Assembly: GCF_900115395.1 (NCBI RefSeq)
Contig: NZ_FOWE01000007.1
Location: 1 to 64,000 of the forward strand
Direction: 5' to 3'
Length of the DNA: 64,000 nucleotides
DNA from: Geodermatophilus obscurus
GTDB taxonomy: Bacteria; Actinomycetota; Actinomycetes; Mycobacteriales; Geodermatophilaceae
Under the pieces are notes generated by a model. It was not told the DNA's origin. It did no database searches and saw only the letters and a program-made list of their open reading frames with translations. This document shows positions 1-64,000 of this stretch, piece after piece; positions within the stretch are counted from its first letter, which is position 1, and every line of letters begins with the position of its first letter. Made by a program: the position numbers and the translations under genes.

Positions 1-574
1 GGATGGCGCGGGCTACCTGCTCGGCTTCGGCCGCCACCCGCCCGGCGCGGTCGACCTGGCCGGCGGCGGCCAGCGCCCCGGCCACGCCGGTCAGCGCCCG
101 GGCCTGCTCCTCGGGTCTGCGGATTGTCCCGGCGAGGGCGGTTGCACGGTGTGGATGACCGAGGCGAGCCCACAGCCCTGGGAGATCGGTGGGGATGGCC
201 TGGCTGCGTTGGGCGAGCCGGTCGTGTTCGACAACCAGGAGGACGAGTGCGGTGAGGTCGGGCTCCGGCTGGTCGACCAGGAGCTGTTGGGCTCGTTCGA
301 CCTCGGCGAGGGCAGCGGCGTCCGTGTTGGTGCGGACTCGCATGCGGTCGTGCCGGGCCGGGTCGGTGGCCATGCTCGTGAGCCGGTCGGCGGCGCCGAT
401 CTCGGCGAGCTGCTGCCCGTAGGGGACGAGGAAATAGCGGGGGGTGTCCGGGGGCCATCCCTGGGTGGCGTAGTCGTCGGCCCAGTCGTCGATCAGCCTG
501 CGGAACTCGGGCAGGCGATTCTTGAATCGGTCGCGGGTGCGCTGCATGAGCAGGTCGTGGCCGAAGACATGCAC
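1..574 (-). CDS. Partial repeat-rich protein, resembling the C-terminal part of STAND-type NTPases
   Basis: This minus-strand frame runs off the left edge of the window, so its C-terminus is missing. The visible 190 or so residues are rich in Ala, Arg, Asp and Leu. They end in a helical repeat of the kind LARxGHPHRATALAGTIRRP then EEQARALTGVAGALAAAG and VDRAGRVAAEAEQ, which looks like the roughly 35-residue alpha-helical repeats found at the C-terminus of actinobacterial NACHT/STAND ATPases. No P-loop region is present upstream. The frame before about position 574 is poor coding, and the next 1.8 kb carries other genes, so this is either a short protein or a 5'-truncated remnant. I use a GTG at 572-574, with AGGAGG about 13 bases upstream; an ATG at 545-547 is the alternative. 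The function is unknown. Confidence 0.55.
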   Translation of the reverse strand, partial: MHVFGHDLLMQRTRDRFKNRLPEFRRLIDDWADDYATQGWPPDTPRYFLVPYGQQLAEIGAADRLTSMATDPARHDRMRVRTNTDAAALAEVERAQQLLVDQPEPDLTALVLLVVEHDRLAQRSQAIPTDLPGLWARLGHPHRATALAGTIRRPEEQARALTGVAGALAAAGQVDRAGRVAAEAEQVARAI

Positions 575-894
575 GGTCTGGTGGGTTCCTCCTCGTTGGG
601 CACCACCGCGAGACTGCGGTCGAGCAGGCCTAGATGCGCTCGAGGAGCCCCTCATTACTGCCGCACTCCTGCCGCACTCTTGCCGCACTCGCCGGAGGAA
701 ACGCTCGGCGGCGGCGGTGTCCCCGTGCCGGGCAGAGGCGCGACGTCTGGGCGCTCTCGGTGGACTGGCGATTCTCGGATGCGACGGTGGGGTGGGGGTC
801 ATGTGTTGACGCCCCACTGTGGTGCTGGACGGCGCCGTTTGACGCTGCCGTCGGTGAGGTGGCGGCGTGCGCGGGTGGTTGGGCCGGGTGCGGC
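575..894. other. Non-coding gap inside the element
   Basis: About 320 bases lie between the partial repeat protein and the end of the winged-helix gene. No frame here has convincing protein character. The frames that are open, including minus-strand 630-1001, are Arg/Ser/Pro-rich by composition and partly overlap real genes. The only structure I see is the triple 10-bp repeat at 659-690, listed separately. Confidence 0.5.
659..690. repeat. Three tandem copies of TGCCGCACTC at 11-bp period (iteron-like)
   Basis: The 10-bp unit TGCCGCACTC occurs at 659-668, 670-679 and 681-690, each separated by one base, so the copies fall on about the same face of the helix. They lie downstream of the winged-helix gene of the element. 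Phased short direct repeats are typical of initiator or excisionase binding sites, but no binding protein can be assigned from sequence alone. Confidence 0.6.
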
Positions 895-1839
895 TCACGG
901 GGACACTCCGGCCCGGCTGCGATAAGAGTCGAGTCGATACGGCGTCGCTCGCCGGTGGGAGCTGTTCGCGGCGGGGAGCCCGCATCGCAGGCACTCATCA
1001 ACGTCGGTCCGGGCGCTCTCGAATGTGTGTCCGGTGGGCCCTGGCCGAAGGGCTACGACGGCAGGCGTCGGCCGGTGAGGCGTCAGTGACTGGAATTCGT
1101 CGCTGGGGTGCTGCAGCCCGTCGAGCCAGGCGATGACGGCGCCGGCGCCAGCACGGTCCCAGCCGTGGTGGGCGACCAGTGGGCCAAGGCTGTCGCTGGT
1201 CCACCCGAGAACAGCGAGCCGGGTGCTTGCGACGTGGAGGCGGGGTCGGGAGACCTGTGCAGCGAGCGCCGCCGGCAGGTTGGCGCGAATGACGTCGAGG
1301 AGGCCTCTATCAACCGCCAGGCCGCTGGGTGCGTCGGTGGTGGTGTTCTGGGTTCTCTCCGAAGTCTCTGGTCCGTCTGCCGGACTGCTCGTGTCGAGAG
1401 ACGGACGGCTGAGCGCGTCCAGCGGACGGCTGGCAGTTCTTTCAGCCGTCCGCGAGACGGACGATTCAGAAGTCCCAGCAGTCCGGGAGGCGGACGCCTG
1501 CTCTGCCTCAGCAGTCTGCAAGGCGGACGGCTGAGACTTCTTGCTGGCTGCCTTCTCCTCGTCCGGGACGGTCGGGATCTGCAGCCGGTAGCGGGCGGAG
1601 TGGTGTTGGCGAGCGCGCTCCACCAGCACCAGCCAGCCCTTGGATTCGAGGCCGCGCAGGGCCCGCGAGGCGGCGTCCCGGGACAGTCCGGTCCGCTGCA
1701 TCAGCACGGGGAACGTGACCCATGCGATGTCACTGTCGCCTGCGTACTTCGCGTAGACGAGGGCCACCAGTCGCTCGAGCGGCTTGAGAGTGGTTGAGTT
1801 CCACACTGCGTCAGTCCATGCGTCCCGTGGCCAGCTCAT
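895..1839 (-). CDS. Winged-helix protein of the element, possible replication or regulatory protein
   Basis: A 314-aa product from an ATG at 1837-1839, preceded by GGAG five bases upstream and overlapping the stop of the gene before it (ATGA). Residues 1-90 form a plausible winged helix-turn-helix (WVTFPVLMQRTGLSRDAASR followed by ALRGLESKGWLVLVERARQ), as in helix-turn-helix proteins of actinobacterial plasmids and integrative elements. A Ser/Thr/Ala-rich linker with repeats of the type SxSRTAE follows, then a helical region (VDRGLLDVIRANLPAALAAQ). Near the C-terminus is a putative metal motif, CLRCGLPAANSSH, at 955-993. The same CxxC-x2-PAAN-x2-H pattern appears in the neighbouring gene. A role as replication initiator or regulator is inference; no catalytic motif is visible. 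A longer upstream frame exists but has poor coding character. Confidence 0.6.
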   Translation of the reverse strand: MSWPRDAWTDAVWNSTTLKPLERLVALVYAKYAGDSDIAWVTFPVLMQRTGLSRDAASRALRGLESKGWLVLVERARQHHSARYRLQIPTVPDEEKAASKKSQPSALQTAEAEQASASRTAGTSESSVSRTAERTASRPLDALSRPSLDTSSPADGPETSERTQNTTTDAPSGLAVDRGLLDVIRANLPAALAAQVSRPRLHVASTRLAVLGWTSDSLGPLVAHHGWDRAGAGAVIAWLDGLQHPSDEFQSLTPHRPTPAVVALRPGPTGHTFESARTDVDECLRCGLPAANSSHRRATPYRLDSYRSRAGVSP

Positions 1840-2378
1840 CGGTGCTCCGGGATTTGGGCGACGCCGTGCCACGTCCGGCAGGCACTGCCGGCGCGACCAG
1901 GACGCGACTGCCGATAGCCCACCGGAACCATGAGGCCGCGGAGACGCGCATGGGCGATCAGTCGGTCCCGGCGAGACACGGTCGACGGGTTGTAAGCGCC
2001 GAGGTTGTCGACAACAAGCTCCCCGCCGCCCTCGGCCATGTGCAGGAGCACGGTCCGGGCTGCGGCCAGCCAACAGTGGTCGCCTCCCAGCAGCGCCTGC
2101 GCAGCGCCCGTCGGAGACGGCGCCACAGCCGGTCTGCGGTCGGGGTCGTGGCGTCGGTTCGCGGCCGGTATGGCGCACTGAGGGCACGCGTCGCCGCCGT
2201 CGCGGACGGCGACACAGTGATCGGCGATTACGTGTTGTCGTGGTCTCGTGGATTGTCCGGCGTCGCCGCTACCCTCGGCGGCGAGCGGTGCCTGTGCAGG
2301 GTGCGACTCGGTGTCCGGGTCGGCTGGGGGTGGAGCCCCGGCCGACCCGGTATCGTTGCGGCTCACGTCCGGGGACAT
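1836..2378 (-). CDS. Hypothetical element protein with CxxC-PAAN-H motif
   Basis: A 180-aa protein I do not recognise. Its reading frame overlaps the following winged-helix gene by ATGA and starts inside the end of the preceding 51-aa gene, so it sits in a compact minus-strand operon. It contains a cysteine pair, C65 and C68, in CPQCAIPAANRRH ending at H77, which suits a small zinc site and matches the motif in the next gene. The rest is low in recognisable structure, with one helical stretch around LLGGDHCWLAAARTVLLHMAE. There is no clear Shine-Dalgarno before the ATG at 2376-2378, which fits translational coupling. The C-terminal third may be frayed. Confidence 0.5.
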   Translation of the reverse strand: MSPDVSRNDTGSAGAPPPADPDTESHPAQAPLAAEGSGDAGQSTRPRQHVIADHCVAVRDGGDACPQCAIPAANRRHDPDRRPAVAPSPTGAAQALLGGDHCWLAAARTVLLHMAEGGGELVVDNLGAYNPSTVSRRDRLIAHARLRGLMVPVGYRQSRPGRAGSACRTWHGVAQIPEHR

Positions 2379-2518
2379 CCCCGAAGGAGGAGTTGGACCC
2401 GTGCGCGCTGATGCTCGGACAGCGGCGGCGCAGCCGCTACCACCCGGGCGACGTAGTCAGCCAGGGACGTAGCGGTGGTCGTCTGGTGTGTGCAGGCGGC
2501 CGTAGCTGGGGCACTCAC
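2363..2518 (-). CDS. Small 51-aa element protein
   Basis: A short frame starting at a GTG (2516-2518) that overlaps the TGA of the upstream excisionase-like gene as GTGA. A GGAG lies eight bases before the start. The product ends in a helical, plausibly folded stretch (SLADYVARVVAAAPPLSEHQ, then RARVQLLLRG), of the type often seen in tiny proteins of actinobacterial integrative plasmids. It overlaps the start of the following gene by 16 bases. Function unknown. The case rests on the overlap architecture and amino-acid composition. Confidence 0.45.
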   Translation of the reverse strand: MSAPATAACTHQTTTATSLADYVARVVAAAPPLSEHQRARVQLLLRGCPRT

Positions 2519-2733
2519 TGCGTCGGCTCCACACGGCCCACGGCGATGAAGGCAGCGAACTCCTGCTCGCTGATGAAGACGCGCCGGCCGACCCGATAAC
2601 AGCCGAGCCGGCGGCGGTGCAGGAGGTGCTCGATGTGCCTGCGCGAGAAGGCTGGCCAGCGGGCGACCAGTTCGCCGATGGTGTAGAGGTCGCTGCCGCA
2701 GACCGCAGCAGGGGGGCGGGGGGCTGTCACCAA
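2515..2733 (-). CDS. Excisionase-like helix-turn-helix protein
   Basis: A 72-aa protein with one MerR/Xis-type helix-turn-helix. The core reads YTIGELVARWPAFSRRHIEH followed by LLHRRRLGCYRVGRRVFISE, that is, helix-turn-helix plus a basic wing (VGRR.FIS), the standard layout of HTH_17 excisionase proteins. In elements with integrases such proteins bind arm sites and turn integration into excision, or act as transcriptional regulators. It is the first gene of the compact minus-strand operon reaching to 895, and lies on the same strand as the integrase at 4026-5432. The family is clear; the exact role is inferred. Confidence 0.75.
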   Translation of the reverse strand: MVTAPRPPAAVCGSDLYTIGELVARWPAFSRRHIEHLLHRRRLGCYRVGRRVFISEQEFAAFIAVGRVEPTQ

Positions 2734-2836
2734 GGGTCTCCCGGGGACGGGTCGAGCCCGCAGTCCCGGGGGACTGATTGCTCAACGCCTGTCGCCCGGC
2801 CCGTAGCCAGCAGCGGTCGTGCGTCACGAGGATCTA

Positions 2837-3016
2837 ATGCGGGTCAGTGCATGTCAATGTCAGCTGGTGATCCCACAGTGAGCTGCATACGTCCTTGCCG
2901 GAGATGACGTCCCGCTGAGAGCGGATGTAGTTCCCCCATGTGCGGGTGCCGAACGAGAGGCGGGCCCGGTGGCGGCCGTCAACGTCGGCCGCAGCAGAGC
3001 GAACCAGCGCAGCGGC
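2837..3016 (-). pseudogene. Gene remnant lacking a start codon
   Basis: A minus-strand frame open between a TAA (3017-3019) and a TAG (2834-2836) has protein-like composition (HRARLSFGTRTWGNYIRS, then QRDVISGKDV) but no ATG or GTG where one is needed. It is most simply the 3' piece of a decayed element gene. I do not recognise the family, and the case rests only on the look of the translation. Confidence 0.3.
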
Positions 3017-3129
3017 TTACGGCGCGACCCGCCCCAGGCCGGGAATTCGACTCCTCCCCCCGTCGGGCTCGGCACGATCCCCTGCAGGGGCCTCCGTGGC
3101 CATGGCGCCTGCCTCGGGACCGGTGGGCA

Positions 3130-3462
3130 TCACCAGTCGCGGATGCCTCCGTCGACACGTAGGGCGCCGTCCGCTACCGCGGGCGGGACGGCTGCGAGGA
3201 CACCGTTGATGGGCGCACCGCCGGTGGCGTAGTTGGTGACGGCCTCGATCTTGCGACCTTCAGTTGGCTCCCCGGACATCGGACCCCACATCGCCTCGAT
3301 GTCGACGACCCACCGCTCGAGTGCGACCCGCGCAGCTCATTCGCGTCCACGGCCCATTCGAGGCCTTCCGGAGTGAGCGGTGGGCTGGCGGTGTGCCGGG
3401 GACTGTCGGCGGTCAGCCACGTTCAGCTCCACCGACTCCTCCCCCGCCGGCCCGTCGTCCAC
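3130..3462 (-). pseudogene. Frameshifted small element gene
   Basis: Convincing coding segments lie in different frames of the minus strand. From a GTG at 3460-3462 the frame gives VDDGPAGEESVELNVA. A second frame then gives SPPLTPEGLEWAVDANELR, and the first frame resumes with RVALERWVVDIEAMWGPMSG and ends VLAAVPPAVADGALRVDGG-IRDW at the TGA (3130-3132). Joined across two shifts this would be an ordinary protein of about 110 aa; as it stands a TGA interrupts it. It is either a decayed cargo gene or a sequencing artefact. I do not recognise the family. Confidence 0.45.
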
Positions 3463-3660
3463 AGCGATTCACGTGGTCACCCGTAGTCCGCGTCGGCGAG
3501 TGCGTCCCGTAGGCCGTCACCGGACGCGCGCGTGCCGCATCTGAGTGAACGGTGCAAGGCCGTGACCCGAGGGCAAGGGGCTGGGACGCCAACCACTCCG
3601 CCGGGCGATGACTAGTGGCAGACCAGCCGCCGCGGGCACGGCATTCACAACGATGAGGTC

Positions 3661-3879
3661 ATGCCCACCGTCGAAGCCACAACCGCCCTGCCGTACCCAC
3701 ATGCGGAGCGAGCCACGGCGGGACTGCGCGCGGCGCTGCGGGAGCAGCATCCCAACGGCGAGCCGCCCGACTGGTCCAAGCTTGTGGTGACGGGCCCGGT
3801 CGAGGCGCGGGACATCCGGGGCCGGACCTGGTTCCATTACCGCGCCGCCCTTCCCGTCAGTTCCTCCGCGGCCCACTGA
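3661..3879 (+). CDS. Small hypothetical protein of the element
   Basis: A 72-aa frame on the plus strand, opposite to its neighbours. The product (AERATAGLRAALREQHPNGE, then DWSKLVVTGPVEARDIRGR and TWFHYRA) has balanced composition and plausible helix-then-strand order, unlike the Arg/Pro shadow frames around it. The only purine-rich stretch (GATGAGG) lies very close to the ATG. The frame is open upstream to a TAG at 3613-3615 without another good start. No known domain is recognisable. Confidence 0.4.
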   Translation: MPTVEATTALPYPHAERATAGLRAALREQHPNGEPPDWSKLVVTGPVEARDIRGRTWFHYRAALPVSSSAAH

Positions 3880-4025
3880 GCGACACAAGCCGGCCGCTCC
3901 AGACCTGCAGCACCCCCTCGTCCAGATCCGCAGGTTTTGATGTACAGGACACCCTTCGCGCCGGGCTTAGTAAAGCCCCATTAGATGAGCGCCGTCAGCA
4001 CGACGGCCGGGGCGCGCGAGCGCAG

Positions 4026-5432
4026 TCAGCCTGCCTTCCAGGTGATCTCGATGCCGCGGGGGTCGAAGTAGGACTCCCCTGGCCGCCACCCGGGCGGACG
4101 TCCGCGACGGGCTCGGTGCACCGTCACCGTCATCAGCACATCGATGATGGCGCGTCGCCGGGACAGGTCGAGCGGGGGCCATACGTCGGCCGCCGATGGC
4201 CCTGCAATGCCGGCGAGAGCTGAGACACCGGCGGCGGCCAGGCGGGCATCCAGCGCGTCGAGCTGCCCGCGGAGCGTGGCCGTGCCGCGCTGCAGTTGCT
4301 GGCCGGTGACTTGCCCGACAGCGAACCGGTCAATCAGCTCATCAAGCCGGGCCTGAACAGCAAGCCGCTCGGCGTGCACTGCCGACGTGTCGTCCGCCGA
4401 GTCCGGCGCGCTAAGGTCCGCCGCGTCAGGCTGCGACAGCCGCTCAACCGCCAGGGCCTCCACGAAGGCGTCCAGCTGCGCGCAGCGGCGCACGACATGC
4501 GCACCCTGTTCACAGCGGTACGCGGCGACACTCCCCCGACCGAGGCCGCCCGTGCCCCCCGTGGTCGCCCGCAAGGTCGCCCCGCAGACCCCGCACCGGT
4601 AGAGCCCTCCCCCAAGCCAGCGACGGGCATTCCCAGTCGTCGTGCGGCGCGACGGGTCACTCATTAACGCCCGGGCAGCCTGCCACAGGGACTCGTCGAC
4701 GATTGCTGGCCACTGAGCCTTGCCGACGACCTCGCCGCGGTGCTCCATCAACCCGGCATTCCGCGGGCGGGTGAGCAGCTTTCGGACCTCGGTCGCCTTC
4801 CATTGACCTCCGGTCGACGTCGTGACCCCGCGGGCGTTCCAGTCGCGGGCAATCGCGTGCAGACTCATGCCCGCCAGCAGGTCATCGGTGGCGCGTTGGA
4901 TCTCCTCGGCCTCGGCCTCGCGCAGCGCGACCCCGTCTGGCTCGTAGCCGAACGGCCTCCGGCCGCCCTTCCAGCGGCCGGCCGTGGCGGCCTGGAGCTT
5001 CGCGGCCTGCTGACGCTCGATCATGTGCTCGACCTCGTACCGGCCGGCGCTGCCTAGCATGCGGGCCACCATCCGCCCCGAGGGTGTGGCGAGGTCAAGT
5101 GGACCGGCCTTGACAGTCTGGGTGATGACGCCGCGGGGGTCGCAGACGTCGATGTACTCCTCGAGCTCTACGGGACGACGGTGGAGCCGATCGGTGTGCC
5201 AGACGACGACGGCGTCGGCGCGTCCGCGCCGCAGGTCATCGAGGAGAGCGTGGTAGCCGGGCCGGGGGCGTCCCGAGTAGGCGGAGAGGTCGTTGTCCGA
5301 GTGGTGGGCAACGACGCCCCAGCCGAGACGTTCAGCAAGCTCAGCGCAGTCCTGGCGTTGCCGGTCGACGCCTAGACCGGCGCCCTCCCGGTCCTTGCTG
5401 ATCCGGCTGTAAAGGACGGCACGACGGCGCAT
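4026..5432 (-). CDS. Large serine recombinase (integrase)
   Basis: A 468-aa site-specific recombinase that would integrate and excise the element through a covalent Ser-DNA intermediate. The N-terminal resolvase domain (about 3-150) opens with VLYSRISKDREGAGLGVDRQ, where S12 of the Y-x-R-x-S motif is the expected nucleophile. Further resolvase motifs include DAVVVWHTDRLHRR. The recombinase domain follows (about 155-265, with RRPFGYEPDG and the helical LLTRPRNAGL stretch), then a zinc ribbon (YRCGVCGATL ... YRCEQ ... RRC) and a C-terminal coiled-coil-like tail. The length suits the shorter members of the large serine integrase class. The gene begins about 30 bases from the element/chromosome junction, the usual place for such integrases. 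It has no strong Shine-Dalgarno and overlaps the truncated yifB frame on the same strand. Confidence 0.93.
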   Translation of the reverse strand: MRRRAVLYSRISKDREGAGLGVDRQRQDCAELAERLGWGVVAHHSDNDLSAYSGRPRPGYHALLDDLRRGRADAVVVWHTDRLHRRPVELEEYIDVCDPRGVITQTVKAGPLDLATPSGRMVARMLGSAGRYEVEHMIERQQAAKLQAATAGRWKGGRRPFGYEPDGVALREAEAEEIQRATDDLLAGMSLHAIARDWNARGVTTSTGGQWKATEVRKLLTRPRNAGLMEHRGEVVGKAQWPAIVDESLWQAARALMSDPSRRTTTGNARRWLGGGLYRCGVCGATLRATTGGTGGLGRGSVAAYRCEQGAHVVRRCAQLDAFVEALAVERLSQPDAADLSAPDSADDTSAVHAERLAVQARLDELIDRFAVGQVTGQQLQRGTATLRGQLDALDARLAAAGVSALAGIAGPSAADVWPPLDLSRRRAIIDVLMTVTVHRARRGRPPGWRPGESYFDPRGIEITWKAG

Positions 5433-5710
5433 GCATAGCAGTGTCTCAGTTCAGATATCGCTAGGTCGAACCCGCTCCCCTGCTTCGGCATGGCGGCCGG
5501 GGAGAGCCCGATGGTGATCCGGCGCATCGGCCACGCCGCACCGGTGTTGACGACGGCGGCGCGGACGCGGTCCACCGACTGGCGCACCACGGCGTCGGGC
5601 AGGCCGACGAGCACGACGCCCGGGAGACCGGCGGACATGTCCACCTCGACCTCCACCAGCGCCCCGGTGACCCCCGCCAGGCCGACCGACCAGGTGCGGG
5701 CGAGGGTCAC
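5372..5710 (-). pseudogene. comM: yifB/comM (Mg-chelatase-like AAA+ protein), 5' fragment disrupted by the element
   Basis: The first 80 or so residues are an unmistakable YifB/ComM N-terminus: LARTWSVGLAGVTGALVEVE, then GLPGVVLVGLPDAVVRQSVD, ITIGLSPAAMPKQGSGFDLA. Full-length family members are about 500 residues, with a Mg-chelatase AAA+ ATPase domain that is entirely missing here. After FDLA the frame runs 26 codons into element DNA and stops at 5372, overlapping the integrase gene by 61 bases. The start is GTG (5708-5710), overlapping the yraN stop as GTGA. ComM is a branch-migration helicase in natural transformation of some bacteria; here it should be non-functional unless the element excises. 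Confidence 0.9.
5455..5470. other. Element/chromosome junction (attL or attR) inside yifB
   Basis: Reading the minus strand, normal YifB sequence runs to GSGFDLA and then changes abruptly to unrelated residues. The last host-like codons include CTA and ATA, both rare in this chromosome, so the crossover probably lies just after the GAC of FDLA, near 5463. The integrase gene starts immediately beyond. The core sequence cannot be fixed without the other junction, which must lie to the left of the window. Confidence 0.7.
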
Positions 5711-6066
5711 GAGAAGGCCCCGCGCAGGTGCGTCACCACGGCCGGGCCGGCGGGGCGGACGAGCACGCCGACGACGTCGAAGCGCAGGTCCGGCGCGTGC
5801 TCGTCGTGCGCGGCCAGCCAGCGCTGGGCCAGCGTGCGCAGGCGCCGCTGCTTGGTGACCGGCACCGCCTCGACCGGGTGGCCGAAGCCGGTGGCACGGC
5901 GGGTCTTCACCTCGCAGAAGACGATCGCCCCGCCGTCCCGGGCGACGATGTCGAGCTCGCCGTCGCGGCAGCGCCAGTTGCGGTCGAGGACGCGCAGCCC
6001 GGCGTCGGTGAGGTAGGTCGCGGCGATCGCCTCACCGCGGCTGCCGAGTTCGGAGGTGGTGGACAC
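5707..6066 (-). CDS. yraN: YraN/UPF0102 endonuclease-like protein
   Basis: A 119-aa protein of the UPF0102 family, which has a restriction-endonuclease-like fold and uncertain biological role. Visible family motifs are GSRGEAIAATYL near the N-terminus, the DGELDIVARD strand carrying the acidic residues, and VFCEVKTRRATGFG with the Glu-x-Lys of a nuclease-like active site. The length is normal. The start is GTG at 6064-6066. In actinobacteria yraN usually sits between rnhB/DUF2469 and yifB-dprA, exactly as here, and its stop overlaps the yifB start. Confidence 0.92.
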   Translation of the reverse strand: MSTTSELGSRGEAIAATYLTDAGLRVLDRNWRCRDGELDIVARDGGAIVFCEVKTRRATGFGHPVEAVPVTKQRRLRTLAQRWLAAHDEHAPDLRFDVVGVLVRPAGPAVVTHLRGAFS

Positions 6067-6197
6067 CCGCCGACCGTCGCCCGGCGCACCCCGCCCGTGC
6101 GGCTGCGCCGGTGGTCTGTGGACGGCGGCGGGGGCTGTGGACGGGCGCGCCGGTCCCGTCGGCCCCGCCGGTCAGCGTCCGGGGCGTGAGGACCGGA

Positions 6198-6518
6198 TCA
6201 GGTGATGCGCGGGCCGTCGGGCAGCTCGAGGTCGGGCTTGTCGAGCTCCTCGACGTTGACGTCCTTGAACGTCAGCACCCGGACGTTGCGCACGAAGCGG
6301 GCCGGCCGGTACATGTCCCAGACCCAGGCGTCGGAGAGCTTGAGCTCGAAGAACACCTCGCCGCCGGCCTCGCGGACCTGCAGGTCGACGGAGTTGGCCA
6401 GGTAGAAGCGCCGCTCGGTCTCCACCACGTAGGTGAACTGCCGGACGATGTCCCGGTACTCGCGATAGAGCTGCAGCTCCATCTCGGTCTCGTACTTCTC
6501 CAGGTCCTCGGTGCTCAT
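6198..6518 (-). CDS. DUF2469 family protein
   Basis: A 106-aa acidic protein of the actinobacteria-specific DUF2469 family, whose function is not known. The typical opening STEDLEKYETEMELQLYREY and the core VETERRFYLANSVDLQ and VWDMYRPARFVRNVRV are present. It overlaps the stop codon of rnhB (6515-6518, ATGA) and has its own GGAGAG five to six bases before the ATG, so the two are co-translated. The conserved pairing with rnhB is a family trait. About 130 non-coding bases separate it from yraN. Confidence 0.9.
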   Translation of the reverse strand: MSTEDLEKYETEMELQLYREYRDIVRQFTYVVETERRFYLANSVDLQVREAGGEVFFELKLSDAWVWDMYRPARFVRNVRVLTFKDVNVEELDKPDLELPDGPRIT

Positions 6519-7312
6519 CGCGGCTCTCCGGAGATCGTGCGCATGCCCCCATCATCGACCATGCCGCCCGGACCGGTGAGCTGGAGTTCCCGTCCGGCGT
6601 GCGCGTCGCGGGCTCGGACGACGTTGACGAACCGCGACCGGTGCTCGGGACAGGGTCCGTGACGCTCCAGCGCGGCCGTGTGCGTCCCCGTCGTGTAGCC
6701 CTTGTGCACGGCGAAGTCGTACTCGGGGAAGCGCTCGTGCAGGTCGAGCATGATGCGGTCCCGGGTCACCTTGGCCAGCACCGAGGCGGCCGCCACGCAG
6801 GCCGCGACCCGGTCGCCCTTCCACACGGCCAGGTTCGGCACGCCCAGGCCGGGCACGGGGAAGCCGTCGGTGAGCACATAGTCGGCGGCGGGGTCGAGCG
6901 CGCACACCGCCCGGCGCAGCGCCTCGAGGTTGGTCACGTGCATGCCGCGCGCGTCGAGGTCGGCGACCGGGATGACGACGACCGACCACGAGACCGCGCG
7001 GTCGACCACCTCGTCGTAGACGCGGTCCCGGGCGGCGGCGGTCAGCAGCTTGGAGTCCGCGAGCCCGGGGACGCGGCCCCGGCGGCCGGCGGGCAGCACG
7101 CAGGCGGCGGCCACCAGCGGGCCGGCGCAGGCGCCGCGACCGGCCTCGTCGGCGCCGGCCACGGCGGAGAAGCCGCGACGGCGCAGCGAGCGCTCCATGT
7201 CCCACAGCGCGTCGTCGGGGACGGGGTCGCCGGGCCCGGACGGGTCGGGAGGGCGGGTGCGGGCGGCCGGCGTCGCGGCGGCCCGGTGAGCGGGGGGAAG
7301 ACGGCCTGCCAT
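6515..7312 (-). CDS. rnhB: Ribonuclease HII
   Basis: RNase HII cleaves the RNA strand of RNA-DNA hybrids and incises at single ribonucleotides misincorporated in DNA. The 265-aa product has the family signature GADEAGRGACAGPLVAAA with the first catalytic Asp and Glu, LTDGFPVP with a further acidic residue, SVLAKVTRDR, and the C-terminal HKGYTTGTHTAAL. A non-conserved Pro/Ala-rich stretch of about 38 residues precedes MERSLRRRGF, so the true start may be the ATG at about 7198; neither has a strong Shine-Dalgarno. It is the first gene of the rnhB-DUF2469-yraN-yifB' group. Confidence 0.93.
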   Translation of the reverse strand: MAGRLPPAHRAAATPAARTRPPDPSGPGDPVPDDALWDMERSLRRRGFSAVAGADEAGRGACAGPLVAAACVLPAGRRGRVPGLADSKLLTAAARDRVYDEVVDRAVSWSVVVIPVADLDARGMHVTNLEALRRAVCALDPAADYVLTDGFPVPGLGVPNLAVWKGDRVAACVAAASVLAKVTRDRIMLDLHERFPEYDFAVHKGYTTGTHTAALERHGPCPEHRSRFVNVVRARDAHAGRELQLTGPGGMVDDGGMRTISGEPR

Positions 7313-7370
7313 CGCCGTCCGACACTACGACGCCGTGCCGACGGGCCGGCCGGGCCGTCGGCCGGAACGA

Positions 7371-7411
7371 CCACGGGCCGGTCCCCGGGGGCAGAGGGGA
7401 CCGGCCCGTGG
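7371..7411 (-). terminator. Hairpin terminator with 16-bp perfect stem
   Basis: CCACGGGCCGGTCCCC at 7371-7386 is exactly complementary to GGGGACCGGCCCGTGG at 7396-7411, with a 9-base loop. It lies between the end of the LuxR-type gene (7486) and the start of rnhB (7312), both on the minus strand, so it should end the regulator transcript. There is no clear U-tract, which is common in actinobacteria. Confidence 0.75.
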
Positions 7412-7485
7412 ACCGGAGCGGGCCGCAGGGCCCGCGGTCGGGACCGCCGAGGAGGCGGACGGTCCGGACGAGGAGGGGTGGGTCG

Positions 7486-8202
7486 TCAGACCTCCACCGA
7501 AGCCGGCGCGGTGACGCGGTGGGCGCCGCAGGTGCAGGACGCCGAGCCGCGGGAGGACAGGACCAGCGAGACCGCGTGCGCCCGGTCGCGGGCACCCAGC
7601 TTGCGCAGGATCGCCTTGACGTGGGACTTGACGGTGTCCTCGCTGATGAAGAGGTTGCGGCCGATCTGCCGGTTGGACTGGCCCTGCAGCAGCTCGTCGA
7701 GGACGTCCTGCTCGCGGCGGGTCAGCGGCACCTCGGGGGTGAGCGGCTTGCCGACCGGGGCGGCGGCGGCCTCGACACGGCGGATCTGCGGGTCGACGAC
7801 CGTGCGGCCGGCGCGGGCGGCCAGGATCGCCCAGCCGAGCAGGGTCGGCGAGGTGTTGAGCAGGAGGTACCCGCGGACGCCGGCGGCGACGGCCTCGTTG
7901 ACCACGGCCGGGTCCTCGGAGGTGGCCAGGGCGACGACGGCGACCCGGGGGAAGCGGCGGCGCAGGTCGCGGATCACGTTGAGGGTGGCAGCGCGGCCGG
8001 CACCCAGCTCGACGACCACGGCGTCGGGACGGGCGGTCTCGACGAGGGTCAGGGCTCGGCGCAGCTCGCCCGGGGTGCCCACCGACTGCATGCCGGCGGT
8101 CTCGTTGACCATGCCGACCAGGCCGCGGCGCAGGACGGGGGCGTCGGCGAGGAGGAGCACGCGGGTGACGCCGCGGGTGGCGCTCGCCAGGGGTGCGGAC
8201 AC
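7486..8202 (-). CDS. LuxR/NarL-type regulator with degenerate receiver domain
   Basis: A 238-aa protein with the layout of a NarL/FixJ response regulator. The C-terminal LuxR DNA-binding domain is intact (LTRREQDVLDELLQGQSNRQ, IGRNLFISEDTVKSHVKAIL). The N-terminal receiver-like domain (about 13-140) has lost key residues. The acidic pair is reduced to LLLADAP, the phosphorylated Asp is replaced by Glu in DAVVVELGAG, and the conserved Lys of GYLLK is Leu in GYLLLN. It therefore probably works without phosphorylation. The C-terminus carries a CTC motif (SASCTCGAHRV). The start is GTG at 8200-8202, with GGAG seven bases upstream. It is monocistronic, flanked by hairpins, and separates lepB from rnhB, which are adjacent in mycobacteria. 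Confidence 0.85.
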   Translation of the reverse strand: MSAPLASATRGVTRVLLLADAPVLRRGLVGMVNETAGMQSVGTPGELRRALTLVETARPDAVVVELGAGRAATLNVIRDLRRRFPRVAVVALATSEDPAVVNEAVAAGVRGYLLLNTSPTLLGWAILAARAGRTVVDPQIRRVEAAAAPVGKPLTPEVPLTRREQDVLDELLQGQSNRQIGRNLFISEDTVKSHVKAILRKLGARDRAHAVSLVLSSRGSASCTCGAHRVTAPASVEV

Positions 8203-8360
8203 GACTTACTCCATTTCGGGGAACCGAGTTGCTCTCGATTACCCCATCGGGCGGTATTGGCGACTCCTTGAATGCTTTTCGGAGATTTCTTCGCCACCCG
8301 GTGTTCGCGTCCCACGTCACGGGAGTAACACTCCCCGGCGATCGATTCCACATTGTCGAC

Positions 8361-8387
8361 ATGGTGACGACCATTCTGTGAATGGTC
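8361..8387. promoter_or_regulatory. Overlapping inverted repeats, candidate operator of the LuxR-type gene
   Basis: GACCATTC-TGT-GAATGGTC is a perfect inverted repeat at 8369-8387. It overlaps a second one, ATGGT-GACG-ACCAT, at 8361-8374, so three ATGGT half-sites alternate in orientation. They lie about 165 bases upstream of the regulator gene, in the least GC-rich stretch of this region and before the lepB terminator hairpin. Autoregulation is possible but unproven. Confidence 0.5.
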
Positions 8388-8407
8388 CCCACCACTCCTG
8401 CGACGAC

Positions 8408-8441
8408 GACGGCGCCGCCCCGGGTGCGGGACGGCGCCGTC
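8408..8441 (-). terminator. Hairpin terminator after lepB
   Basis: GACGGCGCCG (8408-8417) pairs perfectly with CGGCGCCGTC (8432-8441) across a 14-base loop. It lies 20 bases beyond the lepB stop codon on the minus strand. No U-tract follows. Confidence 0.65.
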
Positions 8442-8460
8442 GGAGGAGGAGACGGGGAGG

Positions 8461-9363
8461 TCAGCCCGGTGGCGGGCGGCGCAGGCGGCGGGAACGGCTC
8501 CACAGGGCCACCGGCAACGCGCCGACCACCCCGGCGGTGAGGGGCAGCGCCTGGCCCACCGCGCCGGAGACCGCGGCGGCGCGGGCGGCCTGGATGTCCG
8601 GGGAGTCGAGGGTGCCGAAACGGTCCACCGGCCACACGATGAGCGCGGCCTTGCCGATGACGTCGTCGACGGCGATCGTGCCGCCGTAGCGGTCGCCGAC
8701 GTGCGACCGCGAATCCGCCGAGGCCGAGCGGTGGTCACCCATCACCCACAGCCGGTCCTCGGGCACGGTCACGGGGCCGAAGGCGCGGCTCTCGATCGGG
8801 GTGTTCTCGAAGACGTAGGGCTCGTCGAGCGGCTCGCCGTCGACGGTGACCCGGCCCTCGGCGTCACAGCACTGCACGGTCTGCCCGCCGGTCGCGATGA
8901 CCCGCTTGACGTAGTCGTCCTCGCTCGGCGGCGCCACACCCACGGTGCGGCCCAGCCAGAGCAGGGCGCCGGTGAACCAGTTGGAGGGCTCCTGGATGTC
9001 GACCTCGGGCGTCCAGGTGTCGGGCCCCTCGAACACCACGATGTCGCCGGGCTCGGGCTCGCCGAACCAGTACGGGACCTTGTTGACCAGCACCCGGTCG
9101 CCCGTGCAGCCGGGGCAGCCGTGCAGGGTCTGCTCCATCGACCCGGACGGGATGAAGAAGGCCTGTGCCAGGAACGTCTTCACCAGCAGCGCGAGCACGA
9201 AGGCCACGACCAGCAGGACGGGCAGCTCGCGCAGCAGGGAGCTCTTCTTCTCCGGCTCGGCCGGACGGCGCCACCAGGAGGCCCGGTGCCCCGCGGCACC
9301 CGGCGGCGGCGGGTCCTCCCCCGGGACGACGTCGGCGGGTCCCCCGGACCGGTCGCTGCTCAT
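8461..9363 (-). CDS. lepB: Signal peptidase I
   Basis: A membrane-bound Ser/Lys protease that removes signal peptides from exported proteins. The 300-aa product has a disordered Pro-rich cytoplasmic N-terminus, a transmembrane helix at about 46-66 (LPVLLVVAFVLALLVKTFLA), then box B with the nucleophile S75 in FIPSGSMEQTL. The general base K153 is in DDYVKRVIATGG, and box E is GDHRSASADSRSHVG. A second hydrophobic segment at about 268-290 ends in an Arg-rich tail, the usual C-terminal anchor in actinobacteria. The product contains Cys pairs in HGCPGC and VQCCD. It lies directly downstream of rplS on the same strand, as in mycobacteria. Confidence 0.95.
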   Translation of the reverse strand: MSSDRSGGPADVVPGEDPPPPGAAGHRASWWRRPAEPEKKSSLLRELPVLLVVAFVLALLVKTFLAQAFFIPSGSMEQTLHGCPGCTGDRVLVNKVPYWFGEPEPGDIVVFEGPDTWTPEVDIQEPSNWFTGALLWLGRTVGVAPPSEDDYVKRVIATGGQTVQCCDAEGRVTVDGEPLDEPYVFENTPIESRAFGPVTVPEDRLWVMGDHRSASADSRSHVGDRYGGTIAVDDVIGKAALIVWPVDRFGTLDSPDIQAARAAAVSGAVGQALPLTAGVVGALPVALWSRSRRLRRPPPG

Positions 9364-9441
9364 CGGGAGCCAGCGTACGGCCGCGGGGGACCCGCCGTGG
9401 GAGGGCCGGGTCGGGCCGGCGCCTCGCGTCGTGCGGAGTCG

Positions 9442-9798
9442 TCAGCGCGTGACGGTCTCGCGCTTCTCCTTGATCTTGGCGGCCTTGCCGCGCAGCTCAC
9501 GGAGGTAGTACAGCTTCGCCCGGCGGACGTCACCGCGGGTCAGCACCTCGATCTTCTCCACGACCGGTGTGTGCACGGGGAAGGTGCGCTCGACGCCCAC
9601 GCCGAAGCTGACCTTGCGCACGGTGAAGGTCTCGCGGATCCCGCCACCCTGGCGGCGGATGACCACGCCCTGGAAGACCTGGATGCGCGAGCGGTTGCCC
9701 TCGACGACGCGGACGTGCACCTTGACGGTGTCCCCGGGGCGGAACTCGGGGATGTCGTCGCGCAGCGAGTCGGCGTCGAGTACGTCCAGGGTGTTCAT
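9442..9798 (-). CDS. rplS: 50S ribosomal protein L19
   Basis: A 118-aa protein of the large ribosomal subunit located at the 30S-50S interface. Family sequence is clear throughout: [60 protein letters not shown] and the basic tail [20 protein letters not shown]. The length is normal for the family. It is transcribed ahead of lepB. The 179-base gap upstream carries a strong hairpin (9836-9869). Confidence 0.97.
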
Positions 9799-9835
9799 CG
9801 CAGCTTGTCCTCGGTCTCAGCAGTGGCTCGTCGTC

Positions 9836-9869
9836 GGTCCGGGCAGCGGGACACCCCGCGCTCCGGACC
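9836..9869 (-). terminator. Strong hairpin in the region upstream of rplS (terminator or leader structure)
   Basis: GGTCCGG (9836-9842) pairs with CCGGACC (9863-9869), and the interior (AGCGGG, CCCGC) pairs further, giving a long GC-rich stem 38 bases before the rplS ATG. It could end the rpsP-trmD-NUDIX transcript or be a structured rplS leader. I found no convincing promoter hexamers to tell these apart. Confidence 0.45.
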
Positions 9870-9977
9870 AGGGGGCTGCGACTCCGGGGACCCGTCGGCG
9901 GGCGCCTCCGGTCTGCAGCGACTCTCTACTGTGCCACATCCCCGCCGGACTGCCGAGCGCGGCCCGGGACGCGGGGG

Positions 9978-10493
9978 TCAGTCCACGACACGGGGTGGCC
10001 GGCGCCACGGCCCGGCGAGCAGCTCCGGCAGCACCGCGCCGAGCTCTCCTGGCGCGAACTCCTCGCCGCTGGCGGCGATCTCCCCGGCCGTCCACCAGCG
10101 GTGCGGCTCCTCGCCGAGCAGCTCCAGCTCGGTGCGGCCGGCCGGGTCGACCTCGTGGACGACGTCGCGGAGGACGAAGAAGGTCTCGCGGCTGTCGACG
10201 TCGACCCCGGCGAAGGGGCCGACGTGGCGGCGCAGCCACACCGGGCCCTCGAGCGCGGCGGGGTCGACCACGAGGCCGATCTCCTCGGCGAGCTCGCGGG
10301 CGGCGGCCACGCGGACGCTCTCGCCGTCCTCCACTCCCCCGCCGGGCGTGTACCAGAACAGCACGTCACCGGGCGGGATCGCGGGGTCGGTCAGCCGTGC
10401 GCCGAGGAGCAGCACCCGGCCGTCGGGGTCGAGGACGACCACCCGCGCCGTGGGGCGCACGATCGCTCGCCCACCCACCCGGTCGTCAGTCAC
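9978..10493 (-). CDS. NUDIX hydrolase
   Basis: A 171-aa NUDIX-family hydrolase, whose members split nucleoside diphosphates linked to another moiety. The NUDIX box is complete at residues 52-74 (G-x5-E-x7-RELAEEIGL), so the Mg-binding glutamates are in place. Preceding strands include [19 protein letters not shown], and a Trp/Tyr motif FWYTPGG leads into the box. The substrate cannot be told from sequence. The gene overlaps the 3' end of trmD by eight bases and is the last gene of the rpsP-khpA-rimM-trmD cluster. Confidence 0.9.
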
Positions 10494-11223
10494 CGCCCAG
10501 GACCGCCCGGTCGTCCGGTGACAGCGCGTCCTCGGGCAGTGCGGCGAGCAGGTCGGGACGGCGGTCTGCGGTGCGCCGCAGCGACTCCGCCCGGCGCCAG
10601 CGCGCCACGGCGGCGTGGTCGCCGGAGAGCAGGACCGCGGGGACGTCGAGGCCGCGCCACGAGGCCGGGCGGGTGTAGGAGGGGCCCTCGAGCAGCCCGT
10701 CGGCGTGCGAGTCGAACTCGACCGACTCCCGGTTGCCGACGACCCCGGGGACCAGCCGGGTGACCGCCTCGACCATCACCAGCACCGCCGACTCGCCGCC
10801 GGCCAGCACGTAGTCGCCGATGGAGACCTCGGAGACGGGCCCGTCCTGCGCGGCCCACTCGGCGACGCGCTGGTCGATGCCCTCGTAGCGGCCGCAGGCG
10901 AACACCAGACCGGGCTCGGCCGCCCACTCCGCGGCGACGGCCTGGGTGAACGGGCGCCCGGCCGGCGTGGGGACGACCAGCCGCGTGCCGGGCGGGCGGA
11001 CGTCGGCCAGCGCCCGCGCCCACGGCTCGGGGCGCATCACCATGCCGGGCCCGCCGCCGTAGGGGGCGTCGTCGACGGTGCGGTGGACGTCGTCGGTCCA
11101 CTGCCGCAGGTCGTGCACCCCGACGGAGACCAGCCCGCGCTCGGCGGCCCGGCCGAGCAGGGACTGCCGCAACGGGGCGAGGTAGTCGGGGAAGATCGTG
11201 ACGACGTCGATCCGGAAGGTCAC
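10486..11223 (-). CDS. trmD: tRNA (guanine-N1-)-methyltransferase
   Basis: TrmD methylates N1 of G37 next to the anticodon, using S-adenosylmethionine, to prevent +1 frameshifts. The 245-aa protein has the SPOUT knot motifs: [20 protein letters not shown] at the start, [18 protein letters not shown], the SAM-binding [11 protein letters not shown] and [20 protein letters not shown], and the C-terminal [20 protein letters not shown], with the tail helix carrying the catalytic region. The start overlaps the rimM stop (ATGA-type, 11220-11223). Confidence 0.97.
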
Positions 11224-11744
11224 AGGTCGAGCAGCCCCTCGGGCGGGTCGACGACGACCTCGCCGGCGGCCAGGTCCACCGTGGGCACCATCGCGCTGAC
11301 GAAGGGCACGAGCAGCTCGCCGCCCTCGACGCGGTGCACGACCAGCAGGTCGGCACCCTCGTGGCGGACGGCGGCGACCTCGCCCAGCGGCGTGCCGTCG
11401 GGGAGCCGGGCGGCCAGGCCGACGAGCTGGTGGTCGTAGTACGTGTCAGGGTCCTCCAGCGCCGGCAGGTCGGCGACCGGGACCTCGAGCAGGGTGTCGC
11501 GGAGGGTCTCGATCTCCTCGCGGGAGTCGTAGCCCTCGAACGCCAGCAGCAGCACCTCGCGGTGCCAGCGCGCGCCGGCGACGGTCAGGGGCCCGCGGTC
11601 GGCGGGGTCGGTCCGCAGCACGGTACCGACGCGGAAGCGGGCGTCGGGGTCGTCGCTGCGGACCTCGATCGTCGCCTCACCACGGACACCGTGGGGCCGG
11701 CCGATGCGGCCGACCACCACGGTGTCCTGGGGAGCGGGTCCCAC
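11220..11744 (-). CDS. rimM: Ribosome maturation factor RimM
   Basis: RimM assists assembly of the 30S head by binding protein S19. The 174-aa product shows the N-terminal barrel ([20 protein letters not shown]) and the linker [20 protein letters not shown]. The PRC-barrel second domain follows ([60 protein letters not shown]). It lies between khpA and trmD, the standard order. Confidence 0.95.
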
Positions 11745-11761
11745 GTCGGGGACGGAGCCGG

Positions 11762-11998
11762 TCAGCGCCCGTCGGTGTCGACGACGTCGACCCGCAGGCC
11801 GCGGCCGCCGACGCCGGCCATGACGGTGCGCAGGGCCTTGGCGGTGCGCCCGCCGCGGCCGATCACCTTGCCGAGGTCGTCGGGGTGCACCCGGACCTCG
11901 AGCGTCTTGCCGCGGCGGCCGCCCACCATGTCGACGGTGACGTCGCGCGGGTGGTCGACGATGCCCTTGACCAGGTGCTCGAGCGCCTCTTCGAGCAC
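11762..11998 (-). CDS. khpA: KH-domain RNA-binding protein KhpA
   Basis: A 78-aa single-KH-domain protein (formerly UPF0109) that binds RNA, in many Gram-positives as a heterodimer with KhpB. The KH signature is visible: LEVRVHPDDLGKVIGRGGRT with the GxxG loop GRGG, then AKALRTVMAGVGGRGLRVDV. It sits three bases after rpsP in the same direction, its usual place. Confidence 0.94.
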   Translation of the reverse strand: MLEEALEHLVKGIVDHPRDVTVDMVGGRRGKTLEVRVHPDDLGKVIGRGGRTAKALRTVMAGVGGRGLRVDVVDTDGR

Positions 11999-12001
11999 GT
12001 C

Positions 12002-12457
12002 TTACTCGGCGGCGGGCGTCTCGGCGGCGGCGTCCGCGGGGGCGGCACCGTCGGCAGGGGCGTCGGCCTTGGGAGCGGCCTTCTTCTTCGGGGTGGTGGC
12101 GCCCGCGGCCGGCTCGTCGCCGTTGCCGCGGACGGCCTCCTCGTAGAGGGCCTTGCGGTCGGGCTTGGGGGCGGCGACCTTCATGGGCGGCGGGGCCGGC
12201 TCGCCCTTGAACCTCTGCCAGTCACCGGTGACCCGGAGGATCGCCGCGACGGCCTCGGTCGGCTGCGCGCCGACGCCGAGCCAGTACTGCGCACGCTCGC
12301 TGTCGACCTCGATGAAGGAGGGGTCCTCCTTCGGGTGGTACTTGCCGATCGTCTCGATCGAGCGGCCGTCGCGCTTGGTGCGCGAGTCGGCGACGACGAT
12401 GCGGTAGTACGGGGCGCGCATCTTGCCCAGGCGCATGAGCTTGATCTTGGTGGCCAC
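12002..12457 (-). CDS. rpsP: 30S ribosomal protein S16 with long C-terminal extension
   Basis: The first 80 or so residues are the conserved S16 fold ([59 protein letters not shown]). The product is 151 aa, well beyond the 80-90 of the basic family. The extra part is an Ala/Pro/Lys-rich, probably disordered tail ([20 protein letters not shown]). Extended S16 tails are common in actinobacteria. It is the first gene of rpsP-khpA-rimM-trmD-NUDIX and diverges from the VOC gene. Confidence 0.96.
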
Positions 12458-12615
12458 GGTGGCTCGTGTTCTCCTCGAACGCTGTCTGACGGTGCTCGCC
12501 GGAGCGACGCGTGGGGGTACGCCGGGGCGGAGCCAGGGACACGGCCGGCAGCGGTGAGAGGGCCGCGCACCGCCGTGTTCGACCGACCATGATGCCAGAT
12601 GCGGGGAGGCACGCA

Positions 12616-13017
12616 GTGACCAGCCGGGGTCTGCTCCACCACGTGGAGCTGTGGGTGCCCGATCTCGCCCGCGCCGAGCGCTCGTGGGGGTGGCTGCTCA
12701 CCGCCCTGGGCGCGGCGCCCTACCAGTCGTGGGAGCACGGCCGGTCCTGGCGGCTGGACGGGGTCTACGTCGTCGTCGAGCAGTCACCCGCGCTCACCGC
12801 CGGCACGCACGAGCGGCTCCGGCCGGGCCTCAACCACCTGGCGTTCTGGGCGGGGACGCCCGCTGACCTCGATGCCCTCGTCGCGGACGCGCCGGCGCAC
12901 GGGTGGCGCCTGCTGTTCGCCGACCGCCACCCGTTCGCCGGGGGCCCCGACCACCGGGCGGCCTACCTCGAGGACGCCGACGGGTACGAGGTCGAACTGG
13001 TCGCCGTCCCCGGCTGA
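12616..13017 (+). CDS. VOC (glyoxalase/bleomycin-resistance) superfamily protein
   Basis: A 133-aa protein with the two-module beta-alpha-beta-beta-beta fold of the vicinal oxygen chelate superfamily. Typical sequence includes [20 protein letters not shown] with the first metal-type His, [20 protein letters not shown] with a second His, and the closing [18 protein letters not shown] with the Glu ligand. Substrate unknown. I chose the GTG at 12616 because GGGGAGG lies seven bases before it; ATGs at 12588 and 12591 are in frame but lack a Shine-Dalgarno. It is monocistronic and ends just before repeat copy A. Confidence 0.85.
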
Positions 13018-13020
13018 CCG

Positions 13021-13080
13021 CCGGCCTCCCTGCAGGGACCCGCCCGAGCCCGCGAGCGGTGGGGGGCAGGGAGGTCCTTC
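13021..13080 (+). repeat. Intergenic hairpin repeat, copy A
   Basis: First of four related elements of about 60 bp. Outer arms CCTCCCTGC (13025-13033) and GCAGGGAGG (13066-13074) pair perfectly. The inner block has the shared CCCGCC...CGAG...GCGAG.GGTGGGG pattern, and the element ends in GTCCTTC. It lies between the convergent VOC and proS genes and probably acts as a two-way terminator. Confidence 0.75.
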
Positions 13081-13101
13081 CGTTGATCCCGGCGGGGCCC
13101 G

Positions 13102-14850
13102 TCAGCTCCGGACCGCGGCGAGCACGGTGGCCGCGGCGTCGGCCACCGGCACCTCCGCGCGCTCGCCCGTCGCGCGGTCGCGCACCTCGACGACGCCCTG
13201 CGCCAGCCCGCGGCCCACGGTGACGATCGTCGGCATGCCGAGCAGCTCGGCGTCCTTGAACTTCACGCCGGGGCTCACCTTCGGCCGGTCGTCGTAGAGC
13301 ACGGTCAGGCCGGCGGCGACCAGCTCGTCGGACAGCGCCTGCGCGGCCTCGAACACCGCGGCGTCCTTGCCGGTGGCGACGACGTGCACGTCGGCCGGGG
13401 CGATCTCGCGCGGCCAGACCAGGCCCAGCTCGTCGTGGGTGGACTCGGCGATCGCGGCGACGGCGCGCGAGACCCCGATGCCGTAGGAGCCCATGGTGAC
13501 GGTGACGAGCCTGCCGTTCTCGTCGAGCACCTGCAGGCCCAGCGCGTCGGCGTACTTGCGGCCGAGCTGGAAGATGTGGCCGATCTCGACGCCGCGGGCG
13601 AGCTCGAGCGGGCCGGAGCCGTCGGGCGCGGGGTCACCGGGCAGCACCTCGGCGGCCTCGACGGTGCCGTCCCAGGCGAAGTCGCGGCCGGCGACCAGGT
13701 CGAACACGTGCCTGCCGGGCGCGTTGGCGCCGGTGATCCACCGGGTGCCGGGGACCACGCGCGGGTCGACGAGGTAGCGGATGCCCGACTCGCTGTCCTT
13801 GCCGAGCACCTGGGGGCCGATGTAGCCCTTGACGAGGGCGGGGTGCCGCTCGAAGTCGGTGAACGGCTCCACCTCCGCCGGTGCCAGCTGCGCCTCCAGC
13901 CGCTTGGCGTCGACCTCGCGGTCGCCGGGGATGCCGACGACGAGCGGCTCGCGGGTGCCGTCGGGGTGGACCAGCGTCACGACGACGTTCTTGAGCGTGT
14001 CCGCGGCGGTGTACCCGGCGTCGGGGAACAGCTGCCGGGCGACGTCGACCAGCGTCTCGATGGTCGGGGTGTCGGGGGTGTCCTCGACGTGGGCCTCGGG
14101 CAGGCCGTCGAGGGGCACCGGGTCGGGGACGACGGTGCGCACCGCCTCGACGTTGGCCGCGTAGCCGCCGGGCGAGCGGACGAAGGTGTCCTCGCCGATC
14201 GCGGTGGGGTGCAGGAACTCCTCGCTCCTCGACCCGCCCATGGCCCCGGACATCGCCGAGACGATGACGTACTCGAGGCCCAGCCGGTCGAAGATCCGGA
14301 TGTAGGCCTCGCGGTGCGCGGCGTAGGAGGCGTCGAGGCCGGCGTCGTCGACGTCGAAGGAGTAGCTGTCCTTCATCGTGAACTCGCGCCCGCGGAAGAG
14401 CCCGGCCCGGGGCCGCGCCTCGTCCCTGTACTTGTCCTGGATCTGGTAGATCGACAGCGGCAGGTCCTTGTACGACGAGTACAGGTCCTTCACCAGGAGC
14501 GTGAACATCTCCTCGTGGGTGGGGCCGAGCAGGAAGTCCGCCCCCCGCCGGTCCTGGAGCCGGAAGAGGTTGGGGCCGTACTCGGTCCAGCGCCCGGTCG
14601 CCTCGTAGGGCTCGCGGGGCAGCAACGCCGGGAAGTGCACCTCCTGGGCGCCCATCCGGTCCATCTCCTCGCGGACGACGCGCTCGACGTTGCGGAAGAC
14701 CCGGTAGCCCAGCGGCAGCCAGGTGAAGCCGCCCGGCGCGGCCCGCCGGATGTAGCCGGCCCGGACCAGGAGCCGGTGACTGGGGACCTCGGCGTCGGCC
14801 GGGTCGTCGCGCAGCGTGCGCAGGAACAGCGTGGACATCCGCAACAGCAC
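13102..14850 (-). CDS. proS: Prolyl-tRNA synthetase (bacterial type)
   Basis: Class II aminoacyl-tRNA synthetase charging tRNA-Pro. From the GTG at 14848-14850 the product is 582 aa, opening [20 protein letters not shown] as other actinobacterial ProS do. Class II motifs are seen in [20 protein letters not shown] and [20 protein letters not shown]. The central insertion of bacterial ProS (about 230-390), a domain that edits Ala-tRNA-Pro in this family, is present. The anticodon-binding domain is at the C-terminus ([20 protein letters not shown]). A GGGAG lies nine bases upstream of this GTG; an ATG at 14836-14838 is an alternative. A much longer open frame upstream is not coding. Confidence 0.96.
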
Positions 14851-14961
14851 GCGACGAGTCTCCCAGGCCGGTCGAGCGGGTTCGCGGCCGATGAGCCCGG
14901 CGGCGTGCCAGGGTCTCCCCTCCGACCCCCGACCGGCCGATCCCCCAGGAGGCTGAGTGCC

Positions 14962-15426
14962 GTGACCGAGCAGCGCAGCGTGACCTTCGAGACGACGCTG
15001 GCCGCCAGCGGCAACAACACCGGCATCGAGGTGCCGCCGGAGCTGGTCGAGCAGCTGGGGGCCGGGCGACGGCCGCCGGTCCTGGTCGACCTCGACGGTC
15101 ACGCCTACCGCAGCACCGTGGCCGTGATGGGCGGCCGGTACCTCGTCAGCGTCAGCGCCGCGGTCCGGCAGGCCACCGGGCTGACGGCCGGGGACCCGGT
15201 CCGGGTCACGCTGACGCTCGCCGACACCCCGCGCGAGGTGGACGTCCCCGCCGACCTCGCCGCCGCGCTGGCCGCGGACGAGCAGGCGGGCGCCTTCTTC
15301 GCGACGCTGTCCAACAGCCTGCAGCGGTACCACGTGGACACGGTGAACGGCGCGAAGACGGCCGAGACGCGGCAGCGGCGCATCGGGAAGGCCGTCGCGC
15401 TGTTCCGCGCCGGCCAGAAGCGGTGA
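14962..15426 (+). CDS. YdeI/OmpD-associated family protein with DUF1905 domain
   Basis: A 154-aa protein. The N-terminal 95 residues match the DUF1905 small barrel ([20 protein letters not shown], then [37 protein letters not shown]). The C-terminal helical part is the YdeI-like segment ([37 protein letters not shown]). The family is annotated as bacteriocin-protection or OmpD-associated, but its biochemical role is not established. The start is GTG at 14962 with AGGAGG nine bases upstream. It diverges from proS and converges on the amidohydrolase gene. Confidence 0.85.
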
Positions 15427-15432
15427 GCCGCC

Positions 15433-16511
15433 TCAGACGACGCGGCCGCGCAGCAGGGTGAGCCGCGGCCGGGCCAGGACGTCGAGGTCGGCGCGCGGGT
15501 CGGCGTCGTAGACGACGGCGTCGGCCGGCGCGCCCTCCTCGATCCCGGGCAGCCCGAGCCAGGCGCGCGCCGACCACGACGCCGCCGCCAGCGCCGCCTC
15601 GGCGGGCAGGCCGGCCCGGCACAGCGCGTGCACCTCGTCGGCGATCCGGCCGTGCGCGATGCCGCCGCCGGCGTCGGTGCCGGCGAACACCGGCACCCCG
15701 GCCTCGTAGGCCGCGCGCACGACGGCGCCCGAGCCCGCGTACAGCCGCCGCATCGTGCTGGCGTAGGCGGGGAAGCGCTTCTCCCCCGCGGCCGCGAAGC
15801 CGGGGAAGTTCTCCACGTTGACCAGCGTGGGGACGACGGCGGTGCGACGGGCGGCCATCTCCCCCAGCAGGTCCTCGGTGAGGCCGGTGCCGTGCTCGAT
15901 GCAGTCGATGCCGGCGCGCACGAGGCCGGGCAGGGCGTCGGCGCCGAAGGTGTGCGCGGTGACCCGGGCACCCTCCTCGTGCGCGGCCGCGATCGCGGCC
16001 GGGAGCACGTCGGCCGGCCACTCCGGCGCGAGGTCGCCGGCCGACCGGTCGATCCAGTCGCCGACCAGCTTGACCCAGCCGTCGCCGCGACGGGCCTGCA
16101 CCCGCACCTCGGCGACGAGGTCCTCGGGCTCGAGCTCCACCGCCAGGCCGGGGATGTAGCGGCGGGTCCGCGCGATGTGCCGCCCGGCCCGGACGATCGT
16201 CGGCAGGTCGGGCTCGTCGTCGAGGGCCCGGGTGTCGACCGGCGAGCCGCAGTCGCGCAGTGCCAGCACGCCGGCGTCGCGCTCGGCCAGCGCCTGCCCG
16301 CGCAGGCCGGCGGGGTCCTCGACGGGTGCTCCGCCGGGGCCGATGCCGACGTGGCAGTGCGCGTCGACCAGGCCCGGCAGCAGCCACCCGCCGCGGGCGA
16401 CGGTCTCGGCGCCGGGCACCGGCTCCGCCGTCCACCGGCCGTCGCGGACCCACAGGTCCCGGTGCCCGCCCTCGGGGAGGACGACCCCGGACAGGTGCAG
16501 GGCGGCCGGGC

Positions 16512-16515
<4 letters not shown>
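15433..16515 (-). CDS. Amidohydrolase family protein (imidazolonepropionase-like)
   Basis: A 360-aa metal-dependent hydrolase with the TIM-barrel amidohydrolase signature. The HxH pair is in GLVDAHCHVG, a Lys lies in GWVKLVGDW, single histidines in VTAHTFGAD and CIEHGTGL, and the catalytic Asp in VFAGTDAGGG. The C-terminal part includes GADAVVYDADPRADLDVLAR-type barrel closure (APADAVVYDADP). The substrate is unknown; relatives act on cyclic amides, prolidase-type dipeptides and similar. Its GTG start overlaps the ffh stop (GTGA). The pairing of an amidohydrolase with ffh also occurs in mycobacteria. Confidence 0.88.
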
Positions 16516-18083
<1,568 letters not shown>

Positions 18084-18234
18084 AGCACGTCCTCGTCAGA
18101 GCTCGCGGGCGCGGTCCGCCGGCCGGACCGGCCGGCGACTCGGAACGGGTCCGTCGGGCCGGACCCTCGCGCCTCCTGACCCCAGGGTATCGAGAAGCCG
18201 CCCCGCGACCGTCCCTACGGCGCCGGGCGGACCC

Positions 18235-18543
18235 TCAGTGCCCGGACGGGGCGGGCGCCGAGCCGGCCACCAGGGCGAGGAAGTCACCCACGCGCACGTG
18301 CTGCTCCAGCGGGTGCCGGAACCGCCCGTGCGTGGCGACGGTGTAGTGGTTGCGGCGGCCCACCCTGCGGCGCTCGACGTACCCGGCGGCCTCGAGGTCG
18401 GCGACGATGAGCTGCACCGCGCGGTCGGTGATGCCGACCCGCTCGGCGATGTCGCGGACCCGGGCCCCCGGGTCGGCGGCGAGGCTGACCAGCACGTGCC
18501 CGTGGTTGGACAGGAACGTCCAGCCGGGCGAGGAGGCGCTCAC
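18235..18543 (-). CDS. Small winged-helix transcriptional regulator
   Basis: A 102-aa single-domain winged helix protein of the MarR/ArsR-like type. The sequence GWTFLSNHGHVLVSLAADPG opens the fold, VRDIAERVGITDRAVQLIVA is the recognition helix-turn-helix, and DLEAAGYVERRRVGRRNHYT the basic wing. A C-terminal helix (LEQHVRVGDFLALVAG) may dimerise. I chose the GTG at 18541-18543; upstream residues in the frame are not protein-like. It diverges from the promoter and riboswitch candidate at 18593-18729 and could control it. The ligand is unknown. Confidence 0.75.
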   Translation of the reverse strand: MSASSPGWTFLSNHGHVLVSLAADPGARVRDIAERVGITDRAVQLIVADLEAAGYVERRRVGRRNHYTVATHGRFRHPLEQHVRVGDFLALVAGSAPAPSGH

Positions 18544-18592
18544 GCGGGCACGGTACGCGGGGCGCGGGCGCCACCGGCCGGTGGCGGGACCG

Positions 18593-18621
18593 TTGTGGGC
18601 GAACTGGATTACGCGTATCGT
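18593..18621 (+). promoter_or_regulatory. Predicted sigma70-type promoter
   Basis: A TTGTGG hexamer at 18593-18598 and TATCGT at 18616-18621 are separated by exactly 17 bases. Transcription would start near 18628, immediately before the structured leader at 18629. The tight fit of promoter and leader supports both predictions. Confidence 0.6.
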
Positions 18622-18628
18622 GGTTCGT

Positions 18629-18729
18629 GCGAGGGGAGTACCCGACCGCACCAGCGAAGCCGCCGCCCGTCAGTCCCGGCCCCCCGGCCCGGGCGCGGCC
18701 GGTCCCGCAGGGACCGGGGGAGACCTCGC
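18629..18729 (+). ncRNA. Candidate yybP-ykoY (Mn2+-sensing) riboswitch
   Basis: The leader begins GCGAGG followed by GGAGTA and ends GGGGGAGA followed by CCTCGC, so GCGAGG (18629-18634) and CCTCGC (18724-18729) close a 6-bp P1 stem. The GGGGAGUA and GAGACC boxes beside this stem are the hallmarks of the yybP-ykoY class, and a middle CCGTCAGTCCCGG resembles its third conserved arm. Known members sense Mn2+ and mostly control exporters (MntP, TerC, UPF0016). Here the next gene is 18748-19182, which is unusual. Covariance-model confirmation was not possible. Confidence 0.6.
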
Positions 18730-18747
18730 CCACCGTGGGAGACGCCC

Positions 18748-19182
18748 GTGATCGCGACCATCCCCGCACCGCCACCCCCCGCGCCGGCGGACGCCGCACC
18801 CGCCCGCCGCACGCCGGGCACACCACCGCGCCTCCTGGTGCCGCTGACCGGCCGGGAGGGCGCGCTCGCCGCCCTCGACGGGGCCCACGCCTCCGCCCGG
18901 GAGACCGGGCGCGAGGTGCACACCGCCCTGCTGCTCCCCCGGACGCCGCACACCCCGGGCGGCGCGCTCCGGGCCCGGCCCGGCGAGGAGGCCGACCGCG
19001 AGGCCACCGAGCTGGTCGCCCTGGTCACGCAGCGCGCCGCGGCGGCCGGCGTGCCGGCGCGGATCACCGTCCACCGGCTGAGCGGCCTGCACGGGCGGCG
19101 CCGGCAGCGCGTCCTCGACCGCGCCGTCGCCCGCCTCGCCCGGCGGCTCGACGCCGTGCCGGTGGGCTGGCCGGCGCCGTGA
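18748..19182 (+). CDS. Hypothetical protein, weak universal-stress-like pattern
   Basis: A 144-aa product from GTG 18748-18750, with GGGAGA five to seven bases upstream. After a Pro/Ala-rich leader (PAPPPPAPADAAPARRTPG) comes RLLVPLTGREGALAALDGAH and EVHTALLLP, which resembles the first strand-helix-strand of a universal stress or Rossmann-type protein. The Arg-rich helical C-terminus (LVALVTQRAAAAGVPARITV, RVLDRAVARLARRLDAVPVG) follows. No nucleotide-binding loop is evident, so the assignment is tentative. Its stop overlaps the GTG start of the baeRF gene (GTGA), so the two are translated together from the transcript carrying the riboswitch candidate. Confidence 0.6.
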   Translation: MIATIPAPPPPAPADAAPARRTPGTPPRLLVPLTGREGALAALDGAHASARETGREVHTALLLPRTPHTPGGALRARPGEEADREATELVALVTQRAAAAGVPARITVHRLSGLHGRRRQRVLDRAVARLARRLDAVPVGWPAP

Positions 19183-20222
19183 CCGCCACCCTGCCGCGCG
19201 CGACCGGCCCGACGCCCGAGCAGGTGGTCCTGCTGCAGTCGCTGCGGGACGACCTGTGCGTGTCGCTCCTGGCCTCCACCACTCCCGCACCGCGCATGGC
19301 CGACGCCGACGCCCGGACGCTGCAGCGCCTGGCGGCCGATGCCCGGGTGCGGCTGGCCCGGGACGGCGCCCCGCCCGAGCTCGCCGACGCGCTGGAGGCA
19401 CTCGTGGCCGAGGCCCGGACCGGACCCACCGGCGCGGCGGTCGCCCTGTTCGTGAACCGGGCGCTGCGCCAGGTCGTCCGGCTGCCGGTGCGGGTGGCCG
19501 ACCGGGTGGTGGTCGACCCCACCTTCGCCACCCGCGACCTCGTGCGGGCACTCCACCGCATCCCGCGGCACCTGGTGCTGCTCCTCTCCGAGCGGGAGGC
19601 GCGGCTGCTGGAGGGCGGCGCCGGCACGCTGCGACCGCCGGCCCGCTCGCCGTTCCCCCTGACCGCCGACGACGACGCGGGGGACGCCTTCCTGCGCCGC
19701 GTCGACCGGGCGCTGGGGACCTTCCTGCGCCTGCACCCGGCCCCGCTGGTCCTCGTCGGGGGTCACCGGGTGGTCGGCCGGTTCCGGCGGCTGTCGCACA
19801 ACACCGGGCGGCTGGCGGGCACGGTCCCCGGGAACCTGACCACCGCGCCGGCGACGGTGCTCGTCCCGCGCGTCCGCGCGGTGCTCGACGGCTACCTGCT
19901 CTCGCGGCAGGACGAGGCGCTGGCACACCTGGACCACCGGCGCTCCCGCAACGCGGTGGTCGAGGGGATCGACGCGGCCTGGCTCGCCGCCCGCCGGGAA
20001 CGGCCGGAGATGCTGGCCGTGGAGGAGGGCTTCACCCTCGCCGCGCGGCTGAGCCCGGACGGCGACTTCCTCGTCCCCGCCGAGGACGTCGAGCACCCCG
20101 ACGTGGTCGACGACGTGGTGGACGAGCTGGTCGAGACGGTGCTGCTGCGCGGCGGGTGGGTGGCCTTCGTCGAGGACGGCACCCTCGCCGGCGCCGGCCG
20201 GGTCGCACTCACCCTCCGGTGA
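19179..20222 (+). CDS. baeRF3-like protein (bacterial archaeo-eukaryotic release factor family)
   Basis: A 347-aa protein resembling the bacterial relatives of archaeo-eukaryotic peptide-release factor domain 2 (baeRF). Family-like segments are SLRDDLCVSLLASTTPAPRM near the start, the strand-rich VRALHRIPRHLVLLLSEREA and RLLEGGAGTLRPP, then APLVLVGGHRVVGRFRRLSH and the C-terminal VVDELVETVLLRGGWVAFVE with DGTLAGAGRVALTLR. The family has been proposed to act at stalled or modified ribosomes, but its function in bacteria is not settled. A canonical GGQ is not evident; GGH and GGW occur at comparable places. It starts at GTG 19179-19181, coupled to the upstream gene. Confidence 0.75.
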   Translation: MTATLPRATGPTPEQVVLLQSLRDDLCVSLLASTTPAPRMADADARTLQRLAADARVRLARDGAPPELADALEALVAEARTGPTGAAVALFVNRALRQVVRLPVRVADRVVVDPTFATRDLVRALHRIPRHLVLLLSEREARLLEGGAGTLRPPARSPFPLTADDDAGDAFLRRVDRALGTFLRLHPAPLVLVGGHRVVGRFRRLSHNTGRLAGTVPGNLTTAPATVLVPRVRAVLDGYLLSRQDEALAHLDHRRSRNAVVEGIDAAWLAARRERPEMLAVEEGFTLAARLSPDGDFLVPAEDVEHPDVVDDVVDELVETVLLRGGWVAFVEDGTLAGAGRVALTLR

Positions 20223-20228
20223 CGTGAT

Positions 20229-20292
20229 GGAACGGCCCCCGTGCAGGGCCCCGCCGCGAGCCCGTGAGCGGTGGGGGGCACGGGGGTCCTTC
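20229..20292 (+). repeat. Intergenic hairpin repeat, copy B
   Basis: Starts GGAACGG and ends GTCCTTC. Arms CCCCCGTGC (20236-20244) and GCACGGGGG (20278-20286) pair perfectly, with the inner CCCGCCGCGAG and GTGAGCGGTGGGG blocks between. It lies between convergent genes (baeRF and the small zinc protein). Confidence 0.8.
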
Positions 20293-20293
20293 G

Positions 20294-20485
20294 TCAGGCG
20301 GCCCGCGCCGCCAGCACCTCGGCCGCGGGCCCGGGGTCGCCGGAGAGGAACGCGGCACCGCAGCCGGTGCAGGCCCACTCGGGGCACTCGCCGCCGTCGG
20401 ACCCGTGGCCGTCGGCGCACGGCGGCTGCTCGAAGACCGCGTCGTCCCCGCAGGCGGGGCAGGGCCAGATCTGCTGCGCGTCCAC
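20294..20485 (-). CDS. Small zinc-ribbon-like protein
   Basis: A 63-aa protein with two CxxC knuckles, CPACGD near the N-terminus and CTGCGA later (IWPCPACGDDAVFEQPPCAD, EWACTGCGAAFLSG), consistent with a structural zinc site; two more cysteines and a His lie between. I chose the GTG at 20483-20485 because GGAG is six bases upstream, and the longer frame is Arg-rich non-coding. Function unknown. It is followed by repeat copy B. Confidence 0.6.
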   Translation of the reverse strand: MDAQQIWPCPACGDDAVFEQPPCADGHGSDGGECPEWACTGCGAAFLSGDPGPAAEVLAARAA

Positions 20486-20572
20486 GCCGGACTCCTCTCC
20501 CCCTCGGTGCCGGGACCGTTCCGTCCCGCGTCGACCCGACGGTCGCACGGGCCACCGACAGTCCCGGGCACC

Positions 20573-22957
20573 TCAGGCCGGCGTGTCCACTCCCCCGCGG
20601 TGCGCGGGGTCGGGGACCGCGCCCTGCGCGGCCGCGACCAGCGCCGCCTCGACCCGCCCGCGCTGGCCGGCGTCGATCGGGCCGCCGGCGGGGTTGCTCA
20701 CGTAGAAGTAGTCGGCGGCGTCGGCGCCCAGCGTCTCGATGCGCGCCGAGGTGACGTCGAGCCCCTCCGCCCCCAGGGCGGCGGTGAGCCGGTACAGCAG
20801 ACCGGCCCGGTCGCCGGCCCGCACCTCGACGATGCTCGTCGCCTCCCCGCTGACCTCCGAGTCGTGCCAGGAGACGCGGGGCGGCGCCGACCGGGCGGCG
20901 TCCTGCCGGTAGTCGGCCTCGCGCTGGCGCAGCCGCTGGGCCAGCGGCAGCGTCCCCTCCAGGGCCGCCCGCACGGCGTCGGCGAGGATCGCCGGCTGCG
21001 GCGCCCGGCCGAACCGCGGGCGGACGGCGAACACCGCCGTCGCCCGGCCGTCGACGACGTTGACCTTCGCGGCGCGGACGTCGAGCTGGTTGAGCGCCAG
21101 CACCCCGGCGAGCCGGCTGAACAGGCCCTGCTCATCGGGTGCCCCGATGGTCACCTGCTGGCCGTCGGCGACGTCCTCGACCCCCACCGTCACCGCGCCG
21201 TCCCCGCCGGGGTGCGTCACCGTCGGCTCGGTCGGGTGCAGCACGGGCTCGGGCCCGTCCACGGCCGGGCCGCCGAGGTGCGCCTGCACGCGGGCCACCA
21301 GGTGCGCCACCAGGTGCGCCTTCCACGGCGACCACGCCGACGTGCTGGTGGCCGCGCCGTCGGCCTGCGCCAGCGCGTGCAGCAGCTGCAGGACGTGCCC
21401 GTCCCCGCCGATGGTGCCGGCGACCCGCTCGACGGTGGCGGGGTCGTCGATGTCGCGGCGGGTGGCGGTGTCGGGCAGCAGCAGGTGGTGGCGCACCAGG
21501 GTGCCGACGACCGCGACGTCGGCCGCCGTGAACCCCATGCGGGCGGCGACGTCGGCCGCGATCGGCTGGCCGACGACGCTGTGGTCGCCGGGCCAGCCCT
21601 TCCCGATGTCGTGCAGCAGCGCCGACACCAGCAGCAGGTCGGGCCGGTCGACGTCGCGGGTGAGCTCGGCGGCGGCCGCGGCGGCCTCGACCAGGTGCCG
21701 GTCGACGGTGAAGCGGTGCCAGGGGTGGCGCTGCGGCAGCGAGCGCACCCGGTCCCACTCGGGCACGAGGCGGGCGAGCAGGCCCTCCTGGTCCAGCTGC
21801 TCGAGCACCGGCACCGCCGAGCGCCCGCTGGCCAGCAGCCGCAGGAACGACCAGCGCACCTCGGCCGGCCACGGCTCGGGCACCGGCGGGGAGTGCACGG
21901 CGAGCACCTTGAGGGTGTAGGGCGAGAGCAGCAGGTCCGCGCGCGCGGCGGCGGCCGCCCCGCGCAGGACCAGCCCGGGGTCGGCGGCCGGGCGGGCGTC
22001 GCGGGCGAGCACCACCTCGTCGCCCTGCCGCACCACGCCCTCGGCCAGTGGCTCGCGGCGGACCCGCCGGTAGCGGGCCCGGGGACGGCGGACCAGCGCG
22101 GCCTCGACCCGGCGCCAGGTGTCGTCGGCGACGAACGCCAGCCGCCGCCCCGCGAGGCTCACCTCGCGCAGCAGCACGTCCTCGTCGGCGGCGCCGTCGT
22201 CCCCGAGGCCGAGCGCGGCGGCGACCGGGCGCTGCTCCTGGCGGACCAGCACGTCGGTGGGGCGGCCGGAGCGGCGGCGCAGCTCGTCGCGGACGTCGAG
22301 CAGGAAGGCGTAGGCCGCCTCGACCTCGGCGGAGGGCTCGTCCCCGAGCTGGGCGGCGGCCACCGCGCGCAGCACCTGGCCCTCGCGAAGGCCGCCGTAG
22401 GCCTCCTTGAGGTCGGGCTCGAGCAGGAAGGCCAGCTCGCCGACCTGCCGGGCCCGCCCGCGGCGCAGGTCGCGCAGCTGGGGCAGCAGCCGCGACGCCG
22501 ACTGCCGCCAGCTGGCCAGCGTCGCGCTGCGCAGCGTGGCGGCGAGGGCGGGGTCGCCGGCGACCAGGCGGGCGTCGAGCAGGCCGAGGCCGGCCTTGAC
22601 GTCGGTGGAGGCCACCGAGACCGCCTCGGCGACCGAGCGCACCGAGTGGTCGAGCCGGACGCCGGCGTCCCAGATGGGGTACCAGACGGCGTCGGCGATG
22701 GCGGCCACCTCGGGCCGGCCGTCGTGGACGAGCACCAGGTCGAGGTCGCCGTGGGGCGGGGGCTCGCGCCGGCCCAGGCTGCCGACGGCCACCAGCGCGA
22801 CGCCGTCGGTCCCGGTGCGCGGGGGCAGGCCGCCCCTGCCCTGCCGCGGCGGCGGGGTGCCGTCCAGCGCGTCGGTGAGCAGGCCGGCGAGCCAGGTGTC
22901 GAGGAGCTGCACCCGCTCGGCGCGGGGCAGGTCGGGCAGCGGGCCGAGGTCGGGCAC
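20573..22957 (-). CDS. glnD: [Protein-PII] uridylyltransferase/adenylyltransferase GlnD
   Basis: GlnD modifies and demodifies the PII protein in response to nitrogen status; in actinobacteria it adenylylates PII. The nucleotidyltransferase domain is marked by VAVGSLGRREPPPHGDLDLV (GS-G-R-E and D-x-D), the central linker helices follow, and the HD domain contains LLVSALLHDIGKGWPGDHS and VRHHLLL. Two ACT domains close the protein (VTIGAPDEQGLFSRLAGVLA; VEVRAGDRAGLLYRLTAALG). I start it at the GTG 22955-22957 (794 aa), with AGGGGAG just before; an in-frame GTG at 23035 would add 26 poorly conserved residues. It is the last gene of amtB-glnB-glnD. Confidence 0.93.
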   Translation of the reverse strand: MPDLGPLPDLPRAERVQLLDTWLAGLLTDALDGTPPPRQGRGGLPPRTGTDGVALVAVGSLGRREPPPHGDLDLVLVHDGRPEVAAIADAVWYPIWDAGVRLDHSVRSVAEAVSVASTDVKAGLGLLDARLVAGDPALAATLRSATLASWRQSASRLLPQLRDLRRGRARQVGELAFLLEPDLKEAYGGLREGQVLRAVAAAQLGDEPSAEVEAAYAFLLDVRDELRRRSGRPTDVLVRQEQRPVAAALGLGDDGAADEDVLLREVSLAGRRLAFVADDTWRRVEAALVRRPRARYRRVRREPLAEGVVRQGDEVVLARDARPAADPGLVLRGAAAAARADLLLSPYTLKVLAVHSPPVPEPWPAEVRWSFLRLLASGRSAVPVLEQLDQEGLLARLVPEWDRVRSLPQRHPWHRFTVDRHLVEAAAAAAELTRDVDRPDLLLVSALLHDIGKGWPGDHSVVGQPIAADVAARMGFTAADVAVVGTLVRHHLLLPDTATRRDIDDPATVERVAGTIGGDGHVLQLLHALAQADGAATSTSAWSPWKAHLVAHLVARVQAHLGGPAVDGPEPVLHPTEPTVTHPGGDGAVTVGVEDVADGQQVTIGAPDEQGLFSRLAGVLALNQLDVRAAKVNVVDGRATAVFAVRPRFGRAPQPAILADAVRAALEGTLPLAQRLRQREADYRQDAARSAPPRVSWHDSEVSGEATSIVEVRAGDRAGLLYRLTAALGAEGLDVTSARIETLGADAADYFYVSNPAGGPIDAGQRGRVEAALVAAAQGAVPDPAHRGGVDTPA

Positions 22958-23071
22958 GGTCTCCCCTGTCGGTCGGTGGGTCGGGGCCTCACGGCGTCGG
23001 CCGGGGCGGTGACGCGGGACCCGCCCGCTCACCACCCCGGCCGACGGTCGGTCACCGGGCCGGTGCCCGTG

Positions 23072-24777
<1,706 letters not shown>

Positions 24778-24932
24778 GGCAACCTCCTGACCGAGTGGGG
24801 TGGCCCTGCGACGGGGCGGGGCCACGGAACGGGCCCGGGGCGCGAGGAGCCCCGGGGGTGTGTCTGGGTGCGCCCGCCACCGGCGGTGTCCGGGAGGGGC
24901 GGGCGTTGCGGCGTCCACGGTGCCGGGGCCTT

Positions 24933-24971
24933 GTTTCCGACGGTGTCGTCGACGCGTTTCCGGACGGTGAA
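24933..24971 (-). promoter_or_regulatory. Candidate GlnR binding site upstream of amtB
   Basis: On the minus strand the region reads TTCAC-n6-GAAAC followed after eight bases by GACAC-n5-GAAAC (GTTTC at 24956-24960 and 24933-24937 on the plus strand). This approximates the actinobacterial GlnR consensus gTnAC-n6-GaAAC in two tandem half-sites. It lies 155-195 bases before the amtB start. The second spacing is one base short of the ideal. Confidence 0.45.
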
Positions 24972-25049
24972 CTCCGCGCCGCGTGTCCGGCCCCCGTGTG
25001 TCCGCCGTGTTGCGCTCCCGCCTCCGCGGGACTGCGAGACGTGTGCACC

Positions 25050-25065
25050 TGCAAGTGATGTGCAA
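25050..25065 (+). promoter_or_regulatory. TGCAA-n6-TGCAA repeat upstream of the metal transporter operon
   Basis: TGCAA at 25050-25054 and again at 25061-25065, separated by GTGATG and followed by TAAGG, in otherwise GC-rich DNA 60-75 bases before cbiM. TGCAA-type half-sites recall the nickel-responsive Nur boxes of actinobacteria, but I cannot assign the regulator with confidence. Confidence 0.35.
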
Positions 25066-25123
25066 TAAGGTCGCCCGCGGGACGGCGCCCGCCGCTCCCG
25101 CCGGCCGGTCCCTGGAGGTCCGC

Positions 25124-25828
25124 GTGCACGTCCCCGACGGGTTCCTCGACGCGCCGACGTCGCTGGCCACCGGCGCCCTCGCCGCCGGGGCGGTCACCCT
25201 CGCCCTGCGCGGCGCCCGCCGCGAGCTCGACGACCGCGCCGCTCCCCTGGCCGGCCTCACCGCGGCGTTCGTCTTCGCGGTCCAGATGGTCAACTTCCCG
25301 GTCGGCGCCGGCACCAGCGGGCACCTGGTCGGCGGCGCGCTCACGGCGGTGCTGGTCGGGCCGTGGACGGCGGTGCTGTGCATGACCGTGGTGCTGCTCG
25401 TCCAGGCGGTGCTCTTCGCCGACGGCGGGCTCACCGCGCTCGGCACCAACGTCACCCTCCTGGGCCTGGTCGCCGTCGGCGTCGGCTACGGCGTCTTCCG
25501 GCTGCTCGTGTGGCTGCTGCCGCGCACCCGGACGGGCCTGCTCGCCGCCGCCGGCGCGGGCGCGTTCCTGTCCGTGCCGGCCGCCGCGCTCGCCTTCGTC
25601 GGGCTGTTCGCCGTCGGCGGCGTGGCCGACGTCTCGCTGACGGCGGTGCTCGCGGCGATGGGCGGGGTCCACGTGCTCATCGGCATCGGCGAGGCGCTGA
25701 TCAGCGTCGCGGTGCTGGGCGCGGTGCTCTCCGTCCGGCCCGACCTGGTCCGGGGTGCGGCGCACCTGCTGCGGCCCGCCGATCTCGCCACCCGCCCGGG
25801 CCTGCGCGCCGGGGAGACCGTCCGATGA
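25124..25828 (+). CDS. cbiM: ECF transporter substrate-binding (S) component CbiM/NikM
   Basis: Substrate-specific membrane component of a cobalt or nickel ECF transporter. Family members carry the metal ligands at the extreme N-terminus (Met-His...); here the GTG at 25124-25126 gives exactly MHVPDGFLD, and GGAGG lies five bases upstream, so this start is firm. The rest (234 aa) is very hydrophobic, with helices such as APLAGLTAAFVFAVQMVNFP, GTSGHLVGGALTAVLVGPWT and LLVQAVLFADGGLTALGTNV, all typical of CbiM. It is the first gene of a four-gene overlapping operon. Sequence alone does not decide between Co2+ and Ni2+. Confidence 0.94.
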   Translation: MHVPDGFLDAPTSLATGALAAGAVTLALRGARRELDDRAAPLAGLTAAFVFAVQMVNFPVGAGTSGHLVGGALTAVLVGPWTAVLCMTVVLLVQAVLFADGGLTALGTNVTLLGLVAVGVGYGVFRLLVWLLPRTRTGLLAAAGAGAFLSVPAAALAFVGLFAVGGVADVSLTAVLAAMGGVHVLIGIGEALISVAVLGAVLSVRPDLVRGAAHLLRPADLATRPGLRAGETVR

Positions 25829-26133
25829 GCCGCCGCGCGTTCTGGCTCACCGGCCTGCTGCTCACCCTGCTCGTGGCGGGGGTCGTCAGCTACCACGCCA
25901 GCGCCTCCCCCGACGGTCTCGAGTGGGCCGCCGGCGAGTCCGGGTTCGCCGACACCGCGCAGGACAGCGCGGCCGCCGGCTCCCCGCTGGCCGACTACGG
26001 CGTGGCCGGCGTCGACGACGCACGGGTCTCCGGCGGGCTGGCCGGCGTCGTCGGCGTCGCGGCCACCCTCGTGCTCGCCGGCGGCCTGACCCTGGTCCTG
26101 CGCCGCCGCACTCCCCCGTCCGCCCGGGACTGA
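25825..26133 (+). CDS. PDGLE-domain membrane protein (CbiN-like accessory subunit)
   Basis: A 102-aa protein with an N-terminal membrane helix (FWLTGLLLTLLVAGVVSYHA), immediately the motif SPDGLEWAAGESGF, and a second helix near the C-terminus (LAGVVGVAATLVLAGGLTLV). PDGLE proteins take the place of CbiN as the small accessory subunit of Co/Ni ECF transporters. It overlaps cbiM by ATGA and is followed two bases later by cbiQ. Confidence 0.9.
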   Translation: MSRRAFWLTGLLLTLLVAGVVSYHASASPDGLEWAAGESGFADTAQDSAAAGSPLADYGVAGVDDARVSGGLAGVVGVAATLVLAGGLTLVLRRRTPPSARD

Positions 26134-26135
26134 CC

Positions 26136-26915
26136 GTGGGGGCCGGGCACGGCGGCCCGCTGGGCTCGGCCTACGTCGCGCGGGACAGCGTCGTCCACCG
26201 GCTGCCGGCGCACGTCTCGCTGGTCGCCGTCGTCGGGTTCGCGCTGGTCGTCGTCGCGACGCCGGTGCGCACCGCCTGGGCCCCGGCCTACGCCGGGTAC
26301 GCCGTCCTCGTGCTGGCCGCGGCGGCACTCGCCCGCGTCCCGGCCGCCCGGCTGGCCCGCGGGCTGGTGGTCGAGGTGCCCTTCGTCGTGTTCGCGCTGC
26401 TGCTGCCGCTGGTCGCGCGCGGGCCGCGGGTCGAGGTGCTGGGCCTGTCGCTGTCGGAGGGCGGCCTGGTCGCGGCGGGCGGGCTGCTGGCCAAGGCCAC
26501 GCTGTCGGTGCTCGCGGCCACCGTGCTCGCCGCCACGACCACGCCGCAGGACCTCGTGCGCGGCCTGCAGCGGCTGCGGCTGCCGGCGGTGCTGGTGCAG
26601 ATCCTGTCCTTCATGGTCCGGTACGCCGACGTCGTCACCGGTGAGCTGCGGCGGATGCGGGTGGCGCGCGAGTCGCGGGGGTTCCGCGGCCGCGGGCCGG
26701 GGGCGCTGCGGGTGGTCGCGGGTACCGCGGGCGCGCTGTTCGTCCGCTCCTACGAACGCGGTGAGCGGGTGCACCTGGCGATGCTGGCGCGCGGCGGCGA
26801 CGGCCGGCTGCCCACCGGGCCCGCCGTCGCCGTGCCCGCGCGGGCGTGGCTGACCGGCCTGGCGCTGCCCCTCGCCGCCGGCGCGGTGCTGGCGGCGGGG
26901 ATGCTCGGAGCGTGA
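26136..26915 (+). CDS. cbiQ: ECF transporter transmembrane (T) component CbiQ
   Basis: A 259-aa membrane protein of the CbiQ/EcfT family that couples the ATPase to the substrate component. The first 30 residues (YVARDSVVHRLPAHVSLVAV) are the usual amphipathic entry. Several hydrophobic helices follow, then the cytoplasmic coupling helices with the Ala-Arg-Gly type motifs: RMRVARESRGFRGRGPGALR and later VHLAMLARGGDGRLPTGP. The GTG start at 26136 has no strong Shine-Dalgarno, suggesting coupling to the gene before. Its stop overlaps cbiO as GTGA. Confidence 0.92.
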   Translation: MGAGHGGPLGSAYVARDSVVHRLPAHVSLVAVVGFALVVVATPVRTAWAPAYAGYAVLVLAAAALARVPAARLARGLVVEVPFVVFALLLPLVARGPRVEVLGLSLSEGGLVAAGGLLAKATLSVLAATVLAATTTPQDLVRGLQRLRLPAVLVQILSFMVRYADVVTGELRRMRVARESRGFRGRGPGALRVVAGTAGALFVRSYERGERVHLAMLARGGDGRLPTGPAVAVPARAWLTGLALPLAAGAVLAAGMLGA

Positions 26916-27658
26916 CCGCCGACCCCTCCCTCCTCGTGGAGGACCTGGCGTTCGCCTACCCCGACGGGCACCAGGCGCTGTTCGGCGTGGACCTGCGGGT
27001 CGAGCGCGGCGAGCGGGTGGCGCTGCTGGGCCCCAACGGCGCCGGCAAGACGACGCTGGTGCTGCACCTCAACGGCATCCTCACCGGTGGCCGCGGCCGG
27101 GTCAGCGTGGCCGGGCTGCCCGTGCAGAAGCGCCACCTCACCGAGGTCCGCCGCCGGGTCGGGATCGTCTTCCAGGACCCCGACGACCAGCTGTTCATGC
27201 CCACCGTCGGGGAGGACGTCGCGTTCGGCCCGCGCAACCTCGGCCTGCCCGAGCCGGAGGTGGCCGCCCGCGTGGACGAGGCGCTGCGGCAGGTGGGCAT
27301 GGCGGGCTCGGCCGACCGCCCGCCGCACCACCTGTCCTTCGGCCAGCGCCGCCGCGTCGCCGTCGCCACGGTGCTGTCGATGCACCCCGAGGTGCTGGTG
27401 CTCGACGAGCCGTCGTCCAACCTCGACCCGGCCGGCCGCCGCGAGCTCGCCGAGGTCCTCGCGGGCCTGCCGGTGACGATGCTGATGGTCACCCACGACC
27501 TGCCCTACGCCCTGCAGCTGTGCCCGCGCTCGGTGGTGCTCGACGGCGGCGTCGTGGTCGCCGACGGCCCGACCCGCGAGGTGCTCGCCGACGCCGACCT
27601 GCTGGCCGCACACCGGCTGGAGCTGCCCTACGGGTTCGACCCGCGCACCGTTCCCTGA
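26912..27658 (+). CDS. cbiO: ECF transporter ATP-binding component CbiO
   Basis: A 248-aa ABC ATPase that powers the cobalt/nickel ECF transporter. Walker A is LLGPNGAGKTTLVLHLNG, the Q-loop VGIVFQDPDDQLFMPTVGED is the form typical of ECF ATPases, the signature is HHLSFGQRRRVAVATVL, Walker B is VLVLDEPSSNLDPAG, and the H-loop MLMVTHDLPYALQL. All catalytic positions are present. Only one ATPase is encoded, so it should act as a homodimer. The 3' end overlaps the oppositely oriented gene at 27628 by 31 bases. Confidence 0.95.
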   Translation: MTADPSLLVEDLAFAYPDGHQALFGVDLRVERGERVALLGPNGAGKTTLVLHLNGILTGGRGRVSVAGLPVQKRHLTEVRRRVGIVFQDPDDQLFMPTVGEDVAFGPRNLGLPEPEVAARVDEALRQVGMAGSADRPPHHLSFGQRRRVAVATVLSMHPEVLVLDEPSSNLDPAGRRELAEVLAGLPVTMLMVTHDLPYALQLCPRSVVLDGGVVVADGPTREVLADADLLAAHRLELPYGFDPRTVP

Positions 27659-28281
27659 GCGTCCCCGGCCGGGCGGGCGAGCGGGTCGCGGGGCAGCAGC
27701 GCGGCGCCCGCCGCGTGCCCGGCGAGGAGCTTGGCGAAGAACACCGGCCCGAACCACGGCGCGGCCTCCGAGGGGCCCAGCGCCCGGTCCAGCAGCACCC
27801 CGCCGGCCGTCGTGAGCAGGCCGAGGACGCGCCGCCTGCGGCGGTCGCCGGTGGCCGTGAGCACCGCGGTGGACGCCAGCAGGTAGCCGTACAGCGCCGC
27901 GGCCCAGCGGAGCCGCGACCGGCCCGTGCGCGGACCGGCGTCGAGCCCCGCCCCGTCGATCCAGGCCAGCACGACGGGGTGCAGGTGGGCCGCCGAGAAG
28001 GCGAGGTGCTCCCGGGCCCCCTGACCGGGGCGGTGGTACCAGCGCGCCGCCGCCGGGGTGTTGTTGCACCAGGCCCCGCCCCACAGGTCCAGGGCGAGCA
28101 GGCGCAGCACCGCGGGCCCGGCCGCCGGCACGCCCCCGCGCGCCAGGGCCGGCGCGAGGACGGCCCCGGCCAGCCCGAGCCCGAGGCTGCCGGCGTTCGC
28201 GGCGGCCCCCGCGCCCGGGCCGGCGATCCGGTCCCACGTGCCGGGCAGTCCGTCGCGGACTCCCGGGCCGGCGGCCGTCAC
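27628..28281 (-). CDS. Conserved-looking hypothetical protein
   Basis: A 217-aa product starting at GTG 28279-28281, overlapping the ftsY stop as GTGA. It is Ala/Gly/Leu-rich with hydrophobic segments (GSLGLGLAGAVLAPALARGG; AALYGYLLASTAVLTATGD), a distinctive LDLWGGAWCNNTPAAARWYH segment, and AHLHPVVLAWIDGAG. One to three membrane passes are possible. I do not recognise the family. The 3' end overlaps the convergent cbiO gene. Translational coupling to ftsY suggests the pair is co-expressed, not necessarily functionally linked. Confidence 0.65.
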   Translation of the reverse strand: MTAAGPGVRDGLPGTWDRIAGPGAGAAANAGSLGLGLAGAVLAPALARGGVPAAGPAVLRLLALDLWGGAWCNNTPAAARWYHRPGQGAREHLAFSAAHLHPVVLAWIDGAGLDAGPRTGRSRLRWAAALYGYLLASTAVLTATGDRRRRRVLGLLTTAGGVLLDRALGPSEAAPWFGPVFFAKLLAGHAAGAALLPRDPLARPAGDAQGTVRGSNP

Positions 28282-29504
28282 TGGTCCGCCGCGCCGACCA
28301 GGCCCTCGGCGAAGGCCTCCGGCTCGAACGGCGCGAGGTCGTCGGCGCCCTCCCCCAGCCCGATCAGCTTCACCGGGATGCCGAGCTCGCGCTGCACCGA
28401 GACGACGATGCCGCCCTTGGCGGTGCCGTCGAGCTTGGTGAGCACCACCCCGGTGACGTCGACGGCCTGGGTGAACACCCGTGCCTGGACGATGCCGTTC
28501 TGCCCGGTGGTGGCGTCGAGGACCAGCAGCGTCTCGGTGACCGGGGACTGCTTCTCCACGACCCGCTTGATCTTGCCCAGCTCGTCCATGAGGCCGGACT
28601 TCGTGTGCAGCCGCCCGGCGGTGTCGACGACGACGGTGTCGACCTCGGCCTCGACGCCGGTGCGCACCGCCTCGAAGGCCACCGATGCCGGGTCGGCGCC
28701 CTCGCGGCCGCGCACGGTCATCACCCCGACCCGCTCGCCCCAGGTCTCGAGCTGGTCGGCGGCGGCGGCGCGGAAGGTGTCGGCGGCGCCGAGGACGACG
28801 CTGCGGCCGTCCCCGACCAGCACGCGGGCGATCTTGCCGACCGTCGTCGTCTTGCCCGCGCCGTTGACGCCGACCACGAGGACGACGCCGGGCCGGCCCT
28901 CGCGGCGGTCGGTGCCGAGCGTGCGGTCGAGGTCGGGCCCGAGCACGGCGGTCAGCTCCCGGACCAGCAGCGCACGCAGGTCGGCGGGCGTGGCGGTGGC
29001 GAGCACCAGCGACTGGGTCCGCAGCCGCTCGACGATCTGCGTGGTCGCCGCGACGCCGACGTCGGCGGCCAGGAGGGTCTCCTCCACCTCCTCCCAGTCG
29101 TCCTCGGTCAGCCGCTCGCGGGCGAGCACGGTGAGCAGGCCACGGCCCAGCGAGGACTGCGAGCGGGCCAGCCGGGAGCGCAGCCGCACCAGCCGACCGG
29201 CCGACGGCGGCGGGGTCTCGAAGACGACGTCCGGGGCGGCGACCGCGGGCGGCAGGTCGACCGGCGGCGTCCCGGGCGCGACGGGCTCGACCGGGGCCAG
29301 GCCCTGCCCGGACGCGGTGGCCCCGGCCGGCCGGTCCTCCGGGGGCGCGGCCGGGGCACTCGGCGGGCGCGGGCGGGTGAGCGTGGTGCCGGAGACCGCG
29401 TCGTCGTCGAGGCGGGTGGTCCGCCGGCCCCGGCCGACCAGCAGGCCCACCCCGGCGACCAGGGCCACCAGCACGAGGGCGATGGCGATCAGCACGAACT
29501 CCAT
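28278..29504 (-). CDS. ftsY: Signal recognition particle receptor FtsY
   Basis: SRP receptor GTPase that accepts Ffh-ribosome complexes at the membrane. The 408-aa protein begins with a membrane anchor (FVLIAIALVLVALVAGVGLL), as in actinobacterial FtsY, followed by an acidic/Pro-rich linker to about residue 100. The N domain follows, then the G domain with VVGVNGAGKTTTVGKIARVL (212 on), AADTFRAAAADQLETWGERV, VVVDTAGRLHTKSGLMDEL and VVLTKLDGTAKGG. Length and domain order are normal. Monocistronic except for the coupled gene after it. Confidence 0.97.
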   Translation of the reverse strand: MEFVLIAIALVLVALVAGVGLLVGRGRRTTRLDDDAVSGTTLTRPRPPSAPAAPPEDRPAGATASGQGLAPVEPVAPGTPPVDLPPAVAAPDVVFETPPPSAGRLVRLRSRLARSQSSLGRGLLTVLARERLTEDDWEEVEETLLAADVGVAATTQIVERLRTQSLVLATATPADLRALLVRELTAVLGPDLDRTLGTDRREGRPGVVLVVGVNGAGKTTTVGKIARVLVGDGRSVVLGAADTFRAAAADQLETWGERVGVMTVRGREGADPASVAFEAVRTGVEAEVDTVVVDTAGRLHTKSGLMDELGKIKRVVEKQSPVTETLLVLDATTGQNGIVQARVFTQAVDVTGVVLTKLDGTAKGGIVVSVQRELGIPVKLIGLGEGADDLAPFEPEAFAEGLVGAADQ

Positions 29505-29575
29505 GCCGGTCAGTCTCCCAGCCCGCGCACGGCTGCCTCTGGGCGATACCCGGGTCGGTGGGCCACGCTGGACCC

Positions 29576-31276
29576 ATGCCGCCTCCCGGGGAAGACGCCC
29601 CCACCCTGCTCATCGGCCCCCTGCTGCGGCACGTCGACCCCGTGTCGGCGACCGTGTGGGTGGAGACCGACCGCCCGTGCACCGTCGAGGTCCTGGGGCG
29701 CCGCGCGCGCACCTTCCGGGTCGGCCGCCACTGGTACGCCCTCGTCGTCGTCGAGGGGCTCGAGCCCGGCAGCAGTACGCCCTACGAGGTGCGCCTCTCG
29801 ACCGACGGCACCGACGGCGTCCGGGTGTGGCCGGAGGAGAGCTCGCCGTTCCCGGCCGGCCGCATCCGCACGCCCGGCCGGCCCGGTCCGTTCCGCCTGG
29901 CGTTCGGCTCCTGCCGGTACGCCGCGCCGACCACCGTCGACGTCGACGAGGGGATCCCGCCGGACGCCCTCGACGCCTACGCCGAGCGCGTCACGCGGCT
30001 CCCCGAGGACGAGTGGCCCGACGCGCTGGTGCTGCTCGGTGACCAGGTCTACGCCGACGAGCTGACGCCCGCGACCCGGTCGTGGCTGCGGGTCCGCCGC
30101 GGCGAGGGCGTGCCCGAGGACGCGCAGACGCGCAACTACGAGGAGTACACCCGCCTCTACGCCGAGTCCTGGACCGACCCCCAGGTCCGCTGGCTGCTGT
30201 CGACGATCCCCTCGTCGATGGTGTTCGACGACCACGAGATGATCGACGACTGGAACACCTCCGCGGCCTGGCGCCGCCGGGTCACCGCGACCGGCTGGTG
30301 GCACGAGCGGATCGCCGGCGGGCTGGCCAGCTACTTCGTCTACCAGCACCTGGGCAACCTCTCCCCCGCCGAGCTGGCCGAGAACACCACCTGGCAGGCG
30401 GTGCGCGCGCTGCCCGAGGACGCCGACGCCGAGCCGCTGCTGCGCGAGATGGCCCTCGCCGCCGACCGCGACCCGCGGACGGTGCGCTGGAGCTACGTCC
30501 GCCACTGGGGCGACGCGCGGCTGCTGATGGTCGACAGCCGGGCCGGCCGGGTGCTGGAGGAGCAGGCGCGCCGGATGGTCGACGACGAGGAGTTCGCCTG
30601 GATCGAGGAGCAGATGCGGCAGGCCGTCGACGACGGCGTCTGCCACCTGCTGGTCGGCACGTCACTGCCCTGGCTGCTCCCCCACGCCATCGACTCCATC
30701 GAGCGCGTCGACGAGGCACTCGCGGTGCGCCACGAGGGCGGGCCGCTCGGCCGGGCCGCCGAGGCGCTGCGGCAGGCCGCCGACCTGGAGCACTGGGCGG
30801 CGTTCGGGCACAGCTTCGACCGGCTGGGCGCCGCGCTGCTGGCCGTGGCCCGCGGCGAGCACGGCCGGGCGCCGGCGACGGCGCTGGTCCTCTCCGGCGA
30901 CGTGCACCACGCCTACGCCGCCGAGGTCGTCTCACCCGGCGACCTGGACGGCCGGGTGCACCAGCTCACCGTCTCCCCGCTGCACAACCAGGCGCCGCAC
31001 CCCATCCGCGTGGGGTTCCGCATCGGCTGGAGCCGGTGGGCGAAGCGGTTCACCGGCGCGATCGCCCGGGCCGCGCGGGTGCGCCCGCCGTCGGTGGAGT
31101 GGGCCAAGGCGGCGGGGCCGTTCTTCGGCAACCAGGTGGGCGAGCTGGTGCTCGAGGGCCGGCAGGCTCGCTTCGTCCTGCACGTGAGCGACCACCGCCC
31201 CGACGGCGACGAGTGCCTGCAGCAGGTGCTCGACCTCCCGCTGGCCGACCCCGTCCCGGCGGCGGCGCCGGCGTAG
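29576..31276 (+). CDS. PhoD-like phosphatase (alkaline phosphatase D family)
   Basis: A 566-aa metallophosphatase. An N-terminal fibronectin-like domain (about 8-100) is followed by the PhoD-type catalytic core: LAFGSCRY, DALVLLGDQVYADE, then MVFDDHEMIDDWN with the Asp-His pair, LLMVDSRAGR, LLVGTSLPWLLPHAIDSIE and ALVLSGDVHHAYAAEV with the GDVHH metal ligands. No signal peptide is visible, so it appears cytoplasmic, as are other actinobacterial members with unknown substrate. I chose the ATG at 29576. It diverges from ftsY. Confidence 0.88.
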   Translation: MPPPGEDAPTLLIGPLLRHVDPVSATVWVETDRPCTVEVLGRRARTFRVGRHWYALVVVEGLEPGSSTPYEVRLSTDGTDGVRVWPEESSPFPAGRIRTPGRPGPFRLAFGSCRYAAPTTVDVDEGIPPDALDAYAERVTRLPEDEWPDALVLLGDQVYADELTPATRSWLRVRRGEGVPEDAQTRNYEEYTRLYAESWTDPQVRWLLSTIPSSMVFDDHEMIDDWNTSAAWRRRVTATGWWHERIAGGLASYFVYQHLGNLSPAELAENTTWQAVRALPEDADAEPLLREMALAADRDPRTVRWSYVRHWGDARLLMVDSRAGRVLEEQARRMVDDEEFAWIEEQMRQAVDDGVCHLLVGTSLPWLLPHAIDSIERVDEALAVRHEGGPLGRAAEALRQAADLEHWAAFGHSFDRLGAALLAVARGEHGRAPATALVLSGDVHHAYAAEVVSPGDLDGRVHQLTVSPLHNQAPHPIRVGFRIGWSRWAKRFTGAIARAARVRPPSVEWAKAAGPFFGNQVGELVLEGRQARFVLHVSDHRPDGDECLQQVLDLPLADPVPAAAPA

Positions 31277-31295
31277 GGGGTGGCAGGCTGACCGG

Positions 31296-32111
31296 GTGAC
31301 GGATCCCCACGGCGTCAAGCCGGCCCCCGGACCCGACCAGCCGCCCATCCCCGTCCGCCTGGTGACCTTCAACGTCCACCACGGCGTGGGCAGCGACCGC
31401 CGCCACGACCTGCCCCGCCTGGCCAAGGTGCTCGCCGCGGCCGACGCCGACGTGATCTGCCTGCAGGAGGTCGACCGGCACTTCGGCGACCGCAGCGAGG
31501 ACGTCGACCAGGCGCTGCTGCTCTCCCGCGCCCTGGACATGCAACTGGCGTGGGGCCCGGCCATCGACGAGCAGCGCCCCGGCGACGACCGGCGCAAGCA
31601 GTACGGCAACGCGCTGCTGTCCCGGCTGCCCGTCCTGATCAGCGACGTGCACCCGCTGCCCGGGAGCGGGGAGCCGCGCAGCGCCCTGCGCACCCTCGTC
31701 GAGCTCGACGGCGGCGCGCTGTGGGTGACGACCACCCACCTGACCACCCGGTCGCCGGCCGAGCGCGCCGAGCAGGTGGCCGTGCTGCGGGCCCTGCACA
31801 CCGAGCCGATGGCCACCGGGGTCGTCGTCGGCGACCTCAACGCCGCCCCCGACGCCCCGGAGCTGGCCGCGCTGCGCGCCGACTTCGCCGACGCGTGGGA
31901 GCTGGCCCCCGAGCGCGACGACCAGGCCCGCTGGCGGTTCTGGCAGCGCGAGGAGGGCCTGACCCACCCGGCGCGGTCGCCGCACGTGCGCATCGACCAG
32001 GTGTGGGTCACCCCGGGGATCACCGTGGCCGGGGCCCGCGTGCTCGACGACGCCGGGGCGTCGGACCACCTGCCGCTCGCCGTCGACCTGCTGGTCCCCT
32101 CGGGGGTCTGA
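31296..32111 (+). CDS. Endonuclease/exonuclease/phosphatase family hydrolase
   Basis: A 271-aa DNase I-like metallohydrolase. Family motifs in order are VRLVTFNVHHGVGSDRRHDL, ADVICLQEVDRHFGDRS with the Mg-binding Glu, YGNALLSRLPV, LWVTTTHLTTRSPAERAEQV, TGVVVGDLNAAPDAPELAAL with the Asp-Asn pair, and the C-terminal ASDHLPLAVDLLV with the catalytic His. Members act on nucleic acids, phosphoesters or phosphoinositides, so the substrate is open. It follows the PhoD-like gene by about 20 bases and is probably co-transcribed. Confidence 0.9.
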   Translation: MTDPHGVKPAPGPDQPPIPVRLVTFNVHHGVGSDRRHDLPRLAKVLAAADADVICLQEVDRHFGDRSEDVDQALLLSRALDMQLAWGPAIDEQRPGDDRRKQYGNALLSRLPVLISDVHPLPGSGEPRSALRTLVELDGGALWVTTTHLTTRSPAERAEQVAVLRALHTEPMATGVVVGDLNAAPDAPELAALRADFADAWELAPERDDQARWRFWQREEGLTHPARSPHVRIDQVWVTPGITVAGARVLDDAGASDHLPLAVDLLVPSGV

Positions 32112-32112
32112 C

Positions 32113-32175
32113 GAGGCATGGGAAGCTCTCCCCACGTCCTGGGAGCGAGGACGTGGGCATCGCTTCCCATGCCTC
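32113..32175. terminator. Long double-stem hairpin, likely bidirectional terminator
   Basis: The outer arms GAGGCATGGGAAGC (32113-32126) and GCTTCCCATGCCTC (32162-32175) are perfectly complementary. Inside, CCACGTCCT (32132-32140) and AGGACGTGG (32148-32156) are too. The structure fills the gap between the convergent EEP and aldo/keto reductase genes. Its sequence is unrelated to the four-copy repeat family. Confidence 0.8.
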
Positions 32176-32180
32176 AGGGG

Positions 32181-33176
<996 letters not shown>

Positions 33177-33254
33177 CCGTCTGGTCCTCCTGGTCGCCGG
33201 TGCGTCGGACCCACCCTCCGGCGGCGACCCGGGCGCCGACCAATGCCGGCTGTC

Positions 33255-33269
33255 ATGCCCGGGAGGCAT
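33255..33269. promoter_or_regulatory. LysR-type T-N11-A palindrome
   Basis: ATGCC-CGGGA-GGCAT is a perfect inverted repeat that also fits the T-N11-A rule for LysR regulators. It lies between the divergent aldo/keto reductase and LysR genes, 12 bases before the LysR start. Confidence 0.6.
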
Positions 33270-33280
33270 ACCGTCCGGCC

Positions 33281-34156
33281 GTGGACGTGCACCTGCGGGA
33301 GCTGCGGGCACTGGTGGCCGTCGCGGAGGAGCAGAGCGTCACCCGGGCCGCGCAGCGGCTGTTCCTCGCCCAGCCCGCACTGTCGCGGCAGCTGCAGGCG
33401 CTGGAGCGCCGGCTGGGCGTGCCGCTGCTCGAGCGGCTGCCGCGCGGGGTGGCGCTGACCGAGGCCGGGCGGGCGCTGCTCGGGCCGGCACGGGAGGCGG
33501 TGGCCGCCTGGGAGCGGGGTCTCGCGGCCGCGCTGGCGACCGTCCCGGCCGGGCGGCTGGTCGTCGGCATGCAGACCGCGGTGGGCCGCGGCCTGCAGCG
33601 CCGGGCACTCGCCCGCTTCGCCGAGCTCTCGCCGGGCACCGTCCCGGTGCTGCGGCAGGTCGACTGGCGCGACCCCACGGCCGGGCTCGCCGACGGCAGC
33701 AGCGACGTCGCCTTCGTCTGGCTGCCGCTGCCCATGGACGACGCCGACGTGCTGCCCGTGGCCCGGGAGGAGCGCGTCGTCGCGCTGCCCTCCGACCACC
33801 GCCTGGCCGGGGCGCCGCGCGTCGTCCTCGCCGACCTCCTCGACGAGCCGTTCATCGCCCTGCCCGACTCCGCCGGGCCGCTGCGCGACGCCTGGCTGGC
33901 CGTCGCCGACCGCGGGGGCCGGCCGCCGGTCGTGGGCGCCGTCGCCGACACCCCGGACGCGGTGTTCGAGGCGGTGGCCTCGGGACTGGGCGTGGTGCTG
34001 CTCGCCGCCGGCAACGCCGACCTCTACGCGCGCCCCGGGATCGTGTGCCGGCCGGTGGAGGGCCTGGCACCGGCGGTGATGGCGCTGGCCTGGCGGCGCT
34101 CGGACCGCCGTCCGGTGGTGGCCGCGTTCGTCCGCGCGGTGGACGGCCGGTCGTAG
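33281..34156 (+). CDS. LysR-family transcriptional regulator
   Basis: A 291-aa regulator. The N-terminal winged helix is standard (VHLRELRALVAVAEEQSVTR, AAQRLFLAQPALSRQLQALE, RRLGVPLLERLPRGVALTEA), followed by the linker helix and the two-lobed effector domain (GRLVVGMQTAVGRGLQRRAL onward). The start is GTG at 33281. Divergence from the aldo/keto reductase gene with a T-N11-A palindrome between them suggests regulation of that gene and of itself. The effector is unknown. The gene ends one base short of the smc stop. Confidence 0.93.
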   Translation: MDVHLRELRALVAVAEEQSVTRAAQRLFLAQPALSRQLQALERRLGVPLLERLPRGVALTEAGRALLGPAREAVAAWERGLAAALATVPAGRLVVGMQTAVGRGLQRRALARFAELSPGTVPVLRQVDWRDPTAGLADGSSDVAFVWLPLPMDDADVLPVAREERVVALPSDHRLAGAPRVVLADLLDEPFIALPDSAGPLRDAWLAVADRGGRPPVVGAVADTPDAVFEAVASGLGVVLLAAGNADLYARPGIVCRPVEGLAPAVMALAWRRSDRRPVVAAFVRAVDGRS

Positions 34157-34157
34157 C

Positions 34158-37100
34158 TCAGGCCGGGTCCGGCTCGCGCAGCCGCTGGCTGATCACGCCG
34201 GTGATGCCGTCGCCGCGCATGCTCACGCCGTAGAGCGCGTCGGCGATCTCCATCGTGCGCTTCTGGTGGGTGATGACGATCAGCTGCGAGGTCGCGCGCA
34301 GCTGCTCGACCAGGGTGAGCAGCCGGCCGAGGTTGACATCGTCGAGGGCGGCCTCGACCTCGTCGAGCACGTAGAACGGCGAGGGCCGCGCCCGGAAGAT
34401 GGCCACCAGCAGCGCGACGGCGGTCAGTGAGCGCTCGCCACCCGAGAGCAGGGACAGCCGCTTGACCTTCTTGCCCGGCGGCCGCGCCTCGATCTCCACG
34501 CCCGTGGTGAGCATGTCCGCGGGGTCGGTGAGCACCAGCCGGCCCTGCCCGCCGGGGAACAGCGTGGCGAAGACGCCCTCGAACTCGCGGGAGACGTCGG
34601 CGAAGGCGGCGGCGAAGACGTCGTGGATGCGGCCGTCGACCTCGCGGACGACGGTGAGCAGGTCCCGGCGGGTGGCCTTGAGGTCCTCCAGCTGGGTGGC
34701 CAGGAAGGTGTGCCGCTCCTCCAGGGCCGCGAACTCCTCCAGGGCCAGCGGGTTGACGCGGCCGAGGGCGGCGAGGTCCCGCTCGGCGCGGGCGGCCCGG
34801 CGTTCCTGCGCGGCGCGGTCGTAGGGCTCCGGAGCCGGCTCGGGCTCCCCGGCGGCCTCCGCGGCGGCCACCTGCGCGGGCGTCGGCGGGACCGGTGCGG
34901 CCGGTCCGTACTCGGCGAGCAGGGTGGGCAGGTCGACGCCGAACTCCTCCGCAGCGCGCTCCTCCAGCGCCTCGATGCGCAGCCGCTGCTCGGCGCGGGC
35001 CACCTCGTCGCGGTGCACCTCGTCGGTCAGCCGCTCGAGCTCCGCCGTCGCCGCGCGCACCCGGGTCCGCACCTCCAGCAGCTCGGCCTCCCGGGCGCTG
35101 CGCTCGCGGGCCAGCTCGTCGCGCTCGGCGGCGGCGCGAGCCAGGGAGGCCGCCAGCGCGGTGAGCGCCTGCTCGGCGCCGGCGCGCACGCGGGCGGCCA
35201 CCTCGGCGCCGCGCCGGCGGGCCTCGCGGGCGGCGGCCGCGCGCTCGCGGGCGGCCCGCTCCTGCCGGGCCTGGCGGCGCAGGGCGTCGGCGCGGCCGGA
35301 CAGCGCGCGGGCCCGCTCCTCGGCGGTGCGCACGGCCAGCCGGGCCTCGGTCTCGGCCTGCCGGGCGGCGGCGGTCCCGGCCCGCAGCCGGTCGCGCTGC
35401 CCGGGGTCGGGCTCCTCCGCGGCGGGCGCGGCCTGGGCCTCGGCCAGCCGCGCCTCCAGTTCCGCCAGCGACGACGCCGACTCCTCCAGGGCCTTCTCCG
35501 CGCGCCGTTGCGCGGTGGCCGAGCGCTCGGCCTCGGCGGCGGCCGACCGCGCGGCCGCGCCGAGCTCGGCGAGCTGCGTGGCCAGCTGCGAGCGGGTGCG
35601 GTCGGCGGCCCGGCGGGCGGTCAGGGCCGCCTCGACGTCGGCCGACCGGGCGCGGGCGGTCTCGCGGGCCGCGGCCAGCCGGCCGGCGAGGTCGGACGCG
35701 CGCGTCACGGCGGCGGCGAGCTCCCGCTCGGCCTCGTCGACCCGGGCGCGCACCTCCAGCCCGGACGGCGCGTCGGCCGACCCCCCGGCGGCCCGGTCGG
35801 CACCCACGACGTCGCCGTCGGCGGTGACCGCCCGGACGGAGGGCGAGGCGGTGACCAGCGCGGCGGCGGCGCCGAGGGTCGGGACGACGGCGACGCGGTC
35901 GAGCACCCGGGACAGCGCCGGACGCAGCTCCTCGGGGGCCTCGACGAGGTCCAGCGCCCAGCGCAGGCCCTCGGGCAGGGCAGGCCAGTCCTCGCGCGGC
36001 AGCGGGTCCGGCCCGCCGGTGACCAGCAGCCCGGCGCGGCCGCCGCCGACGTCGCGCAGGTGCGCCAGGGCGTCGACGGCACCGGTGACCCCGGCGACGA
36101 CGACCGCCTCGGCCAGCCCACCCAGTGCCGCCGCCAGCGCGACCTCCGCGCCGGGCGCGACGGTGATCCGCTCCGCGACCGGCCCGAGGACGCCGGCCAG
36201 CCCGCCCGACGCGCCCGCGGACAGCACCGCGGCGGCCCCGTCGGCGGGCGCCAGGCCCTGCGCCAGGGTGTCGCGGCGGGCGGCCCAGGACGCGCGGTCC
36301 CGCTCGGCGGCGCGCTCGGCGTCGGCCAGCTCGGTGACGGCACGGGTGGCGGCGGTGTGCGCGGTGACGGCGTCGGTGTGCGCGGTGACCAGCGCGACGT
36401 CCTCGTCGTCGGCGTCGGCGACACCGGTGCGGCGCTCGTCGAGGCGGGCCTGCGCGGCCTCGGCGCGGGCAGCGGCCTCGGCGGCGGCCTGCGCCAGCCG
36501 CTCCGCCTCCGCCTGCTCGGCGGCGGCCCGGGAGCGCGCGGCGGCCACCTTCCCCGCCAGCCGGGCGAGGCCCTCGCGGCGGTCGGCGAGCGCGCGGGTG
36601 GCGGCCACCCAGGCACGCTCCTCGGCGGTCAGCGCCTCCTCGAGCTCCGCGCGGGTGGCGACGGCGGCGGCCAGCCGGCCCCGCTCGGCCTCGAGCCCGG
36701 CGGCCAGCTCGGCCTCGGTGGCGGCGACCCGGTCGGCCTCGGCCTCGAGCTGCTCGGGGTCGCGCCCGCCGGTGCCGGCCGGGCCCGGTGCCGACAGGTG
36801 GCGGTGCCGCTCCGCGGCCAGCTGGGTGACACCGCGGAAGCGCTCCGACAGCGCCGACAACCGGTACCAGGTGTCCTGCGCCGCACCCAGGCGCGGCGCG
36901 TCCGCGGCCAGCGCGGCCTCCAGCGCGCCCTGCCGGCGCGCGGCCCCGGCCAGCTCGGCCTCGACGACGGCGCGGCGGGCACGGGCGGCGGTCTCGTCGG
37001 CGACGTCCTTCTCGAGCGCGTCGCGCAGGCCGACGAGGTCGTCGGCGAGCAGCCGCAGCCGCGCGTCGCGCAGCTCGGCCTGCACACCGGCGGCGCGGCG

Positions 37101-37736
37101 GGCGGCCTCGGCCTGCCGCCCCAGCGGCTTGAGCTGGCGGCGCAGCTCGGCGGTGAGGTCGGCGAGCCGGTCGAGGTTGGCCTGCATCCCGTCGAGCTTG
37201 CGGAGCGCCTTCTCCTTGCGCTTGCGGTGCTTGAGGACGCCGGCGGCCTCCTCGATGAAGGCGCGGCGGTCCTCGGGACGCCCGGAGAGGACGGCGTCGA
37301 GCTGGCCCTGGCCGACGATGACGTGCATCTCGCGGCCGATGCCGGCGTCGCTGAGCAGCTCCTGGACGTCGAGCAGGCGCACCTTGTCGCCGTTGATCTC
37401 GTACTCGCTCTCCCCGGAGCGGTACATGCGGCGGGTGACCGAGACCTCGGTGTAGTCGATCGGCAGCGCGCCGTCGGCGTTGTCGATCGTCAGGGTCACC
37501 TCGGCGCGGCCCAGGGCCGCGCGGCCGGCGGTGCCGGCGAAGATGACGTCCTCCATCTTGCCGCCGCGCAGGGTCTTCGCGCCCTGCTCGCCGAGCACCC
37601 AGGCGATGGCGTCGACGACGTTGGACTTACCGGAGCCGTTGGGCCCGACGACGGCGGTGATGCCGGGCTCCAGGCGCAGCGTCGTCGCGGACGCGAAGGA
37701 CTTGAAGCCCTTGAGCGTCAGGCTGGAGAGATGCAT
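34158..37736 (-). CDS. smc: Chromosome segregation protein SMC
   Basis: A 1192-aa SMC ATPase that compacts and segregates the chromosome with ScpA/ScpB. The N-terminal head has ITAVVGPNGSGKSNVVDAIA (Walker A 31-38). Long Ala/Arg/Glu-rich coiled coils run from about 165 to 500 and 690 to 1010, separated by the hinge (SAGASGGLAGVLGPVAERIT on). The C-terminal head carries the signature LSLLSGGERSLTAVALLVAI and Walker B FYVLDEVEAALDD. The length is normal. The very long open frame on the opposite strand is a GC artefact. Confidence 0.97.
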   Translation of the reverse strand: MHLSSLTLKGFKSFASATTLRLEPGITAVVGPNGSGKSNVVDAIAWVLGEQGAKTLRGGKMEDVIFAGTAGRAALGRAEVTLTIDNADGALPIDYTEVSVTRRMYRSGESEYEINGDKVRLLDVQELLSDAGIGREMHVIVGQGQLDAVLSGRPEDRRAFIEEAAGVLKHRKRKEKALRKLDGMQANLDRLADLTAELRRQLKPLGRQAEAARRAAGVQAELRDARLRLLADDLVGLRDALEKDVADETAARARRAVVEAELAGAARRQGALEAALAADAPRLGAAQDTWYRLSALSERFRGVTQLAAERHRHLSAPGPAGTGGRDPEQLEAEADRVAATEAELAAGLEAERGRLAAAVATRAELEEALTAEERAWVAATRALADRREGLARLAGKVAAARSRAAAEQAEAERLAQAAAEAAARAEAAQARLDERRTGVADADDEDVALVTAHTDAVTAHTAATRAVTELADAERAAERDRASWAARRDTLAQGLAPADGAAAVLSAGASGGLAGVLGPVAERITVAPGAEVALAAALGGLAEAVVVAGVTGAVDALAHLRDVGGGRAGLLVTGGPDPLPREDWPALPEGLRWALDLVEAPEELRPALSRVLDRVAVVPTLGAAAALVTASPSVRAVTADGDVVGADRAAGGSADAPSGLEVRARVDEAERELAAAVTRASDLAGRLAAARETARARSADVEAALTARRAADRTRSQLATQLAELGAAARSAAAEAERSATAQRRAEKALEESASSLAELEARLAEAQAAPAAEEPDPGQRDRLRAGTAAARQAETEARLAVRTAEERARALSGRADALRRQARQERAARERAAAAREARRRGAEVAARVRAGAEQALTALAASLARAAAERDELARERSAREAELLEVRTRVRAATAELERLTDEVHRDEVARAEQRLRIEALEERAAEEFGVDLPTLLAEYGPAAPVPPTPAQVAAAEAAGEPEPAPEPYDRAAQERRAARAERDLAALGRVNPLALEEFAALEERHTFLATQLEDLKATRRDLLTVVREVDGRIHDVFAAAFADVSREFEGVFATLFPGGQGRLVLTDPADMLTTGVEIEARPPGKKVKRLSLLSGGERSLTAVALLVAIFRARPSPFYVLDEVEAALDDVNLGRLLTLVEQLRATSQLIVITHQKRTMEIADALYGVSMRGDGITGVISQRLREPDPA

Positions 37737-37760
37737 GGGGGCTGGTCAGGTGCCCAGCGA

Positions 37761-37821
37761 GCGGCCTCGCTGCAGGGTCCCGCCACGAGCATGCGAGTGG
37801 TGGGGGGCAGCGGGGTCCTTT
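37761..37821 (+). repeat. Intergenic hairpin repeat, copy C
   Basis: Arms CCTCGCTGC (37765-37773) and GCAGCGGGG (37807-37815) pair with one T-G wobble, around the shared CCCGCCACGAG and GCGAGTGGTGGGG blocks; the end is GTCCTTT. Unlike the other copies it lies between tandem minus-strand genes, just after the small coiled-coil gene. Confidence 0.75.
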
Positions 37822-37822
37822 G

Positions 37823-38038
37823 TCAGGCGAGCGCGGGCTCGGCGTTGTCGCCGGCCATGCTGAGCAGCTGGGAGGCGATGACGGCGTCGCGGGCGGCGTC
37901 GCGGGCGGTGTCGCGCTGCGCGCGCAGCTCGCCGAGCTCCTGCTCCAGGCGGCGCACCCTCGCCCGCAGGACCGCGTTCTCCTCCAGGACGCGGAGCTCC
38001 GCGGGGGATACGACGGAACCGAACAGGGCCTTGGCCAT
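37823..38038 (-). CDS. Small coiled-coil protein upstream of smc
   Basis: A 71-aa protein (AKALFGSVVSPAELRVLEEN, then AVLRARVRRLEQELGELRAQ, a clear heptad-rich helix). Opening MAKALFG plus a coiled coil resembles small hypothetical proteins of other actinobacteria, but I cannot name a family. The ATG is at 38036-38038, with a weak AAAGG upstream. It lies on the smc strand but is separated from smc by repeat copy C. Confidence 0.7.
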   Translation of the reverse strand: MAKALFGSVVSPAELRVLEENAVLRARVRRLEQELGELRAQRDTARDAARDAVIASQLLSMAGDNAEPALA

Positions 38039-38186
38039 GGCGACAGCGGCCTTTCGACAGGGAGAGGGTGCCCAGCGCCCCGGGGAGTCGGTCGGCGCGG
38101 GCTCGGTGTCCCCAGGGTGACACCCCCGGACACGCAGGTCAACGGCGACCCTGGAGCACTGCCGTGTCGGGGGGATGTCGTCTTCG

Positions 38187-38474
38187 TCACGCCGTCGTGA
38201 AGCCGGAACCGCCCTGCACCGCGCGCTCCTCCTGCACCACCGCCGCGACCGCCCCGGGCGCACGGGGGCCGTCGAGCGCCGCGACGACCGTGCGGACGGC
38301 GTCGGCCGGCCCCTCCAGCTCGACCTCGACGTCACCGTCGGGGAGGTTGCGCGCCGAGCCCGACAGCCCCGCGGCAGCGGCGAGACCCCGCACGAACCAG
38401 CGGTAGCCGACACCCTGCACGTGCCCGCTGACCAGAGCGCGCACCCGCACCGTGCCCGCGTCGCCGTCGCTCAC
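38187..38474 (-). CDS. acyP: Acylphosphatase
   Basis: A 95-aa enzyme that hydrolyses acyl phosphates. The active-site loop [20 protein letters not shown] supplies the catalytic Arg, and [18 protein letters not shown] the catalytic Asn. The remaining strands are normal. The GTG start overlaps the mutM stop (GTGA), so it is translated with mutM. Confidence 0.94.
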
Positions 38475-39346
38475 GACCGCCTCGCTCGCGGACGGGGCTG
38501 GCACTGCGGGCAGCTGTAGCTCGACCGGTTCATGAAGGACTCCCGCACGATCGGCGTCCCGCAGCGCGGGCAGGGCCGGTCCACCTGCCCGTAGACGGCG
38601 AGGAAGCGCGAGAAGTAGCCGCTCTGCCCGTTGACGTCGACGTAGAGGGAGTCGAAGGAGGTGCCGCCCTGCGCCAGCGCCTCGCCGAGCACGCTGCGGA
38701 CGCCGTCGAGCAGGTCGGCGACCTGGGCGCGGGTGAGCCGGTCGGTGGGCCGGGTGCCGTGCAGGCGGGCCCGCCACAGCGACTCGTCGGCGTAGATGTT
38801 GCCGACGCCGCCGACCAGCGTCTGGTCCAGCAGCGCGCGCTTGACCTCGGTCCTCCGGCGGCGCAGCGCGGCGCTGAACGCGTCCTCGTCGAAGGAGGGG
38901 TCGAGCGGGTCGATCGCGATGTGCGCCAGCCGCGACGGGATGCGCTCGCCGTCGGCGTCCTCCACCGCCAGCCCGCCGAACGTGCGCTGGTCGACGAAGC
39001 GCAGCTCCCGGCCGCCGTCGGTGAACGTGAAGCGGGCGCGCAGGTGGGTCCCGTCGGGCTGCGCGGGCTTCTCGACCAGCAGCTGCCCGCTCATGCCGAG
39101 GTGGGCCACCATCGCCCGGCCGGACGGTGCGCCGTCGGGCTCGGTGAGCGGCAGCCACAGGTACTTGCCGCGGCGGTGGGCGGCGGTGAGCGTGCGGCCG
39201 GTCAGCGCCTGCACGAAGTGCTCGGCGCCCTCGAGGTGCCGGCGGACGGCACGCGGGTGGTGCACCTCGACGGTGGCCACGGTGCGCCCGGCGACCCAGC
39301 GCTCCAGGCCACGCCGCACCACCTCGACCTCGGGCAGCTCGGGCAC
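38471..39346 (-). CDS. mutM: Formamidopyrimidine-DNA glycosylase (Fpg/MutM)
   Basis: A 291-aa base-excision repair enzyme removing 8-oxoguanine and FaPy lesions with beta/delta-lyase activity. The N-terminal [17 protein letters not shown] gives the catalytic Pro after Met removal and the Glu. The conserved Lys lies in [11 protein letters not shown], the helix-two-turn-helix in [20 protein letters not shown], and the zinc finger in [20 protein letters not shown] plus SYSCPQCQP. The length is typical. It is downstream of rnc, as in many actinobacteria. Confidence 0.97.
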
Positions 39347-39350
39347 GGCG

Positions 39351-40103
39351 CTACTCCCCGCCGGGCGGGGTCGGCCCCTCCGCCGAGACGGCGCGCCAGG
39401 CGGCCTCGGCGGCCTCCTGCTCGGCGGCCTTCTTCGTGCGGCCGGTGCCGGTGCCGCGGACGCCGTCGGCCAGGGACACCGCTGCCGTGAACGTCTTGGC
39501 GTGCGGCGGGCCCTCGTCGGTGACGACGTACACCGGGGCGCCCAGGCCGCGGGCGGCGCCCAGCTCCTGGAGGCTGGTCTTCCAGTCCAGTCCGGCGCCG
39601 CGGGTGGCCGACTCGACCAGCAGCGGGTCGAACAGCCGGTGCACGATGTCGGCGGCGACGCCGAGCCCGAGGCCCAGGTGCGTCGCGCCGATCAACGCCT
39701 CGAGCGCGTCGGCGAGGATCGAGTCCTTCTCGCGGCCGCCGGTGGTCTCCTCGCCGCGGCCCAGCAGCAGGTGCGGGCCCAGGCCGCCGTCGCCCAGCCG
39801 CCGCGCGACGCCGGCCAGCGACGTCATGTTGACCACCGAGGCACGCAGCTTGGCCAGCCGCCCCTCGGGCAGGTCGGGCTGGCTGCGGTAGAGCTCGTCG
39901 GTGACCACGAGACCGAGCACCGCGTCGCCGAGGAACTCCAGGCGCTCGTTGGTGGGCAGCCCGCCGTGCTCGTAGGCGTAGGAGCGATGCGTCAGCGCCA
40001 ACGGCAGGAGGCCGCCGGGCAGCTCGACGCCGAGGGCGTCGAGCAGCCAGGCGGCCGCGCGGGAGGCGTGCGCCGGCCCCGCCGGCGAGTCGTCGTCGGG
40101 CAC
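39351..40103 (-). CDS. rnc: Ribonuclease III
   Basis: Double-strand-specific endoribonuclease for rRNA and mRNA processing. The catalytic domain has [39 protein letters not shown] (signature acidic residues) and [20 protein letters not shown]. The C-terminal dsRNA-binding domain has [20 protein letters not shown] and [21 protein letters not shown] start at GTG 40101-40103 (250 aa), with GGAG about nine bases upstream; a GTG at 40128-40130 is possible. It is third in the DUF177-rpmF-rnc-mutM-acyP series. Confidence 0.95.
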
Positions 40104-40141
40104 GACCGGCGCTCCGGCGACGCTCCCCACGTCCTGCGGGG

Positions 40142-40321
40142 TCAGACCGAGAGGACCTGGCGGCCGGCGTGCTGGCCGCAGTTCGGGCAGGCCTGGTGCG
40201 GCGGCTTGAGCTGGCCGCAGGCGCGGTTCGGGCAGGGGGTGAGCGTGGGGGCGCTCGCCTTCCACTGCGACCGGCGGGCGCGGGTGTTGGCGCGGGACAT
40301 CTTCCGCTTCGGGACGGCCAC
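40142..40321 (-). CDS. rpmF: 50S ribosomal protein L32
   Basis: A 59-aa ribosomal protein: [20 protein letters not shown], then a zinc-binding form with [20 protein letters not shown] (four cysteines), so it is the zinc-containing C+ paralogue. The start is GTG at 40319-40321, two bases after the DUF177 stop. DUF177-rpmF-rnc is the common order. Too short for many ORF callers, but beyond doubt. Confidence 0.96.
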
Positions 40322-40323
40322 GG

Positions 40324-40947
40324 TCAGTTCTCCTCAGGGTCGCCCGGACGGTCGGCGACCGCTCCGGTGGTGAAACGGCCGGCGAGACCGGCCCAGCGGG
40401 GGTCGACCAGCTCGTGGGAGTGGTCGGCCGGGAGGTCGTCGACACGCTGCCCGCAGCCGGCGCACAGCCCGGCGCAGTCCTCGGTGCAGGTGGGCGAGAG
40501 CGGCAGCGCGAGGACGACGGTGTCGCGGACCATCGGCTCGAGGTCGATGCGCTCACCCTCGACGAGGCGGACCTCGTCCTCCTCGCTCGTGGCCTCGGTG
40601 GTGCTGCCCGGGTAGGCGAACAGCTCCTGGACGTCGAGCTCGAGGGTGTCCTCGACCGGGTCCAGGCACCGGGCGCACTGGCCCTCGACCGGGACCTCGA
40701 CGTCGCCGGAGACGAGCACGCCCTCCATGACCGACTCCAGGCGCAGCCGCAGGTGCACCGGAGCGCCCTCGGGGACGCCGATGAGCTCGAGCCGCCAGTC
40801 CGCCGGGGCGGGGATCGTGCGGTCGAGTTCCTGCATCGAGCCGGGCCGGCGGCCGAGCTCGCGCAGCTCCACGGCCCAGGGGTTGGCGGCGGGGCGCCGG
40901 GCGTGGGTGGACGCGGCGCCTGGGCGGTCGGTCGGTGCGGCAGGCAT
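40324..40947 (-). CDS. DUF177/YceD family protein
   Basis: A 207-aa protein of the YceD/DUF177 family, linked to 23S rRNA and 50S maturation and nearly always encoded before rpmF. Typical parts are [40 protein letters not shown] with the first Cys pair, the acidic [11 protein letters not shown], and the C-terminal [20 protein letters not shown] with a second cysteine cluster. The start is the ATG at 40945-40947; the upstream frame is non-coding. Confidence 0.92.
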
Positions 40948-41060
40948 GTCGGTACTCGCGGTCGTCAGGTGGGAGGGGATCCGGCCGGGATCGGCACCGG
41001 CGGACCAGCAACCGAGACTACCCGATCCTGCGCGGGCGCCGTCCGGGCCCGGTCGGCCAC

Positions 41061-41146
41061 GATCAGGGTCCCTGATCATGGGGCGTCCTCCCTCACGGTG
41101 GGACGTGCGGGAGGACGCCCGACGATCAGGTCACCTGATCGTCGGG
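41061..41146. promoter_or_regulatory. Triple palindrome between sepIVA and DUF177
   Basis: Three perfect inverted repeats lie end to end: GATCAGGG-T-CCCTGATC (41061-41077); GGGCGTCCTCCC with GGGAGGACGCCC (41081-41092 and 41109-41120); and CCCGACGATCAGGT-C-ACCTGATCGTCGGG (41118-41146). The first and third share the GATCAGG/CCTGATC core, with centres 63 bases apart. The third lies 12 bases after the sepIVA stop and suits a terminator; the near-perfect dyads also suit operators for the DUF177 operon. Confidence 0.65.
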
Positions 41147-41157
41147 AGACCGCGCGG

Positions 41158-41847
41158 TCAGGGCTCCCGGAGGGTGTCGCGGGCCTTCTCCACCGAGCGC
41201 AGCATCCGCTCGAGGGTGCTGCCGAAGTCGGCGAGCCGGGTGTCGACGTACTCGTCGACCTCGGCGCGCATCCGGGCGACCTCGGCGACGGTCTGGGCCC
41301 CGAGCTCGTCGGAGCGGCTGACCGCGCCCCGGTAGACCTCGGTCTCGGAGACCAGGCGCTCGTGCTCGGCGCGAGCCGCGGCGACCATCTCGGCCTGCTG
41401 TGCCTCCGCGTCGGCCAGCAGCGCCTCGTGGTGGGCGCGCGCCTCGGCGACCATGCGGTCGGCCTGGGACTCGGCCTGCGCCAGCAGGTCCTCGGCCTCG
41501 GCCCGCGCGCGGGCCAGCAGCTCGTCGCGCTGCCGGCGGGCGGTGCCGAGGACCTCCTCGCGCTGCCGGCGGGCCGCGGCGACCAGCCGGTCGGCCTCCT
41601 CCCGGGTGCGGCCGGTGAGCTGCTCGGCCTCGGCCTGGGCCTGCTCGAGGATCTCGGTGCGCTGCTCGACGATCGCGCCGGCGGCGTGCACCTCGTCGGG
41701 GAGGTTCTCGCGGAGGTCGTCGAGCAGGTCCAGCAGCTGGTCGCGCGGCACCATGCAGGAGCCCGACATGGGCACGCTGCGGGCGTTCTCGATGACCCGG
41801 CTGAGCTCGTCGACGGTCTCGTAGAGCCGGTACACGACCTCGGTCAC
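41158..41847 (-). CDS. sepIVA: SepIVA-like DivIVA-domain coiled-coil protein
   Basis: A 229-aa cytoplasmic protein. The N-terminus (EVVYRLYETVDELSRVIENA, then RDQLLDLLDDLRENLPDEVH) is followed by a long, charged coiled coil of the form EAEQLTGRTREEADRLVAAA repeated in Ala/Arg/Glu-rich heptads to about residue 170. The position next to DUF177-rpmF-rnc and the coiled-coil layout match mycobacterial SepIVA, an essential septation factor that binds at the division site. The gene symbol is by analogy. The start overlaps the coaD stop (ATGA). Confidence 0.82.
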   Translation of the reverse strand: MTEVVYRLYETVDELSRVIENARSVPMSGSCMVPRDQLLDLLDDLRENLPDEVHAAGAIVEQRTEILEQAQAEAEQLTGRTREEADRLVAAARRQREEVLGTARRQRDELLARARAEAEDLLAQAESQADRMVAEARAHHEALLADAEAQQAEMVAAARAEHERLVSETEVYRGAVSRSDELGAQTVAEVARMRAEVDEYVDTRLADFGSTLERMLRSVEKARDTLREP

Positions 41848-42329
41848 GGCCGGTCCCCGTCGCGCCGGGCCAGCAGCCGGTCGAGCACGCCCTTCGGCAC
41901 CAGCCGCGAGACGTCGCCGCCGAACGTGGCGATCTGCTTCACCAGGCTGGAGGACAGGTGCCCGACCTGCGGGGCCGTGGGCACGAACAGCGTCTCCACA
42001 CCCGCGAGCTCGCGGTTCATCTGCGCCATCTGCAGCTCGTACTCGAAGTCGCCGACGGCCCGCAGCCCCTTCACCACCACCGGGATGTCATGGCTGCGGC
42101 AGTAGTCGACCAGCAGGCCGCTGAAGCTGTCGACGACGACGTTGGGCAGCTCGGCGACCGCCTCGCGCAGCAGCTCCATGCGCTCGTCGACGGAGAACAG
42201 CCCGGCCTTGCCGGGGTTGACCAGCACGGCGACGACCAGCTCGTCGTAGAGCGCCGCCGCCCGGGTGATGACGTCGACGTGCCCGTTGGTGACCGGGTCG
42301 AACGACCCGGGACACACGGCTCGTCTCAC
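41844..42329 (-). CDS. coaD: Phosphopantetheine adenylyltransferase
   Basis: A 161-aa enzyme that adenylylates 4'-phosphopantetheine, the penultimate step of CoA synthesis. The nucleotidyltransferase motif is VCPGSFDPVTNGHVDVITRA with the TNGH active site. Further family sequence is VLVNPGKAGLFSVDERMELL, VVVKGLRAVGDFEYELQMAQ and the C-terminal VGHLSSSLVKQIATFGGDVS. The GTG start overlaps the rsmD stop as GTGA, so the two are coupled. Confidence 0.96.
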   Translation of the reverse strand: MRRAVCPGSFDPVTNGHVDVITRAAALYDELVVAVLVNPGKAGLFSVDERMELLREAVAELPNVVVDSFSGLLVDYCRSHDIPVVVKGLRAVGDFEYELQMAQMNRELAGVETLFVPTAPQVGHLSSSLVKQIATFGGDVSRLVPKGVLDRLLARRDGDRP

Positions 42330-42880
42330 GGGAGGCGACCGTACCGGAGCAACGCCTCCCCGTAGCGGCGCTCGCGGATCCGGGTCAGGGGTGTCGGCCA
42401 CTCCCACGACCGCTCGCGGGAGGACCGCTCGACCACGACGACCGCCCCCGGCGCCAGCCACTCCCCCGTGACCAGCCCGCTCAGCACGCCGCGCACCTCC
42501 TCGGCGGGGACGGCGTAGGGCGGGTCGGCGAGCACGAGGTCGAAGCGGGCCGGCGGCGCGCCGGCGACGACGGTGGGCACCGAGCCCGCGACCACCCGCG
42601 CCCCGGGCAGGCCGACGGCGGCGACGTTGGCGCGCAGCACGGGCAGCACCCGCGGGCCGTTCTCGACCAGCACGACCTCCCGCGCGCCGCGGGAGAGCGC
42701 CTCCAGGCCGAGCGCGCCGGAGCCGGCATAGAGGTCGAGGACGGCGGCACCCTCGAGGTCGAGCAGCGTGCCGATGCTGTTGAACATGCCCTCGCGGGCG
42801 CGGTCGCCGGTGGGCCGCACGCCGCTCGGCGGCACCGTGAGCCGCCGCCCGCCGGCCACCCCGGAGATCAGGCGCGTCAT
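42326..42880 (-). CDS. rsmD: 16S rRNA (guanine966-N2)-methyltransferase RsmD
   Basis: A 184-aa SAM-dependent methyltransferase modifying G966 of 16S rRNA. Motif I is VLDLYAGSGALGLEALSRGA, motif IV DLVLADPPYAVP, and the N-terminal substrate region RLISGVAGGRRLTVPPSGVR with TGDRAREGMFNSIG. Length and order are standard. It overlaps the recG stop by four bases. Confidence 0.95.
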   Translation of the reverse strand: MTRLISGVAGGRRLTVPPSGVRPTGDRAREGMFNSIGTLLDLEGAAVLDLYAGSGALGLEALSRGAREVVLVENGPRVLPVLRANVAAVGLPGARVVAGSVPTVVAGAPPARFDLVLADPPYAVPAEEVRGVLSGLVTGEWLAPGAVVVVERSSRERSWEWPTPLTRIRERRYGEALLRYGRLP

Positions 42881-45078
42881 GCCTTCTCGAGGTAGGTCGC
42901 GCGCTCGTCGGTGGCCAGCGCGGCGACCTCGGCGGCCAGGCCCGGGTGGTCGGCCAGCCCGCGGTCGGTGGCCAGCAGGGCGGTCGCCTCGGCGCGGGCG
43001 GCGGCGATGAGCTCCTCGTCCTCCAGCAGCGACAGCAGCTTGACGGTGGACCGCCTGCCCGACTGGGCCGCACCGAGGACGTCGCCCTCACGGCGGGTCT
43101 CGAGGTCCACGCGCGCCAGCTCGAACCCGTCGGAGGTGCCCGCCACGGCGGCCAGCCGCTGACCGGTCGCCGTCGTGTCACGGGCCTCGGTGACCAGCAG
43201 GCACAACCCGCGGTGCTTCCCGCGCGCGACGCGACCGCGGAGCTGGTGCAGCTGGCTGACGCCGAACCGGTCGGCGTCCATGACGACCATGACGGTGGCG
43301 TTGGGCACGTCGACGCCGACCTCGACGACGGTGGTCGCGACGAGGACGTCGACCTCCCGGGCCGCGAAGGCCTGCATCGTCGCCTCCTTCGCCTCGGGCG
43401 TCATGCGGCCGTGCAGCACCGCCAGCCGCAGCCCGGCCAGCGGGCCCTGGTGCAGCGCCTCGGCGACCTCGAGCACGGCCAGCGGCGGGCGGCGGTCGCT
43501 GCCGCCCCCGGCGTCCTCCTCCGCCGGGGCGCCGTCGGCGTCGTCGGGGGCGTCGGCGTCGTCGGTGTCGGTGTCGTCGTCGCCGATCCGCGGGCAGACG
43601 ACGTAGGCCTGCCGCCCGGCGGCGACCTCCTCGCGCAGCCGCTCCCAGGCGCGGTCGAGCCACGCGGGCTTGTCGCTGACCGGCACCACGGAACTGGCGA
43701 CGCCGCCGCGGCCGCTGGGCAGCTGGCGCAGCACGGAGGTCTCGAGGTCGCCGTAGACGGTCATCGCCACGGTGCGCGGGATCGGCGTGGCCGTCATCAC
43801 CAGCACGTGCGGCGGCCGGTTGCCCTTGGCGCGCAGCGCGTCGCGCTGCTCGACGCCGAACCGGTGCTGCTCGTCGACGACGACCAGGCCGAGGTCGGCG
43901 AAGTCGACGCCCTGCTGCAGCAGGGCGTGCGTGCCGATGACGATGCCGGCACTGCCGTCGGCCACCGCGGCGCGGGCGGCGCGGCGGGCGGCGGCCTTGA
44001 GGGAACCGGTGAGCAGCACGACCTTCGTCCCCGACGGGTCGCCGTCGAGCTCGCCGGCCCGGGCCAGCGGGCCGAGCATCGCGGAGATGCTGCGGGCGTG
44101 CTGCGCGGCGAGCACCTCGGTGGGCGCGAGCAGCGCGGCCTGCCCGCCGGCGTCGACGACCTGCGCCATCGCCCGCAGCGCGACGACGGTCTTGCCCGAC
44201 CCGACCTCGCCCTGCAGCAGGCGGTGCATCGGCTGGTCGCGGGAGAGCTCGGCGGCCAGCTCCTCCCCCACGTCGCGCTGCCCGTCGGTGAGCGTGAACG
44301 GCAGCGCGGCGTCGACGGCGTCGAGCAGGCCGCCGGGGCGGCGCGGGCGGGCGGTGCCGGGCTCCAGCGCGGCGGCCCGGCGGCGGGCGGCGAGGACGAG
44401 TTGCAGGGTGATCGCCTCGTCCCACTTCAGCCGGTCCTGGGCGCGCTCGACGTCGTCCTGGCCGGTGGGCCGGTGGATGTCGAGCAGCGCGGCGGGCAGG
44501 CTCAGCAGCCCGTGCCGGGCGCGCAGGTCCTCGGGCAGCGGGTCGTCGACGAAGCCGAACCCGCCGGCGGCGTCGAGCAGCAGCTTCACCGACTTCTGGA
44601 TCACCCAGCTGGAGACGTCCTTGCTGGCGGGGTAGATCGGGATGAGCGCGCGGGCCCAGTCCTCGTCGTCGTCGCCGCTGATGAGGTGGAAGTCGGGGTG
44701 GGCGAACTGCTTGGTGCGGCGGTACTCCCCGACCGTGCCGGCGAACAGCCCCCAGGCCCCCTCCTCAAGCTTGCCGAACCGGCGGTTGAAGAAGACGAGC
44801 TGCATCTGCCCGGCGCCGTCGCCGACCGTGACCTCGGTGAGCGTGCCGGGGCGGTTGCGCATCCGCCGGCTGGTGACCTTGCGGACCTGCGCGAGCACGG
44901 TGACCCGGTCGCCGACCTGCAGGTCGTCGAGGCGGGCGATCTCACCGCGCCGGGCGTAGCGGCGCGGGTAGTGGCGCAGCAGGTCGCGGACGGTGCGCAG
45001 GTCCAGCGACTCGGCCATCGCCTTCGCCGTCTTGGCGCCGAGGACGCGGGCGAGGTCGGTGTCGAGGGTGACCGCCAC
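42877..45078 (-). CDS. recG: ATP-dependent DNA helicase RecG
   Basis: A 733-aa branch-migrating helicase that remodels stalled forks. The N-terminal wedge with OB-fold (LLRHYPRRYARRGEIARLDD, VTVLAQVRKVTSRRMRNRPG) is followed by the helicase core: LQGEVGSGKTVVALRAMAQV (Walker A), LLAPTEVLAAQHARSI, VVVDEQHRFGVEQRDALRAK (DEQH box), MTATPIPRTVAMTVYGDLET, VLVATTVVEVGVDVPNATVM and QLRGRVARGKHRGLCLLV. A run of acidic residues (DDDTDTDDADAPDDADG) forms an insert before motif IV. The start is GTG at 45076-45078. Confidence 0.96.
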   Translation of the reverse strand: MAVTLDTDLARVLGAKTAKAMAESLDLRTVRDLLRHYPRRYARRGEIARLDDLQVGDRVTVLAQVRKVTSRRMRNRPGTLTEVTVGDGAGQMQLVFFNRRFGKLEEGAWGLFAGTVGEYRRTKQFAHPDFHLISGDDDEDWARALIPIYPASKDVSSWVIQKSVKLLLDAAGGFGFVDDPLPEDLRARHGLLSLPAALLDIHRPTGQDDVERAQDRLKWDEAITLQLVLAARRRAAALEPGTARPRRPGGLLDAVDAALPFTLTDGQRDVGEELAAELSRDQPMHRLLQGEVGSGKTVVALRAMAQVVDAGGQAALLAPTEVLAAQHARSISAMLGPLARAGELDGDPSGTKVVLLTGSLKAAARRAARAAVADGSAGIVIGTHALLQQGVDFADLGLVVVDEQHRFGVEQRDALRAKGNRPPHVLVMTATPIPRTVAMTVYGDLETSVLRQLPSGRGGVASSVVPVSDKPAWLDRAWERLREEVAAGRQAYVVCPRIGDDDTDTDDADAPDDADGAPAEEDAGGGSDRRPPLAVLEVAEALHQGPLAGLRLAVLHGRMTPEAKEATMQAFAAREVDVLVATTVVEVGVDVPNATVMVVMDADRFGVSQLHQLRGRVARGKHRGLCLLVTEARDTTATGQRLAAVAGTSDGFELARVDLETRREGDVLGAAQSGRRSTVKLLSLLEDEELIAAARAEATALLATDRGLADHPGLAAEVAALATDERATYLEKA

Positions 45079-45079
45079 G

Positions 45080-46675
45080 TCACTCCACCCCGATCTGCAG
45101 CGGGACCTCGGCCCCGCTCTCGTAGCGCACCACCTCGACGGTCGGGTGCACGGCGGCCAGGTGTTCCCAGGCGGCGTCGCCGAGCGCGGGGTCGGGGCCG
45201 ACGAGCAGGGTGGCCATCTCGCCGCCGGCCGACAGCAGCCGGTCGAGCAGGTCGCAGGCGACGGCCGCGAGGTCGGCGCCGATCACCACGACGTCGCCCT
45301 CCGCCGACCCCAGCACGTCGCCCGGGCGGCAGGGCCCGGCGCTGGTCAGCGCCTCCTGCCGGGCGACGGCGACCTCGGCCCAGCGCGTGGCCGCCGCGGC
45401 CTCGGCCATGCCGATGACGTCGTCGCCGAAGCGGCGGCCGGGGTCGGCGACGGCGGCGGCGGCCAGGCCCTGCACCGGCGACCGGGTGGGGACGACGGCG
45501 ACGTCGCGGCCGAGCTCGCGGGCCCGCTCGGCGGCGCGGGAGGCGACGGGGGTCAGCGTGGGGTCGTTGGGCAGCAGGACCACCTCGGCGGCGGTGGAGG
45601 CGACCACCGCGGCGAGCACCTCGTCCTCGGTGACGCCGGCGGGGCCGCAGGTCACGGCGCGCACCCCCTCCCCGGCGAACAGCCGCGCGAGCCCCTCGCC
45701 GGGGACGACGGCGACGACGGCGCGGCGGCCGGGCACCGGGGCCGGGGGCAGCAGCGGGGCGAGCGGGGTGACGCTGATGCCGTGCGGGCGGCCGGCCTCG
45801 ATACCGGCCTCGATGGCGCCGCCGATGTCGTTCGTGTGCACGTGCACGTTCCACTGCCTGCCGGCCGGGGTGTCGACCCCGACCACGACCAGGCTGTCGC
45901 CGAGGGCGGCCAGGCGGCCCTGCAGGACGGCGACCGCGGCCTCGTCGGAGTCGGCCAGCAGGTACTGCACCTCGCTGCCCGGCCCCGGCGGCGGCTGGTG
46001 CGGCACGTGCGCGGGGTCGGGGTGGCGGTGCGCGCGCCGGCCGAGCGGCGGCCGGGCGGGCTCGACGCCGGTGACGGTGGTGACGAGCGCGTCGAGGACC
46101 AGGCACAGACCGGCACCGCCGGCGTCGACCACCCCCGCGGCGCGCAGCGCGTCGAGCTGGCCGGGCGTGGCCTCCAGGGCCTCGTGGGCGCCGTCGGCGG
46201 CGGCGGTGACAACGTCGGCGAGACCGGTCCGCTCCCCGGCGACCGCGGCCACCGCTGCCTCGGCCCCGGCGCGGGCGACGGTGAGGAAGGTGCCCTCCTC
46301 CGGGTCGGCGACGGCGGAGTAGGCGCCGTCGGCGGCCTTGTGCAGGGCGGCGGCCAGCGCCGGGCCGTCGGCTGGCCCGGCGCCGGCGAGCTGGTCGGAC
46401 AGGCCGCGCAGCAGCTGGGCGAGGATGGTGCCGCTGTTGCCGCGGGCACCGAGGACCGCGCCCCGCGACAGCGCCGCCCACACCGGCTCGCCGGCCCCGC
46501 GCCCCTCGAGGGCGGCGACGGCGGCCTGCGCGGTGAGCAGCAGGTTGGTGCCGGTGTCGCCGTCGGGCACGGGGAAGACGTTGAGCTCGTCGATGCGGTC
46601 GCGGGCCGCGGACAGCGCCGTGACCGCGGTGCGGCACCACTGTCCGACCGCGGCGTCGTCGAGCGCCTGCAGCAC
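45080..46675 (-). CDS. DAK2/YloV-type dihydroxyacetone-kinase-like protein
   Basis: A 531-aa protein with the DhaL-like nucleotide domain at the N-terminus: DELNVFPVPDGDTGTNLLLT with the three Asp-type Mg ligands, then SRGAVLGARGNSGTILAQLL. A long C-terminal domain of the DAK_phosphatase type follows (WNVHVHTNDIGGAIEAGIEA, VVAVVPGEGLARLF). Relatives in firmicutes (FakA) phosphorylate fatty acids bound to FakB, but the partner is unknown here, so I give no gene symbol. The gene precedes recG as in mycobacteria. The start is GTG 46673-46675, without an obvious Shine-Dalgarno. Confidence 0.88.
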   Translation of the reverse strand: MLQALDDAAVGQWCRTAVTALSAARDRIDELNVFPVPDGDTGTNLLLTAQAAVAALEGRGAGEPVWAALSRGAVLGARGNSGTILAQLLRGLSDQLAGAGPADGPALAAALHKAADGAYSAVADPEEGTFLTVARAGAEAAVAAVAGERTGLADVVTAAADGAHEALEATPGQLDALRAAGVVDAGGAGLCLVLDALVTTVTGVEPARPPLGRRAHRHPDPAHVPHQPPPGPGSEVQYLLADSDEAAVAVLQGRLAALGDSLVVVGVDTPAGRQWNVHVHTNDIGGAIEAGIEAGRPHGISVTPLAPLLPPAPVPGRRAVVAVVPGEGLARLFAGEGVRAVTCGPAGVTEDEVLAAVVASTAAEVVLLPNDPTLTPVASRAAERARELGRDVAVVPTRSPVQGLAAAAVADPGRRFGDDVIGMAEAAAATRWAEVAVARQEALTSAGPCRPGDVLGSAEGDVVVIGADLAAVACDLLDRLLSAGGEMATLLVGPDPALGDAAWEHLAAVHPTVEVVRYESGAEVPLQIGVE

Positions 46676-46749
46676 GGGCGGAGGGTACCCACGGACGCCG
46701 ACGGTCCGGTCCCGGCGATCCCGTGCCGACGGGGCGGTCCCGGGGCGCG

Positions 46750-46779
46750 GCGACACCGGCCCGCCGGAACGGTTAGGAT
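46750..46779 (+). promoter_or_regulatory. Possible promoter of rpmB
   Basis: TAGGAT at 46774-46779 fits a -10 hexamer; GCGACA at 46750-46755 is a weak -35 at 18 bases. It lies 70 bases before the rpmB start and is divergent from the DAK-like gene. Confidence 0.35.
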
Positions 46780-46846
46780 GGTCGACGGTCTCGCGGTCGC
46801 CGTCGGTGCACCGCCGTTTCGAACGATTCTCTGGGAGTGATCCACC

Positions 46847-47038
46847 GTGGCTGCCGTGTGCGATGTCTGTGGCAAGGGGCCCGGTTTCGGTATGTCGGTG
46901 TCGCACTCGCACCGCCGCACGCCGCGCCGTTGGAACCCGAACATCCAGTCGGTGCGGGCCCTGGTCGCCCCCGGCAACCGCCGCCGCATCAAGGCCTGCA
47001 CCTCCTGCATCCGCGCGGGCAAGGTCGTCCGCGGCTAG
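46847..47038 (+). CDS. rpmB: 50S ribosomal protein L28
   Basis: A 63-aa ribosomal protein: AAVCDVCGKGPGFGMSVSHS, HRRTPRRWNPNIQSVRALV, IKACTSCIRAGKVVRG. The CDVC and CTSC pairs form the zinc-binding site, so this is the zinc-containing form. The start is GTG at 46847, preceded by GGGAG. It stands alone, divergent from the DAK-like gene, and is followed directly by repeat copy D. Confidence 0.96.
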   Translation: MAAVCDVCGKGPGFGMSVSHSHRRTPRRWNPNIQSVRALVAPGNRRRIKACTSCIRAGKVVRG

Positions 47039-47040
47039 TC

Positions 47041-47102
47041 GAAGGACCCCGTCCTCCCCACCCTTCGCAGGCTCAGGGCGGGGCCCGGGACGGGGCCGTT
47101 CC
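47041..47102 (-). repeat. Intergenic hairpin repeat, copy D
   Basis: Same family as copies A-C but in the opposite orientation. On the minus strand it starts GGAACGGCCCCGTCC and ends GGACGGGGTCCTTC; the arms CCCCGTCC and GGACGGGG are perfectly paired. It lies between the convergent rpmB and cytidylate-kinase-like genes. Confidence 0.8.
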
Positions 47103-47162
47103 AGCACGTCATCGCGGGACCCCGGAGGTCGGTGACCTCCGGGGTCCTCTGCGTGCGCGGGA

Positions 47163-47789
47163 TCAGTGCCCGATGCCGCGTGCCCGGGCCGCGGTGACCA
47201 CGAGGTCCACCACCGTCGCCAGCGGCAGCGCCGTCCCGTCGACGACGAGGTGGTAGTGGCGGACGGCGGCCGGGTCGGACCGGTAGTAGTGCCGCACGTA
47301 GGCCTCGCGCGTGCGGTCGTTGCCCTGCATCTCCCGCCGCAACTCCTCCGCGGGCCGGCCGTAGCGCTCCACCGCCGTCCGCAGCCGCTCCTCCGGCGGC
47401 CCGTCGAGCCGCACGTGCAGGACGTCCGGCCGGCCGCGCAGCACCATCGCTCCGGCGCGGCCCAGGACCACCCCCCCGTCGCCGTCGGCGATCTCGTGCA
47501 GCACCCGCTCCGTCTGCTCCCGGTAGGCCCGCTCGTCGGGCTCCCCGGTCAGCGGCACCACGCCGCCGACCGGATCGGGCATGGCGCCGAGCGAGGCCAC
47601 CAGGCGCCACAGCCCGCGGACGACCCGCTCGTCGTTGGCCTCGGCGTCGTCCTGGGACACGCCGAGCCGGCCGGCCACCCGCGCGGGGATGGCGCGGTCG
47701 TGGAAGACCAGGCCGAGCCGCTCGGCGACGGCCGGGCCCACCTCGGGGCCGCCCGCCCCGTACGAGGCCGAGATCGTCACGACGCCCAC
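47163..47789 (-). CDS. Cytidylate-kinase-like family protein
   Basis: A 208-aa P-loop kinase of the cytidylate kinase-like family. The opening VVTISASYGAGGPEVGPAVA holds the glycine-rich nucleotide loop. The next conserved parts are LGLVFHDRAIPARVAGRLGV and GGVVLGRAGAMVLRGRPDVL, followed by the Arg-rich lid NDRTREAYVRHYYRSDP and the C-terminal HYHLVVDGTALPLATVVDLV. It differs from housekeeping Cmk, so the substrate is uncertain. Its start overlaps the end of the GNAT gene by 13 bases. Confidence 0.85.
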   Translation of the reverse strand: MGVVTISASYGAGGPEVGPAVAERLGLVFHDRAIPARVAGRLGVSQDDAEANDERVVRGLWRLVASLGAMPDPVGGVVPLTGEPDERAYREQTERVLHEIADGDGGVVLGRAGAMVLRGRPDVLHVRLDGPPEERLRTAVERYGRPAEELRREMQGNDRTREAYVRHYYRSDPAAVRHYHLVVDGTALPLATVVDLVVTAARARGIGH

Positions 47790-48340
47790 GAGGGCTCCTC
47801 CCGGCCGGTGGCGTCCCCGCCGCCGAGGTCCTTGCCGAGGAACACCGCGCCCTCGCCGTCGGCGTAGATCCCGTACCCCGGGACGGGCACGTAGCCCATC
47901 GCCCGGTACAGCGCCAGCGCCTCGGGCTGGCGGTCCCCGGAGTTGAGCACGAGCGAGCGGTGGCCGGCGCGGCGTGCGGACTCCTCCAGTGCCGTGACCA
48001 CCACCTGGGCCAGGCCGAGCCGCCGGAAGGCGGGCACGACGTAGACCCGCTTCATCTCGGCGGTGTCCGGCCGGGCGGACTCGGTGTGCCGGCGCCAGGC
48101 GCCGCAGCCCGCGGGCCGTCCGCCCACCTCGGCGACGAGGAAGAGCCCGGCGGGCGGCACGAACTCCGCGGGGTCGACCGGGGCCTCGTCGGGGCCGCCG
48201 TAGCGGTCGACGTACTCCCGCTGCACCCGGTCGACGAGGTCGCGGGCCACCGGGTCGTCGTAGGGCACCGCGCGCAGGCCGACCACCGACCCGTCGCGCA
48301 GCCGGTGCTCGCCCGCGGACCGCTCAGCCGAAGTGGACAT
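47777..48340 (-). CDS. GNAT-family N-acetyltransferase
   Basis: A 187-aa acyltransferase. The core has GLFLVAEVGGRPAGCGAWRR, then the acetyl-CoA-binding VKRVYV-type strand and loop MKRVYVVPAFRRLGLAQVVV (R/Q-x-x-G-x-G/A pattern), and LVLNSGDRQPEALALYRAMG for motif B. Substrate unknown. It overlaps thiL by 17 bases upstream and the kinase-like gene downstream, forming thiL-GNAT-kinase. Its start is at 48338-48340, within the thiL 3' end. Confidence 0.9.
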   Translation of the reverse strand: MSTSAERSAGEHRLRDGSVVGLRAVPYDDPVARDLVDRVQREYVDRYGGPDEAPVDPAEFVPPAGLFLVAEVGGRPAGCGAWRRHTESARPDTAEMKRVYVVPAFRRLGLAQVVVTALEESARRAGHRSLVLNSGDRQPEALALYRAMGYVPVPGYGIYADGEGAVFLGKDLGGGDATGREEPSWAS

Positions 48341-49358
48341 GCCCGGTCCTCCCCGCTCCCACCGACACGGCGACGTCGGCCGCCGGCTCCCCGCTGACCG
48401 TCACCCCCGGGGTACCCGCCCGCACCTCGCCGACCACCGCCCAGCCCTCCGGCAGCGCCGCGCCGGACGGGAAGGTCGCCAGCAGCGCGTGGTCCTCCCC
48501 GCCGGTGAGCACCCAGGCCAGCGGGTCGGCGCCCAGCGCGGCCGCCACCTGCTGCATCGGTCCCGGCGGCTCCAGCATCGTGCGCACCAGCGCCGCCCGG
48601 TCCAGGTCGACCACGACGCCGCTGTCGGCCGCGAGGTGGCCGGCGTCGGCGAGCAGGCCGTCGCTGACGTCGCACATGGCGGTGGCGCCGGCGTCGGCCG
48701 CCGCGGGGCCGGCGGCGTAGGGCGGGCTGGGACGGCGGTGCGCGGCGACGGCCGCCAGCGGGCTGCTGAAGCCGCGGCGGAGCACGGCCAGACCGCACGC
48801 CGACCAGCCCAGCCGCCCGGCCACGGCCACGACGTCGCCGGGGCGGGCGCCGGAGCGCAGCACCGGCGCGCGACCGCCGAGGTCGCCGAGCGCGGTGACC
48901 GACAGGACGACCGCGCCGCTGCCCGGCGCCGAGGCGACGGTGTCCCCGCCCACCACCGCCGCGCCCAGCGGCGCGCACTCGGCGGCCATGCCGGCCGCCA
49001 CGCCCTCCAGCCACGAGGTCGGGGTGTCGGCCGGGCAGGCCAGGCCCACGAGCAGCGCGGTGGCCACGCCCCCCATCGCCGCCACGTCGGCGAGGTTGGC
49101 GGCGGCGGCCTTGTGCCCGACGTCCTCGGCCGACGACCAGTCGCGACGGAAGTGCCGCCCCTCGACGAGCACGTCGGTGGTGGCCACGACCCGCCCGTCG
49201 GGGGCCCGCAGGACGGCCGCGTCGTCACCGGGGCCGACCTCGGCGACCGCGGCCGACCCGGCCCGCGCGACGACGCGCGCGATGACGCCGAACTCACCGA
49301 CCACCCGCACGCTGTCGGCGAGGTCACCGCGCCCGGTCAGCGGCCGGGGCCGGGTCAC
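48324..49358 (-). CDS. thiL: Thiamine-monophosphate kinase
   Basis: A 344-aa enzyme phosphorylating thiamine monophosphate to thiamine pyrophosphate. Family motifs are the early GEFGVIARVV, VGPGDDAAVLRAPDGRVVAT, TTDVLVEGRHFRRDWSSAED, VGHKAAAANLADVAAMGG and VVGGDTVASAPGSGAVVLSV. Near the C-terminus come MCDVSDGLLADAGHLAADSG and VLTGGEDHALLATFP. The start is GTG at 49356-49358. It is divergent from the RAM-domain gene. Confidence 0.96.
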   Translation of the reverse strand: MTRPRPLTGRGDLADSVRVVGEFGVIARVVARAGSAAVAEVGPGDDAAVLRAPDGRVVATTDVLVEGRHFRRDWSSAEDVGHKAAAANLADVAAMGGVATALLVGLACPADTPTSWLEGVAAGMAAECAPLGAAVVGGDTVASAPGSGAVVLSVTALGDLGGRAPVLRSGARPGDVVAVAGRLGWSACGLAVLRRGFSSPLAAVAAHRRPSPPYAAGPAAADAGATAMCDVSDGLLADAGHLAADSGVVVDLDRAALVRTMLEPPGPMQQVAAALGADPLAWVLTGGEDHALLATFPSGAALPEGWAVVGEVRAGTPGVTVSGEPAADVAVSVGAGRTGHVHFG

Positions 49359-49450
49359 CGGGGGCCCCCGCGGGCTGCGGTAGGTTGCGGTCGAGTCCGC
49401 CAGCCGGGGCCGGGGAGCCGCCGGACGCGCTGCCCGAGGAAGGTCGTTCC

Positions 49451-49684
49451 GTGGTCCACGCCTACATCCTGATCCAGACCGAAGTCGGCAAGGCCGCCCA
49501 GGTGGCCACGACGATCGCCGAGATCGCCGGCGTGACCAAGGCCGAGGACGTCACCGGCCCCTACGACGTCATCGTCCGCGCCGAGGCGGAGAGCGTCGAC
49601 GCGCTCGGCCGCCTGGTCGTGGCGCGGGTGCAGTCGGTGGACGGGATCACCCGCACGCTGACCTGCCCGGTCGTCAACATCTGA
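49451..49684 (+). CDS. Stand-alone RAM (Lrp/AsnC ligand-binding) domain protein
   Basis: A 77-aa protein consisting only of the Lrp/AsnC ligand-binding fold: VHAYILIQTEVGKAAQVATT, IAEIAGVTKAEDVTGPYDVI, VRAEAESVDALGRLVVARVQ, VDGITRTLTCPVVNI. No DNA-binding part precedes it. Such SARP/RAM proteins bind amino acids or associate with full-length Lrp proteins. The GTG start at 49451 has GAGGAAGG before it. It lies between the divergent thiL and the following DUF3515 gene. Confidence 0.9.
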   Translation: MVHAYILIQTEVGKAAQVATTIAEIAGVTKAEDVTGPYDVIVRAEAESVDALGRLVVARVQSVDGITRTLTCPVVNI

Positions 49685-49778
49685 GCCCCTGAGCCCGGAC
49701 ACCCCCGCCCAGGGCGCGACGCAGGCGCCCGCGCCACCCGAGCGCCCCGACCCGCTGCGCCGGCTGGCGCTGCTCGCC

Positions 49779-50297
49779 GTGGCCGTCGTGGTCCCGGTGC
49801 TGGTCGCGGTGCTCGTGCTCGTCCGCGTCCTCGGCGGCGACGACGGTGACGGTGACGACGGCAGCGGGGACGACGCCGTGGCCGACGTGGACGGGCCCGG
49901 CCGCCAGCGCGAGGACCTGCCCGTCCTGCCGGTCGAGGTGCCGCCGCCCACCCCCGAGGCCGACGCCTCCTGCCCGGCGCTCGTCCAGGCGCTGCCCCTC
50001 GACCTGCTCGGCGAGCCCGCCCGTCTGGTCGACTCCGACACCCCCTACGCCGCCGCCTGGGGCGACCCCGCGGTCGTGCTGGTGTGCGGGGTGCCGCAGC
50101 CGGAGGCCCTGGTGCCCGGCGAGGGCCTGATCACCATCGACGCGGTGACCTGGTTCGTCGAGCAGTCCGAGGAGGCGACCACCTGGACCGCGGTCGACCG
50201 TGCCGTGTACGTCGAGGTGACCCTGCCCCCCGACGTCGACAGCGCGCCGGTGACCGTCCTCAGCGGGCCGATCGCCGACACCCTCCCGCCGCGCTGA
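49779..50297 (+). CDS. DUF3515 family membrane-anchored protein
   Basis: A 172-aa protein with an N-terminal membrane helix (AVVVPVLVAVLVLVRVLGGD), an acidic linker and an extracytoplasmic domain with CPALVQALPLDLLGEPARLV, AWGDPAVVLVCGVPQPEALV and ITIDAVTWFVEQ...TWTAVDRAVYVEVTLPPDVD. DUF3515 has no defined function but is regularly found near ddl in actinobacteria. The chosen GTG has no Shine-Dalgarno; the frame continues 39 codons upstream with protein-like Pro-rich sequence but no ATG, GTG or TTG, so a CTG at 49689 cannot be excluded. Confidence 0.82.
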   Translation: MAVVVPVLVAVLVLVRVLGGDDGDGDDGSGDDAVADVDGPGRQREDLPVLPVEVPPPTPEADASCPALVQALPLDLLGEPARLVDSDTPYAAAWGDPAVVLVCGVPQPEALVPGEGLITIDAVTWFVEQSEEATTWTAVDRAVYVEVTLPPDVDSAPVTVLSGPIADTLPPR

Positions 50298-50307
50298 GCC
50301 ACCGCGC

Positions 50308-50940
50308 TCAGGACGCGGGCAGCTCCTCCAGCTGGGCGAGCACCACGGCGCGCAGCTCCTCCGTCGCCGTCTCCTCCCGGTCGGCGACGACGGTCACCGC
50401 GACGCTGAACGAGCCGTGGCCGCACCAGGCGAACGCCGCCGGCCCCGCGAGCCCGGTCTCGGTGCCGGTCCCGGGCACGATGAGCAGGCTGCAGCCGTCG
50501 GGGAGGCCCTCCGGGTCGTGGCGCAGCACGCCGTCGTAGACCTCCGCGTCGTTGCGGGCGAGGTCGCGGGCGTAGGTGGCGGCGCCGGCCGGGTCGTCGA
50601 ACTGGTCGAGGAAGACGCTGGTCAGGGGCCCGGTGGTCGAGCCCCAGAACCGCTCCCAGCCGTGCCGGTAGCCGTAGTCGCGCAGCACCGACCGCTCCCG
50701 CGCCGGGTCCTGCGCGTAGGAGGCGACGTCCTCGACGGTCTTGGCCCCGGCGGGGGGCTGCAGGTCGGCGTCGGGGATCCGCGCCAGGCCCGACGGCACC
50801 GCGTCGAGCACCAGGTCGCCGAGCTGCTCGGCGGTCTCCGGCGTCGGCGACGGGGTGGCGCTGTCGGCCTCGTCGGGGGTGCAGCCGGCGAGCACCAGCA
50901 GCAGACCGGCCGACAGGGCGACCCGTCCGCCGCGGCTCAC
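50308..50940 (-). CDS. Putative lipoprotein
   Basis: A 210-aa secreted protein with an N-terminal lipoprotein signal ([15 protein letters not shown], with Cys20 as the lipidation site). The mature part is acidic and Ser/Thr/Pro-rich at first, then folded ([71 protein letters not shown]). I cannot name the family; similar lipoproteins of unknown function are common in actinobacteria. The GTG start overlaps the ddl stop (GTGA). Confidence 0.78.
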
Positions 50941-52073
50941 CGTGCGGCCGGGCGGCCCGCGCGCGCCAGCGCGGAGGCGACCAGCCGGTCCACCAGCTCG
51001 GGGTAGGACACCCCGCTGGCCGCCCACATCCGCGGGTACATCGAGATCGGGGTGAAGCCGGGCATCGTGTTGACCTCGTTGACGACCAGCCGCTCGGCAC
51101 CGTCGGGGCCGGTGCCCAGGAAGAAGTCGACCCGCGCGAGCCCCTCGCAGTCCAGCGCCAGGTAGGCCCGGCAGGAGGCCTCCTGCACCGCGCGCGTCTG
51201 CTGGGGGGTCAGGTCGGCCGGGACGTCGAACTCGACGGCGTCCTCGAGGTACTTGGCGCTGAAGTCGTACCAGTCGGTGCCGGCCTTGAGCCGGATCTCG
51301 GCGGGCAGGCTCGCCTCGGGCCGCCCGCCGTCGCGGCCGGCGAGCACCCCGCACTCGATCTCCCGCCCGGGGACGGCGGCCTCGACGACGACCTTCGGGT
51401 CGACGGCGGCCGCGGTGGCCACCGCCGCGGGGAACTGCGCCCAGTCGGTGACCTTGGTGATGCCGATGCTCGACCCGGCGCGGGACGGCTTGACGAACAC
51501 CGGCAGCCCCAGCCGCTCGCGGTCGGCGGCGGTGAGCACCTCCGGGTCGGCCGACAGCGCACCGCCGGCGTCGCGCAGGACCACGTGCTCGCCCTGCGGC
51601 AGGCCGGCGGAGGCGAGGAGCTTCTTGGTGAACTCCTTGTCCATCGAGGCGGCGCTGGCGAACACCCCGGACCCGACGTAGGGCAGCCCGCTCATCTCCA
51701 GCAGCCCCTGGATGGTGCCGTCCTCGCCGTGGGCGCCGTGCAGGACCGGGAAGACGACGTCGACCTCGGTGAGCGCGGGGCCGATCGCGGCCGTCGGCTC
51801 GAGCACCGCCAGCCCGCGGCCGGCCGGGTCGCCGACCAGCGACACCGCCGTCCCGCCGGCGACCTCGGGTAGTCGCCCGTCGGTGATGGCCAGCGGCTGG
51901 CCGGCGTCGGGGAGCACCCAGCGGCCGTCGCGGGCGATGCCGACCGGCACGACGTCGTAGCGCTCGGGGTCCAGGGCCGCGATGACGCTCCCCGCCGAGA
52001 CGCAGGAGATGGCGTGCTCGGCGCTGCGCCCCCCGAACACGACCGCGACGCGCACCCTGCCTGTCCCGCTCAT
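50937..52073 (-). CDS. ddl: D-alanine--D-alanine ligase
   Basis: A 378-aa ATP-grasp enzyme joining two D-Ala residues for peptidoglycan. The N-terminal domain has [20 protein letters not shown], and [20 protein letters not shown] follows. The ATP-grasp core has [20 protein letters not shown], then [20 protein letters not shown] (the omega loop), LARVDFFL and [20 protein letters not shown] with the metal ligands. The length fits the longer actinobacterial form. It is divergent from the Pcs-like gene and coupled to a lipoprotein gene. Confidence 0.97.
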
Positions 52074-52158
52074 CCCGGCCGACCCTAGTCGACGCCCGGA
52101 GGCCGTCCGGCGTCTCCCGCAGGGTCGTCACCGGCGAGGTGTGGGAACCTGCTCCCTG

Positions 52159-52983
52159 ATGCGGGAGAACGCGGCCCCTCCGGTGGATCCCCGGCCTCCG
52201 GCGACGACGGCGCAGCAGGGGCACGGCGAGCACGGTGACGTCCCGGCCGGCCGCCGGCACCCGCTGTCGCTGCGGCTGGCCGGCGCGGCGGTGCACGCCT
52301 ACACCGCGCTCGGCTCGGTGCTGGCGCTGCTCGTCGTGCTCGCCGCGCTGGAGGGCGAGGCGATCACCGCGCTGTGGCTGGGGCTGGCGGCGCTGTGGAT
52401 CGACGGGACCGACGGGATGCTCGCCCGCCGCGCCCGGGTCAAGGAGACGATCCCCTGGTTCGACGGCGCGCTGCTCGACAACATCGTCGACTACCTGACG
52501 TACGTCTTCGCGCCGATGGTGCTGCTGTGGACCACCGGCGCCCTGCCGCACGGTCCTGCCGGGTGGGCGCTCGCCGCCCTGCCGCTGCTGGCCTCGAGCT
52601 ACCAGTTCTGCCGGGTCGACGCGAAGACCGACGACCACACGTTCCTCGGCTTCCCCAGCTACTGGAACGTCGTCGCCTTCTACGCGGTCGTGCTGGACCT
52701 GTCGCAGGTGGTCACCGGGGTCGTGCTGGTGGTCTGCTCGGTGCTGGTGTTCGTGCCGGTGCGCTACCTGTACCCGTCGCGCACCGAGGCGCTGTGGCAG
52801 GTGAGCATGGGCCTGACCGTGGTCTGGCTGGTCACCTACGCGGTGCTGCTGCTGCAGTACCCCGACCCGCACCCGGTCGTCGTGGTCCTGTCCTTCGCCT
52901 ACGTCGTGTACTACCTGGCCTTCAGCGGGTGGCTGACCGCCCGGGCCGCCCACCGCCGGCGCAAGGCCGCCCGCGCCGCCTGA
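52159..52983 (+). CDS. CDP-alcohol phosphatidyltransferase, phosphatidylcholine synthase (Pcs)-like
   Basis: A 274-aa integral membrane enzyme. The CDP-alcohol motif is D82-x2-D85-G-x2-A-R90 with a long 12-residue spacing to G103-x3-D107-x3-D111 (IDGTDGMLARRAR then WFDGALLDNIVDYLTYVF). The long spacing, together with AHAYTA-like AVHAYTALGSVLALLVV and the SSYQFCRVDAKTDDHTFLGF and PSYWNVVAFYAVVL segments, is characteristic of Pcs, which makes phosphatidylcholine from CDP-diacylglycerol and choline. Several hydrophobic helices fill the rest. Function in this organism is inferred. The start is the ATG at 52159; the leader has no strong Shine-Dalgarno. Confidence 0.82.
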   Translation: MRENAAPPVDPRPPATTAQQGHGEHGDVPAGRRHPLSLRLAGAAVHAYTALGSVLALLVVLAALEGEAITALWLGLAALWIDGTDGMLARRARVKETIPWFDGALLDNIVDYLTYVFAPMVLLWTTGALPHGPAGWALAALPLLASSYQFCRVDAKTDDHTFLGFPSYWNVVAFYAVVLDLSQVVTGVVLVVCSVLVFVPVRYLYPSRTEALWQVSMGLTVVWLVTYAVLLLQYPDPHPVVVVLSFAYVVYYLAFSGWLTARAAHRRRKAARAA

Positions 52984-53017
52984 GCCGCTGCCCGGCGATG
53001 CCGGGCGGGGTCATTCC

Positions 53018-54649
53018 TCAGAACGGGGCGCGCAGCACCAGCTCGACGTTGCGGTCGGCGGGCGTGCCGGCCAGGCCCGCCCCCAGCCCCGCCCACGGCA
53101 CGTTGGCGGCCAGTTCCCGGTGCAGCGAGGCCAGGGCCGCCGGCTCGCGCGCGGCGGGGTCGGCGGCGGCGGGCGGCCGGGCCGGGCTGCCGTGGTCGAC
53201 CATCGTGCACACCAGCGACAGCGTGCCGTCGCCGTTGGCGAGGACCTCGACCAGCCGCGCCTGCCCGGGCCAGTCCACGACCGCGCAGGTGGCGACCTCC
53301 CACAGCCCGCGGCCGGGCTCGTCCGGGTGTGGCCACGCCCGCACCTCGCTGACGTGGGTGTGCCCGTTGAGCCAGAGCACGACGTTGGGCCACCGGTGCA
53401 GCAGCGCCAGCAGCTCGGCGGCACCGAGTGCGGCCCCGCCGGCCCCGTCGCCTCCTGCCGGGCGGGTGAGCGTGCTCGACCCGTGGTGCGACAGCAGCAC
53501 CACCAGCCGGTCGGCGTTGCCGGTCGCCACCCGGGTGCCGTCGGGCCCGGGCGCGGACGACGACACCTCGCGCAGCCGCTCCTCCAGCCACCGCGCCTGG
53601 GCGGCGTCCACCGCGCCGTCCGCGCCCCCGGTGACCCGGGTGGTGTCGACGCAGACCACCCGGACGCCGGGCACGCCGTCCCACGCGTAGAAGGCGGTGC
53701 CCTCGCGCAGGTTGTCCTCGGTGAAGCCGTGCCCGGCCGGCGTCCCGGGATCGGCGAGGTGGGCGGCGACGAAGGACCGCCGGTCGATGAAGCGACGGTC
53801 GGCCACCGGCGTCACCGGCCGGGAGGTGGCGGTGGTGAACACCTCCGAGGAGTGCGTGAACAGCGCCAGCGCGTCGTCGAGCGCCAGGGCGGGGTCGACG
53901 TCGACCGGCTTGCGCCCGGCCCCGAGGACCGCCGACAGGGCCGGCGTGGGCACCCCGACGCCCTGGATGAGCGCCTCGTGGTTGCCGTGGCAGCCCAGCC
54001 ACGGCACGCGCAGCCCCTCGGCGGTGAAGGTGGCGAAGGCGGCCTCCAGCAGGCCCGGCCGCGCGGGGAAGCCGAACCGCTCGTGGTGCAGCCCGCCGTC
54101 GTCGTCGGGGCGCCAGAAGAGGTCGTGCGGCCAGCCGGAGGCCTGCACGCCGTCGTAGGCGGTCAGCCCCGCGCCCGGGGAGACCACTCCCCCGCGCAGG
54201 ACGGCGAGGAAGAGCTCCAGCTCGTTCCACTGGGCGTTGTCGATGGCGTCGCCGGTGGTCACCACCACCTGCAGCGGCTCGCCGCTGCGCGGAGCGCCGC
54301 GCAGGCCGTTGAGGGTGCGCACCAGCGCGTCGACGGCGTGCGCGGTCAGCGCCTCCTGCGGCCGGTGCATGGGCACCAGCGCGCGCATCCGCGGGTCGGT
54401 CTCGAAGCGGTGGAAGAACTCGAAGCGCACCGGGGAGCAGACGTCGGCCAGCTGCAGGTCGGTGACGTGCGCCAGGCAGGCCAGCGCCCGCACGCCCCGT
54501 CGCGGCGGCTCCCACGCCGGCCCGACCAGCTCGCGGCGGACCCGGTGCGGCTCGCCCCCGGCCCATGCCAGCGCCCGGTAGTCGCCGTCGCGGCCGCGGT
54601 GCAGCACCGGGCCGGCCGCCAGCACGCGGTCGAGGGTCGTGCGGCTCAC
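53018..54649 (-). CDS. Calcineurin-like metallophosphoesterase (PPA1498/TIGR03767-type)
   Basis: A protein of about 543 aa with metallophosphoesterase motifs in order: LACLAHVTDLQLAD, VVVTTGDAIDNAQWNELELF, WLGCHGNHEALIQGVGVPTP, later VVLLSHHGSSTLTRPAG and VVLWLNGHTHVSEVRAWPHP. The large insert between motifs and the opening RTTLDRVLAAGPVLHRGRDG point to the actinobacterial PPA1498 family, whose substrate is unknown. No signal peptide is seen. I start at GTG 54647-54649; a GTG at 54707-54709 would overlap the previous gene by 56 bases. Confidence 0.82.
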   Translation of the reverse strand: MSRTTLDRVLAAGPVLHRGRDGDYRALAWAGGEPHRVRRELVGPAWEPPRRGVRALACLAHVTDLQLADVCSPVRFEFFHRFETDPRMRALVPMHRPQEALTAHAVDALVRTLNGLRGAPRSGEPLQVVVTTGDAIDNAQWNELELFLAVLRGGVVSPGAGLTAYDGVQASGWPHDLFWRPDDDGGLHHERFGFPARPGLLEAAFATFTAEGLRVPWLGCHGNHEALIQGVGVPTPALSAVLGAGRKPVDVDPALALDDALALFTHSSEVFTTATSRPVTPVADRRFIDRRSFVAAHLADPGTPAGHGFTEDNLREGTAFYAWDGVPGVRVVCVDTTRVTGGADGAVDAAQARWLEERLREVSSSAPGPDGTRVATGNADRLVVLLSHHGSSTLTRPAGGDGAGGAALGAAELLALLHRWPNVVLWLNGHTHVSEVRAWPHPDEPGRGLWEVATCAVVDWPGQARLVEVLANGDGTLSLVCTMVDHGSPARPPAAADPAAREPAALASLHRELAANVPWAGLGAGLAGTPADRNVELVLRAPF

Positions 54650-54653
54650 GCGG

Positions 54654-55817
54654 TCAGCCGGCGGCGGTGCCGCCACCGAGGGCGGCGTCGAGCCCGGCGG
54701 TGAGGTCACCGACGACGTCGGCGGTGTCCTCGATGCCGCAGGAGAAGCGCAGGAACCCGCCGGGCACCGCGTCGCCGCCCCACTGCGCGCGGCGGTCGAC
54801 GGTCGAGTGCACGCCCCCGAAGCTCGTGGCGGCCACCCACAGCCGGGTGGCGGCCAGGAAACGCGAGACGGCGGCCTCGTCGGCGAGCTCGGCCGACACG
54901 ACGCCGCCCGGGCGCAGCATCTGCCGGGTCGCCAGCGCGTACGACGGGTCCTCCGGCCGCCACGGCCACCGCACCCCGGTCACCGCGGGGTGCGTGGCGA
55001 GGACGTCGGCGACCGCCGCCGCGGTGCCGGCCTGGCGGGCCAGCCGGAGGTCCAGCGTGCTCATCGAGCGGTGCCCCAGCCACGCGTCGAACGCCCCCGG
55101 GGTGGCCCCGGTGTGGTCGCGCCAGCCCTTGAGCCGGTCGAACACCTCGTCGGAGGAGGTGCTCACGTGGCCCAGCAGCAGGTCGCTGTGCCCGGTGAGC
55201 GCCTTGGTGTCGGCTCCGACCGTCAGGTCGGCGCCCAGCGCCAGCGGCCGCTGGCCCAGCGGCGTGGCGGTGGTGTTGTCGACGGCGAGCAGCGCCCCGG
55301 CAGCCCTCGTCGCCCGGGCGACGGCGGCGACGTCGCACACGTCGAGCTGCGGGTTGCTCGGGGTCTCGAGGAACACCATCCGGGCGCCGTCGAGGTCCCC
55401 GCGGGCGGCGACGCCGGCGATCTCGAGAGTCGGCACGTACTCGACGCGGATGCCCAGCCGCTCCAGCTCGTCGCGGGCCAGCAGCCGGGTCGTGTAGTAG
55501 CCGTCGCTGGGGAGCACCAGCCGGTCGCCGGCCGACACCAGCGCCAGGACGGCGGCGGAGATCGCGGCCATGCCGGTCGAGAAGGACAGGCAGCGGCCCC
55601 CGTCGAGCTCCCCGACGGCGGTCTCGAACACGCGGGAGGTGGGGTGCTCGGTGCGGGCGTAGGCATCGGCGCCGTGCGCCCGGGGCGGCAGGTCGCCGAG
55701 GTGGTAGGGCGCGGCGAAGACCGGCGAGGGGCGCAGCGGCGTGCCGGGCACCGGCGGCGCCTCACCGGCGCGGACGGCGCGGGTGCCGTCACCCCAGCCG
55801 GGAGGGGGACCGCTCAC
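54654..55817 (-). CDS. Cystathionine gamma-lyase/synthase family PLP enzyme
   Basis: A 387-aa PLP-dependent enzyme of Cys/Met metabolism (fold type I). Landmarks are YARTEHPTSRVFETAVGELD, LSFSTGMAAISAAVLALVSA, LVLPSDGYYTTRLLARDELE, MVFLETPSNPQLDVCDVAAV, ALLAVDNTTATPLGQRPLAL and the Schiff-base segment GADTKALTGHSDLLLGHVST with K205. The C-terminal domain closes with FLRFSCGIEDTADVVGDLTA. Whether it makes or breaks cystathionine cannot be told; the lyase type is commoner in this position. It follows gpsA by about 25 bases in plsC-gpsA-PLP-phosphoesterase. Confidence 0.88.
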   Translation of the reverse strand: MSGPPPGWGDGTRAVRAGEAPPVPGTPLRPSPVFAAPYHLGDLPPRAHGADAYARTEHPTSRVFETAVGELDGGRCLSFSTGMAAISAAVLALVSAGDRLVLPSDGYYTTRLLARDELERLGIRVEYVPTLEIAGVAARGDLDGARMVFLETPSNPQLDVCDVAAVARATRAAGALLAVDNTTATPLGQRPLALGADLTVGADTKALTGHSDLLLGHVSTSSDEVFDRLKGWRDHTGATPGAFDAWLGHRSMSTLDLRLARQAGTAAAVADVLATHPAVTGVRWPWRPEDPSYALATRQMLRPGGVVSAELADEAAVSRFLAATRLWVAATSFGGVHSTVDRRAQWGGDAVPGGFLRFSCGIEDTADVVGDLTAGLDAALGGGTAAG

Positions 55818-55842
55818 TCCGGCTCGGCCCGGGCGTGCGTCG

Positions 55843-56865
55843 TCACTCCGGCTTCGCCTCCCGCGACATGATCTCCTTCACCATCTGCCCCGCCGGGACG
55901 CCCTCGTGGCAGACCCGCACGACCGCCTCGGTCACCGGCACGTCGACGCCGTGGGCGCGCGCCAGGTCGAGCACCGGCCGGCAGCTCTTGACGCCCTCGG
56001 CGGTCTGGCGGGTGGTGGCCTGCACCTCCTCCAGCGACAGGCCGCGGCCGAGCTTCTCCCCGAACGTGCGGTTGCGCGACAGCGGCGAGCTGCAGGTGGC
56101 CACCAGGTCGCCCAGGCCGGCCAGCCCGGCGAAGGTGGTCAGCTCCGCGCCCAGCGCGATGCCCAGGCGGGCGGTCTCGGCCAGCCCGCGCGTGATGAGC
56201 GAGGCGCGGGTGTTGTCGCCGAACCCCATCCCCTCGGCGATGCCGCAGGCCAGCGCGATGACGTTCTTCACCGCCCCGCCGAGCTCGCAGCCCACCAGGT
56301 CGGTGTTGGTGTAGGGCCGGAAGTAGGGCGTGTGGCAGGCCGCCTGCACGGTCGCGGCCCGGTCGCCGTCCGGGCAGGCGATGACGGTGGCCGCCGGCTG
56401 CTCCTCGGCGATCTCGCGGGCGAGGTTCGGCCCCGACAGCGCCGCCACCCGCTCGGGGCCGGCGCCGGTCACCTCGCAGATGACCTCGCTCATCCGCTTG
56501 GTGCTGCCCAGCTCGATGCCCTTCATCAGCGACAGCAGCGTCGCGTCCGGCGGCAGCAGCGGCGTCCACTCGAGCAGGTTGGCGCGCAGCGACTGGGAGG
56601 GGACGGCGAGCACGACGACGTCGGCGCCGTCGAGCGCCCGCCCGGCGTCGGTGGTGGCCGTCAGCAGGCCGGGCAGCTTCACCCCGGGCAGGTAGTCGGG
56701 GTTCTCGCCGGTCGCGGTGATCGCCGCGGCCAGCTCCGCGCGGCGGGCGTGCAGGGTGACCGTGCAGCCGGCGTCGGCGAGCACCTTGGCGAACGTCGTC
56801 CCCCAGGAGCCCGCGCCGAGGACGGCGGCGCGCATCCCGTGCCCGGAGCGCTCCGGGCCGCTCAC
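55843..56865 (-). CDS. gpsA: Glycerol-3-phosphate dehydrogenase [NAD(P)+]
   Basis: A 340-aa enzyme making glycerol-3-phosphate from DHAP for phospholipid synthesis. The Rossmann motif is [20 protein letters not shown]. Others are [79 protein letters not shown] with the catalytic Lys, and [20 protein letters not shown]. The GTG start at 56863-56865 overlaps the plsC stop (GTGA); an ATG ten codons on ([10 protein letters not shown]) may be the real start. Confidence 0.95.
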
Positions 56866-57680
56866 GCAGCGCTCCCGGGCAGGTCGCCGGGCAGCGACCG
56901 CCGCGGGCGCGCCGCGAACCCGGGTGGCGCCGGTTCGCCGCGGACGTCGGCCAGGAGGTCACGCACCCGGCCCATGATGGTGTCGGTGACCTCGCGCAGC
57001 AGGTCGGGGGTCAGCGGCCGCCCGTCGCGGACCTCGGCGCGCAGCGCGGTGAGGTCGACCGGCTCACCGATCGAGTAGTCCGTGGGCGTGCGCAGCCGCA
57101 GGCGCAGCTTCCTGGTGTGGTAGTCGTGCACGCGCTGCGGCCCCCACTGCGCCACGGGCAGCACGACGGCGTCCGTGGTCAGCGCCAGCCGGGCGACCCC
57201 GGTGCGGGCCTGCATCGGCCACCAGTCGCCGTCTCGGGTGACCGACCCCTCGGGGTAGATGACGACGACGTTCCCGGCCTCCAGGTCGGCGGCCGCGGCG
57301 GCCAGCGCACCGCGGGCCTCGGACGAGCCGCGGGCCACCGGGATCTGCCCGGCGTCGCGCAGGATCACCCCGGCCAGGCCCTTGAACACCGCCTCCTTGG
57401 CCAGGAAGTGCGGCACCCGCCCGTGGTCGTAGACCAGCCGGGCGCAGGCCAGCGGGTCGAGCACCGAGACGTGGTTGGCCACCAGCAGCACCGGGCCGGT
57501 GCGCGGCAGCCGCTCGCCGTTCCGGTAGCGCAGCCGGAACAGCAGCGAGGCGATGGGATAGATCACGACGACGGCCAGCTTCAGCGACCAGGGCAGCCGT
57601 CCGCGCTCGTGCAGCAGCCGCGGTGCCGGCAGCCCGGGGACCGCGGGGGTCCCCCGGGTCGGGTCCTGGGTCACCGGCAT
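56862..57680 (-). CDS. plsC: 1-acyl-sn-glycerol-3-phosphate acyltransferase
   Basis: A 272-aa membrane-associated acyltransferase that adds the second acyl chain to lysophosphatidate. The catalytic motif is [20 protein letters not shown] (NHxSxxD). [40 protein letters not shown] and [20 protein letters not shown] (EGS motif) follow. A hydrophobic stretch near the N-terminus ([20 protein letters not shown]) anchors it. Being co-translated with gpsA, it forms a phosphatidate-supply pair. It diverges from fbiD. Confidence 0.93.
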
Positions 57681-57791
57681 CCCTCCGCTCGTCGTGACGA
57701 CGGCCCATGATCGACCCTGCCCCGGGCCGGTGCGCGCACCGGGGGTCCCGCGCCGCGCGTCCTCCTCCCCCAGGTGTGCTCACATGGGATC

Positions 57792-58430
57792 GTGCGGTGG
57801 TCCCTGGTCGTGCCGGCCAAGCGTCTGGAGGCGGCCAAGACCCGCCTGACGCCGCTCACCGGCGGCGGCCGCGCCGACGGCCGGGGCCTGCACACCGAGC
57901 TGGTCCTCGCCCTGCTCGCCGACACCGTCGCCGCGGCGCGGGCCTGCCCGGCGGTCGACGACGTCGTCGTGGTCACCGACGACGCGCGGGCCGCGGCGAC
58001 GGTGCGGGCACTGGGCGCGCGCACCGTCCCCGACGAGCCCGATGGCGGCCTCAACCCGGCGCTGGCGCACGGGGCGCGAGCCGCCGGCTCCCCCGCCGTC
58101 GCGGCGCTGTCCTCCGACCTGCCAGCGCTACGGCCGGCCGAGCTGGCCGCCGCGCTCGCCGCGGCCGCCGCCGCGCCACGGGGCTTCGTCGCCGACGCCG
58201 CCGGGACGGGCACCACGCTGCTGACCGCCGCCGGTGTGCCGCTGGACCCGCGGTTCGGCCGGGACTCCGCCGCCGCGCACGCCGCCTCGGGAGCACGGGC
58301 GCTGGCCGGGGACTGGCCGGGCCTGCGCCGCGACGTCGACACCCCCGCAGACCTGCGCGAGGCCACCGGGCTCGGCCTCGGGACGGCGACGGCGGCTCTG
58401 CTCCCGCGACTGCCCCCGCACCCGGCCTGA
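57792..58430 (+). CDS. fbiD: Phosphoenolpyruvate guanylyltransferase FbiD/CofC (coenzyme F420 synthesis)
   Basis: A 212-aa nucleotidyltransferase that activates phosphoenolpyruvate for F420 synthesis in actinobacteria. The start motif [20 protein letters not shown] is characteristic. It continues with [40 protein letters not shown] and [20 protein letters not shown]. The C-terminus has [20 protein letters not shown] and [21 protein letters not shown] take the GTG at 57792; a GTG six codons upstream (57774) is possible. It lies directly before ppk, the mycobacterial order. Confidence 0.93.
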
Positions 58431-58480
58431 GACCCGGCGGCCGGTCCTCGCCGTTTCCCCGGGTGGGGCACGATGGCGGC

Positions 58481-60610
58481 GTGGCAGCCGAGACGACCTC
58501 CCCCATCGCAGGGCCCGCGACCAGCGCGCCACCCGAGGGCACGCCGCTCCCGGGGACCCCGGCGTCACCCGCGCTGCCGGCCGACCGGTTCCTCAACCGC
58601 GAGCTCTCGTGGCTCGACTTCAACGCCCGCGTGCTGGAGCTGGCCGAGGACGAGTCGATGCCGCTGCTGGAGCGGGTCAAGTTCCTGGCGATCTTCGCGG
58701 GCAACCTCGACGAGTTCTACATGGTGCGCATCGCCGGGCTGAAGCGGCGGCAGAGCACGGGACTGACCGTGCGCTCCCCCGACGGGCTGACCATCCGCGA
58801 GCAGCTGGCGCGGATCACCGCCCGCACCCAGGAGCTGGTGCACCGGCACGCGCTGGCCTTCGAGCAGGACATCGCCCCGCGCCTGGAGGCCGAGGGCATC
58901 CGGATCGTGCACTGGGCCGACCTCGCCGAGTCCGAGACGCGGCGGCTGCGCGAGTACTTCCGCGACCAGGTCTTCCCGGTGCTCACCCCGCTGGCGGTCG
59001 ACCCCGCCCACCCGTTCCCCTACATCAGCGGGCTCTCCCTCAACCTCGCCGTCTCGGTGCGCGACCCCGAGACCGGCGCCCCCCGCTTCGCCCGGCTCAA
59101 GGTGCCCAACAACGTGCCGCGGTTCGTCGCCGTCGGGCCGCCGGACTCCGCGATGTTCCTGCCGCTGGAGGAGCTCATCGCCGCGCACCTGTCGGCGCTG
59201 TTCCCCGGCCTCGACGTCGTCGACCACCACCTGTTCCGGGTCACCCGCAACGCCGACGTCGAGGTGGAGGAGGACCGCGACGAGGACCTGCTGCAGGCCC
59301 TCGAGCGCGAGCTCGCCCGCCGCCGCTTCGGCCCGGCGGTCCGGCTGGAGGTGACCGAGACGATGGACCCGCAGATCCTCGGCGTGCTGGTCTCCGAGCT
59401 CGAGGTCGACCCGCAGGACGTCGTCACCGTCCCGGGGCTGCTGGACCTGTCGGCGCTGTGGGCGCTCTACGCCCTGGACCGCCCCGAGCTCAAGGACGAG
59501 CCGTTCGTGCCGGCCACCCACCCCCGGCTGTCGGAGGGCGAGACGCCCAAGAGCGTGTTCGCCACCCTGCGGGAGGGCGACGTGCTGGTGCACCACCCCT
59601 ACCACTCGTTCGCCACGAGCGTGCAGCGCTTCATCGAGCAGGCGGCCGCCGACCCGCACGTGCTGGCGATCAAGCAGACGCTGTACCGGACCTCGGGCGA
59701 CTCCCCCATCGTCACCGCGCTCATCGAGGCGGCGGAGGCCGGCAAGCAGGTCGTCGTCCTGGTGGAGGTCAAGGCCCGGTTCGACGAGGAGGCCAACATC
59801 AGCTGGGCCCGGTCGCTGGAGCGGGCCGGCTGCCACGTGGTCTACGGCCTGGTGGGCCTGAAGACCCACTGCAAGACGGCGCTCGTGGTGCGGCGGGAGA
59901 ACGGCGTCATCCGCCGCTACGTGCACATCGGCACGGGCAACTACAACCCCAAGACCGCGCGCCTGTACGAGGACCTCGGCATCCTCACCGCCGACCCACG
60001 GGTGGGTGCCGACCTCACCGACCTGTTCAACGTGCTGACCGGCTACTCCCGTCAGACCTCCTACCGGCAGCTGATGGTGGCCCCCCACGGCGTGCGCTCG
60101 GGGCTGCTGGAGAAGATCCGCCGCGAGGCCCGGCACGCCGCCGAGGGCCGGCCGGCCGGCATCCGGATCAAGGTCAACTCACTGGTCGACGAGCGGCTCA
60201 TCGACGGCCTCTACGAGGCCTCCCGGGCGGGGGTGCCGGTGGAGCTGTTCATCCGCGGCATCTGCGCGCTGCGGCCCGGGGTGCCCGGGATGTCGGAGGA
60301 CATCCGGGTCCGCTCGATCGTGGGCCGCTTCCTGGAGCACTCGCGCGTCATGTCCTTCGCCAACGGCGGGGAACCGGAGTGGTGGATCGGCAGCGCCGAC
60401 CTCATGCACCGCAACCTCGACCGCCGCGTGGAGGTGCTGCTGCGGGTCTGCGACGACACCGCGCAGCGGGAGCTGCAGGGCGTCTTCGACGCCGCGATGG
60501 CCCCGGGGGTGCGGTCCTGGGAGCTCGGCCCCGACGGCACCTGGGTGCGCAGCGGCACCGACGACTACCAGGCCCGGCTCATGCGCGCGGTGACCGAGAA
60601 TGCCGGCTGA
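58481..60610 (+). CDS. ppk: Polyphosphate kinase 1
   Basis: A 709-aa enzyme reversibly polymerising inorganic polyphosphate from ATP. Domains are in the order expected of PPK1: the N domain [20 protein letters not shown], the head [12 protein letters not shown], then two phospholipase-D-like halves. In those halves the autophosphorylated His is H482 in [60 protein letters not shown] and [20 protein letters not shown] are further landmarks. The start is GTG 58481 (another GTG at 58463). The stop lies within the beginning of mutT1. Confidence 0.97.
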
Positions 60611-61526
60611 GCGGACCCGCGTCGTCGCGGCGGCCGGGGGTGCGGTGTGGCGCCCGGCCGACGGCGGTGGCATCGAGACCGTCGTCGTGCACCGCCCGCG
60701 CTACGACGACTGGTCGCTGCCCAAGGGCAAGCTGGACGCCGGCGAGAACGCCCTGGCCGCCGCCGTCCGGGAGGTGTGCGAGGAGACCGGCCTGCGCGTG
60801 GTCGCCGGGCGGCGGAGCGTGCGCACGCACTACACCGTCGCCGCCGGCCCCAAGCACGTCGACTACTGGCTGATGCAGGCGGTCGGCGGGGCGGCGTTCG
60901 AGCCCAACGACGAGGTCGACGAGCTGCGCTGGCTGCCCGTGGCCGAGGCCTCGGCGCTGGTCACCCACCACCACGACCGCGCGGTGCTCGCCGACCTCGA
61001 CCGCGACGACGTCCCGCGGGCGCCGTCGCTGCTGCTGGTGCGGCACGCGCGGGCCGGCAGCCGGCGTGACTGGGACGGCCCCGACGAGGAGCGCCCGCTG
61101 GACGGGCAGGGCCGGCGCCAGGCCGCGCAGCTGGCCGCGGTGCTGCCGGTGTTCGGGCCGCTGGAGCTGCACAGCGCCGAGCGGGTGCGCTGCCGGCAGA
61201 CCCTGGAGCCGCTGGCCGCGCGCACCGGGCTCGAGCTGCAGGGGCTGCCGGAGCTCGGCGAGGAGGAGTTCTCCGCCGACCCGGAGGCGGGGATGGCCGC
61301 GATCGAGCGTCTGCTCGAGCCGCCGGACACCCCCGGCGTCCGGGTGGTGTGCAGCCAGGGCGGGGCCATCCCGTCGGTGGTGGCGGCCCTGGGCGTGCGC
61401 TTCGGCGGCACCCGGGTGCACCCCCCGGCGGCCAAGGGCAGCGTGTGGGCGCTCGGGGGCCGGCCCGGGGCGCTGGCCGCCGACTACTACCGCGACCTCG
61501 GCCCCGACCCCGACGCGCCCTCCTGA
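60600..61526 (+). CDS. mutT1: MutT1-like NUDIX hydrolase with histidine-phosphatase domain
   Basis: A 308-aa two-domain protein. The N-terminal NUDIX domain has its box at 43-65 ([23 protein letters not shown] in two overlapping halves: [23 protein letters not shown]). The C-terminal histidine phosphatase domain begins [20 protein letters not shown] (His149) and contains [20 protein letters not shown] and [17 protein letters not shown]. This fusion matches mycobacterial MutT1, which hydrolyses 8-oxo-(d)GTP and Ap4A and acts on the product diphosphate. The ATG at 60600 overlaps the ppk stop. Confidence 0.93.
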
Positions 61527-61545
61527 GCGCGCCGGGGCCGGTGGC

Positions 61546-62151
61546 TCACGCGGACGGGACGGGGAGCGCCCGGGGCAGCCAGGCCGGGCGGCGGGACTCG
61601 TAGGCCTCGACGTCGTCGAGGTGCCGCTCGGTGAGGCCGACGTCGTCGAGCCCCTCCAGCAGCCGCCAGCGGGTGTACTCGTCGACCTCGAACGGCACCG
61701 TGGTGTCGCCGTGGGAGACCGTGCGCGCCTGCAGGTCGACCGTCACCGGCGTCACCGGCTCGGCCTCGAGCGCCTGCCACAGCGCCTCGACGTCGGCCTG
61801 CGGCAGGACGACGGTCAGCAGCCCCGACTTGGTCGAGTTGTTCCTGAAGATGTCGGCGAAGCGCGAGCTGATGACCACGCGGAACCCGCCGTCGAGCAGC
61901 GCCCAGCAGGCGTGCTCGCGGGAGGACCCGGTGCCGAAGTCGGGGCCGGCGACCAGGATCGAGGCGTCGGCGTACCGGGGCTGGTTGAGCACGAAGTCGG
62001 GCTCGTTGGTGCGCCAGGCGACGAACAGCCCGTCCTCGAACCCGGTGCGGGTGATCCGCTTGAGGTACTCGGCCGGGATGATCTGGTCGGTGTCGACGGC
62101 GCTGCGCCGCAGCGGGGCCGCGGTGCCGGTGTGCGTGGTGAAGGGCTGCAT
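61546..62151 (-). CDS. leuD: 3-isopropylmalate dehydratase small subunit
   Basis: A 201-aa subunit that, with LeuC, isomerises 2- to 3-isopropylmalate in leucine synthesis. The swivel domain has [60 protein letters not shown] (substrate loop with Ser-Arg) and [20 protein letters not shown]. It lies two bases after leuC. In mycobacteria hupB follows leuD here; no hupB is present in this window. Confidence 0.96.
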
Positions 62152-62152
62152 C

Positions 62153-63580
62153 TCAGACTCCAGCGCTCGTCAGGTCGGCGGACTGCAGGTCGGCGGGGGC
62201 GGTGAGCCGGCCGGTCAGCGCGGTGGCCGCGGCGACCGACGGCGACACCAGGTGCGTGCGCCCGCCCTTGCCCTGCCGGCCCTGGAAGTTGCGGTTGCTC
62301 GTCGACGCCGACCGCTCCCCCGGCTGCAGCTGGTCGGGGTTCATGCCCAGGCACATCGAGCAGCCCGCGCCGCGCCACTCGGCGCCGGCCTCGGTGAACA
62401 CCCGGTCCAGGCCCTCGGCCTCGGCCTGTGCCTTGACCCCGATGGAGCCGGGGACGACGAGCATCCGGGTGTCCGGGTCGATCCGCTTGCCGCGCAGCAG
62501 CTCGGCGGCGACCCGCAGGTCCTCGATGCGGCCGTTGGTGCACGAGCCGAGGAAGACGGTGTCCACCTCGATCTCCCGCAGCGGCGTGCCCGGCGTCAGG
62601 CCCATGTAGGCCAGGGCCTGCTCGGCGGCGCGCCGCTCGTTGTCGTCGGCGAGGTCGGCCGGGTCGGGCACGCGGCCGGTGATCGGCAGGCCCTGGCCGG
62701 GGTTGGTGCCCCAGGTGACGAACGGCGCCAGCTCGGCGGCGTCGATGACCACCTCGGTGTCGAAGACGGCGCCCTCGTCGGTGTGCAGCGTCGCCCAGTA
62801 CTCCACGGCGGCGTCCCAGTCGGCGCCCTGCGGGGCGTGCGGGCGGCCGCGCAGGTAGGCGAGGGTCGTCTCGTCGGGGGCGATCACGCCGGCGCGGGCG
62901 CCGGCCTCGATCGACATGTTGCAGATCGTCATCCGGGCCTCCATCGACAGCGCCCGGATCGCGCTGCCGCGGTACTCGATGACGTGGCCGGCGGCGCCGT
63001 TGGTGCCGATCCGGGCGATGACGGCGAGGATGACGTCCTTCGCCGACACGCCCTCGGGGAGCTCGCCCTCGACGGTGACCGCCATGTGCCGGGGCCGGCT
63101 CTGCGGCAGCGTCTGGGTGGCCAGCACGTGCTCGACCTCGCTGGTGCCGATGCCGAAGGCCAGCGCGCCGAACGCGCCGTGGGTGGAGGTGTGGCTGTCG
63201 CCGCAGACGATCGTCAGCCCCGGCTGGGTCAGGCCCAGCTGCGGGCCGATCACGTGCACGATGCCCTGGTCGCGGTCGCCCATGGGGGCCAGCCGGATGC
63301 CGAACTCGGCGGCGTTGCGGCGCAGCGCCTCCACCTGGGCCCGGCTGACCGGGTCGGCGATGGGCCGCAGGACGTCGAGCGTCGGCACGTTGTGGTCCTC
63401 GGTGGCCATGGTCAGCTCGGGACGCCGCACGGTGCGGCCCGCTGCGCGCAGGCCGTCGAAGGCCTGCGGGCTGGTGACCTCGTGCACGAGGTGCAGGTCG
63501 ATGTAGAGCAGGTCGGGCTCGCCGTCGGCGCTGCGCACGACGTGGGCGTCGTAGACCTTCTCCGCCAGGGTCTTCGGCAC
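62153..63580 (-). CDS. leuC: 3-isopropylmalate dehydratase large subunit
   Basis: A 475-aa aconitase-family iron-sulfur enzyme subunit. Family sequence includes [60 protein letters not shown], the 4Fe-4S ligands [20 protein letters not shown] and [20 protein letters not shown], and the closing [21 protein letters not shown] start at GTG 63578-63580, with GGAGG five bases upstream; a much longer frame upstream covers the IclR gene and is an artefact. It is divergent from the IclR regulator. Confidence 0.97.
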
Positions 63581-63612
63581 GGGTCCCTCCAGATGGGTGT
63601 CCCCACGGTGGT

Positions 63613-63631
63613 CATCCCGCTGTGTGGGATG
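63613..63631. promoter_or_regulatory. Palindrome between leuC and the IclR gene, candidate operator
   Basis: CATCCC-GCTGTGT-GGGATG is a perfect inverted repeat with a 7-base spacer. It lies 33 bases upstream of leuC and 14 before the IclR start; TGTGGGA recurs at 63644-63650. In streptomycetes and mycobacteria the IclR-type NdgR regulates leuCD from this position. Confidence 0.5.
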
Positions 63632-63644
63632 AGAGTATCGCGGT

Positions 63645-64000
63645 GTGGGACAGCCTAACGCCGTCGCGGTGCTGGACAAAGCAGTCGCGATCCTCCGCGC
63701 CGTGGCGCACGAGCCGGCGGCGCTCGCCGACCTGGTCGCGCGCACCGGTCTGCCCCGGGCGACGGCCCACCGCCTGGCCGTCGCGCTGGAGGGCCACCGG
63801 CTGCTCCGGCGGACCCCGGCCGGCACGTGGACGCCCGGTCCGGCGCTGGCCGAGCTCAGCCACGGCAACGTCGACCTCGCGCAGGTGGCCGGCCGGCACC
63901 TGCCCGCGCTGCGGGACGCGAGCGGCGAGAGCGCGCAGTTCTACGTCCGCGAGGGCGGCTCGCGGGTGTGCGTGGCGGCGGCCGAGCGGGCGCACGGCCT
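63645..64000 (+). CDS. IclR-family regulator (NdgR-like), cut by window end
   Basis: The first 118 residues of an IclR regulator. The winged helix is [20 protein letters not shown], then [20 protein letters not shown] (recognition helix) and [20 protein letters not shown]. The linker [20 protein letters not shown] leads into the start of the effector domain, [20 protein letters not shown]. The start is GTG at 63645-63647. Location beside leuC and the N-terminal pattern match NdgR, a regulator of leucine and other amino-acid genes in actinobacteria; the name is by analogy. The C-terminal half is outside the window. Confidence 0.88.

Follow-up and report, generated by a model that had tools for sequence, protein, structure and literature searches.

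A leader RNA upstream of two overlapping plus-strand genes in the soil actinobacterium Geodermatophilus obscurus was assigned to the yybP-ykoY riboswitch class as a variant member. Its target, a Usp/Balon operon (Usp, universal stress protein), is of a kind new to this class. The leader lies within the 64,000-nucleotide stretch of contig NZ_FOWE01000007.1 that was analysed (the window), between these genes and a divergent MarR-like gene on the minus strand (Table 1). An initial annotation had proposed a yybP-ykoY-like Mn2+ riboswitch before a non-transporter operon. The class assignment was upheld by covariance models that match in both directions, by two-sided changes in the helices and by the presence of the same baeRF genes under canonical leaders or in TerC operons, with the L3 loop as the variant part and Mn2+ as the presumed ligand. 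The variant aptamer, with Mn2+ as the likely ligand, probably operates a switch between P1.1 and the SD that turns the Usp-like and Balon-like genes on within the TerC regulon.

Table 1. Features of the leader region, with positions in the window
Feature	Position	Strand	Basis
MarR-like winged-helix gene, divergent	18235-18543	-	MarR_2, 35.1 bits
Promoter	18593-18621	+	-35-like TTGTGG 18593-18598, 17-bp spacer, -10 TATCGT 18616-18621
Operator-like inverted repeat, degenerate copy	18600-18615	+	GAA-N6-TTC in relatives; copy in the window inexact
Variant yybP-ykoY aptamer	18629-18729	+	R2 match 18627-18733; covariation
P1.1, 5′ strand GCGAGG	18629-18634	+	Pairs with CCTCGC 18724-18729
L1 GGAGUA	18635-18640	+	Conserved across both leader types
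P1.2, 5′ strand CCC	18641-18643	+	Pairs with 18717-18719
P2 hairpin CGC-ACCA-GCG	18647-18656	+	Single-sequence fold, RNAalifold, covariation test
P3.1, 5′ strand	18659-18669	+	Pairs with 18690-18699, one bulged C
L3 UCAGUCCC, 8 nt	18670-18677	+	Between P3.1 and P3.2
P3.2 hairpin	18678-18689	+	Single-sequence fold, alignment, covariation test
P4 hairpin CGGTCCC/GGGACCG	18700-18716	+	Two-sided changes in 4/7 pairs
GAGA (3′ side of L1) and P1.1 3′ strand CCTCGC	18720-18729	+	Alignment, covariation test
Possible SD-sequestering hairpin	18726-18742	+	P1.1 3′ strand with SD GGGAG; predicted
SD GGGAG	18737-18741	+	Ribosome-binding site of ORF1
ORF1, 144 aa, universal-stress-protein-like	GTG start 18748, to 19182	+	Pfam Usp below cut-off, AF2 model, Foldseek
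ORF2, baeRF_family3/Balon-like gene, 347 aa	19179-20222	+	PF18845, NF052287, PDB 8rd8_B

Structure of the aptamer

The ORF1/baeRF type was represented by 15 leaders in 12 genomes; of these leaders, one (L035) was found directly before baeRF without ORF1. The 15 leaders were aligned with MAFFT (A5), the yybP-ykoY topology was laid onto the alignment manually, and the helix names of that class are used here. In this structure, 91.2% of the cells were found to pair and two-sided changes were found in 13 of the 33 pairs, a number reached by none of 500 shuffles, and the number of pair types was reached in 7 of 500, although such an excess over shuffles may also arise among related sequences that share no structure. 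When the structure was slid along the alignment, 1-3 two-sided pairs were obtained. The P3.1 helix contained two-sided changes in 5 of its 10 pairs. A four-way junction of P1, P2, P3 and P4 was thus supported by covariation, and the P1.1 helix was found to overlap with GGGGAGUA (L1) and GAGACC. The closing P1 stem, which the initial annotation had placed beside these boxes, was recovered as GCGAGG paired with CCTCGC around GGAGTA and GAGA, and the overlap of the GGAGTA and GAGA boxes with P1.1 was the same as in the folded TerC leaders. The L1 sequence GGAGUA was identical in 13 of the 15 leaders of the ORF1/baeRF type and in all 25 canonical leaders.

Unconstrained RNAalifold on nine leaders of the ORF1/baeRF type recovered P1.1, P1.2, P2, P3.1 and P4, with L3 partly paired; this partial pairing was set aside, as a matter of judgement, for the covarying P3.1 and the known L3 geometry. 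A CCCGG/CCGGG pairing was rejected as P3.2, being broken in L075, whereas the P3.1 that adjoins L3 covaries. Folded as a single sequence, the window leader left exactly the 8 nucleotides of L3 unpaired. The consensus of the 13 TerC leaders contained P1.1, P1.2 and P4, together with a P3 interrupted by a 7-nt bulge.

The fold stability of the window leader was no greater than that of shuffles (z 0.38), and the L3 geometry alone was found in 404 of 5000 shuffles and in 466 of 5000 random stretches of the window, which is not significant. Since neither test on the single sequence is significant, the significance rests on the comparison between genomes.

Covariance-model searches

No match was found by Rfam in the whole window or by a permissive RF00080 scan of positions 18300-19400, where the gathering score was not reached, and the window leader was absent from the RF00080 matches at E<=10 in the whole source genome. 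A permissive RF00080 scan (E<=10) of 19 loci, namely 13 of TerC type, one of GDT1/UPF0016 (L001) and five of ORF1/baeRF type, was also without a match. In the own genome, three strong canonical yybP-ykoY leaders were present, two before TerC (L079/L128 and L080/L127) and one before GDT1/UPF0016 (L001/L129). None of the three reached the RF00080 cut-off of 45 bits; in that genome RF00080 scored only 11.3 bits on the GDT1 leader. A significant RF00080 match, the lack of which the initial annotation had named as evidence against its proposal, was thus not obtained; yet 13 leaders of TerC genes from this bacterial family were missed as well, and the negative result is uninformative here for that reason. 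RF00080 has a blind spot for these high-GC actinobacterial leaders.

Three covariance models were built. R1 was made from the 13 TerC leaders, R2 from 25 canonical leaders whose downstream genes are TerC, GDT1 and in some cases baeRF, with none of the ORF1/baeRF type among them, and R3 exclusively from the 15 ORF1/baeRF-type leaders; the E-values of all three are rough. R1 scored 9.6 bits (E 5.3) on the window leader, ranked below another match, and scored higher on some other leaders of the type (22.5 bits for L075, 20.4 for L007 and 20.1 for L006). R2 gave a single match in the window, of 16.0 bits (E 0.047), and located 14 of the 15 ORF1/baeRF-type leaders at their proper positions (E 1.9e-4 to 7.3), L077 being missed. 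In the R2 search of the whole genome the window leader was fifth (E 3.67), behind the leaders of two TerC genes and of GDT1 and behind a chance match in coding sequence. Among 397 genomes of the order, R3 gave 24 matches at E<=1e-4, of which 12 were of the ORF1/baeRF type and 12 were others. All of the latter were found to precede TerC genes (by Pfam, ten together with L152 and with L141, the locus of L073). The leader is homologous with the TerC leaders, as the models match both ways.

Chance GC-rich hairpins that resemble the motif without any RNA function would account for the missing Rfam match, the fold z-score of 0.38 and the 404 of 5000 shuffles with the L3 geometry. They would not account for 15 leaders in 12 genomes, for their compensatory changes or for reciprocal model matches that fall before TerC only, and because of the covariation and the reciprocal search this explanation is strongly opposed and is considered extremely improbable.

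Conservation of the leader and its promoter region

Among 25 other genomes of the genus, 4 contained the leader with 85-90% identity. The pattern GAGGGGAGTAN{60,90}GGAGACCTC matched 22 of the family's 112 genomes, as compared with 0 of 112 for the reversed control pattern. Nine of these strict matches were before the ORF1/baeRF operon and 13 before TerC (as read from translations, with a Pfam run for L044). A narrower pattern gave six loci, all of Blastococcus or Geodermatophilus, in GTDB contigs, from which near relatives of the window may be missing. One genome (G066:C1:446000-484000) contained four baeRF copies within about 35 kb, each with its own divergent leader (L069, L075, L076 and L077/L078), one copy matching as two overlapping pieces.

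The TerC leaders of the same family and order contained the same motifs, were matched by the models in both directions and had the promoter repeat partly in common with the present type, but differed by the presence of a 7-nt L3, by the lack of P2 in the RNAalifold consensus (n=13) and by a strong SD-sequestering hairpin.

The promoter with a 17-bp spacer was present as first described, with TTGTGG and TATCGT, and on inspection all 14 relatives, like the window itself, were found to have TAnnnT where the -10 element stands; on the other hand, TTGTGG is a poor -35 element and no promoter was found here by a strict sigma-70 scan. The inverted repeat GAA-N6-TTC, often as GTGAA-N6-TTCAC or CGAA-N6-TTCG, was observed within the last 36 bases 5′ of the leader match, including the leaders at L044, L073, L083, L093, L120, L121, L125 and L126. 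An exact copy was found in 28 of 44 yybP-like leader rows as against 1 of 305 control blocks, and in 6 of the 15 leaders of the ORF1/baeRF type. The MarR-like protein is a candidate for binding to this repeat. Small winged-helix proteins of the MarR-like kind (WTFLxNHxHVL) were often found to adjoin baeRF genes, with relatives beside baeRF at L073 (2576-3106) and L083 and, by eye, at L074 (2-302), L086 and L093.

The L3 loop

The leader resembles the yybP-ykoY Mn2+ riboswitch (RF00080) of L. lactis and X. oryzae in its topology of P1.1-L1-P1.2, P2, P3.1-L3-P3.2 and P4 and in GGGGAGUA with GAGACC. The solved aptamers were reported in PMC6754395 to contain L3 loops of UCAAUUC (L. lactis, with A41) and ACAUACU (X. 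oryzae, with A48), in which that A contacts Mn2+ via N7. A CA step at positions 2-3 of these loops was also found in the window, with A18672 as the counterpart of A41/A48 by comparison with the solved aptamers, and throughout the 15 ORF1/baeRF-type leaders, including the Mn2+-discriminating A.

The difference from the class lies in the length of L3, in the blindness of the Rfam model and in the target, which is a Usp/Balon operon and not a transporter. The L3 of the ORF1/baeRF type was found to contain 8 nucleotides, NCA[GA]UC[CA]C, in 15 of 15 leaders, in place of the 7 nucleotides of the solved aptamers, and it is for this reason that the leader is classed as a variant. The canonical L3 contained 7 nucleotides in 25 of 25 rows, which were aligned to a model having that loop, and also in L120-L123 by a plain pattern, giving 29 canonical leaders from TerC, GDT1 and Balon loci. 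The L3 of L075 (ACAGUCAC) resembles the canonical loop with one inserted C.

The consistent difference between 8 nucleotides in 15 of 15 leaders and 7 in the 29 canonical ones could mean that the loop is retuned to another divalent ion (Fe2+, Co2+, Ni2+ or Cd2+) or to another Mn2+ threshold, the trigger of Balon then being separate from that of TerC. In PMC7266159 an altered ion specificity was considered likely for some yybP variants, which would contribute to an explanation of genes that do not fit Mn2+. Retuning is nevertheless considered unlikely, as none of the 15 leaders has lost the CA step or the A that contacts Mn2+ and as Balon genes elsewhere were found under canonical 7-nt leaders or within TerC operons.

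Leaders of the baeRF homologues

Close baeRF homologues (E<=1e-29) were collected by three partly overlapping searches over 108, 397 and 394 genomes. They comprised 27 genes, pieces of one gene being counted once, and 26 were assessed, the one of G197 being cut by a contig end. A yybP-ykoY-like leader was found to head the gene or the operon in 26 of 26 cases. In 15 of these the leader was of the ORF1/baeRF type. A canonical leader immediately preceded baeRF in G243, G226 and G388; that of the second baeRF match of G560 lay about 310 bases upstream. The canonical leader was followed by TerC and baeRF in G015, G111, G044, G460 and G560, and in G429, twice, by TerC, a small gene (with a YflT domain in L087, the one scanned) and baeRF. 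In G388, TerC and baeRF each had a leader of their own. At the level of loci, canonical leaders were found directly before homologous baeRF genes at L083 (63.5 bits), L084 (34 bits) and L085 (42.4 bits), and before TerC-baeRF operons at L073, L074, L093 and L120-L123. TerC-baeRF operons were observed in several actinobacterial families (L073, L074, L087, L088, L091, L092 and L093), and no mention of such operons was found in the literature among the matches listed.

Among 26 distant baeRF loci (L094-L119, E 2.2e-25 to 1.1e-13), searched with 1500 bases of flank, R1 at E<=1 matched one, L112, though R1 is possibly insensitive in other families. L112 was not counted as a leader-linked distant baeRF, as its gene is apparently disrupted and lies 1.2 kb from the leader. 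This leader type is constantly linked with this Balon subfamily, and the ORF1/baeRF operon probably forms one regulon with the TerC genes.

The encoded proteins

The target proved to be a non-transporter operon, as first annotated, with Usp-like and Balon-like genes by Pfam, NCBIfam, PDB and Foldseek comparisons. ORF1, which the initial annotation had left unrecognised, matched Pfam Usp (PF00582) with E 0.0073 and 17.3 bits, below the cut-off of 24 bits, and a sub-threshold Usp score was found in 2 of 14 orthologues. The AF2 model (pLDDT 79.5) contained an alternating strand-helix fold, and its Foldseek matches were mostly Usp proteins, the best being 4wny (a Usp, E 4.2e-4), with a TM of about 0.55. 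ORF1 is accordingly described as Usp-like, by similarity of the predicted fold only, and differs from the universal stress proteins in the Pfam scores and the TM given above.

ORF2, correctly named before as a baeRF gene, was found to contain a baeRF_family3 domain (PF18845, 84.2 bits as against a gathering score of 31.5). Its only NCBIfam match was NF052287 (AOC03_06830 family ribosome hibernation factor) with 187.2 bits, and it is called Balon-like rather than Balon because the equivalog cut-off of 330 bits was missed. The closest solved structure was PDB 8rd8_B (Balon, E 1.3e-19). By sequence check, ORF2 contained neither a GGQ nor a NIKS motif. In PMC10901736, AOC03_06830 is given the name Balon and the deposition 8RD8; it was reported to occupy the A site of the ribosome and to lack both GGQ and NIKS, and Balon-type genes are placed in stress operons. 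The neighbours here are different, namely Usp-like, TerC and MarR-like genes. A shutdown of translation was proposed for baeRF proteins in PMC6514570. The words 'TerC', 'manganese' and 'riboswitch' were absent from the text of both papers, as was 'metal' from that of PMC10901736. From its sequence, ORF2 is a predicted ribosome hibernation factor.

Possible mechanism of switching

For 14 of the 25 canonical leaders the tail was folded, and the SD was found to pair with the P1.1 3′ strand in 12 of the 14 (partly in L044 and not in L083); a metal-stabilised P1.1 should therefore free the SD. The corresponding hairpin of the window had -5.5 kcal/mol with the tail folded to the start codon, and it competes with the 6-bp P1.1. 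It was found to form in 10 of the 15 leaders of the ORF1/baeRF type when the tail was cut at the start codon, and to be the minimum fold of the 55-nt tail in one leader of this type only, L046, and not in the window, the row of L034 having been wrongly anchored in the 55-nt folding.

The transcript would start at about 18627, with the variant yybP-ykoY aptamer as its first element. On binding of a divalent metal, which is most likely Mn2+, L1 would dock against L3 and so stabilise P1.1, which would then retain the CCUCGC strand that could otherwise pair with the SD GGGAG, and the freed SD would allow translation of the Usp-like and Balon-like proteins. Mn2+ is suggested as the ligand by the sequence of the leader, and a control direction of ON through translation is suggested by analogy. 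The ON direction is the least certain step, because the SD hairpin is weak in the leaders of the ORF1/baeRF type. As for the purpose, a rise of free Mn2+ may signal stress, in which Usp and Balon would protect idle ribosomes; the genus Geodermatophilus is desiccation-tolerant.

The weakness of this hairpin would also fit a yybP-ykoY-derived RNA that is metal-blind or does not switch, the operon being controlled by the promoter operator and the MarR-like protein. The operator-like repeat before 28 of 44 leader rows, though exact in 6 of 15 of the type, and the recurrence of MarR-like genes beside baeRF agree with such control, but L1 and L3, the metal site, were among the best-conserved stretches and the helices covary, which would be needless in a dead aptamer, and this reading is regarded as quite improbable. 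The preferred reading remains a switching aptamer. In its more far-reaching form, which is put forward tentatively, the enlarged-L3 variant would be a metal-triggered hibernation switch that responds to a rise of Mn2+ or another divalent ion by turning on the Balon-type and Usp-like genes as part of the TerC regulon.

Significance

The yybP-ykoY class was described in PMC7266159 upstream of putative cation transporter genes and of some unexplained others. No report of a link between yybP-ykoY and a baeRF or hibernation factor was found among the titles and abstract starts listed, a scope outside which the two founding papers of 2015 lie. RF00080 overlooks the high-GC actinobacterial yybP-ykoY leaders. 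The natural pair of 7-nt and 8-nt L3 loops is a ready experiment on the discrimination of metals by RNA. Through a constant link of the class with a Balon-type hibernation factor, metal stress would act directly on the shutdown of ribosomes, and a role would be suggested for the baeRF genes linked with TerC.
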